36,337 bases of DNA. Source: Thermoanaerobacteraceae bacterium (GTDB lineage: Bacteria > Bacillota > Thermoanaerobacteria > Thermoanaerobacterales > UBA4877). This document shows, one piece after another, positions 1 through 36,337 of the stretch (the first letter of the stretch is position 1; each line of letters opens with the position of its first letter). A model generated the notes under the pieces. It searched no databases and was not told the DNA's origin. It was given only the letters and a program-made list of their open reading frames with translations. Made by a program: the position numbers and the translations under genes. Location: NCBI GenBank assembly GCA_030016635.1, contig JASEJQ010000020.1, positions 1 through 36,337 on the forward strand, given 5' to 3'.

Positions 1-170
1 GCAGCCACGAATTATTAGAGTATCAAGACGAGCGATCAGGTGCATGAATGTTGCTATCATTCGTAGAATACTGCTTTGTACACTAAAATCAATATGAGTG
101 TCAAATGTAGCCGGGGCATCCGGCAAGGACGCCTGCATGGAGGAGTATCCGGCGGAATGCAGGCACGAGT
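1..170 (+). repeat. Repeat family copy A (3' module followed by a 5' module)
   Basis: Positions 11-55 hold the 3' module of a repeat found elsewhere in the window (TATCAAGACGAGCGATCAGG, then GTGCAT and ATGTTGCT). Positions 104-170 hold the 5' module (TGTAGCCGGGGCATCCGGC, then GCATGGAGGAGTATCC and GCAGGCACGAGT). The order is therefore 3' module, about 50 nt spacer, 5' module of a next unit, as expected if units occur in tandem. Compared with copies B and C, the roughly 75 nt segment between CCACGA and TATCAAGACGA is replaced by ATTATTAGAG. The window opens inside the element, so its true left limit is not visible. Confidence 0.8.
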
Positions 171-178
171 AAAAGGAA

Positions 179-589
179 TTGGATGAAATCCAAAATCCAC
201 CTGTGATTGAAGATTCCCCTGTGGAACAGCCACCGATAGAAGAAGAGCCTCCTGCGATTGGAGAGCCGCCGGTGGGGGAGCCTCCGGTAGAGGGAGGGCC
301 TCCTGTAGAGGACCCACCAACAGATGAGCAAACAGTGATAGGACCGCCTGCAGAGCAGTCTCAGAATGATGATCTGCCGGCAGATAATACAGCAATTGAA
401 ACCCTATCAGAAAACTTTGGTACAACAAATGGTAATGAATTAGAAGGGGTTCAGGAAGGAGAAAGCGGCCAGGCCGATGCGGGAAACGGACGGCAGAAAT
501 TAAACAATGAAAACAATGACCAATCAGAAGAAAGCCATGAGCAGGCAATAATCCAGGCAAATGATACAGTGCCGCCAGTGACAGAATAA
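179..589 (+). CDS. Pro/Glu-rich low-complexity protein, probable C-terminal remnant
   Basis: An open frame of about 136 codons from a TTG at 179, just after the repeat, with an in-frame TAA at 170-172. The first half is a run of degenerate PPVEEP-like repeats (EPPVGEPPVEGGPPVEDPP), and the second half is rich in Asn, Gln, Glu and Asp. No enzyme domain, signal peptide or membrane segment is visible. Such stretches are typical of wall-spanning or C-terminal parts of secreted Gram-positive proteins, and a clear terminator follows at 601-624. The likeliest reading is the 3' end of a larger surface-protein gene cut off by the repeat. A short acidic protein starting at the TTG behind AAAAGG is the alternative. 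No function is assigned. Confidence 0.45.
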   Translation: MDEIQNPPVIEDSPVEQPPIEEEPPAIGEPPVGEPPVEGGPPVEDPPTDEQTVIGPPAEQSQNDDLPADNTAIETLSENFGTTNGNELEGVQEGESGQADAGNGRQKLNNENNDQSEESHEQAIIQANDTVPPVTE

Positions 590-600
590 AATAGAGGAGA

Positions 601-624
601 GGGCAGCTTTAGAGCTGCCCTTTT
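601..624 (+). terminator. Intrinsic terminator, possibly bidirectional
   Basis: Perfect 8-bp stem GGGCAGCT / AGCTGCCC with a 4-nt TTAG loop, followed by TTTT. It sits 11 nt past the Pro/Glu-rich frame. It also lies directly beyond the stop of the minus-strand gene that ends at 623, where the reverse strand continues into a moderately T-rich stretch, so it may serve both convergent genes. Confidence 0.8.
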
Positions 625-811
625 AAGTTATCTTGTCCTTCATGGGTACCTTGACGCCCTTATTTGTAGCAATCCGATGCCCATTTCTATATTGAGTCTT
701 TTGAGATTTTGCCTCTCTACCGTAAAATCTATCTCTTCTCATGGAGAGTTCAGAGGCAAATTCTACCTGTTTACCTCTTATATTAGTAAACTGACTCCTT
801 TTTATAGACAA
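623..811 (-). CDS. Small basic protein, unrecognised (62 aa)
   Basis: Minus-strand frame starting with TTG at 811, chosen because AGAGGAGGGG lies 5 nt upstream. The longer frame upstream of this has no such signal. The product is 62 residues, strongly basic, and rich in Arg, Lys and Gln (for example SMRRDRFYGREAKSQKTQYR). It has no cysteines and no membrane segment. The composition suggests a nucleic-acid or ribosome-associated small protein, but I recognise no family. A TTGAAT / TATATG pair with a 17-nt spacer lies upstream on the same strand as a possible promoter. It ends at the shared hairpin 601-624. The strong ribosome binding site is the main reason to believe it. Confidence 0.5.
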   Translation of the reverse strand: MSIKRSQFTNIRGKQVEFASELSMRRDRFYGREAKSQKTQYRNGHRIATNKGVKVPMKDKIT

Positions 812-1002
812 TTTAACCCCTCCTCTTAAGTATATATTATCCATATAGCTGTATTTTATTATTGATTCAAATCTAAGATTCGTGTTTTCATTTTGTAGGA
901 TACGCACCCATCATGGATATGATTTTATAAGAAAATAAAAGAAATATGAAGATAAAAAAAGGAAAAGCGTTTTTTCTTTTTCATATAGCACCATGATAAC
1001 AC

Positions 1003-1031
1003 TTTACTATGATAAAATAATAAACTATAAT
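1003..1031 (+). promoter_or_regulatory. Sigma-A-type promoter of the amino-acid ABC operon
   Basis: TTTACT (1003-1008), a 17-nt spacer and a perfect TATAAT (1026-1031). It is 25 nt upstream of the first gene of the operon. No T-box or other structured leader fits in the short remaining space. Confidence 0.7.
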
Positions 1032-1055
1032 AGGGACATAAAATCAAGGGGGTAG

Positions 1056-1904
1056 ATGGTATTGTATAAAAAACTTATCTTAATACTTATTGGCATTTTA
1101 ATTATATCAATGGCATTATCAGGATGCAGCAGCAGTCAGAACACAGGTGCTGTTCAAACGCAAAACTCATCGCAACAATCCACTCAGGCTCAGTCTGACG
1201 GTTCACTGGAGAGGGTTAAAAAAGCAGGGAAGATAGTTATAGGGGTTGATGACAACTTCCCGCCCATGGAATACAGGGATGACAAGGGCGAACTCATTGG
1301 CTTTGATGTGGACCTTTCCAAGGAGATTGAGAAGGCTCTGGGGGTTAAGATGGAATGGATGCCAACCGATTGGAACGGTGTAATACTGGCATTGAACTCC
1401 AAGAAATTTGATATGATTTTATCCAGTATGAGTATGACGGAGGAAAGGGCGAAGTCTGTAAACTTCACCGACCCTTACCTTTATGGCGCTCAAATGATTG
1501 TTGTAAGAGGGGATAACAAAGACATAAACGGAAGCAAAGACCTACAAGGGAAGATTGTAGGGGTGCAGCTGGGCAGTACCAGTGAAGAGGCTGCCAGAAA
1601 GATAGAGGGTATAAAGGAGATTAAGACATACAGCCAGTATCCGGAGGCTTTTGCTGATCTTACCATCGGCAGGACAGATGCCGTTGTAGTAGACGGTATG
1701 GTAGGCGGATATTTCCTCACAAAGAATCCCGGAAATTACCGCATACTTGATGAGGAACTGGTAAAAGAGCCTGTTGGGATAGCCTTCAGGAAAGAGGATG
1801 TGGAACTTAGAAATGCAGTAAATGATGTAATAAATGAGCTTAAGGCAAACGGCAAGCTGAAGGAACTTTCTATGAAGTGGTTTGGCGTGGATATGACCAA
1901 TTAG
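1056..1904 (+). CDS. Amino-acid ABC transporter substrate-binding lipoprotein
   Basis: Extracytoplasmic solute receptor of the polar amino-acid family (SBP_bac_3). A basic start and hydrophobic segment lead to the lipobox LSGC, with Cys24 as the predicted lipidated residue. After a Ser/Gln/Thr linker the binding fold begins around residue 50 (GKIVIGVDDNFPPMEY), continues through FDVDLSKEIEKALG and ends near KELSMKWFG. At 282 aa the length is normal. The bound amino acid cannot be told from sequence. The ATG at 1056 is only 3 nt from AAGGGGG, so the TTG at 1062 is an alternative start. The permease and ATPase genes follow directly in the same operon. Confidence 0.92.
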   Translation: MVLYKKLILILIGILIISMALSGCSSSQNTGAVQTQNSSQQSTQAQSDGSLERVKKAGKIVIGVDDNFPPMEYRDDKGELIGFDVDLSKEIEKALGVKMEWMPTDWNGVILALNSKKFDMILSSMSMTEERAKSVNFTDPYLYGAQMIVVRGDNKDINGSKDLQGKIVGVQLGSTSEEAARKIEGIKEIKTYSQYPEAFADLTIGRTDAVVVDGMVGGYFLTKNPGNYRILDEELVKEPVGIAFRKEDVELRNAVNDVINELKANGKLKELSMKWFGVDMTN

Positions 1905-1915
1905 AGGTGTTTTTA

Positions 1916-2566
1916 ATGGACATGAATTTTATTATTTCAAATTTGCTTCTGCTTTTAAAGGGTGCGGGGATAACAGTACAGCTTACAGTATATGGCGTAG
2001 TGATAGGCACCATAATCGGATTTTTTGTAGCAATAGGAAAGATGTCTGGTATAGGCCTGCTAAAACGGCTCTGTTCCTTTTATACCTGGCTCATAAGGGG
2101 TACGCCCCTTATGATGCAATTATTCATAATTTATTATGGCTTACCACAGATGGGAATTACATTAGACCCAATGCCGGCTGCGGTGATAGGTTTATCAGTA
2201 AATTCAGGGGCTTATTTAGCTGAGATAATAAGGGCAGGCATTGAGTCCATACCAAAGGGGCAGATGGAGGCGGCAAAGGCACTGGGGATGAGCTACGGCC
2301 AGGCCATGCGGAGGGTCATTGTGCCTCAGGCATACAGGAGGCTCATCCCTCCAATGGGCAATGAGTTCATTGCTCTTCTTAAAGACTCCTCTCTGGTTTC
2401 TACCATTGCAATGGTAGACCTGATGAGGGTAGCCCAGCAGAGATACTCGGTGACACTCAAACCCCTGGAGATATTCAGCATGGCATGTATACTTTATCTT
2501 TTAATGACCACCATGTTTACTCTTTTATTTGGGCGTTTAGAGAAAAGACTGTCTGTATATGAATAG
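1916..2566 (+). CDS. Amino-acid ABC transporter permease (HisM/GlnP family)
   Basis: Inner-membrane subunit of a polar amino-acid importer, 216 aa from the ATG at 1916. This start has GAGGTG 6 nt upstream, whereas the longer frame from 1877 would overlap the previous gene. About five hydrophobic segments are visible. The EAA loop that docks on the ATPase reads [20 protein letters not shown], followed by [15 protein letters not shown], both hallmarks of the family. The initiation region (GAGGTGTTTTTAATG) is nearly the same as that of the next gene (GGGGTGTTTTTAATG), which suggests matched translation of the two subunits. Confidence 0.93.
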
Positions 2567-2577
2567 GGGTGTTTTTA

Positions 2578-3306
2578 ATGCTTAGAGCGGAAAATATATG
2601 TAAATATTTTGGCAGCAATCAGGTCCTGCAGAATGTCTCTATGGAGGTACAGGATGGTGATGTGGTGGTTATTATAGGGCCAAGTGGCTCGGGAAAAAGC
2701 ACATTCCTAAGATGTCTTTCCCATCTGGAGAGAGTAGACTCAGGAAGGATACTGGTAAATGACAAGGTGATAACCAGGGAAACAAAAAAGATAAATATTT
2801 CCTCTGACATTGGTATGGTCTTTCAAAGCTTCAATCTCTTTCCACACATGACAGCCTTGCAGAATGTTATGGAAGGTCCGGTTACTGTTAAAAAAATACC
2901 CGTTAAGGAGGCAAGAGAAATCGCTGCAGACCTCCTGAACAAGGTAGGGCTTTCAGACAGGATGGACTATTATCCTTCAAAACTTTCAGGAGGGCAGCAG
3001 CAGCGGGTAGCGATAGCAAGGGCACTGGCGATGAATCCAAAGATAATGTTGTTTGATGAACCAACATCAGCCCTTGACCCCGAGCTGGTGGGAGAGGTTT
3101 TAAATGTTATGAAGAAACTGGCAAAGGAAGGGATGACCATGGTTGTAGTTACCCATGAGATGGGTTTTGCCAGAGAGGCGGCAGACAGGGTGGTGTTTAT
3201 GAGCGAAGGTAAGCTTTTAGAGGAAGGTATACCTGAAGAGGTATTCACATCACCTAAGAATTCCAGGACAAGGTCATTTTTATCTTCGGTTTTAAGTCCA
3301 ACATAA
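2578..3306 (+). CDS. glnQ: Amino-acid ABC transporter ATP-binding protein (GlnQ-like)
   Basis: Cytoplasmic ATPase that powers the importer. Visible motifs in order: Walker [11 protein letters not shown]-loop in [12 protein letters not shown], signature [15 protein letters not shown], Walker [14 protein letters not shown], and the H-loop in [10 protein letters not shown]. The ATG at 2578 (242 aa) is preferred over the GTG at 2569 because GGGGTG is correctly spaced for it. The gene follows the permease by 11 nt and closes the operon; a small terminator comes directly after. The symbol reflects family resemblance; glutamine as substrate is not shown. Confidence 0.9.
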
Positions 3307-3329
3307 ATGGCGTAATGCCATTTTTTTAT
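3305..3329 (+). terminator. Intrinsic terminator of the amino-acid ABC operon
   Basis: 7-bp stem AAATGGC / GCCATTT with loop GTAAT, running into a T-tract. It begins at the stop codon of the ATPase gene. Confidence 0.75.
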
Positions 3330-3340
3330 TATTATGCCTC

Positions 3341-3369
3341 TTGAATTTTTTCCAGAAAAGGTATATTAT
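3341..3369 (+). promoter_or_regulatory. Promoter of the ArsR/radical SAM operon
   Basis: TTGAAT (3341-3346), 17-nt spacer, TATTAT (3364-3369). Roughly 150 nt of leader separates it from the first start codon. An imperfect AT-rich repeat (ATAAGTGTTTAAGTAT, about 3379-3394) lies just past the -10 box where an ArsR-type repressor could bind. That role is a guess. Confidence 0.55.
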
Positions 3370-3525
3370 AATAATTAAATAAGTGTTTAAGTATCGATGA
3401 TATGGACATGACCGCGTTTATTAGGGGACCGGTAAATGCAAGATACAATGAGATTAAGTACAAAATTGTTTCCAGTATATAACTTAAATAATTTTTCAAA
3501 TCAATAAATGAGGGGAAATGAGCAT

Positions 3526-3876
3526 ATGGAAAGGTCTGATACATATAATGAGTTAAAAGAAATTAGGACATCAGGAGTTGACGAGTTAAAGCCAGAAATT
3601 AAGTCTTTAAAAGGGATATCTGAAATATTTAAAGCATTAAGCGACGACTCACGAAGCAAGATAGTCTATATGCTTTCAAAAAAAGAGCTGTGTGTCGGTG
3701 ACATAGCATATATTTTAGATATGAACCTTCAGGCGGTCTCCTATCATCTGAGGATGCTTAAATCTCAGGACATAATAAAGAGCAGGCGTGCGGGAAAGAT
3801 GATATATTACTCTCTCTTTGATGACTACATCTCTAATATTATAGAGCTGGCAGCTCAATACAGACTCGGAGTATAA
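3526..3876 (+). CDS. ArsR/SmtB-family winged-helix transcriptional regulator
   Basis: 116-aa repressor-type protein. The winged-helix core runs from about residue 28 (FKALSDDSRSKIVYML) through the recognition helix region (DMNLQAVSYHLRMLKSQDII) to the wing (SRRAGKMIYYSL). The start at 3526 is chosen because AGGGG sits 10 nt upstream; the ATG at 3508 precedes that signal. The alpha-3 segment reads ELCVGD where the classic metal site is ELCVCD. The C-terminal helix (DDYISNIIELA) lacks the Asp/His/Glu ligand pattern of zinc sensors. The usual metal sites are therefore incomplete, and the signal may be a redox or other cue. As first gene of the operon it probably controls itself and the three genes after it. 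Confidence 0.88.
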   Translation: MERSDTYNELKEIRTSGVDELKPEIKSLKGISEIFKALSDDSRSKIVYMLSKKELCVGDIAYILDMNLQAVSYHLRMLKSQDIIKSRRAGKMIYYSLFDDYISNIIELAAQYRLGV

Positions 3877-3898
3877 CATTTATAAGGAGGTCTTGATC

Positions 3899-5296
3899 AT
3901 GAATTATGCTGAAAAAGTTCTTGGTAAGGCTATAGTCAGGCAGGGCTTAAAATATGTTTCGGGCAATCCTGAGGAGAACCTGCCAAAGATTCTGAGCTTA
4001 GGTGAGAAGATAGCCATAAGACAGATAGATAAGGAGAACATACGCAAGATAAAACAATTGATGGAAGACCCAGATAACAACTGGCACAAATTTGCTATAA
4101 CATTGCTCACCCGTATAGACCCGCACATAAGAGAAAAGACAGCAGGGAATTTCTTTGTAAATGCCTGCCTTCTAGGAAATCCTGCACAGTATAAGTTATC
4201 TGAAAAATATGACATAAATGTACCATGGGCAATACTTATCGACCCTACGGCTACCTGCAATTTAAAGTGTGTGGGCTGTTGGGCTGGAGAATACAATCAA
4301 AAAGATGCCCTGGATTATGATATCTTAGATAGGGTCATTGGTGAGGCTGAAGAGCTTGGGATATTCTTTACGATATTCTCAGGCGGCGAACCAACAGTAA
4401 GGAAAAAGGACCTCATAAAACTGGCTGAGGCCCATCCTGATTCAGTATTCCTCGCCTTTACCAATGGCACACTTATTGATGATGAGTTTATAAAAGAGGT
4501 CAAACGGGTTGGTAACCTGGCCTTTGCGGTGAGTGTGGACGGCTTTGAGGAGACTACAGATGCAAGGCGTGGCAACAAGGTGTACCAGAGGGTTATGACT
4601 GCAATGGAAAAGATGAGGGATGCAGGGATAATCTTTGGTTTTTCAACGACATACATGAAAGGTAACATAGATGAGGTCTCTTCTGATGAGTATATAGACC
4701 TTATGATAGAAAAAGGCTGTATTTTTGGGTGGTACTTTACCTATATACCTATCGGCAGGGATGCTGACCCAACAATGATGGCCACTCCTACTGAAAGAGC
4801 AGAGATGTACAAGAGGATAAATGAAATTAGAAATACAAAGCCTATATTTGTGCTGGACTTCTGGAATGATGGTGAATATGCCTATGGATGTATTGCTGGC
4901 GGCAGGAGATACCTCCATATAAACGCCAATGGCGATGTAGAGCCCTGTGCCTTTGTGCACTACTCTACATGCAATATAAAGGATACATCACTTTTAGATG
5001 CCTTAAAGTCGCCTCTAATGATGGAATACAGGAGGCATCAGCCCTTCAATGAGAACATGCTCAGGCCGTGTCCTCTCATAGATAATCCAGAGGCACTGCA
5101 GCATATGGTGCATGCTTCAGGCGCGCACTCCACACAGATGGATGGCCCGGAGGACATAGACGAGTTTTATGAGAAAATCAAGCCTCATTCAGATGCCTGG
5201 GCTAAAGAAGCTGAAGAGCTCTGGAAAGAGAGACAAAATGAGAAGTTTGTGGTGAATGAGAGTCAGGAAGAAACTGCTGCAGGGGTTGCGGAGTAG
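3899..5296 (+). CDS. Radical SAM protein with SPASM-like cysteine tail
   Basis: 465-aa radical SAM enzyme from the ATG at 3899 (AAGGAGG 8 nt upstream; the TTG at 3893 is less likely). The first ~105 residues are a helical domain. The cluster motif is Cys120-x3-Cys124-x2-Cys127 (TCNLKCVGCW), followed by the SAM-binding SGGEP at 161-165. Four further cysteines (331, 350, 358, 391) around INANGDVEPC form a plausible site for an auxiliary Fe-S cluster. The substrate is unknown. No small precursor peptide is visible next to it, which argues against peptide modification. The layout recalls radical SAM enzymes acting on lipids or other large molecules, including the membrane-spanning lipid synthases described in Thermoanaerobacter; that comparison is from memory and weak. 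Its operon partners are a class III aminotransferase and a thioredoxin-like protein. Confidence 0.85.
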   Translation: MNYAEKVLGKAIVRQGLKYVSGNPEENLPKILSLGEKIAIRQIDKENIRKIKQLMEDPDNNWHKFAITLLTRIDPHIREKTAGNFFVNACLLGNPAQYKLSEKYDINVPWAILIDPTATCNLKCVGCWAGEYNQKDALDYDILDRVIGEAEELGIFFTIFSGGEPTVRKKDLIKLAEAHPDSVFLAFTNGTLIDDEFIKEVKRVGNLAFAVSVDGFEETTDARRGNKVYQRVMTAMEKMRDAGIIFGFSTTYMKGNIDEVSSDEYIDLMIEKGCIFGWYFTYIPIGRDADPTMMATPTERAEMYKRINEIRNTKPIFVLDFWNDGEYAYGCIAGGRRYLHINANGDVEPCAFVHYSTCNIKDTSLLDALKSPLMMEYRRHQPFNENMLRPCPLIDNPEALQHMVHASGAHSTQMDGPEDIDEFYEKIKPHSDAWAKEAEELWKERQNEKFVVNESQEETAAGVAE

Positions 5297-5371
5297 GCCG
5301 CATCCCCTTTTATTTATTGTATTTTTATTGTATATGTAGTAATATTATGTTGAAAAATCTTTGGGGGCGAT

Positions 5372-6763
5372 ATGATGGGAACAAAGGATACATACGATGA
5401 CTTATATACCCTGGACGAGGCTCTAAGCTTTAAGAAAAATAAGGTAAGGGAAAATTACAGTGAATACATAAATTCCAGTTTTGTCCAGATGCTTTCACTT
5501 TTGCAGTTTGATAAGCACTTTGTAAAGGCAAGCGGTATCTCTGTATGGGATGAGGACGGCAACGAATATTATGATTTCTTGGGGGCTTATGGTGCGCTGA
5601 ACCTTGGACATAACCCACCTGAAATATGGGATGCAGTAAACAAGGTAAAGGAGATGCCAAACCTGCTGCAGGCTGCAGTAAATAATCTGCCGGGTGCTTT
5701 AGCACATAACTTAGCCATGATAACACCCGGAAAGCTCCAACGGAGTTTTTTCTGCAACAGCGGTGCTGAGGCAGTGGAGGGCGCCTTAAAACTTGCTAAG
5801 ATTGCATCCGGTAAGCACAGGATAATATACTGTGAGAACTCTTTTCACGGGAAATCCGCAGGTGCACTTTCAGTAACCGGGAGGGAAAAGTATCAAAAAC
5901 CCTTCAGGCCGCTTGTCCCTGACTGTGAGGCCGTTCCTTTCGGAGACCTGGATAGCCTTGAAAAAAAGTTTGAGGAGGGCGGTGTGGCCGCATTCATAGT
6001 AGAGCCGGTACAGGGTGAGGGCGGGGTAATCATACCGCCGGAGGGTTACCTGAGTGGTGTAAGAGACCTATGTACCAGATATGAGGTATACTTTATAGCA
6101 GATGAGGTACAGACTGGTTTTGGCAGGACAGGTAAGATGTTTGCCTGTGAGCATGAGGGCGTTGAACCGGATATCATGTGTGTAGCCAAGTCTCTTGGTG
6201 GTGGTGTTATACCTGTGGGCGCATACATTACCACCGACGATATATGGAAGAAGGCTTATGGAACACAGGAGAAATGCCTGCTCCATACATCTACCTTTGG
6301 TGGTAATCAGGTGGCCATGGCAGCCGGTATAGCATCTATTCAGGCTATACTGGAGAAGAATTTGCCACAACAGGCCGAGGAAAAGGGGAAGTATTTTCTT
6401 GAGAGGTTAATGGTCTTAAAGGAAAAATCTCCAATGGTTAAGGATATAAGAGGCAAGGGGCTCATGATAGGTATAGAGTTCAATCAGCCGGAGGGCCTTC
6501 TGGCAAAGACAGCGGTAGGAAAGCTTGCTTCGGAATACACAGGGTCTCTGGTGGCTGGTGAGCTTCAAAATAAGTATCATATAATTACTGCATATACACT
6601 TAACAACCCCAATGTGATAAGACTGGAACCACCGTTGATTGTGACTGAGGAGCAGATAGATAAGGTGGTAGATGCAATGGAGGAGATTTTGACCAGCCAG
6701 AAGTCTTTTTTGGGCCTGGCCATGGCTAACTCCAGGACGATTCTGGGCTCATTCTTTAAGTAA
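5372..6763 (+). CDS. Class III PLP-dependent aminotransferase (putrescine/ornithine aminotransferase-like)
   Basis: 463-aa fold-type I aminotransferase. Visible landmarks: [16 protein letters not shown] (128-143, phosphate binding), [14 protein letters not shown] (157-170), the PLP-ring Asp in [14 protein letters not shown] (Asp244), and the Schiff-base lysine in VAKSLGGG (Lys273). The family transfers omega- or alpha-amino groups from diamines, ornithine, GABA or similar donors to 2-oxo acids. The N-terminal 50 residues and [14 protein letters not shown] resemble the putrescine aminotransferase branch, but the true donor is unknown. Two adjacent ATGs (5372, 5375) follow GGGGGCG. It is separated from the radical SAM gene by 75 nt without an obvious terminator, so co-transcription is likely. 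It could amino-modify or supply the radical SAM substrate. Confidence 0.88.
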
Positions 6764-6784
6764 AATATTTGGGGGAGAGGGGCT

Positions 6785-7246
6785 ATGTGTGATTTAAAGG
6801 ATTTATTCATAAACGGGAAGACATATGATGAGTTTATAAATTCACTGGCAGATGATAAAAGAAATAGATTTAAGGATGCAAATATAGAGGTAGAAACATT
6901 TGATACAAAAGTAAGGTATGTGCTGGCCTTCTCTGAGGGATGGTGCCCAGACTGCCAGCATAACCTGCCTATATTAAAGGCCATAACAGATAAATTCAGT
7001 ATTGAACTTAGGATAGTACCTAAGGAAGATAATGAGTCATTCATGGAGGACTTTATAGTGGATGGCCAGGCCCGTATACCAACCCTTGTCTTTATGGACA
7101 GCAGCTTCAACGTGGTGGGAAGCTGGATAGAGAGACCGGAAGAAGTAAAGCGGTTATGGAAAGAGGGGCCGCATATCAAGGAAAGATATCTGAATGGTGA
7201 GTTTGACAAAGAGATTATAAATGAGATTGTGGATATTTTAAAATGA
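6785..7246 (+). CDS. Thioredoxin-like protein with CPDC active site
   Basis: 153-aa single-domain protein without a signal peptide, hence cytoplasmic. The redox site is WCPDC (Cys54, Cys57) on the expected strand-to-helix turn after VRYVLAFSEG. The cis-proline loop is ARIPTLVFMD. The C-terminal 35 residues form an extra charged helical tail (PHIKERYLNGEFDKEI). It lies 21 nt past the aminotransferase behind GGGGGAGAGGGG, so it belongs to the operon. It may reduce cysteines of the radical SAM enzyme or of another partner; this is inference. A CPDC centre is unlike the CGPC of housekeeping thioredoxin. Confidence 0.85.
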   Translation: MCDLKDLFINGKTYDEFINSLADDKRNRFKDANIEVETFDTKVRYVLAFSEGWCPDCQHNLPILKAITDKFSIELRIVPKEDNESFMEDFIVDGQARIPTLVFMDSSFNVVGSWIERPEEVKRLWKEGPHIKERYLNGEFDKEIINEIVDILK

Positions 7247-7284
7247 CGGATCAAATTGACAAAAAATAAATTATTTTATAGGTA

Positions 7285-7313
7285 TTGACTAATATTTATA
7301 CAGGTAATATAAT
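7285..7313 (+). promoter_or_regulatory. Promoter of the proC T-box transcript
   Basis: TTGACT (7285-7290), 17-nt spacer and perfect TATAAT (7308-7313), just upstream of the T-box leader. Confidence 0.85.
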
Positions 7314-7319
7314 AAATTA

Positions 7320-7590
7320 AAACAATCTTAAAAGCGTTGAGGGAAAATAGTAAGGTAAAGCTGAGATGTAAAGAGAGCGCGGCCACCGGCTGAAAGCTGC
7401 GCCATCGAGGTTGCCCGAACCCATTCCTGAGTTGTAGGCGATGAGTCTTACCGGGGTCCAGCCGTTAAAAATGGAGGAGTATTACCAGAGGGTGTACTCT
7501 TTTTTGAGCCGGGCTTTATAGCCAATTAAGGTGGTACCGCGGAATCTAACCTTCCGTCCTTTATAGAGGATGGAGGGTTTTTTAATTATA
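7320..7590 (+). promoter_or_regulatory. T-box riboswitch, proline-specific (specifier CCA), controls proC
   Basis: Stem I carries AGAGAGCG (from about 7370) and a base helix GTAAG / CTTAC. The specifier loop reads GAAC-CCA (CCA at 7421-7423), a proline codon that matches the downstream gene. The conserved antiterminator sequence AAGGTGGTACCGCGG is at 7528-7542. The terminator (CCTTCCGTCCT / AGGATGGAGG, then T6) spans about 7550-7587. Uncharged tRNA-Pro should favour antitermination and raise proC expression. Confidence 0.93.
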
Positions 7591-7614
7591 TAAAAATAAA
7601 AGGGGAGTTGAATT

Positions 7615-8424
7615 ATGAAAAAGAAAATAGGATTTATCGGATGCGGCAATATTGCTGAGGCAATAATTAAAGGTCTTTTAAATGCCGGCTTTGATACTAA
7701 TGATATCATCGCTACTAATAAGGAAAAAATTGAAAGGCTGGAATATATAAAAGACAGGTATGGAATAAATGTAACCAGAAATAAGAGTGAGGTTGTAGAA
7801 AGGTCGAACATTCTTATTCTTGCGGTAAAGCCAAAAGATGTCCAGGATGCCTTGAAGGATATAAATTTAGAAGACAGGAGTTTGATATCTGTTGCTGCCG
7901 GGATAACTACAGCATATATTGAGAGCCAGTTTGATGGCAGGGCTAAGGTCATAAGGGCAATGCCAAATACATCGTCCATGGTTGGGGAATCTGTAACGGC
8001 TATCTGCAAAGGGAAATTTGCTGGCGATGACGACCTGAGATACGCCTATGACATATTTTCATCCATTGGAGAGGTTGCAGTGCTTGATGAGGATGACTTT
8101 GATGCGGTTACGGGACTATCCGGAAGTGGTCCTGCATATGTGTATTACATGATGGAGGCCCTGGTTGAGGCTGGAGTAAAGAATGGCCTCGATGAGGAGG
8201 TCGCCCGCGGCCTGGCCAGGCAGACTATTTTTGGTGCAGCAGTTATGCTGAAAGAGACTGGAGAAGATCCGTCTCAATTGCGTCTAAAGGTTACCTCACC
8301 AGGTGGCACAACCATGGCAGGAATCATGGCCCTTGAATCCAGCGGCTTTAAAGAAACTATATACAACGCCGTTTATGAAGCCTCCCGCAGGTCAAAAGAA
8401 ATGAGGAAAAACATTGGGGCTTGA
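7615..8424 (+). CDS. proC: Pyrroline-5-carboxylate reductase
   Basis: Last step of proline synthesis: reduction of 1-pyrroline-5-carboxylate to L-proline with NAD(P)H, in the cytoplasm. The 269-aa product has the N-terminal Rossmann motif GFIGCGNIAEAIIKGLL, the middle strand AVKPKDV, the RAMPNTSSMVGESVTA segment, and the C-terminal helical signature (TGLSGSGPAYVYYMMEALVE and LKVTSPGGTTMAGI). AGGGGAG precedes the ATG. It stands alone behind a proline T-box and is followed by its own terminator, so it is a single-gene unit induced by proline starvation. Confidence 0.97.
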   Translation: MKKKIGFIGCGNIAEAIIKGLLNAGFDTNDIIATNKEKIERLEYIKDRYGINVTRNKSEVVERSNILILAVKPKDVQDALKDINLEDRSLISVAAGITTAYIESQFDGRAKVIRAMPNTSSMVGESVTAICKGKFAGDDDLRYAYDIFSSIGEVAVLDEDDFDAVTGLSGSGPAYVYYMMEALVEAGVKNGLDEEVARGLARQTIFGAAVMLKETGEDPSQLRLKVTSPGGTTMAGIMALESSGFKETIYNAVYEASRRSKEMRKNIGA

Positions 8425-8455
8425 GCATAGGACTCAGGCCTTATTTTTACTTTTT
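8418..8455 (+). terminator. Terminator of proC
   Basis: 8-bp stem GGCTTGAG / CTCAGGCC (one T-G pair) enclosing CATAGGA, then TTATTTTTACTTTTT. The proC stop codon lies inside the 5' arm. Confidence 0.75.
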
Positions 8456-8493
8456 CCACCATGCTATGCAAATTGATGTAGGGAAGAGATAAT

Positions 8494-8604
8494 ATGTATT
8501 ATTCAATAATAAAACCAGCAAAACATCAAAATGTGGACTTGCAGAATAAACCGGGTAATACTACAATAAGATGTGCAAAAAGACATTACATATACAAAAT
8601 ATAG
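8494..8604 (+). CDS. Possible 36-aa leader peptide upstream of nrdJ
   Basis: Short frame (begins MYYSIIKPAKHQNVDLQNK) with GGGAAGAG 7 nt before its ATG. It ends 12 nt before the nrdJ start, directly at the nrdJ ribosome binding site, which would allow translational coupling. There is no family match and the composition is unremarkable. It could equally be chance in a 190-nt leader. The end of the frame (ACAAAATATAGTG) loosely resembles an NrdR box, but not well enough to call. Confidence 0.2.
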   Translation: MYYSIIKPAKHQNVDLQNKPGNTTIRCAKRHYIYKI

Positions 8605-8616
8605 TGAGGTGGGCTT

Positions 8617-10890
8617 ATGAAATTTACAGAGAATGCCCTTAAGGTACTGAAGAAAAGGTATCTTGCCAAGGATGAAAACGGAAATGTCATAGAGACACCG
8701 GAGGAATTGTTTGAAAGAGTAGCCCGTACCATCGCCGAAGTTGACAGGAATTATCCAGGCGGCGATAATGTGGATGACCTGGCAAAAAGGTTTTATGATA
8801 TGATGACTGAACTTGATTTTATGCCCAATTCTCCCACACTTATGAATGCAGGCAGGCCATTGGGTCAGCTTTCAGCGTGCTTTGTCCTTCCTGTGGGTGA
8901 TTCAATGGAAGAGATATTTGATGCTATAAAGTATGCCGCCATAATTCATAAAAGCGGAGGAGGGACAGGCTTTTCATTTTCACGACTGAGACCCAAAGGA
9001 GCCACAGTCAGGACGACTGGTGGTGTGGCATCCGGCCCTGTGAGTTTTATGAAGGTATTCAATTCTGCTACAGAGGCTGTAAAACAAGGTGGTACACGCC
9101 GAGGGGCCAATATGGGCATACTCAGGGTTGACCACCCTGATATCTTAGAGTTTATCCAGTGCAAAAAAGATAACAATGATATTACTAATTTTAATATAAG
9201 CGTGGGTATTACTGAGAAGTTTATGGATGCTGTTGAAAAAGATGAGTATTATCCTCTCGTAGACCCACATACAAAAAGGATAGTAAAGACCCTACGGGCA
9301 AGGGAAGTATTTGACCTGATAATCGACATGGCCTGGAATAATGGAGAGCCGGGGATTGTGTTCCTTGATAGGATGAATGAAAAAAATCCCACACCTGAGG
9401 TTGGTGAGATTGAGTCAACTAATCCATGTGGTGAACAGCCGCTTTTGCCTTATGAGAGCTGCAACCTGGGCTCAATTAATCTCTTAAACATGTTAAAGAA
9501 AGTCGAAGAAAGATATGAGGTTGACTATGAAAAGCTGAGGAGAGTTGTTTTTGATGCCGTACACTTCCTGGATAATGTAATAGATGCCAATAACTATCCG
9601 CTACCTCAGATAGATGAGATGACAAAGGCTAACAGGAAGATAGGCCTTGGTGTTATGGGCTTTGCTGATATGCTCTATAAAATTGGAATACCATATAACA
9701 GTGAGGAAGCACTAAAGATAGCTGGTAAGGTTATGGGGTTTATCGATAAGACATCTAAAGATGCCTCCATAGAACTGGCGAAAAAGAGAGGTGTATTTCC
9801 AAACTGGGAAAAAAGCATATATAAAGAGATGAATCTACCGCTTAGAAATGCAACCACTACTACTATAGCTCCTACCGGCACAATCAGTATAATAGCAGGG
9901 GTATCCAGTGGGATAGAGCCGGTGTTTGCCCTGGCTTTTGTAAGGAAAGTACTGGATAATGATGAACTTCTGGACGTGAATCCGATTTTCAAAGAGACAG
10001 CCGTAAAGAGGGGTTTTTATAGCGAGTCGTTAATGAGGAAGATTTCAACAGCAGGGTCTTTGAAAGACCTGGACGAAGTCCCTGAGGATGTGAAGAATAT
10101 ATTTGTCACAGCCCTGGATATTGATCCATACTGGCACATTTCTATGCAGGCAGAATTTCAGAAACATGTAGATAATGCTGTATCAAAGACAGTAAATTTC
10201 AGATATGAAGCAACAAAAGATGATGTAAGGAAGACATATACCCTGGCCTATAAACTGGGATGTAAAGGGGTCACCATATACAGGGACGGCAGCAGGGATA
10301 CCCAGGTGTTGAATATAGGAAACAGGGATAGTGAGAAAAAGAACGAACCGACAGATGAAGATCAGAAATCTGTTGTGCCGCGGGAAAGACCGCAGATTAC
10401 AAGAGGCATTACTGAAAAAGTGAGAGTAGGTTGCGGAAATCTATATATAACGGTCAATTATGATGAAAATGGTATATGCGAGGTATTTACAAATGTAGGT
10501 AGAGCTGGAGGATGTCCATCACAATCTGAAGCAACGGCAAGGTTGACCTCAATAGCCTTGAGGTCTGGCATAGATGTAAAAGAACTGGTGGGGCAGCTCA
10601 AAGGGATTCGTTGCCTTTCCACTATAAGACAGAAGGAAAGGGATAAACGCATTAATGTACTTTCGTGTCCTGATGCCATAGCCAGGGTCATTGAAAAGGT
10701 TATGGATATGAAGGATGAAGAGGAAAGCATAGAAGAGGTCAGCATGACATCTGAAGATTGCGATTGCGATGTTGATACTAAAGAGGGATCGGGAATTCAT
10801 ACATCAGTATGCCCTGAGTGTGGCAGTAAGATAGAACATGAGAGTGGATGCGTCATCTGCCCTAACTGTGGCTATTCAAAATGTGGTTAA
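8617..10890 (+). CDS. nrdJ: Adenosylcobalamin-dependent (class II) ribonucleotide reductase
   Basis: Reduces ribonucleotides to deoxyribonucleotides using a thiyl radical made from adenosylcobalamin, without oxygen. The 757-aa chain has the catalytic triad in NPCGEQ (Asn269, Cys271, Glu273). The redox pair is probably Cys88 (SACFVLPV) with Cys282 (ESCNLGSINL); the 11-residue gap from Cys271 to Cys282 is as I recall it from Thermotoga NrdJ. TTIAPTGTISIIAG marks the substrate-phosphate region. The C-terminus is a zinc-ribbon-like tail (CPECGSK, then CPNCGYSKCG) that probably relays electrons. The ATG follows GAGGTGGG. No cobalamin riboswitch is seen in the 190-nt leader. The gene is monocistronic with its own terminator. 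Confidence 0.96.
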   Translation: MKFTENALKVLKKRYLAKDENGNVIETPEELFERVARTIAEVDRNYPGGDNVDDLAKRFYDMMTELDFMPNSPTLMNAGRPLGQLSACFVLPVGDSMEEIFDAIKYAAIIHKSGGGTGFSFSRLRPKGATVRTTGGVASGPVSFMKVFNSATEAVKQGGTRRGANMGILRVDHPDILEFIQCKKDNNDITNFNISVGITEKFMDAVEKDEYYPLVDPHTKRIVKTLRAREVFDLIIDMAWNNGEPGIVFLDRMNEKNPTPEVGEIESTNPCGEQPLLPYESCNLGSINLLNMLKKVEERYEVDYEKLRRVVFDAVHFLDNVIDANNYPLPQIDEMTKANRKIGLGVMGFADMLYKIGIPYNSEEALKIAGKVMGFIDKTSKDASIELAKKRGVFPNWEKSIYKEMNLPLRNATTTTIAPTGTISIIAGVSSGIEPVFALAFVRKVLDNDELLDVNPIFKETAVKRGFYSESLMRKISTAGSLKDLDEVPEDVKNIFVTALDIDPYWHISMQAEFQKHVDNAVSKTVNFRYEATKDDVRKTYTLAYKLGCKGVTIYRDGSRDTQVLNIGNRDSEKKNEPTDEDQKSVVPRERPQITRGITEKVRVGCGNLYITVNYDENGICEVFTNVGRAGGCPSQSEATARLTSIALRSGIDVKELVGQLKGIRCLSTIRQKERDKRINVLSCPDAIARVIEKVMDMKDEEESIEEVSMTSEDCDCDVDTKEGSGIHTSVCPECGSKIEHESGCVICPNCGYSKCG

Positions 10891-10891
10891 A

Positions 10892-10919
10892 AAAATCCGC
10901 CGAAGGGCGGATTTTTTTA
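10892..10919 (+). terminator. Terminator of nrdJ
   Basis: 9-bp stem AAATCCGCC / GGCGGATTT with GAAG tetraloop, continuing into seven T residues, 2 nt past the stop. Confidence 0.92.
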
Positions 10920-10965
10920 TTTAATTTTTATAAATTTTATGGTATCATATCAAAAAGGACACCAT

Positions 10966-10994
10966 TTGACACATGTTTGAGTTATAATTATATT
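10966..10994 (+). promoter_or_regulatory. Promoter of the GGDEF gene
   Basis: Consensus TTGACA (10966-10971), 17-nt spacer, TATATT (10989-10994). A TATAAT also occurs at 10983-10988, but too close to the -35 box. Confidence 0.65.
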
Positions 10995-11031
10995 GAGAAT
11001 TTTATTTAAAATTTATGGGGCTGATACATAA

Positions 11032-12696
11032 ATGGGGGAGAGAAAGACTCTACTAAATTATTTAATCAGTTTGTTTGGCATTGGCATTGTTACTGCTGAT
11101 ATTATTGCAAAGAGCAGCATAGCTGACACCGATTGGTGGGGGCTTCTGTTTTTCACTGCATTTTTTCTTTTGTTGGAACAGTTTCCCATTTATTTTGGAG
11201 ATATTAAACTTAGTCTCTCTACTACAGTGATTATAAGTGCATATATGCTTTGGGGTAATGCTCCTGCTTCGGCTCTTGCCACGGTCGGGATATTTATTGC
11301 ATCGCTAATCGAGGGCAAAGGTTTGATATCTATTGAGAATGCAGGACTATATGCGCTCTCATATTATACCGCTGGGGCAATAATTGATAGCCTTACTGGC
11401 AATCTTCTGCCATATCGGTCAGTATACACTTTTTATGTAATCCTTTATGTTTTGATATCCTTTGCTATCAATTATATTGTTCTGTATATATTTTTAATCA
11501 ATATGAATAAAACTGCATTCAGGGAATATTGGAGAGAGAGCACTTTATGGGAGCTGTTTTCGTACATATTAATCATTCCCTCTGCCATAATCCTGGCCAT
11601 ATTGTATTACGCAGAGGGCATACTTTTTGCTGCTGTTAGTTCTGCCTGCATTCTTATTGTTGAGTATTATTTTTCCCTTTTGAGAAAGCTGTTATATACA
11701 AATAGAAAATACACTGCTCTTTATGAAATGGCCGGCCTTATAAACTCCAATCTTGAACTTAAAGAAACATGTGAGATGGTATTAAATACCATCTCAAGCG
11801 CCATTAGATATTCATTTGCGGGTATATATTTAAAGAGCAGTGACGGAGTAGAGGCAGAGCTTGCTGCTTCGGTTTTTTATGATGGTTTTGATGAAGTTAA
11901 GCCCATAAGGAGCTGTGATGAAGGGATTGTGGGAAAATGCATAACCCTTGGTACTGCTGAATTATATCCAGACATCAGGACTTCAGGAGAATTTAAAACC
12001 GATGAACTTGCGAAGTTTTACAGGTGCTGCATTGCTTTACCGTTGAGCTCTACTGATGACACTATCGGATGCATAGTTATATGCCACAAAGATGAAAGGG
12101 TATATACTCAGGATGACATGAATATTCTGACAGCACTTGCCAAACAGGCATCTATAGCCATACAAAATGCCAGAAAATTCGAAGAAATTTCCATAAAGGC
12201 CATTACAGATTCATTGACTACCGTGTATAACAAGGGTTTTTTAAATATTATTCTTTCCAATATAGTGAAGAGCTGTGAAGGAGAGAAAAGACCAATAAGT
12301 CTTATAATGTTCGATATTGACCATTTTAAATACGTAAATGACTCATATGGACATTTGGTGGGTGATGAGGCATTAAAAGAGGTTGCCAGACGTATTAAAG
12401 AGAATGTGAGGGAAAACGATATAGTGGCGAGGTTTGGGGGAGAAGAATTTGTTGTCATCTTGCCGGGACTTAAGAGCAATGAAGCCCTTTTGGTGGCAGA
12501 AAGGATAAGAAATGCCGTATCGTCAGTACCTATAGCTACCCAGGCTGGTAATATATATCTAACCATCAGCGGTGGCATTGCTGAGTTTCCGTTTACTGCA
12601 GAGTCTCCAGAAAAATTGATACAATATGCAGATAGAGCTCTGTATGTAGGTTCAAAAATGGGAGGCAGAAACAGGGTAACTGTATACCAGGTATGA
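11032..12696 (+). CDS. Membrane-bound GAF-GGDEF diguanylate cyclase
   Basis: 554-aa putative cyclic-di-GMP synthase. Residues ~5-225 hold about seven or eight hydrophobic segments, a membrane sensor module. Residues ~235-385 are a GAF domain (from YEMAGLINSNLELKETCEMV to LTALAKQASIAIQNA). The GGDEF domain occupies ~390-554: DSLTTVYNKGFL, FDIDHFKYVND, the active-site loop GGEEF (469-473), and SGGIAEFP near the end. An RxxD inhibitory site (Arg460-Asp463) lies five residues before GGEEF, so product inhibition is expected. There is no EAL or HD-GYP partner in the window. The ribosome binding site before 11032 is weak, but no better start exists in frame. Confidence 0.92.
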   Translation: MGERKTLLNYLISLFGIGIVTADIIAKSSIADTDWWGLLFFTAFFLLLEQFPIYFGDIKLSLSTTVIISAYMLWGNAPASALATVGIFIASLIEGKGLISIENAGLYALSYYTAGAIIDSLTGNLLPYRSVYTFYVILYVLISFAINYIVLYIFLINMNKTAFREYWRESTLWELFSYILIIPSAIILAILYYAEGILFAAVSSACILIVEYYFSLLRKLLYTNRKYTALYEMAGLINSNLELKETCEMVLNTISSAIRYSFAGIYLKSSDGVEAELAASVFYDGFDEVKPIRSCDEGIVGKCITLGTAELYPDIRTSGEFKTDELAKFYRCCIALPLSSTDDTIGCIVICHKDERVYTQDDMNILTALAKQASIAIQNARKFEEISIKAITDSLTTVYNKGFLNIILSNIVKSCEGEKRPISLIMFDIDHFKYVNDSYGHLVGDEALKEVARRIKENVRENDIVARFGGEEFVVILPGLKSNEALLVAERIRNAVSSVPIATQAGNIYLTISGGIAEFPFTAESPEKLIQYADRALYVGSKMGGRNRVTVYQV

Positions 12697-12707
12697 GATA
12701 TGATGGC

Positions 12708-12730
12708 ATTTGCAAAAATGCAAATTTTAG
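12708..12730 (+). terminator. Weak terminator-like hairpin after the GGDEF gene
   Basis: 7-bp stem ATTTGCA / TGCAAAT with AAAA loop, then a short TTT. It is AT-rich and probably inefficient. It directly borders repeat copy B. Confidence 0.45.
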
Positions 12731-13026
12731 TCTAGTATAAGAACCAACGGAGCATGACGTGCAACATAAAATGCAGTCTTAAAGTGAGCCCATGATACTC
12801 TTAATGAGAGGCAAGTGCATCTGGGGCATCTGGCATGGACACCAGATGGGGGGCGTACCCGTCGGAATGAAGCCACGAGTGGAATAGGGACATTTCTCAT
12901 CTGCGTAGCCCCCCATCGAAGTAGAGGAGTGTCCCTTGACCTTGCTGTATCAAGACGAGCGCCCAGGTGCATAGATGTTGCTGGCACGCTGATAGGGACT
13001 TTATGCATCAGAATTAAATTTGTACT
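12731..13026 (+). repeat. Repeat family copy B, full length
   Basis: It starts at GTATAAGAACCAACGGAGC (shared with the right end of the window), runs through TGATACTCTTAATGAG, the hairpin CATCTGG / CCAGATG (12827-12833 with 12842-12848), GGCGTACCCGTCGGAATG, CACGAGTGGAATAGGGA, AGTAGAGGAGTGTCCCTTG and TATCAAGACGAGCG to ATGTTGCTGGCA. It ends in GGACTTTATGCATCAGAAT, which resembles the left module seen at 36226-36244. AGGGACA (12886-12892) pairs perfectly with TGTCCCT (12930-12936). No gene lies in the 417 nt between the GGDEF and EF-G genes; this element fills most of it. Confidence 0.85.
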
Positions 13027-13145
13027 TTATTACATAAATCAGGATAAAATTATAAAATGAAGGAAAAATTAATAATAAAAGAGGATATTTTGATTTTTTA
13101 TAGAATATCTATATTAACACCTAAGGGACAAGGGGGATGATGTAT

Positions 13146-15224
13146 ATGAAAGATTATAAACCAACATCCATAAGAAATGTAGGAATATATGCTCATGGAG
13201 GGGCAGGCAAGACCACATTGTCTGAAGGATTGCTTTATGAAGCTAAGGCAATCGATAGGATGGGCAAGGTTAGTGAAGGCAATACTACAATGGACTACGA
13301 CCCTGAAGAGATTCAAAGGCAGGTTTCCATATCCTGTTCTGTAGCACCACTGGAGTGGAGGGATACCAGGATTAATCTGATAGATACCCCTGGTTACTTT
13401 GACTTTGAGGGTGATGTAGTAGCAAGCCTCAGGGCTGTTGATTTTGGTGTGGTAGTAGTGTGTGCCGCATCTGGAGTTGAGGTAGGGACAGAAAAGGTAT
13501 GGGCACACCTGAATAAGGCAAATCTCCCCAGGGCTATCTTTGTTAATAAGATGGACAGGGAGAATGCCAGCTTTGATAAGACATTAAATCAGCTTAAAGA
13601 AACCTTTGGGAACAGTATAATACCACTGATGCTTCCCATAGGGAGTGAAAATAGCTTTAAAGGTTATGTCGATGTGCTGAATATGAAAGCGTTTATTCGG
13701 GATGGCGGCAAAATGGTTGAGGCAGCTATACCCCCGGATATGGCTGCTGCTGTTGATTCGGCCAGGGAAGGGCTTATAGAGGCTATTGCAGGTACCAGTG
13801 AAGAGCTGATGGAAAAGTATTTTGGAGGGGAAGAACTTTCGGCTGATGAGCTTAGAGCCGGTCTTAAGATGGCAGTACTCAACAGTGAAGTAATCCCGGT
13901 ACTGGCCGGAGCTGCCCAGCAGTGCATTGGTACAGAGGCCCTATTAAATTTCCTGGTAGATTATGCTCCTTCTCCTGCTGACAGGGGACAGGTAAAGGGA
14001 GTCAATCCATCGAACAATGAGGTATTGGTTAGAGAACCCAAAGAGAGCGCCCCATTTTCTGCATTTGTCTTTAAGACAATAGCAGACCCATTTGTCGGCA
14101 GACTCTCTATATTCAGGGTGCTTTCCGGTACTGTTTCCAGCGATACCAGTGCATATAATCCGAATAAAGATACAGTGGAAAAACTGGGACAGCTCTATTT
14201 GATTAAGGGCAAGAAGCAGATTGCTGTAGATAAACTGATTGCTGGAGACATTGGTGCTGTTTCCAAACTGGTTGCAACATCCACTTCCGATACTTTATGT
14301 GATATTAACAACAGGATTAAATATCATCCAATTGAGTTTCCAGAACCATCCCTTGAGCTGGCTATTGAGCCAAAGTCAAAGGGGGATGAGGAAAAGATTA
14401 ATTCTGGCCTGGCCAGGCTTACAGAAGAGGATCCCACATTTGTAGTAGAACGAAATAATGAGACAGGCCAGACCATCATAAAAGGAATGGGAGAACTCCA
14501 CATTGAGGTCATAGCTAAGAAACTCATGAACAAATTTGGGGTGGACTGCGTACTGACACAGCCCAAGATTCCATACAGGGAGACCATAAAAGGCAAAGCC
14601 CACGTTGAGGGCAAGCACAAAAAGCAGACAGGCGGGCATGGTCAGTATGGGCATGTGTGGATTGATTTTGAACCAACAACAGAAGGAGATTTTATATTTG
14701 AAGAACAGATATTTGGCGGATCTGTTCCCAAACAGTATATACCTGCTGTGGAAAAGGGATTAAGAGAATGCATTAAGGAAGGTGTATTGGCAGGATATCC
14801 TGTGGTCAATATGAAAGCAATCCTGGTAGACGGCTCCTATCATCCAGTAGACTCATCAGAAATGTCATTTAAAATAGCTGCTTCACTGGCTTTTAAGAAG
14901 GGCATGGAGCAGGCCAATCCGGTACTTCTGGAACCTATCATGCATGTAGAGGTGCAGGTTCCAGAAGAATACATGGGAGAGATAATTGGCGACCTCAACA
15001 GGAGGCGTGGCAGGATACTCGGCATGGAACCGAAAGATGGTTATCAGCTTGTTATCGCTGAAGTTCCACAGGCAGAGATGTATAAATACGGGGCAGATCT
15101 CAGGTCATTTACCCAAGCAAGAGGCTCCTTCAAGATGTGGTTTGAGAGGTATGAGGAAGTACCGGCTCATATAGCTGAGAAGATTATAGAAGAGTCAAAG
15201 AAAGAAAAGGAAGAGGATAAGTAG
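13146..15224 (+). CDS. Elongation factor G paralogue (EF-G2-like translational GTPase)
   Basis: 692-aa translational GTPase. The ATG at 13146 is preferred because AAGGGGG is 9 nt upstream; the ATGs at 13137 and 13140 abut it. The P-loop is AHGGAGKTT instead of the AHIDAGKTT of canonical EF-G, the switch II motif is DTPGYFDF and NKMD is present. The switch I stretch MDYDPEEIQRQVSIS also departs from the canonical form. Domains II to V follow at the usual lengths (GMGELHIEV, KQTGGHGQYGHVWI, ILGMEPKDGYQLVIAEVP). These changes define the EF-G-like family, whose role in translation is not settled. It lies away from rpsL/rpsG/tuf, as expected of a paralogue rather than housekeeping fusA. It directly precedes the proS T-box. 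Confidence 0.9.
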   Translation: MKDYKPTSIRNVGIYAHGGAGKTTLSEGLLYEAKAIDRMGKVSEGNTTMDYDPEEIQRQVSISCSVAPLEWRDTRINLIDTPGYFDFEGDVVASLRAVDFGVVVVCAASGVEVGTEKVWAHLNKANLPRAIFVNKMDRENASFDKTLNQLKETFGNSIIPLMLPIGSENSFKGYVDVLNMKAFIRDGGKMVEAAIPPDMAAAVDSAREGLIEAIAGTSEELMEKYFGGEELSADELRAGLKMAVLNSEVIPVLAGAAQQCIGTEALLNFLVDYAPSPADRGQVKGVNPSNNEVLVREPKESAPFSAFVFKTIADPFVGRLSIFRVLSGTVSSDTSAYNPNKDTVEKLGQLYLIKGKKQIAVDKLIAGDIGAVSKLVATSTSDTLCDINNRIKYHPIEFPEPSLELAIEPKSKGDEEKINSGLARLTEEDPTFVVERNNETGQTIIKGMGELHIEVIAKKLMNKFGVDCVLTQPKIPYRETIKGKAHVEGKHKKQTGGHGQYGHVWIDFEPTTEGDFIFEEQIFGGSVPKQYIPAVEKGLRECIKEGVLAGYPVVNMKAILVDGSYHPVDSSEMSFKIAASLAFKKGMEQANPVLLEPIMHVEVQVPEEYMGEIIGDLNRRRGRILGMEPKDGYQLVIAEVPQAEMYKYGADLRSFTQARGSFKMWFERYEEVPAHIAEKIIEESKKEKEEDK

Positions 15225-15227
15225 GTA

Positions 15228-15256
15228 TTGACAAAATTAAGCTGGAATGTTAATAT
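15228..15256 (+). promoter_or_regulatory. Promoter of the proS T-box transcript
   Basis: Consensus TTGACA (15228-15233), 17-nt spacer, TAATAT (15251-15256). It begins 3 nt after the EF-G paralogue stop codon. Confidence 0.88.
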
Positions 15257-15261
15257 ATCTC

Positions 15262-15487
15262 AACAAAGAATATATAAAATGCTATGAAGGGGAAAGTATG
15301 AACTTACTGGCATACAGAGAGTTGACCCACGGCTGAGAGGTCAGCTGCCGTGTGGTTTAGAACCCACCCTGGAGCTGGGAGTGATGAGCTCTTCCGGATA
15401 TCCGTTATCTATTTGAGTGGGCCTTGCGCCAATAAGGGTGGTACCGCGGAACCTTCCGTCCCTGTTAAGGGATTGGAAGGTTTTTTA
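15262..15487 (+). promoter_or_regulatory. T-box riboswitch, proline-specific (specifier CCA), controls proS
   Basis: Stem I includes CAGAGAGTTGACCCACGG. The specifier loop reads GAAC-CCA (CCA at 15364-15366), again proline. The antiterminator core GGTGGTACCGCGG is at about 15437-15449, followed by the terminator AACCTTCC / GGAAGGTT with T6 to about 15487. It should raise transcription of proS and the downstream ProRS-like gene when tRNA-Pro is uncharged. Confidence 0.93.
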
Positions 15488-15489
15488 AT

Positions 15490-15566
15490 GCGTCCTTGCC
15501 TGTTGAGCCAAACCGTAGGCATGGACGCCGCATGGAGGCGTACCCGGCAGAATGCAGACACGAAAT
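15490..15566 (+). repeat. Repeat family fragment inside the proS leader
   Basis: It begins GCGTCCTTG and includes AGGCATGGACGCCGCATGG, AGGCGTACCCGG and AATGCAGACACGA, closely matching copy C (26850-26978) with the middle hairpin region missing. It lies between the T-box terminator and the proS ribosome binding site, so it is transcribed whenever the T-box reads through. In-frame ATGs inside it would extend proS, but have no ribosome binding site. Confidence 0.8.
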
Positions 15567-15606
15567 ACGTCCAATTTATAACAGCAAGATAGAAAGGAAG
15601 GTTATT

Positions 15607-17049
15607 ATGGCAGATGAAAATCAATTTGTGAAAGAAATTACACCTATGGATGAGGACTTTTCACAGTGGTATATTGATACAATACTAAAGGCAGAGATGG
15701 CAGATTATTCTACTGTAAGGGGATGCATCGTGTTCAGGCCCTATGGTTATGCTATATGGGAAAATATGCAGCATCTCTTGGATAAGAGGTTTAAGGAAAC
15801 AGGACATAAAAATGCCTATTTCCCGCTCTTTATTCCAGAGTCATTACTCCAGAAGGAAGCTGAACATGTGGAAGGTTTTGCTCCTGAGGTAGCCTGGGTT
15901 ACCCACGGGGGCAGCGATGAGCTGGCGGAGAGGCTTGCTGTAAGGCCTACATCCGAGACGATAATATGCAGTATGTATTCAAAATGGATAAAATCCTGGA
16001 GAGACCTGCCTGTCCTGATCAATCAGTGGGCAAATGTGGTCCGCTGGGAAAAGAGCACCAGGCCGTTTTTGAGGACCTCAGAATTTCTGTGGCAGGAAGG
16101 ACATACTGCCCACAGGACAGAAGAGGATGCCGAGGAAGAGACGCTGAAGATGCTTGAGGTTTACAGGGATTTTGTGGAGACAGAGCTGGCTATACCTGTA
16201 ATAAAAGGCAGAAAAACTGAAAATGAAAAGTTTGCCGGAGCATTGAGGACCTATACCATTGAAGCCCTGATGAAGGATGGCAAGGCACTGCAGGCCGGTA
16301 CCTCCCATAATCTTGGTCAGCATTTTGCAAGGGTATTTGATATACAGTTCCTGGATACTGATGGACAATTGAAATACGTATGGCAAACATCGTGGGGCGT
16401 ATCTACGAGGTTGATTGGAGCACTGATCATGACCCACGGCGATAATAGGGGATTAAAACTGCCGCCCAGGGTAGCTCCCATACAGGCAATAATAATACCT
16501 ATACCGGGTCAGGACAGCGAAAGCGTGTACGCGAGGGCAAAAAAACTTGCAGGCAGCCTGAAGGATAGATACAGGGTGGAACTGGATATGAGCGATGAAA
16601 AGACCCCTGGCTGGAAGTTCAATGAATATGAGATGAAGGGTGTGCCTTTGAGGATTGAGATTGGACCGAGGGATGTAAAGAATAATCAGGTTGTACTGGT
16701 CAGGAGAGATACAGGAGAGAAAATGATTGTATCTCAGGATGATTTGAGCACGAAAATTGGAGAACTGTTAGAAGATATACAGAGAAATATGTTCGCACAG
16801 GCAAAAACCTTTGTTGAGAAAAATACTAGTGTTGCAAAAAGTTTCGATGAGTTCCAGAATGCAATAGAGAGTAAGAGAGGCTTTGTAAAGGCCAACTGGT
16901 GCGGAAGTTCTGAATGTGAGCTTGCAATAAAGGAAAAGACCATGGCAACCATCAGGTGTATACCTTTTGAAGATAATGAGCCAGATGGTGAATGTGTACA
17001 CTGTGGCGGGAAGGCTTCAAAAAAGGTTATTTTTGCGAGGTCATATTAA
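15607..17049 (+). CDS. proS: Prolyl-tRNA synthetase, archaeal/eukaryotic type
   Basis: Charges tRNA-Pro with proline in the cytoplasm. The 480-aa length and motifs fit the short archaeal-type class II enzyme: TSETIICSMYSKWIKSWRDL, motif 2 in RTSEFLWQEGHTAH, motif 3 in WGVSTRLIGALIM, an anticodon-binding domain, and the type-specific C-terminal zinc-like domain (WCGSSECELA, then CVHCGGKA) ending in ARSY. It has no INS editing insertion. The start at 15607 follows GAAAGGAAGG; earlier in-frame ATGs lie within a repeat fragment. The proline T-box upstream controls it. The ProRS-like gene begins 1 nt after its stop, so the two are probably translated together. Confidence 0.96.
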   Translation: MADENQFVKEITPMDEDFSQWYIDTILKAEMADYSTVRGCIVFRPYGYAIWENMQHLLDKRFKETGHKNAYFPLFIPESLLQKEAEHVEGFAPEVAWVTHGGSDELAERLAVRPTSETIICSMYSKWIKSWRDLPVLINQWANVVRWEKSTRPFLRTSEFLWQEGHTAHRTEEDAEEETLKMLEVYRDFVETELAIPVIKGRKTENEKFAGALRTYTIEALMKDGKALQAGTSHNLGQHFARVFDIQFLDTDGQLKYVWQTSWGVSTRLIGALIMTHGDNRGLKLPPRVAPIQAIIIPIPGQDSESVYARAKKLAGSLKDRYRVELDMSDEKTPGWKFNEYEMKGVPLRIEIGPRDVKNNQVVLVRRDTGEKMIVSQDDLSTKIGELLEDIQRNMFAQAKTFVEKNTSVAKSFDEFQNAIESKRGFVKANWCGSSECELAIKEKTMATIRCIPFEDNEPDGECVHCGGKASKKVIFARSY

Positions 17050-17050
17050 T

Positions 17051-18457
17051 ATGAATATGTCGGATATAGTTCCGTGGCCTTTAAAAGATGTTTCAAAGAA
17101 TATGGGCGACGAGACGAGCAGATTGATGATAAGAGCGGGTATAACAAGGAAAATAAATGCATATAACCTGCTCTATATGCCTCTGGGTATTATGGCAATG
17201 GATAAACTCATTGATAGGATACTTAAAGGGTATGGCAGTATATATGAGATAGTCCATGATGATCTTGATGATAAAGGATGGAAAGCACTTTTCAGACTTT
17301 TAAAGGACGAAATTAGCGCAAGACAGATGGCATTTTATGCACACATGGGTACCAAACTGGAGGTATATTTTCAGGAGGGAAAATTTGCAAAGGTCTATAT
17401 ACCTGAGTTTCTCCGGAAATATATAAAAAATGTAACTGGTACATCTGCTTATGCTGCGATAAATGAGTCTGGTAATAAGAGATTTCTCTACTGCCAGGAA
17501 TGTGGTGCACTTTATCAACCCGATATATTGGAGATTAAGATGGATTTGGGGACACCGCAATCGGTCTCTGATATAATGGAGGTTTATACTCCAGGCGCGG
17601 TAACTATAGATAAACTCTGCAAATGCCTGGATATTGCACCTCAAATGACGGTAAAGACCATGATATATGAGATAGAAAAACAGGGCAAAAAGGATTACTA
17701 TGCCGTAATCGTAAGAGGGGACAGGACAATATCTTCTGAGAAGCTCAGGAAATATTTTGAGGCTGATAGTGTTGGCCTGGCCGATGAATCAATTGTAGGA
17801 TCTATAACCGGTTCACCTCCTGGGTTCTGCGGCCCTGTGGGGATAAAGGCCAAAATATATGCTGATATGGAAATAAGCTATATGGATGAAACGGTTGCAG
17901 GCGCAAATAAGCTGGATACTCATGTGGTGGGTTGCACTCCAGGAAGAGATTTTCAGGTAGAAAAATATCTGGATTTAAGATGTGGTGTTGAGGGTGACCC
18001 TTGCCCGCAATGCGGTGCCAGTTTAAAAACAGTCAAAGGGAATATCGCAATAGAGGGATATAAATCTGCAGAGGGCATATCCAGGTGGATTTATTCCATA
18101 GGACAGCTTTTGACAGCCATTATCAGAAATGAGATGGATGATAACGGGATTAAATGGCCGGATGATTTATCTCCCTTTGATGCTGCTGTTGAAGTGACTT
18201 CACCTAAAAATGAGATGCTCTGCAATGAGGCCAGAAGCATCACTGAGCGTTACAGCCATGAGTTTAATATTCTTTATGATGATAGAGATCTGGGACTTAA
18301 AACACGTCTATCAGACATGGACCTTCTTGGCATTCCCTGGACAATAATAGTATCCGGCAGTTCTCTGGAGAAGGGTACATATGAACTCAGGAAAAATGGC
18401 GGAGAACCTGTAGAGGTTGAAAAAGAGAAAATCGCTGAAATTTTAAAACTCAATTAA
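17051..18457 (+). CDS. Degenerate bacterial-type ProRS paralogue with INS (YbaK-like) editing domain
   Basis: 468-aa protein, start ATG 17051 (GAGG ~10 nt upstream, inside the end of proS). Residues 26-46 (MIRAGITRKINAYNLLYMPL) match the N-terminus of bacterial ProRS (LMLRAGYIRQ...YLPL). Residues ~176-193 (MEVYTPGAVTIDKLCKCL) match the entry to the INS domain. The INS deacylase keeps VKTMIY (Lys202, the likely counterpart of the editing lysine) and the loop GSPPGFCGPVG (254-264). The C-terminus matches the end of the catalytic domain and the anticodon domain (DDNGIKWPDDLSPFDAAVEV). The motif 2 region is missing and motif 3 reads YSIGQLL, with its arginine lost, so aminoacylation is not expected. 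The whole chain is ~100 residues shorter than bacterial ProRS. It probably deacylates mischarged tRNA-Pro in trans for the editing-deficient ProRS encoded just before it. CxxC pairs (Cys148/151, Cys318/321) may bind zinc. Confidence 0.85.
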   Translation: MNMSDIVPWPLKDVSKNMGDETSRLMIRAGITRKINAYNLLYMPLGIMAMDKLIDRILKGYGSIYEIVHDDLDDKGWKALFRLLKDEISARQMAFYAHMGTKLEVYFQEGKFAKVYIPEFLRKYIKNVTGTSAYAAINESGNKRFLYCQECGALYQPDILEIKMDLGTPQSVSDIMEVYTPGAVTIDKLCKCLDIAPQMTVKTMIYEIEKQGKKDYYAVIVRGDRTISSEKLRKYFEADSVGLADESIVGSITGSPPGFCGPVGIKAKIYADMEISYMDETVAGANKLDTHVVGCTPGRDFQVEKYLDLRCGVEGDPCPQCGASLKTVKGNIAIEGYKSAEGISRWIYSIGQLLTAIIRNEMDDNGIKWPDDLSPFDAAVEVTSPKNEMLCNEARSITERYSHEFNILYDDRDLGLKTRLSDMDLLGIPWTIIVSGSSLEKGTYELRKNGGEPVEVEKEKIAEILKLN

Positions 18458-18465
18458 ATAATTGA

Positions 18466-18517
18466 ATATAAACCACCCAAAATACACAGAATAAATGTGT
18501 AGGAGGGTGGTTTATAT
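18466..18517 (+). promoter_or_regulatory. Long hairpin burying the start site of the next gene
   Basis: A perfect 13-bp stem (ATATAAACCACCC 18466-18478 with GGGTGGTTTATAT 18505-18517) encloses a second 6-bp stem (TACACA 18483-18488 with TGTGTA 18496-18501). The ribosome binding site GGAGGGTGG (18502-18510) lies in the internal loop and 3' arm, and the first two bases of the ATG at 18516 lie at the foot of the stem. There is no T-tract, so it is not a typical terminator. It looks like a translational switch or RNA thermometer, or a stability element after the ProRS-like gene. Confidence 0.7.
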
Positions 18518-18782
18518 GTCTACTATTACTGTTAACCTTGGTGATTTCAATCCAATAATGGATGGTGTCAAGGTAAAAAGGGTTATTGAAAATGCTTCTG
18601 ACGAGGACGAGATTGTCATAAATATTAATAGCAATGACGCCGTTGGTGCATATAACATTTACAGTATTTTGGAAAATGGTGGCTATGAGTTTCTTCCCAA
18701 AGCAACCGATAACGGCAAGACCTATACCATCATAGCCCATAAAAGGAGGGTCTCAGATGCCGAAACAAACGGATTTGAGTAG
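18516..18782 (+). CDS. Small unrecognised protein, possibly TusA-like fold (88 aa)
   Basis: 88-aa acidic protein starting MSTITVNLGDFNPIMDGVKV. The ATG at 18516 has GGAGGGTGG 5 nt upstream; an upstream in-frame ATG at 18495 has none. The pattern of a strand, a helix, DEDEIVININSNDAVGAY, a second helix and a final GKTYTIIAHKRR strand pair is like the small alpha/beta sandwich of TusA/SirA proteins. The diagnostic Cys-Pro motif is absent, so sulfur transfer is not supported. Translation start is enclosed in a long hairpin. It overlaps the next small gene by 26 nt, so the two are probably a unit. Confidence 0.65.
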   Translation: MSTITVNLGDFNPIMDGVKVKRVIENASDEDEIVININSNDAVGAYNIYSILENGGYEFLPKATDNGKTYTIIAHKRRVSDAETNGFE

Positions 18783-18942
18783 GAAGAACAAGACAAGCGT
18801 AACCCCGGAAAATGCATTTGGCGAATTTGTACCTACCTTTCATAAGTGGACAGCGCCCAACGTGATGAGGCAGCGGGCAAAATATATGAAAGAGATTTCT
18901 ATGGAAAAAAATCCAGGAGCGGATGCAGATGATCAAGCGTAG
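18757..18942 (+). CDS. Small unrecognised protein (61 aa)
   Basis: 61-aa charged protein (starts MPKQTDLSRKNKTSV; middle FVPTFHKWTAPNVMRQR). AAAGGAGGG lies 6 nt upstream of the ATG at 18757, inside the end of the preceding gene. It has no cysteines, no membrane segment and no recognised domain. The overlapping arrangement and strong ribosome binding site support it as a real, co-translated partner of the 88-aa protein. A good terminator begins within its last codons. Confidence 0.6.
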   Translation: MPKQTDLSRKNKTSVTPENAFGEFVPTFHKWTAPNVMRQRAKYMKEISMEKNPGADADDQA

Positions 18943-18960
18943 GAAAACCTACGCTTTTAT
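18935..18960 (+). terminator. Terminator of the two small genes
   Basis: Perfect 9-bp stem AAGCGTAGG / CCTACGCTT with AAAA loop, then TTAT. The stop codon of the 61-aa gene lies in the 5' arm. It separates this unit from the ctsR promoter. Confidence 0.82.
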
Positions 18961-19033
18961 GTGATTTTGTGAGATATCATGAGGTTATGAATCATAATCT
19001 GGCAAATACAGGTTTTGTTTGCTGATTAAAAAC

Positions 19034-19062
19034 TTTACATATAATAAATGGTGGTTTAGACT
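19034..19062 (+). promoter_or_regulatory. Promoter of the ctsR operon
   Basis: TTTACA (19034-19039), 17-nt spacer, TAGACT (19057-19062). A second possibility is the perfect TATAAT at 19040-19045 with TTGCTG (19019-19024), but that spacer is only 15 nt. Either start point places the CtsR operator near or just after +1. Confidence 0.6.
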
Positions 19063-19071
19063 AAAATTGAA

Positions 19072-19088
19072 AGTCAAAGAAAGTCAAA
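19072..19088 (+). promoter_or_regulatory. CtsR operator (heptad direct repeat)
   Basis: AGTCAAA-GAA-AGTCAAA fits the established CtsR box, (A/G)GTCAAA-NAN-(A/G)GTCAAA, exactly. It lies just downstream of the promoter and 21 nt before the ctsR start, so CtsR should repress its own operon by blocking early transcription. Confidence 0.95.
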
Positions 19089-19108
19089 GGCAGTAAAGAG
19101 GTGAAAGA

Positions 19109-19579
19109 ATGGCTAAGCTGAGCGATATGATAGAGAACTTCATTAAACAAATGCTTGAGGAAAACGACAATAACTATATTATAATTCAGCGTAATGAGCT
19201 GGCTAACTATTTCAGATGTGCACCGTCGCAGATTAACTATGTCCTTGAGACCCGTTTTACCTATGAAAGGGGTTATTATATAGAGAGTAAGAGGGGCGGT
19301 GGAGGATATGTAAGGATATTTAAGGCTGGTGTGGACGAAGACCACTATCTATCCCAGATGTTATCCCGGAAAATGGGTGACAGCATGGGACAGCAGGTTG
19401 CATATGCATATATAGATGGCCTTCTTGAGCAGAACATACTTGATGAAAAGACGCATAATATACTAAAAAACATCGTTAGCGATAAGACCTTAAATATTCA
19501 GTTGCCACTGCGGGATGAGGTCAGAGCAAATATAGTAAAATCTATTTTCCTGACATTAATTAAATTCTGCCATGAGTAG
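19109..19579 (+). CDS. ctsR: Transcriptional repressor CtsR
   Basis: Dimeric heat-shock repressor of clp genes, 156 aa. The N-terminal winged helix runs through LANYFRCAPSQINYVLETRF. The wing carries the glycine-rich thermosensor tip (Arg62 followed by Gly63-66, in KRGGGGYVRI) that in Bacillus senses temperature and is a target of McsB. The C-terminal half (YAYIDGLLEQNILDEKTHNI) is the dimer/tetramer domain. AGAGGTG precedes the ATG. It heads ctsR-mcsA-mcsB-clpC, with its own operator at 19072-19088. Confidence 0.97.
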   Translation: MAKLSDMIENFIKQMLEENDNNYIIIQRNELANYFRCAPSQINYVLETRFTYERGYYIESKRGGGGYVRIFKAGVDEDHYLSQMLSRKMGDSMGQQVAYAYIDGLLEQNILDEKTHNILKNIVSDKTLNIQLPLRDEVRANIVKSIFLTLIKFCHE

Positions 19580-19590
19580 GAGGTATGGGT

Positions 19591-20148
19591 ATGCTGTGTG
19601 AGAGGTGCGGAAAAAATCCTGCGACTGTGCATTATACACAGATTGTCAATGGTGTAAAGTCTGAGCTGCATTTATGCTCTGAGTGCGCCAGAGAGATAGG
19701 TGCATCAATTGGTGATAGTTTCCATGGGATGATGCATGGTTTTACTCCAATGTTTTTTAACAATAACTTCTTTACTGAGCCTTTTGGACTGGGTAATTTT
19801 CTATCTGGATTTATGGATTGGGGTATGACTCCGGAATTGGATGAACAGGACTTAAAATGCGATTACTGCGGTATGCTCTATTCCCAATTTAAAAAGACCG
19901 GTTTTCTGGGATGCCCGAAGTGCTATGCTACATTCAGAGATAGGCTCAATCCGCTGGTAAAGAGGATTCACGGCAGCAATAACCACGTTGGAAAGGTCCC
20001 GCGTAGAAAAGGCGGCAACCTTCGCCTTAAAAAAGAGATAGAGGACCTGAAAGCCCAGCTGGATGCGGCAATAAAGAGAGAAGAGTTTGAAAAGGCTGCG
20101 GAGCTCCGGGACAGGATAAAAGATTTGGAAAAGAAATTGAATGGATAG
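19591..20148 (+). CDS. mcsA: McsA, activator of the arginine kinase McsB
   Basis: 185-aa zinc-finger protein. The start at 19591 is preferred: AGGAGGT abuts the ATG at 19585 but stands 6 nt from this one. Two pairs of CxxC motifs are present (CERCGKNP with CSEC, and CDYCGM with CPKC), followed by a C-terminal UVR-type coiled segment (AAIKREEFEKAAELRDRIKD). In the known system McsA binds zinc, stimulates McsB phosphorylation of arginines and helps control CtsR and ClpC. It follows ctsR by 5 to 11 nt, depending on start. Confidence 0.95.
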   Translation: MLCERCGKNPATVHYTQIVNGVKSELHLCSECAREIGASIGDSFHGMMHGFTPMFFNNNFFTEPFGLGNFLSGFMDWGMTPELDEQDLKCDYCGMLYSQFKKTGFLGCPKCYATFRDRLNPLVKRIHGSNNHVGKVPRRKGGNLRLKKEIEDLKAQLDAAIKREEFEKAAELRDRIKDLEKKLNG

Positions 20149-20159
20149 GGGTGTAAGAC

Positions 20160-21197
20160 ATGAGCTGGTTTGAAGATAAGGGGTCCGATGGCGATGTGGT
20201 GATAAGCAGCCGAATAAGACTTGCCAGAAATTTTGAAGATTTGCCGTTTCCTGATATAATGAGTATAGAACAAGCACGGATGGCAATCAAAAGATGCAGA
20301 GAAGCCCTGCTTGATAATAATTCTGCCCTTTCTCCGCATTTGGATTTTATTGATTTAAATACTATGAATGACATTGAACGACAGGCATTGGTTGAAAAAC
20401 ATTTGATGAGCCCCGATCTGGCTAAGGATTATGGGAAAGGCGCTTTGATCTTAAAAAAAGACTATTCAATCTCTATTATGATAAATGAAGAAGACCATAT
20501 AAGGATTCAATGCTTTTCTGCCGGGCTAAACCTGGAAGAGACCTGGGATACGGCGGATAAGATTGACGACCTTCTGGAGGAGAATGTATCATATGCCTTT
20601 GATGAGGAGCTTGGATATATAACCTCCTGCCCGACCAATGTGGGAACCGGCATGAGGGTCTCGGTGATGATGCACCTCCCGGCTTTAGTTAAAACAGGCA
20701 ATATGAATAACGTGATAGAAAACATAACCAAACTGGGAGTAACCGTCAGAGGTATATATGGAGAAGGTACGCAGGCATTAGGCGATATTTTTCAGATTTC
20801 AAATCAGGTAACTATCGGAAGGTCTGAGAGGGATATAATTGGAAATATAAAGGGCCTGGCCACAGAACTGGTGAATGCAGAACGGTCTACCAGGGAGGCG
20901 CTTTTACAAAGCTCCAGGGTTCAAATAGAGGATATGGTCTGGCGAGCATATGGGCTTTTGACCAATGCCCGGGTACTTACCTCCGATGAGGCTTTAAGGC
21001 TTCTTTCGGATGTCAGGATGGGAGTCAACATGGGCATAGTAGATATACCTGTAACAGTTTTAAATAAGCTCTTGATAATGACCAGGCCAGCCAACCTGCA
21101 GCTTATGTATAGCAGCGAGATAGAGCCTTATGAAAGAGACTTTAAGAGGGCAGAATATGTAAAAGAGATTTTGAAAAAGCGAAATGGAGGTGTATAA
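20160..21197 (+). CDS. mcsB: Protein-arginine kinase McsB
   Basis: 345-aa kinase of the phosphagen-kinase fold that phosphorylates arginine side chains, marking proteins for ClpCP and inactivating CtsR. Landmarks include ISSRIRLARNFEDLPFP near the N-terminus, YITSCPTNVGTGMRVSVMMH (the family's active-site cysteine region), GTQALGDIFQISNQVTIGRS, and the C-terminal AEYVKEIL tail. The ATG follows GGGGTG. The length is close to the Bacillus protein. Three nucleotides separate it from clpC. Confidence 0.96.
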   Translation: MSWFEDKGSDGDVVISSRIRLARNFEDLPFPDIMSIEQARMAIKRCREALLDNNSALSPHLDFIDLNTMNDIERQALVEKHLMSPDLAKDYGKGALILKKDYSISIMINEEDHIRIQCFSAGLNLEETWDTADKIDDLLEENVSYAFDEELGYITSCPTNVGTGMRVSVMMHLPALVKTGNMNNVIENITKLGVTVRGIYGEGTQALGDIFQISNQVTIGRSERDIIGNIKGLATELVNAERSTREALLQSSRVQIEDMVWRAYGLLTNARVLTSDEALRLLSDVRMGVNMGIVDIPVTVLNKLLIMTRPANLQLMYSSEIEPYERDFKRAEYVKEILKKRNGGV

Positions 21198-21200
21198 ATT

Positions 21201-23642
21201 ATGATGTTTGGAGGGAGATTTACAGAAAGGGCACAGAGGGTATTGATACTGGCCAACGAAGAGGCTAAGGCATTAAATCACAATTATGTAGGGACAGAGC
21301 ATATTCTCCTTGGCCTTTTAAAGGAAAATGAAGGCGTTGCTGCCCAAGCTCTTCATAATCTTGGTGTGCAGTTTGACGAGATAAGAAAGAGGATAGAAAG
21401 TTTAATCGGCAAAGGCACCATGCCGGTAGATGTAATTGGCTATACCCCAAGGGCAAAAAGAGTACTGGAGCTCAGCTTTGTGGAGGCAAGGAGGTTGGGC
21501 CATAATTATGTAGGGACAGAGCATATTCTGCTTGGCCTTCTAAGAGAAGGTGAGGGTGTGGCAGCCAGGGTCTTGATGGAGATGTCAGTAGACCTTAACC
21601 GCGCAAGGGACGAGGTTATGAAGCTGCTTTCACAGGAGCCGGGAAGTACAGTGAAACAGGGCAGGGCTTACAGCAATACGCCCAATGTGAATCAGTATGG
21701 GAGAGACCTTACTGAAATGGCGAGAGACGGAAAGCTGGACCCTGTGATCGGCAGGCAGAAAGAGATAGAGAGGGTAATCCAGGTGCTTTCAAGGAGGACC
21801 AAAAATAACCCATGTCTTATTGGCGATCCTGGTGTGGGAAAGACTGCTATAGTGGAAGGCCTGGCCCAGCAGATAGTGGCAGGAAATGTTCCTGAGATTT
21901 TAAAGGATAAAAGAGTGGTAACCTTAGACCTTTCTGCCATGGTGGCAGGTGCCAAGTACAGGGGTGAATTCGAGGAAAGGCTGAAAAACGTAGTTAATGA
22001 GGTTATTAAATCACAGAATGTGATATTATTTATAGATGAAATGCATACGATTATAGGAGCCGGTGCAGCAGAAGGAGCTATAGATGCTTCTAATATATTA
22101 AAGCCAGCGTTGGCCCGTGGTGAGATACAGGTGGTAGGCGCCACGACCGTTGACGAATACAGAAAGTATGTGGAAAAAGATGCAGCTTTGGAGCGCAGAT
22201 TCCAGCCAATAATGGTAGAAGAACCTACAGTGGAAGAAACTATAGAAATATTGAAAGGCCTCAGGGACAGATATGAGGCGCACCACAGGGTGAAGATAAC
22301 CGATGGTGCACTGGAGGCCGCTGCAAAACTTTCATCAAGGTATATAACTGACAGATTCCTTCCTGATAAAGCAATAGACCTTATCGACGAGGCAGCCTCC
22401 AGGGCAAGACTTCAGACTTATGTTGCTCCACCGGAAATCAAGCAACTGGAAGAAAAGCTAAGTGACCTGGAAAAAGAAAAAGAGGCCGCCATAAGCGCTC
22501 AGGAGTTTGAAAAGGCAGCAAGGATTAGAGATGAGGAGCAGAAAGTAAAGCAGGAAATTGAAGAGATGAAGAAAAAATGGGAGACAAAAAACATGTCTGA
22601 GGATAAATGTGTATCTGAAGAGGATATAGCGTATATTGTCTCCAGCTGGACGGGAATACCAGTAAAGAGTCTGACGCAGGAGGAATCCGAAAGACTATTA
22701 AATCTTGAAAAGATACTTCACGAAAGGGTAATAGGCCAGGATGAAGCGGTGGATGCTGTAGCCCGTGCCATCAGGCGTGCAAGGGTAGGCTTGAAAGACC
22801 CAAAGAGGCCAATTGGTTCATTCATATTCTTGGGACCTACCGGGGTGGGCAAGACCGAATTGGCCAAGGCACTGGCAGAATCTATGTTTGGTGATGAAAA
22901 TTCGATCATCAGGCTTGATATGTCAGAGTATATGGAAAGATTCAGTGTTTCCAGGCTTATAGGTTCGCCTCCAGGTTATGTGGGATATGAAGAGGGCGGA
23001 CAGCTTACAGAAAAGGTTAGACGCAAACCCTATTCAGTGGTTCTATTTGATGAGATTGAAAAGGCTCATCCCGATGTGTTTAATATGCTGTTGCAGATCC
23101 TGGACGATGGAAGGCTTACCGATGGCCAGGGCAGGGTTGTAGACTTTAAAAATACAATAATTATAATGACATCCAATGTTGGTGCTGAAACCATCAAAAA
23201 GCAGGAAACTATTGGATTTTCAATAAAAGAAGAACAGGGCATCAGCGACTATGAAAAAATGAAGGAAAAGGTCCTGGAGGAGCTCAGAAGGACATTCAGG
23301 CCGGAGTTTTTAAACAGGGTTGACGATGTGATTGTATTCCGCCAGCTTACCATGGATGATCTCAAGAAGATAGTAGACTTGATGCTAAAGGATGTAGGCA
23401 AGAGGATTCAGCAAAACAACATCAACATGGAGTTTACTCCAGAGGCCAAAGAGTACCTGGCAAAAGAAGGATTTGACCCTACCTATGGGGCCAGACCGCT
23501 TAAGAGGGCCATACAAAAGCATGTAGAAGATGCTCTATCCGAGCTTATGCTCAAAGGTGAGGTAAAATCAGGGGATACTGTCCTGGCAACTATTGAAAAT
23601 GATAAATTGGCGTTCAAAAACAAGCAGAAACTGAATGTATAG
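21201..23642 (+). CDS. clpC: ATP-dependent Clp protease ATPase subunit ClpC
   Basis: 813-aa AAA+ unfoldase that feeds phosphoarginine-marked proteins to ClpP. Order: twin N-domain repeats ([20 protein letters not shown] and [20 protein letters not shown]), first ATPase module with Walker [10 protein letters not shown] and Walker [11 protein letters not shown], the M-domain/UVR segment ([20 protein letters not shown]), and second ATPase module with [16 protein letters not shown] and [29 protein letters not shown] closes the small C-domain. ATGs at 21201 and 21204 both follow GGAGGTG. It is the last gene under the CtsR operator. Confidence 0.98.
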
Positions 23643-23649
23643 TTTTAAG

Positions 23650-23675
23650 GGCCCTTCAGGTAGTCCTGAAGGGCC
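23650..23675 (+). terminator. Strong GC-rich hairpin between clpC and radA
   Basis: Perfect 11-bp stem GGCCCTTCAGG / CCTGAAGGGCC with TAGT loop, 8 nt after the clpC stop. No T-tract follows (TGAGATTTAAG), so full termination is doubtful. It may be a partial terminator, processing site or 3'-end stabiliser that lowers radA expression relative to clpC. Confidence 0.5.
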
Positions 23676-23696
23676 TGAGATTTAAGGGGGATAGCT

Positions 23697-25064
23697 ATGG
23701 CTAAAGACAAAACTGCATACGTATGTATAGAATGCGGCTACCGCTCTTCCAAATGGATGGGACGCTGCCCTGCCTGCAATAGCTGGAACACAATGATAGA
23801 AGAAATAAAAGAAGATGAAAAAAAATCATCTACAAGACCAAAGCTGAAAGAGAATGAGCTTCCTGTATCTCTGGATAATATTGAATCATTGCCTGAGGAG
23901 AGGACAAAGACGGGAATAAATGAATTTGACAGAGTGCTGGGAGGGGGATTTGTTAAAGGTTCTCTTGTACTGATAGGTGGGGATCCGGGCATTGGCAAAT
24001 CCACATTGATTCTCCAGGCGGCTATAAATCTGGCATCCAGTGGATATAAGGTACTGTATGTATCTGGAGAAGAGTCAATTAATCAGATAAAGATGAGGGC
24101 TAAGAGGATAGGCAGACAGGATAAAAATCTTTTTGTAGCTTCAGAGACCCAATTTGCCAGGATAGAGGATATGATAGGATATGCAGCGCCGGCATTTCTT
24201 GTCATAGATTCTATACAGACCATGTATGACTCTGAGATAAATACATCTGCCGGGAGTGTAAGCCAGATAAAACTGGTTACTTCCAGGCTTATGGATATAA
24301 GCAAAATTAATGGTATTACCACCATGGTGATTGGTCATGTAACAAAAGAGGGGATATTGGCAGGCCCAAGGGTCTTGGAACACATGGTGGATACTGTCCT
24401 GTACTTTGAAGGTGACAGGTCGGGAAGCTACAGGGTAATAAGGGCAGCGAAAAATCGATTCGGGTCTACCAACGAGGTTGGGCTTTTCGAAATGAGTGAG
24501 AGTGGCCTAATATCTATCAATAATCCGTCAGAAATACTTCTCGGGCAGAGGAATGACTCTCCAGGGTCTGTCATAAGCTGTGCCATGGAAGGGACAAGGC
24601 CGCTTTTGGTAGAAATACAAGCACTGGTCACACCCACTATTTTCGGAATGCCAAGGAGGATGGTAAACGACCTTGACTACAACCGGTTTTTAATGGTGAC
24701 TGCAGTCCTTGAAAAACAGGTTGGTTTAAAGATGCAGGGCCAGGATATATATGCCAATGCAGTTGGAGGGCTGAAGCTTACCGAACCGGCACAGGATTTG
24801 AGTATGGCTTTGGCTATAGCATCCAGTTATAAAGAAAGACCGGTAAACCCGTATACCATGGCTATCGGTGAAATCGGACTTACCGGTGAGATACGCAGCA
24901 TCAGCAATATTGAGAACAGAATAAGAGAAGCTATGAGGAGTGGTCTTAAAAAAATTATAATACCATACGCTAATAAAAACAGGATAAAATCGATAGAGGG
25001 AATTGAAATATTTGGCGCCAGAATGTTAAGTGAGGCATTAAAGTTTGCTTTTAAAGAGAATTAA
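23697..25064 (+). CDS. radA: DNA repair protein RadA (Sms)
   Basis: 455-aa recombination/branch-migration helicase. The N-terminal zinc finger has CIEC and CPAC pairs around GYRSSKWMGR. A RecA-like core follows, with Walker A GGDPGIGKST and Walker B AFLVIDSIQTM. The RadA-specific KNRFGSTNEVGLFEM motif is present. The C-terminal Lon-protease-like domain (AVGGLKLTEPAQDLSMALAI) lacks proteolytic function in this family. AAGGGGG precedes the ATG. It follows clpC as in Bacillus. It converges with and overlaps by 4 nt the minus-strand gene at 25061, with no terminator between them. Confidence 0.97.
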   Translation: MAKDKTAYVCIECGYRSSKWMGRCPACNSWNTMIEEIKEDEKKSSTRPKLKENELPVSLDNIESLPEERTKTGINEFDRVLGGGFVKGSLVLIGGDPGIGKSTLILQAAINLASSGYKVLYVSGEESINQIKMRAKRIGRQDKNLFVASETQFARIEDMIGYAAPAFLVIDSIQTMYDSEINTSAGSVSQIKLVTSRLMDISKINGITTMVIGHVTKEGILAGPRVLEHMVDTVLYFEGDRSGSYRVIRAAKNRFGSTNEVGLFEMSESGLISINNPSEILLGQRNDSPGSVISCAMEGTRPLLVEIQALVTPTIFGMPRRMVNDLDYNRFLMVTAVLEKQVGLKMQGQDIYANAVGGLKLTEPAQDLSMALAIASSYKERPVNPYTMAIGEIGLTGEIRSISNIENRIREAMRSGLKKIIIPYANKNRIKSIEGIEIFGARMLSEALKFAFKEN

Positions 25065-25456
25065 AGCATGTTGTATGTTCCAAGAGTGGTTAGCTTGTCA
25101 TATTCCTCCAGCATATTGTCATAAAGATTAATATTCAATAAGTTGCACAGGGCAGCAAGATAAAAAAGGTGATTTTGCAGCTCTTGATTTATTATTTCTT
25201 TGCATTCATCGCATAGTTCTCCGCTTAAATGGGAATTGGTGAAACGTGAAACTTCGTTTATATCTATATCAGCCGGTATTTCCTGTTTTTGAGCCTCTAT
25301 TTTAATGCACCCGCATACAGTAACAGCCTTGGCTATTGCTCTGTTTATCCTTGCATCTGTTTCCTGAAGTTTTGTAAGTACATCAAGTATGCTCTTATGC
25401 CTGAAAAGAACCTCATTTACAGTATTCTGGAAATCGTCTACGATTATGTCTTTCAT
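25061..25456 (-). CDS. Conserved clostridial protein with CGC motif, MazG-like tail (131 aa)
   Basis: 131-aa cytoplasmic protein, start at 25456 behind AAGGAGGGA. The first half (MKDIIVDDFQNTVNEVLFRH, then AKAVTVCGCIKIEAQKQ) matches a family I recall from Clostridia near radA and the PIN/TRAM gene, usually labelled DUF1573-domain. The second half (HLFYLAALCNLLNINL, then EYDKLTTLG) resembles the helical core of MazG-type nucleotide pyrophosphohydrolases, but the acidic metal-binding pattern is incomplete (ELCDECKEI), so catalysis is uncertain. It is transcribed against radA from a near-perfect promoter. In Bacillus this interval holds disA, which is absent here. Confidence 0.75.
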   Translation of the reverse strand: MKDIIVDDFQNTVNEVLFRHKSILDVLTKLQETDARINRAIAKAVTVCGCIKIEAQKQEIPADIDINEVSRFTNSHLSGELCDECKEIINQELQNHLFYLAALCNLLNINLYDNMLEEYDKLTTLGTYNML

Positions 25457-25487
25457 AATGTCCCTCCTTGTAAGACCTATTAATGCT

Positions 25488-25516
25488 ATTATATTTTTTA
25501 TATGTCACTGTGTCAA
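25488..25516 (-). promoter_or_regulatory. Consensus sigma-A promoter for the minus-strand gene
   Basis: Read on the minus strand: TTGACA (25516-25511), 17-nt spacer, TATAAT (25493-25488). Both hexamers match consensus perfectly, so this gene is probably well expressed. Confidence 0.9.
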
Positions 25517-25651
25517 TAAGGGCTGTTATAAAGCGACAGTAGTTATTATAATTTTAAGCATCAATAAATATTCAATTAAAAAAATGGTAAAACATAGAGG
25601 GAATATCCAAAATAAATATTTTTTTTACTATGAACTGTTATAAAAATTTGG

Positions 25652-25657
25652 TATAAT
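25652..25657 (+). promoter_or_regulatory. Possible -10 box for yacL
   Basis: TATAAT in TTGGTATAATG, 16 nt before the yacL ribosome binding site. No clear -35 hexamer is found 17 nt upstream, so only the -10 element is called. The rest of 25517-25650 is AT-rich with nothing else recognised. Confidence 0.45.
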
Positions 25658-25685
25658 GAAAATAATAGGATTGGAGGTGATATAT

Positions 25686-26792
25686 TTGCTCAAAAGGATG
25701 ATTAGAGTTATATTGTTTTTGATTGGTCTGGGCATAGGTTATGAAATTTCATTGGGACTTCTCTGGCTGTTTTATTTTCAGAATTTCTTTACGTTTACTT
25801 TAACAAATAATCAACAGTTGTTCTTTATAGGACTTATAATGCTGGGGTGCGGTGTGGCCTTATATCTTTTATCACCGAGGATTATAAAATGGTTAGTGGA
25901 TATGGCAGAGTGGATGGATGCTTCACTTCAGAAGATTCCTACAAACGAGATTTTAGTAAGTATAATGGGACTCATAATTGGCCTTATAATTGCCAATCTA
26001 GCAAGCACTCCATTCAGGATGCTGCCCGTGATAGGAATAATAATTACCGTTATATTAAATATTGTCCTCGGATATCTGGGTGTCATCGTAGCAATTCATA
26101 AAAAGGAAGAACTTGCCGGAATGTTTTCATTCCTTAAAAAAATAGGCAGTAAGGATAAAAATAAACCGGAAGATAGAATCCAGCCCAAAGTGCTGGATAC
26201 CAGCGTTATAATAGATGGCAGGATTCTGGATATATGCAAAACAGGGTTTATTGAAGGCAATATTATAATACCTGGTTTTGTGCTGGAGGAGCTCAGACAT
26301 ATTGCAGATTCATCGGATACCTTGAAAAGGAACAGAGGCAGGCGTGGGTTGGACATATTGAATAAGATGCAGAAGGAACTGGATGTCAGGGTAGAAATAA
26401 ATGAAAGAGATTTCCCTGAGATTGCAGAGGTAGATCTTAAGATTTTGAAACTTGCCCAGGTAATCGGCGGCAAGGTAGTGACCAACGACTACAATCTCAA
26501 TAAGGTTGCGGAATTTCAGGGGGTCAGTGTGCTGAATATCAATGAACTTTCCAATGCCGTAAAACCAGTAGTATTGCCAGGTGAAGAAATGATAGTGCAG
26601 ATAATAAAGGATGGTAAGGAGACCGGCCAGGGTGTGGCATATCTAGACGACGGGACTATGATTGTGGTTGATGGTGGTAAAAAATTTATCGGTGATACCC
26701 TTGAAGTAGTGGTGACCAGTGTGCTCCAAACTGCTGCCGGTAGGATGATATTTGCCAAACCCAGAGCAAACTTACAGGAGAGGGCCATATGA
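25686..26792 (+). CDS. yacL: YacL-family membrane protein with PIN and TRAM domains
   Basis: 368-aa protein with a TTG start at 25686, chosen because GGAGGTGAT is 4 nt upstream; the ATG at 25656 precedes that signal. Residues ~1-135 hold about four membrane segments. The PIN nuclease-like domain follows, with conserved acidic residues (VLDTSVIIDGRILDI, FVLEELRHIAD, EVDLKILKLA, VVTNDYNLNKVA). The TRAM domain closes the chain (GEEMIVQIIKDGKETGQGVA). A membrane-anchored RNase is the usual proposal, unproven. Position before ispD-ispF matches Bacillus yacL. No downstream terminator is seen before repeat copy C. Confidence 0.93.
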   Translation: MLKRMIRVILFLIGLGIGYEISLGLLWLFYFQNFFTFTLTNNQQLFFIGLIMLGCGVALYLLSPRIIKWLVDMAEWMDASLQKIPTNEILVSIMGLIIGLIIANLASTPFRMLPVIGIIITVILNIVLGYLGVIVAIHKKEELAGMFSFLKKIGSKDKNKPEDRIQPKVLDTSVIIDGRILDICKTGFIEGNIIIPGFVLEELRHIADSSDTLKRNRGRRGLDILNKMQKELDVRVEINERDFPEIAEVDLKILKLAQVIGGKVVTNDYNLNKVAEFQGVSVLNINELSNAVKPVVLPGEEMIVQIIKDGKETGQGVAYLDDGTMIVVDGGKKFIGDTLEVVVTSVLQTAAGRMIFAKPRANLQERAI

Positions 26793-26823
26793 GCATTTGA
26801 ATTAGATTCGACTGCAATAACTT

Positions 26824-27100
26824 ATTAAGCATGGCATATAACATCTAAAGGCGTCCTTGAAGTGAATCCGTGATACTCTTGATGATTGGCAAATGTAGCC
26901 GGGGCATCCGGCATGGACGCCGGATGAGGTGAACCGCAGGCATGGACGCCGCATGGAGGCGTACCCGTCGGAATGCCAACACGAGTGGAATAGGGAGATT
27001 TCTCATCTGCATAGCCCATCATCAAAGTAGAGGAGTGTCCCTTGACCTTGTTGTATCAAGACGAACGATCAGGTGCCGGGATGTTATTGGCATGCATGAA
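26824..27100 (+). repeat. Repeat family copy C, full length
   Basis: It runs from AAGCATGGCATATAACAT through GTGATACTCTTGATGATTGG, the hairpin CATCCGGC / GCCGGATG (26905-26912 with 26919-26926), a second GGCATGGACGCC, GCATGGAGGCGTACCCGTCG, CACGAGTGGAATAGGGA, AGTAGAGGAGTGTCCCTTG and TATCAAGACGAACGATCAGG to ATGTTATTGGCATGC. The order of modules matches copy B over about 270 nt. It has an extra ~30-nt block (about 26931-26950) compared with B. It occupies most of the 411 nt between yacL and ispD and contains no credible gene. Confidence 0.85.
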
Positions 27101-27139
27101 GGTTTCTTAAAGGTAGAATAAATTAAGATTGTATGCATT

Positions 27140-27167
27140 GAGGGACATATCATAGAATATGTCCCTC
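27140..27167 (+). promoter_or_regulatory. Perfect palindrome upstream of ispD
   Basis: GAGGGACATAT (27140-27150) and ATATGTCCCTC (27157-27167) form an 11-bp inverted repeat with a 6-nt centre. TATAAT at 27178-27183 follows 10 nt later, so the palindrome covers the -35 region of a likely ispD promoter. There is no T-run. It may be an operator or the end signal of the upstream transcript. Confidence 0.5.
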
Positions 27168-27203
27168 ATATTTATGGTATAATGATGGTTGGTGGTGAGT
27201 GAA

Positions 27204-27884
27204 TTGAAAAATATTGCTATTTTACTGGCAGCTGGAAAAAGTATCAGGATGGGGATGGGATTTAATAAAACACTTATAGAGGTGGAGGGCAAACCTCTTT
27301 TATGGTATTCCCTGAAGGTCCTTGAACAGTGCGAACTTATAAATGAGATTATGTTGATTGTGCAAAGGGATATTGCAGAGTATGTAAAGATTAATATTGT
27401 GGACAAGCACGGCTTTGGAAAGGTTAAGAAGATAGTTGAAGGCGGCAATGAGAGACAGTTTTCCGTCTACAATGGTCTATTTGCTATAAATGAAGCGGAT
27501 GTAATTGTTGTCCATGATGGGGCCAGGCCGCTTATCACCGAATCCATGGTAGTAGATGTCATAACAGCGGCATATGAGTATGGGTCCTCAACTGTAGGCG
27601 TACCACTAAAGGATACGGTGAAAATGGTTGATGGCAATAATCTTGTAAAATATACACCGGATAGAAACAGCATGTGGATTATACAGACACCGCAGGCATT
27701 CCGCTTTGATATATTGAAAACAGCCCATGAAAAGGCAATAGAAGATGGATTTATAGCTACAGATGATTGTGCACTGGTTGAACGGATTGGCGGCACTGTA
27801 AAAATAGTAGAGGGCAATTACAGGAACATTAAGGTTACCACGCCCGAAGATCTTGTAGTACTGGAGGCACTTATTAGAATATAA
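27204..27884 (+). CDS. ispD: 2-C-methyl-D-erythritol 4-phosphate cytidylyltransferase
   Basis: Third committed step of the MEP isoprenoid pathway: CTP + MEP gives CDP-ME. The nucleotide-binding start is NIAILLAAGKSIRMGMGFNK, with VHDGARPLI and PLKDTVKMV in the middle, and TPQAFRFDILKTAHEKA and VTTPEDLVVLEALI toward the end. The TTG at 27204 (226 aa) is favoured because GGTGGTGA is 5 nt upstream; the frame opens at 27189. An alpha/beta hydrolase and ispF follow, so the unit is ispD-hydrolase-ispF. Confidence 0.96.
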   Translation: MKNIAILLAAGKSIRMGMGFNKTLIEVEGKPLLWYSLKVLEQCELINEIMLIVQRDIAEYVKINIVDKHGFGKVKKIVEGGNERQFSVYNGLFAINEADVIVVHDGARPLITESMVVDVITAAYEYGSSTVGVPLKDTVKMVDGNNLVKYTPDRNSMWIIQTPQAFRFDILKTAHEKAIEDGFIATDDCALVERIGGTVKIVEGNYRNIKVTTPEDLVVLEALIRI

Positions 27885-27953
27885 TATATAAAGCCATTTA
27901 ACAATCGGATTCTTACATAAAAATCTTAATCAGTAAATGATAGAGGTGGTTTT

Positions 27954-29165
27954 ATGAAACCCATAGTCATAATACCCGGTCTTTTCGCGTCTATACCTGA
28001 TCCGCTTTCACCCTATGGATACAGCCTGGGTTTCAGCGAGAAGTTTTATAAAACTTTAATAGAAGGTCTTTGTTCTATGGGATATAAATTGGACAGGGAT
28101 CTTTTTGTTGCATGTTATCCATGGTGGGAAAATATAAAAGATATCTCTATTGATTATTTGATACCAATGATTGACAGGGCAAAAAAAGTTAATAATACCG
28201 AAGATGTAATATTGATATGCCACAGTATGGGAGGGCTTGTAGCCAGGGACTATATACAGGATAATAACTACAGATATGACGTTTCAAAGCTGATAATGCT
28301 GGGTACGCCCAATGCCGGATCTGCCAATGCTTATTATGCATGGGAGGGAGGAGACCTTGCCCCTACTCCGGAGTTTGACCCGCTAAATGCTTTTTATAAG
28401 GCTTTTGTGTGGATGATGTCTAAGCAGCATCTATTGCCGCATCCTAAAGATGTAATTCGAAACCATATAAAATCCATTAAAGAGCTTTTACCGGTAAAAG
28501 AATATGGAAGCTACATCTTTACCTATAAAAACAGTGAAATTAATTTTATTCCTGTAAAGGAAATGAAGGAAGTTAATGAATATCTCACAGAACTTAATAA
28601 GGGCTTTAAACTTCTTGAGGAACGATGTGAGCTTTACCTGCTTGGTGGGATTGACCATTATACAAATGAGTATATTCAGGTGTCCACAAAGAAGGATAAA
28701 CTATGGGATGATGGAAAGCCCGAAGGTGTGGTTAGAAATCTTGAAGGAGACGGTACTGTATTATTAAAGAGTTTGAGGGTAAAAAATCCTGCCACAAAAA
28801 TTAAAAGTATGCACAGCAACCTTATGGGGAATGCCATAGAACTGATTTCCGGGATTCTAAACCTGAACTATAAAGGTCATTATGAGGCAGAAAAAATAAG
28901 CAATTATATCAGCATAATATTACCCAGGGGCATGGAGATTTATGGAGACATGGATAACCTTAAACTGGATAAGATAACCTTAAATGATAAATTTGACTGG
29001 TATTTATCTTTTAATGTTGAAAAGAAAGACTACAGTTTTAAAATGAAAGAAACCATTCCCTCTTCTGAGGTATTTATTGATACGATGAAAAAGGGCATGA
29101 GTGCTTATAAAGAGTTCAAACAAACTACATCTGAGTTAATTGTGAAGGGTGAGGATATAAGTTGA
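27954..29165 (+). CDS. Alpha/beta hydrolase (lipase/LCAT-like) between ispD and ispF
   Basis: 403-aa hydrolase without signal peptide or membrane segments, so cytoplasmic. The oxyanion region is IVIIPGLFAS (residues 4-13). The nucleophile elbow is CHSMGG with Ser91; the first glycine of the usual GxSxG is Cys89. Candidate acid and base of the triad are Asp266 (EGDGTV) and His287 (SMHSNLMGN), in the order seen in LCAT and lipase families. The last ~100 residues form a lysine-rich segment not recognised. AGAGGTGG precedes the ATG. The gene overlaps ispF by 4 nt (TTGA), so the two are translationally coupled. The substrate is unknown; an ester or acyl group on a lipid is a reasonable guess. Confidence 0.8.
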   Translation: MKPIVIIPGLFASIPDPLSPYGYSLGFSEKFYKTLIEGLCSMGYKLDRDLFVACYPWWENIKDISIDYLIPMIDRAKKVNNTEDVILICHSMGGLVARDYIQDNNYRYDVSKLIMLGTPNAGSANAYYAWEGGDLAPTPEFDPLNAFYKAFVWMMSKQHLLPHPKDVIRNHIKSIKELLPVKEYGSYIFTYKNSEINFIPVKEMKEVNEYLTELNKGFKLLEERCELYLLGGIDHYTNEYIQVSTKKDKLWDDGKPEGVVRNLEGDGTVLLKSLRVKNPATKIKSMHSNLMGNAIELISGILNLNYKGHYEAEKISNYISIILPRGMEIYGDMDNLKLDKITLNDKFDWYLSFNVEKKDYSFKMKETIPSSEVFIDTMKKGMSAYKEFKQTTSELIVKGEDIS

Positions 29166-29629
29166 GAACAGGGTTGGGCTATGATTCACATAAGATGGTT
29201 GAAGGACGAAGGTTAGTACTGGGTGGAGTGGAGATACCCAATGAGAGGGGCCTTCTGGGCCATTCAGATGCAGATGTGCTTGTCCATGCTGTTATTGATG
29301 CTATGTTTGGAGCGGCGTCAATGGGGGATATAGGTACACACTATCCTGACACCGACGAGAAATATCGGGATATATCCAGCATCATTCTTCTTAAAGATGC
29401 GTATAGTTTTATAAAAGAGAGAGGTTACAGAATTGTAAATCTTGATACCATAATCCTGTGTGAAAAGCCAAAATTAAAAGATTATATACCGGTTATGAAA
29501 AAAAATATTGCTGATGTTCTGGAAATAGATGAGGACATGGTGGGTATAAAGGCTAAGACCAATGAAGGCATGGGAGAGGTCGGCCGGGGTGAGATGGTTG
29601 TTTGCATGGCATCAATTTTGTTGGATTAA
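29162..29629 (+). CDS. ispF: 2-C-methyl-D-erythritol 2,4-cyclodiphosphate synthase
   Basis: Cyclises CDP-ME 2-phosphate to ME-cPP in the MEP pathway. The 155-aa chain has the zinc-site Asp and His in GLGYDSHKM, the LGHSDADVLVHAVIDA block, AASMGDIGTHYPDTD, and the C-terminal VGIKAKTNEGMGEVGRGE signature. The start is TTG at 29162, overlapping the hydrolase stop. GGGTGAGG upstream fits. A strong terminator follows the stop. Confidence 0.97.
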   Translation: MRTGLGYDSHKMVEGRRLVLGGVEIPNERGLLGHSDADVLVHAVIDAMFGAASMGDIGTHYPDTDEKYRDISSIILLKDAYSFIKERGYRIVNLDTIILCEKPKLKDYIPVMKKNIADVLEIDEDMVGIKAKTNEGMGEVGRGEMVVCMASILLD

Positions 29630-29633
29630 GCAG

Positions 29634-29675
29634 AAAAAAATTCCCTTCCTGAAAAGGGAATTTTTTTATTTTTAG
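29634..29675 (+). terminator. Terminator of the ispD-hydrolase-ispF unit
   Basis: 9-bp stem AATTCCCTT / AAGGGAATT extended by flanking A7 and T7 runs, loop CCTGAA, followed by TATTTTT. The A and T runs make it potentially bidirectional. Confidence 0.92.
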
Positions 29676-29747
29676 CAGGAAATTTGAAATAAACATAGAA
29701 AATATATAAATGTAAGACAACAGATATCTTATTAGGAGGTGTTATGT

Positions 29748-32700
29748 ATGGGTTTTAAAAGGTTTTTAAGTTTTTCCTTGATATTTGCTCTGGTCATTTC
29801 CATGGTGACCTTTGGGGCTGTATCTGGCGTTGCGGCTGAAGAAAATGTTAATCTGACGATCCTGGCCACATCAGATATTCACGGACACATTTATCCATGG
29901 GATTATGACCAGGCAAAGCCGGCAGAATTTGGCCTGGCCAAGGTTTACACCATAGTTAAAAGCGTAAGGGCGGAAAACCCCAATACCATACTTGTAGATA
30001 ACGGCGACCTGATACAGGGTACTCCGCTGGTATCCTATTACAACTCTCAAATTTTAAACGGCAATAAAGACTTTACCTACCCCATGATTGATGTCATGAA
30101 CATGATGGGTTATGACTCGATGACATTGGGCAATCACGAGTTCAATTTTGGGCTTGATGTACTGAACAAGGTCATATCAGACGCAAAATTTCCAATCCTA
30201 TCAGGCAATATCTACAAAGAGGACGGTACGAACTTTGTAAAGCCATACACCATAAAAGAAATAGGCGGTGTAAAGGTCGGTATACTGGGACTTACCACAA
30301 AGACCATACCAAGCTGGGAGAATCCCGATAACTATAAGGGGCTTAAGTTTAATGACATTGTAGAGGAAGGCAAGAAATGGGCAAAAGTATTAAAAGACGA
30401 TGAAAAAGTAGATGTTATACTGGCTGTTGTGCACTCTGGCATAGAGTCACCGGCTGATATTATTCCAGAAAACCAGATTAAGGCTCTTGCAGAGGGCGTA
30501 CCTGAAATTAATGTCATAGTGGCAGGGCATGCACATTCAAACATTCCAAATCAGGTGATAAATGGTGTTACGATAACCGAGCCTGGTAAATGGGGAGAAA
30601 ATGTATCCAGGATAGACGTTCAACTTACAAAGAATGGCACCGGATATAAGGTGGCGAATATCACAAGCAATACCATATCCACTAAAGGAGTTGAAGCTGC
30701 ACAGGAGGTCCTGGACCTTGCAAAACCTTATCATGACCAGACATTGAGCTATGTAAATACTAAAATAGGCGTAGCCACAGATGATTTTGCTCCCGTAGAT
30801 GAGATAAAAGGAATACCAACAGCCCAGATTAAGGACACAGCCTTGATAGACCTGGTGCAGAAGGTGCAGATGCACTATGGCAAGGCTGATGTGTCCATGG
30901 CTGCTATGTTTAATCCCAATGGCGTCATTAAGAAGGGTGATATCACCATCAGGGATATATCCGGGCTGTATGTATATGAGAATTACCTGTATACCATTGA
31001 GGTGACAGGCAAGCAGCTCAAAGACCTCATGGAATGGTCAGCTAAATTTTATAACCAGTATAGGCCTGGCGATGTCACAATCAGTTTCAATAAAGACATT
31101 CCAGGATATAACTATGACATGTTTGAAGGCGTTGACTATAAGATTGATATTTCAAAGCCCGCCGGTGAGAGGATTATAGACCTGAAGTTCCAGGGCAAGC
31201 CCGTGACTGACGATATGGTATTAAAGCTTGCTATAAACAACTACAGGTTTAACGGCGGCGGTGGATTTATGAAGGCGGCCGGAATAACCAACCCAAAGGT
31301 GCTCTTTGATTCTCAGAAGGAGATGGGTGACAACGGCCAGATAAGAAATCTCATCATTAGCTATATTGATGAGAAGGGGACAATATCTCCTGAGGTAAAC
31401 AACAACTGGGAGGTTGTTGGTGCTAACCTGGATAGCTGGGCCAGGCCATATGTGGTTGACCTTGTCAATAAGGGTGTAATGGATACAGGCAAGAATAACT
31501 CTATAGCAATAAATGTAAATGACCAGGTCACAAGAGGAGAATTTGTAAAGACTCTTGTAAAAGCCATGGGTTATCAGATACCCGCAGTGGAATCCACTAA
31601 GTTTACGGATGTCAATAAGGACATGGCCCCTTATGTTGAAGCAGCATTGAAAAACGGTGTAACCAATGGCATAAGTGATACAGCATTTGGGACAAACATG
31701 AATATAACAAGGGAGCAAGCCTTCTCGATGCTGATGAAGGCCCTGGACCTCAAGGATAACGGTGAAGGCCTGAAGTCTTTCAAGGATGCGGATAGGGTAA
31801 GCGAATGGGCAAAGGGCTATATCAGCTCTGCCGTAGCATTGGGTATAGTAAAAGGCTCAGATGGAAACTTAAATCCAGCATCCAACATTACTCGCGGTGA
31901 GATGGCTTCACTGATCGATAACTTTATTAAAAATATCAAACCGGTTACATTGCTATCGATCAATGACTTTCACGGACAGCTGAAAGAATCAGGAAATAAT
32001 ATAGGAATAGCTAAAATGGCCGGCTATCTAAAATCTAAAAAGGCATTGAACCCCGATAGGACATTTATACTCAGTGCCGGTGATAATTATCAGGGCAGTG
32101 CTGAGTCAAACCTGCTATATGGCAAGCCGGTAAACGAAGCCATGAACATGATAGGATTTGAAGCCTCAGCTATAGGCAACCATGAATTTGACTGGGGTAT
32201 AGATAAGCTTAAGGGATGGATAGACACTGCAAAATTCCCATTCTTGGCAGCCAACATCTATGATAAGGCCACAGGAAAGCCTGTAACCTGGGCAAAGCCA
32301 TACACCATTATTGAGAAGGATGGGATAAAGATAGGGATTATAGGTATTTCCACACCAGAAACAGCCTATAAGACAAAACCGGACATTGTAGCACCATATG
32401 AATTCAAAGACCCGGTTGAGGTAACTAAAGAATTTACAAAGGTATTAAAGGACAACGGTGCCGATATAGTGGTTGTGTTGTCCCATCTTGGAGCTGACCA
32501 GGATAAGGAGGGCAACATAACAGGTGAGGGTGCCGACCTAGCCAGTGCTGTTAATGTGGATGCCATAATAACAAGCCACACTCATAAAACTGTTGCAGGA
32601 AAGATAAATGGCATACCTGTTGTGCAGGCATATTATAATGGACGTTCAGTAGGTGAGATAACCCTATACTATTATGTGCCCTTGAAGAAGGTAGTTGCAT

Positions 32701-33476
32701 CCACTGTAAAGGTTAATGGCAATCTCTCCAAAGAGGCTATTACTCCTGATAAAGATGTAGCTTCAATGTTAGATGATTATCTTAAGGCTGTTGAACCGTT
32801 GTTGAATGATATTATAGGTAAAACAGAAGTAGACCTGGAGCATGATAAAGGGCATCTATCTTTGCTTGGCGAATGGACTGCCGACGTTATGAGAGAGGCT
32901 TCCGGCGCCCAGATAGCATTCCAGAACGGCGGTGGTGTCAGGACCAGCATACCAAAGGGTGATATTACTGTTGGCAAGATGTATGAGGTAATGCCCTTTG
33001 ACAATACACTCTATACCTTTGATATGACAGGTGCTCAGGTCAAAGAGGTATTAGAACACGGTATTATGAACACCAATGTAGGATGGATACAGTTCTCGGG
33101 GGTAACTGTTAAGTATGATTCTACAAAACCAGAAGGGGAGAGGGTTGTAGAGATGACCCTTTCTGATGGTACCCCTGTAGAAATGGATAAGATATATAAG
33201 GTAGTTACCAATGACTTCATGGCAACAGGAGGAGATAACTATGTAACATTCACAAAGGCACAGAATGGCAAAGACACAGGGATACCAGTAAGAGACGCAA
33301 TGATAAAAGCAGTGAGAGACCTGACTTCGCAGGGCAAGACGCTGTCTCCAGATTACGAGGAAAGGTTGATAGATATATCAAAGGTTGTAAGCTTAAAAAC
33401 TCCGGTTTTTACCGGAGTTTTTTTTATGAGTAAAAAACATATTGCATTAGTAAGCTATCTCTGGTATAATTCATAG
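29748..33476 (+). CDS. Surface-anchored bimodular nucleotidase / cyclic phosphodiesterase with internal SLH domains
   Basis: 1242-aa exported protein, start ATG 29748 (AGGAGGTG 6 nt upstream). The signal peptide ends near SGVAA|EE (after residue 30). Module 1 (~35-550) is a metallophosphoesterase plus 5'-nucleotidase C-domain of the CpdB/YfkN type (ATSDIHGHIYP, Asp43/His45; LGNHEFNFGLD; VAGHAHSNIP). Residues ~560-735 hold three SLH units (WARPYVVDLVNKGVM, VTRGEFVKTLVKAMGY, ITREQAFSMLMKAL, ITRGEMASLIDNF). Module 2 (~735-1220) repeats the enzyme fold in UshA form (LLSINDFHGQL, IGNHEFDWGID, ITSHTHKT, FQNGGGVRTSIP). It should release phosphate from nucleotides outside the cell. The SLH block lies between the modules rather than at an end. 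The frame runs about 50 nt past the intrinsic terminator at 33397, so the last ~20 residues are doubtful. Confidence 0.92.
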   Translation: MGFKRFLSFSLIFALVISMVTFGAVSGVAAEENVNLTILATSDIHGHIYPWDYDQAKPAEFGLAKVYTIVKSVRAENPNTILVDNGDLIQGTPLVSYYNSQILNGNKDFTYPMIDVMNMMGYDSMTLGNHEFNFGLDVLNKVISDAKFPILSGNIYKEDGTNFVKPYTIKEIGGVKVGILGLTTKTIPSWENPDNYKGLKFNDIVEEGKKWAKVLKDDEKVDVILAVVHSGIESPADIIPENQIKALAEGVPEINVIVAGHAHSNIPNQVINGVTITEPGKWGENVSRIDVQLTKNGTGYKVANITSNTISTKGVEAAQEVLDLAKPYHDQTLSYVNTKIGVATDDFAPVDEIKGIPTAQIKDTALIDLVQKVQMHYGKADVSMAAMFNPNGVIKKGDITIRDISGLYVYENYLYTIEVTGKQLKDLMEWSAKFYNQYRPGDVTISFNKDIPGYNYDMFEGVDYKIDISKPAGERIIDLKFQGKPVTDDMVLKLAINNYRFNGGGGFMKAAGITNPKVLFDSQKEMGDNGQIRNLIISYIDEKGTISPEVNNNWEVVGANLDSWARPYVVDLVNKGVMDTGKNNSIAINVNDQVTRGEFVKTLVKAMGYQIPAVESTKFTDVNKDMAPYVEAALKNGVTNGISDTAFGTNMNITREQAFSMLMKALDLKDNGEGLKSFKDADRVSEWAKGYISSAVALGIVKGSDGNLNPASNITRGEMASLIDNFIKNIKPVTLLSINDFHGQLKESGNNIGIAKMAGYLKSKKALNPDRTFILSAGDNYQGSAESNLLYGKPVNEAMNMIGFEASAIGNHEFDWGIDKLKGWIDTAKFPFLAANIYDKATGKPVTWAKPYTIIEKDGIKIGIIGISTPETAYKTKPDIVAPYEFKDPVEVTKEFTKVLKDNGADIVVVLSHLGADQDKEGNITGEGADLASAVNVDAIITSHTHKTVAGKINGIPVVQAYYNGRSVGEITLYYYVPLKKVVASTVKVNGNLSKEAITPDKDVASMLDDYLKAVEPLLNDIIGKTEVDLEHDKGHLSLLGEWTADVMREASGAQIAFQNGGGVRTSIPKGDITVGKMYEVMPFDNTLYTFDMTGAQVKEVLEHGIMNTNVGWIQFSGVTVKYDSTKPEGERVVEMTLSDGTPVEMDKIYKVVTNDFMATGGDNYVTFTKAQNGKDTGIPVRDAMIKAVRDLTSQGKTLSPDYEERLIDISKVVSLKTPVFTGVFFMSKKHIALVSYLWYNS
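33397..33425 (+). terminator. Terminator inside the end of the nucleotidase frame
   Basis: 9-bp stem AAACTCCGG / CCGGAGTTT with TTTTTA loop and T8. The nucleotidase reading frame passes straight through it to a stop at 33474-33476. A shift of one base would meet TAA at 33388-33390, just before the hairpin. Confidence 0.88.
33442..33470 (+). promoter_or_regulatory. Promoter of the cysE-cysS-mrnC T-box transcript
   Basis: TTGCAT (33442-33447), 17-nt spacer, perfect TATAAT (33465-33470). It lies inside the nominal 3' end of the nucleotidase frame. Confidence 0.85.
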
Positions 33477-33499
33477 TAAATTAGTATGAATTAAATGCA

Positions 33500-33727
33500 T
33501 TGATAAGGATAAGTAGATGCGTCAAGTCTCAAAGAGAGGGACTGTCACCGGCTGAGAGCAGACCCGGGCCACTTGATGCAGTCGAATTGCACCTTTGAGC
33601 AGCACACCTGAATTTCCGTAGGGTTGTGCCGGAAGCTCCGTTATAGCTTTAAGTGAAGGTATATTTTTATACCTTAACAAGAGTGGAACCGCGGATACCC
33701 GTCTCTTATGAGGCGGGAATTTTTATT
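33500..33727 (+). promoter_or_regulatory. T-box riboswitch, cysteine-specific (specifier TGC), controls cysE-cysS
   Basis: Stem I includes AAAGAGAGGGACTGTCACCG. The specifier loop reads GAAT-TGC (TGC at 33588-33590), a cysteine codon. The antiterminator core AGAGTGGAACCGCGG is at about 33680-33694. The terminator CCCGTCTC / GAGGCGGG with a T-rich tail spans about 33698-33727. Uncharged tRNA-Cys should turn on cysteine synthesis and charging together. Confidence 0.93.
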
Positions 33728-33742
33728 TATGGGGGGTTTATT

Positions 33743-34321
33743 ATGGGATTTTTTGCATCAATTATTGAGGATGCTAAGAATATACAAAAGAAAGACCCGG
33801 CAGCCAAAAATCTTTTTGAGGTGTTTTTGTGCTATCCCGGGCTTCATGCCTTGATATTTTATAGAGTCTCTCATTTTTTCTATAATCACCGCTGGTATGT
33901 TACTGCAAGACTGATATCACAGATTGGCAGGTTTTTTACAGGTATAGAGATTCACCCAGGTGCAAAAATCGGCAGGAGACTCTTTATAGACCATGGTATG
34001 GGAGTCGTGATAGGTGAAACCGCTGAGATAGGCGACGATGTTACCATATACCATGGTGCCACCCTGGGAGGTACAGGACATGAGAACGGGAAAAGGCACC
34101 CCACCATTGGCAATAATGTGGTTATAGGTGCCGGGGCCAAAATACTTGGCAGCTTTAAGGTTGGAGATAACTCTAAAATTGGAGCGGGAGCGGTCGTACT
34201 GAAAGAGGTTTCTCCCAATTCTACTGTTGTCGGTATACCGGGACAGATTGTAAAAAAAGATGGAATTAGGGTGAAAATAGATGATATAATAAGTGAAGAA
34301 AAGGTCAGAAGTCGAGTATGA
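33743..34321 (+). CDS. cysE: Serine O-acetyltransferase
   Basis: Makes O-acetylserine from serine and acetyl-CoA, first step of cysteine synthesis. The 192-aa product is the short bacterial form: a helical N-terminus ([20 protein letters not shown]) and a left-handed beta-helix of hexapeptide repeats with the active-site segment [18 protein letters not shown] and [20 protein letters not shown]. The start at 33743 follows GGGGGG; the upstream frame lies within the T-box and is not translated. It is the first gene of the cysteine T-box transcript. O-acetylserine sulfhydrylase is not in the window. Confidence 0.96.
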
Positions 34322-34357
34322 CATCATTCAGGATGCGCGGTTGAAAGGAGAGAAGTT

Positions 34358-35746
34358 ATGAAAATATACAATACAATGACAGGCAAAAAAGAAGATTTCA
34401 TTCCATTGAAGGAAAATAGTGTGAGCATGTATGTATGCGGTCCTACTGTCTACAATTATATCCATATAGGGAATGCCAGGTCTTTCATAGTATTTGACAT
34501 GGTGAGAAGATATTTTGAATACAGGGGATATGATGTAACATTTGTCCAGAATTTTACCGATATAGATGATAAAATGATTAAGAGGGCAAATGAGGAAGGT
34601 GCATCGGTGTTTGAGATAGGCGAAAGATTTATTAACGAATATTTCAAAGATGCTGATTCTTTGGGGATAAAGCATGCTACTATCCATCCCAGGGCAACAC
34701 AGGTGATTGATGATATAATTTCATTCATTTCTGACCTTGTTGATAAGGGTTATGCATACAAAACGGGCGATGGTGTTTACTTTAGTGTTGAAAAGTTTGA
34801 GGATTATGGGAAACTTTCAAAAAAGAATATTGATGACCTGATCTCTGGTGCGAGAGTTGATGTAAATGAGGAAAAGAGAAACCCTCTGGATTTTGCCCTG
34901 TGGAAGCTGGCAAAACCCGGTGAGCCATACTGGGACAGCCCATGGGGCAAAGGTAGGCCTGGGTGGCATATAGAATGTTCTGTTATGTCATCAAAGTACC
35001 TGGGAAATACTTTTGATATCCACGGCGGCGGACCTGATCTAGTGTTCCCACACCATGAGAATGAGATAGCTCAGAGTGAAGCCAGAAACGGCGTTACTTT
35101 TGTTAAATATTGGATGCATGCCGGGTATCTTAATATAAATAATCAGAAAATGTCAAAATCCCTTGGAAACTTTTTTACAGTGAGAGAGGTACTTGATAAA
35201 TATGACCCTATGGTAGTCAGGTTTTTTATGCTATCGTCTCACTACAGAAACCCTATTAATTTTAGTTTTGAACTTTTAGACCAGGCAGGGGTTGGTCTGG
35301 ACAGGATTAAGAATTCCCTCTTTAGACTGAAAGAACTTAAAGGCCAGGCCAGTGAAAGTCCGGAGGACGTGAAAACTATGCAAGCCGTTTTAAAGGAAAA
35401 GGAAGAGTTTATAGCCTCTATGGATGATGACTTTAATACCGCCGGAGCTATTTCACACATATTTAATATAGTGAGTACAGCAAACGCAAAAATAGATGAA
35501 AATTCTGGCCAGGCCCTTATCGACCTTGCATCAACTGTTATCACAGAGCTGCTTGGTGTACTTGGCATAAGCCTCAATCTTAAAACAGATATACTAGATG
35601 AAGAAATAGAAAAGCTAATCAAAGAGAGACAGGATGCCAGGATGAGAAAAGATTACAGGACGGCGGACAGGATTAGAGATGAATTAAAAGAAAAAGGAAT
35701 TATATTAGAGGATACGCCGCAAGGAGTAAGATGGAAGAGAAAATGA
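34358..35746 (+). CDS. cysS: Cysteinyl-tRNA synthetase
   Basis: Class I synthetase, 462 aa, charges tRNA-Cys. Motifs: zinc ligand region YVCGPTVYNYIHIGNARS with HIGN, the WHIECSVMS and HGGGPDLVFPHHENE zinc/active-site stretches, KMSKSLGN, and a C-terminal helical domain ending LEDTPQGVRWKRK. AAAGGAGAG precedes the ATG. Encoded 36 nt after cysE under the same cysteine T-box. Its last 16 nt overlap the start of mrnC, which suggests coupled translation. Confidence 0.98.
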   Translation: MKIYNTMTGKKEDFIPLKENSVSMYVCGPTVYNYIHIGNARSFIVFDMVRRYFEYRGYDVTFVQNFTDIDDKMIKRANEEGASVFEIGERFINEYFKDADSLGIKHATIHPRATQVIDDIISFISDLVDKGYAYKTGDGVYFSVEKFEDYGKLSKKNIDDLISGARVDVNEEKRNPLDFALWKLAKPGEPYWDSPWGKGRPGWHIECSVMSSKYLGNTFDIHGGGPDLVFPHHENEIAQSEARNGVTFVKYWMHAGYLNINNQKMSKSLGNFFTVREVLDKYDPMVVRFFMLSSHYRNPINFSFELLDQAGVGLDRIKNSLFRLKELKGQASESPEDVKTMQAVLKEKEEFIASMDDDFNTAGAISHIFNIVSTANAKIDENSGQALIDLASTVITELLGVLGISLNLKTDILDEEIEKLIKERQDARMRKDYRTADRIRDELKEKGIILEDTPQGVRWKRK

Positions 35747-36120
35747 CAGAGATTGAAGCTAACAGTGTACCATCTTTAGTCCTGGCGTACCTGGGTGATT
35801 CTATTTATGAGTTTTATGTTCGTAAATACCTTATTTCATCCTGCCTGACGGATGTAAATAAACTGCACAGGGAGGCGGTTAAATATGTCAATGCCGTTTC
35901 CCAATCAAAATTTTTGCTCAAACTCGAAGAGTTTTTAACTGAAGAAGAAAAAGACGTGGTCAGGAGAGGAAGGAATGCTAAGATAAATACAAAACCTCAA
36001 TACTGCGATCTTCAGGATTATAAACGGGCGACCGCCCTTGAGGCATTAATTGGCTATCTCTATTTAACAGGAAAGATAAGTAGAATTGAGGAGATTATGG
36101 AAAAGGTCATTAAACTCTAA
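35731..36120 (+). CDS. mrnC: Mini-ribonuclease III (MrnC)
   Basis: 129-aa RNase III catalytic domain without a dsRNA-binding domain; in Bacillus it matures 23S rRNA with help of L3. The catalytic acidic region is LAYLGDSIYEFYVRKYLI, followed by LHREAVKYVNAVSQSKFL, VVRRGRNAK and the second acidic helix ATALEALIGYLYLTG. The ATG at 35731 has AAGGAG 5 nt upstream within the cysS end. The position after cysS is the standard Firmicute arrangement. In Bacillus rlmB and rpoE-type genes follow, but here the repeat and window end intervene. Only a weak hairpin without T-run (36167-36186) follows. Confidence 0.95.
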   Translation: MEEKMTEIEANSVPSLVLAYLGDSIYEFYVRKYLISSCLTDVNKLHREAVKYVNAVSQSKFLLKLEEFLTEEEKDVVRRGRNAKINTKPQYCDLQDYKRATALEALIGYLYLTGKISRIEEIMEKVIKL

Positions 36121-36189
36121 TTGAAACCAGTCAATATATTCTCCATAACATTTGTAATCAAATGGGATCATGTTTTGAGACATGATTCT

Positions 36190-36337
36190 GGTATAAGAAC
36201 TAATGTAGCATGACATGTAGATATGGACTTTATACACCAAAATCAGACATGACTCCACTGTACAAAGTAGTATTCTACAAATTGATAGCAACATCTATGC
36301 ACCTGATCGTTCGTCTTGATACTCTAATAATTCGTGG
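36190..36337 (-). repeat. Repeat family copy D, inverted relative to copy A
   Basis: The reverse complement of 36262-36337 reads CCACGAATTATTAGAGTATC, then AAGACGAACGATCAGG and TAGAATACTACTTTGTACA, matching positions 5-82 of the window with few changes. Just left of it on the plus strand, 36191-36215 (GTATAAGAACTAATGTAGC, then ATGACATG) matches the left end of copy B, and 36226-36248 matches the spacer of copy A. The two arms meet near the palindrome TGTACA at 36260, as if a 3' module had inverted there. The window ends inside the element. Confidence 0.82.

Follow-up and report, generated by a model that had tools for sequence, protein, structure and literature searches.

A bacterial-type prolyl-tRNA synthetase without an aminoacylation site, encoded beside an archaeal-type enzyme: a putative trans-editing factor

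Editors of tRNAPro and the closest precedent

In bacteria, the INS domain of prolyl-tRNA synthetase (ProRS) hydrolyses Ala-tRNAPro (PMC3973320; PMC11295145). INS has no intrinsic recognition of tRNAPro and works with any acceptor stem, depending instead on the ProRS anticodon domain, which reads G35/G36 (PMC3973320; PMC11295145); how that domain exerts control over an editing site some 70 Å distant is a stated open problem (PMC3973320). The lysine of the INS superfamily is strictly conserved and required for deacylation (PMC10164551). According to a 2024 review, every member of this superfamily except the ProRS INS domain is a single-domain protein (PMC11295145). ProXp-ala, an INS-superfamily hydrolase, acts in trans in bacteria whose ProRS has no INS, and its single domain reads the acceptor stem of tRNAPro (PMC3973320, PMC10164551). 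YbaK, another single-domain protein of the tRNA_edit fold, works alongside ProRS in trans and is specific for Cys-tRNAPro. In some Archaea, Ser-tRNAThr is edited by the free-standing ThrRS-ed, a truncated ThrRS without a catalytic site (PMC9976931; also PMC7373986), which is drawn with an editing domain plus an anticodon domain (PMC11295145).

Here we describe a protein, P0001, from a window of 36,337 nucleotides (the whole stretch of DNA analysed) of a Thermoanaerobacteraceae bacterium. By analogy, ThrRS-ed would be the closest precedent for this dead ProRS. Both derive from a synthetase, combine an editing domain with an anticodon domain in the absence of a catalytic site, and are paired with (or, for P0001, would serve) a synthetase that has no editing domain. 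The likeness remains one of analogy because the editing domains are not homologous: that of ThrRS-ed is DTD-like, N-terminal and part of a different synthetase, ThrRS, in Archaea, whereas the dead ProRS has its INS inserted within the catalytic domain, stems from a displaced bacterial ProRS and is partnered with an archaeal-type synthetase whose gene immediately precedes its own. P0001 gave no hit to PRK14938, the Ser-tRNA(Thr) hydrolase model, and the matches to it in L049 and L062 are merely weak ones, restricted to the anticodon domain. The tRNA_edit fold, and a presumed action in trans, are shared with ProXp-ala and YbaK; unlike them, the dead ProRS retains a whole synthetase frame with the anticodon domain. 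The initial annotation had set the protein apart from known free-standing single-domain editors, which holds, but it did not name archaeal ThrRS-ed, a close precedent. We found no report of a full-length editor derived from ProRS in the open-access literature (subscription papers were not covered).

The gene pair and the residues lost and kept

The features of the locus are collected in Table 1. The stop codon of proS occupies 17047-17049 and the ATG-initiated frame of P0001 starts 1 nt downstream, as the initial annotation had it. The upstream enzyme is a clear archaeal-type ProRS (TIGR00408, E 1.2e-189, 631 bits, cut-off 437), with the Pfam domains tRNA-synt_2b, HGTP_anticodon and ProRS-C_1; a Pfam search found no tRNA_edit domain in it. 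The leader that precedes the pair matches the full-length RF00230 model with 104.4 bits (gathering score 93). Its specifier region reads GAA-CCC-A, that is, the proline codon CCC, and its UGGU-containing antiterminator fits a tRNAPro with A73, so that a proline T-box, as had been claimed, does precede the pair. The tRNAPro genes found in this genome have CGG and UGG anticodons, the bacterial C1:G72 pair and A73. Two more T-box leaders lie in the window, at 7328-7564 and 33491-33709 (96 and 111 bits).

Table 1. Positions of the T-box leader, the two genes and the domains of the second protein in the window
Feature	Position	Strand	Basis
T-box leader, proline specifier and UGGU antiterminator bulge	15275..15466	+	Rfam RF00230, upstream of the proS pair
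proS, archaeal-type ProRS, 480 aa with start Met, no INS	15607..17049	+	TIGR00408 and Pfam
Catalytically dead bacterial-type ProRS (P0001, 468 aa), INS and anticodon domain kept; proposed trans-editing factor	17051..18457	+	
Degenerated N-terminal catalytic half, residues 1-176	17051..17578	+	Alignment; conserved-position scoring
INS / tRNA_edit domain, residues 180-294, with K202, G258-P262 loop and H291	17588..17932	+	Pfam PF04073, 69-73 bits
Class II anticodon-binding domain, residues 386-466	18206..18448	+	Pfam PF03129, 33.5 bits, cut-off 21

By descent and overall fold, with INS and anticodon domain in place, P0001 qualifies as a bacterial ProRS. An AlphaFold2 model (pLDDT 89.5, pTM 0.83) finds its best structural match in the E. 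faecalis ProRS 2j3l, end to end over 461 residues (Z 29.5, rmsd 3.5), which agrees with the likeness along the whole length that had first been noticed by eye. In sequence, the match to bacterial ProRS extends from residue 132 to the end (2j3l, E 1e-34; 5znj, E 7e-36), and the profile PRK09194 is matched with 194 bits, under its cut-off of 558. With TIGR00011 the score is only 29.3 bits (cut-off 153.25), so P0001 does not belong to YbaK, and with 468 residues, an N-terminal remnant and an anticodon domain it does not meet the single-domain definition of ProXp-ala either. The protein thus shares with a P-type ProRS such as 2j3l the whole-length fold, the INS active site and the anticodon domain, and differs from it in having neither THEE nor motifs 2 and 3; Pfam detected tRNA_edit and HGTP_anticodon in it, and no tRNA-synt_2b.

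We aligned nine dead proteins with 42 intact bacterial ProRSs and scored, for each dead protein, the share it keeps of the positions with at least 90% conservation among the 42. In P0001 the motif 2 stretch and THEE are deleted, and the motif 3 sequence GCYGIGxxR has become SRWIYSIGQ. THEE and motif 2 are missing in all nine dead proteins and an intact motif 3 is found in none, so the requirement for a functional P-type ProRS, motifs 2 and 3 with the catalytic arginine plus THEE, is met by no member of the set. At the same time, all nine share without variation the INS lysine, the G/G/P residues of the loop, GAN and the histidine. P0001, with K202 and the GxxGP loop at G258-P262, has both the conserved lysine and the G..GP loop that mark the INS superfamily. 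In alignment A1, its I186, L189, K202 and H291 fall on I263, L266, K279 and H369 (E. coli numbering), residues known to matter in the INS pocket. Both statements of the initial annotation about these residues, that motif 2 and the motif 3 arginine are gone and that the INS lysine and loop remain, thus withstand comparison with intact enzymes.

Retention is uneven along the chain. The dead proteins keep 77-93% of the strongly conserved positions in INS and 46-86% in the anticodon domain, against 26-47% between INS and motif 3, 10-50% in the N-terminal segment (10-25% in the members linked to proS) and 3-28% from THEE to motif 2. P0001 itself keeps 20% of the N-terminal part, where the motif 1 region survives in outline together with C148 and C151, and 3% of the THEE-motif 2 segment. 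Its anticodon domain, with DDR and GxP retained and KF changed to RL, is the most degraded of the set (46%). At 468 residues, against about 570 for an intact ProRS, P0001 is about 100 residues shorter, and therefore its catalytic domain was trimmed and not merely mutated. As far as sequence can tell, P0001 is confirmed as a real open reading frame that has lost its aminoacylation site and retains the residues of its editing site.

Four cysteines of P0001 (C148, C151, C318 and C321) form two CxxC pairs; in alignment A2, which holds dead and intact proteins, three of them are invariant and one nearly so. They are possibly a metal site.

Distribution, selection and history of the locus

Ten genomes, belonging to four families, were found to carry the dead ProRS: the window genome and G001 (f1), G073, G114, G149, G182, G279 and G422 (f41), G386 (f138) and G145 (f37). 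A search of the genome contigs with P0001 alone had returned one match, a distant ordinary ProRS. In nine of the ten genomes, covering three families, the gene lies directly 3' of an archaeal-type proS, with G145 as the exception; the G149 gene is split by a contig break, its N-terminal part still adjoining proS. Wherever upstream sequence was examined, a T-box stands ahead of the pair. That of G001, G386 and G422 is a proline T-box scoring over the gathering threshold; G073, G114, G182 and G279 have a T-box match with E values of 1e-15 to 1e-17. The G145 copy (L062 1348-2961, on C55) is less decayed, with 527-538 aa and motif 2 lost, and the archaeal-type proS of that genome is on another contig. 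This copy possibly represents a separate, younger loss of catalysis.

P0001 and its relative in G001 are 58% identical. Between the dead ProRSs of G000 and G001, INS is 78% identical and the rest 51-53%, with synonymous sites near saturation, and for the G073/G279 pair dN/dS ranges by domain from 0.07 to 0.20. On these substitution patterns, the dead ProRS gene is under purifying selection.

Archaeal-type ProRS is present in 109 of the 398 genomes of our phylum sample. Eight of these carriers have a dead ProRS among the matches listed, 15 have an additional full-length bacterial ProRS, one (G054) has a remnant without INS, and 85 have no bacterial-type match, although in one of the latter, G256, proS is close to the end of its contig. 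Among the matches listed for the genomes of the sample without an archaeal-type ProRS, there was no dead copy. An association of the dead form with archaeal-type ProRS, which the initial annotation had predicted, is thus seen for every dead copy found, nine of the ten lying beside the archaeal-type proS. In the class of the window (37 genomes) the dead form occurs in only two, both of f1; 34 others have bacterial-type matches, which are full-length frames except in G009, where the match is at a contig end. A check of the 15 genomes with both types for hidden dead copies met only full-length bacterial-type frames (568-629 aa), and in every genome regular expressions recovered motif 2, motif 3 or both. 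Weak A1 matches in G208, G333, G366 and G404 turned out to be the archaeal-type ProRS itself, reached through its anticodon domain.

In six genomes (G001, G073, G182, G279, G386 and G422) the dead ProRS is the sole tRNA_edit protein detected. It does not follow that an archaeal-type ProRS always needs such a partner: of the 70 genomes whose only ProRS is of the archaeal type, 27 lack tRNA_edit domains altogether, and editing is therefore not obligatory for this enzyme. A clean alternation between dead ProRS and ProXp-ala was also considered and dropped, as the stand-alone editors of the sister clade (G232, G325 and G346) resemble the YbaK-like GGVCPF type, and not ProXp-ala, on visual inspection. 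The window genome encodes a second tRNA_edit protein on another contig (C35), which is YbaK/EbsC-like (78 bits, cut-off 153) and could share the editing job with P0001.

Gene order records how the two enzymes met. Intact bacterial proS typically sits between ispG and a glycosyltransferase (GT) gene followed by mgtC (e.g. L008, L013, L025, L040, L048 and L063), and ispG-[bacterial proS]-GT-mgtC is the ancestral order. In several genomes that have only the archaeal type, the archaeal proS occupies this same slot (L073, L079, L081, L082 and L084), and in f41 and f138 the slot holds both, as ispG-[archaeal proS]-[dead ProRS]-GT-mgtC. Because the slot is shared, we infer that the archaeal proS entered the resident proS locus and that the enzyme already there was either pared down or lost; the proposed replacement of the bacterial ProRS by an archaeal type is thereby visible as an in-place swap in f41 and f138. 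The pair of f1, to which the window belongs, sits elsewhere, after an EF-G-like gene and before ctsR.

G054 offers a different outcome. Directly upstream of its archaeal-type proS lies a 305-aa piece of a bacterial ProRS (L100 1124-2038, on C47), in which INS is deleted and motif 3 kept, the reverse of what the dead ProRS retains.

In a phylogenetic tree, the nine dead proteins all fall to one side of a branch (support 97/93). Three of them are long rows, and because of the long branches the grouping is unsure. The archaeal-type ProRSs of the carriers do not form one clade; four changes are needed, at least three of them forced by well-supported branches. A single origin of the dead ProRS followed by losses or transfers, and repeated origins, both remain open.

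The proposed editing role and its alternatives

An INS and an anticodon domain without a charging site are the features to be expected, by sequence, of a ProRS-derived protein that edits Ala-tRNAPro on its own. We consider it likely that P0001 edits misacylated tRNAPro in trans, Ala-tRNAPro being the most probable substrate; its activity, substrate, choice of tRNA and co-transcription with proS are all inferred. According to this model, the former bacterial ProRS became redundant once proline charging passed to an archaeal-type proS devoid of an editing domain, and it would then have lost its aminoacylation site and been retained as a stand-alone proofreading enzyme. The gene would be co-transcribed with the new proS from the proline-responsive T-box, and both proteins would therefore be produced when charged tRNAPro runs low. 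The dead ProRS may read G35/G36 of tRNAPro through its anticodon domain, while INS would take the mischarged 3' end and hydrolyse the wrong amino acid in trans, most likely Ala and possibly other small residues too. Editing may take place after release from the archaeal-type ProRS or upon handover by it, any physical contact between the two being inferred. The dependence of INS on the anticodon domain (PMC3973320) would explain the survival of a dead synthetase instead of a bare INS. With only 46% retention in the anticodon domain, the evidence for such tRNA recognition is weaker in the window than in f41.

Members of the INS superfamily vary in amino acid and tRNA specificity (PMC11295145), and the weakened anticodon domain of f1 could signal a relaxed choice of tRNA, so that the INS may instead edit some other misacylated tRNA (Cys-, Ser- or 2-aminobutyryl-tRNA, for example, or one that is not tRNAPro). 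We find this improbable, however, as the profile is that of a bacterial ProRS INS and not of YbaK (194 bits for PRK09194, 29 bits for TIGR00011), the INS pocket residues are conserved, and gene order links the dead ProRS to proline charging. Poorer still are the prospects of a mainly structural or regulatory partner that binds the archaeal-type ProRS in a complex, hetero-oligomeric or for handover. The two genes are almost always neighbours in one orientation, the class II motif 1 region is kept in outline, and duplicated synthetases that hetero-oligomerise have been a subject of study (PMC4787780); yet the linked members retain so little of their N-terminal segment (10-25%), conservation is greatest at the INS active site and not at an interface, and the G145 copy is unlinked. 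A decaying pseudogene, an old proS on its way out after replacement, is very hard to maintain: entire blocks of the catalytic domain are indeed deleted and G054 shows what a true remnant beside an archaeal-type proS is like, but the frames are open in ten genomes of four families (a contig break alone splits that of G149), INS is selectively retained under low dN/dS (G073/G279), and the G054 remnant has the opposite pattern.

If P0001 is a trans-editing factor, the old ProRS probably survives in several bacterial lineages as a separate corrector of proline-tRNA errors. We lean, though only slightly, towards a previously undescribed class of quality-control proteins, namely full-length pseudo-ProRSs that arose through in-place displacement of proS, select tRNA with the anticodon domain and edit in trans with INS, and that possibly evolved more than once. 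Bearing on repeated origin are the archaeal-type ProRSs of the carriers, which are not one clade, and the unlinked, less decayed copy of G145. Such a class would show how a synthetase can be swapped for a non-proofreading enzyme without loss of fidelity, the displaced enzyme being trimmed to its editing function and kept alongside. It would also give the INS superfamily a free-standing member of several domains, the others being single-domain proteins (PMC11295145), and would make the problem of anticodon-editing coupling testable, because the dead ProRS would couple the two without a charging site between them.

A very stable hairpin follows the dead ProRS gene at 18465-18518 (UAUAAACCACCC ... 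GGGUGGUUUAUA; -28.9 kcal/mol and z -8.2 for 18445-18520). It has no U-run and is therefore no ordinary terminator. The hairpin buries an AGGAGG and the start codon of a small open reading frame (18516-18782, 88 aa) that is conserved in G001 and has sub-threshold similarity to TusA (14.5 bits, E 0.03). In G001 the same hairpin precedes the orthologous small frame (L005, about 3075-3130), with a longer gap 3' of the dead ProRS, and the structure could act as a translational switch.
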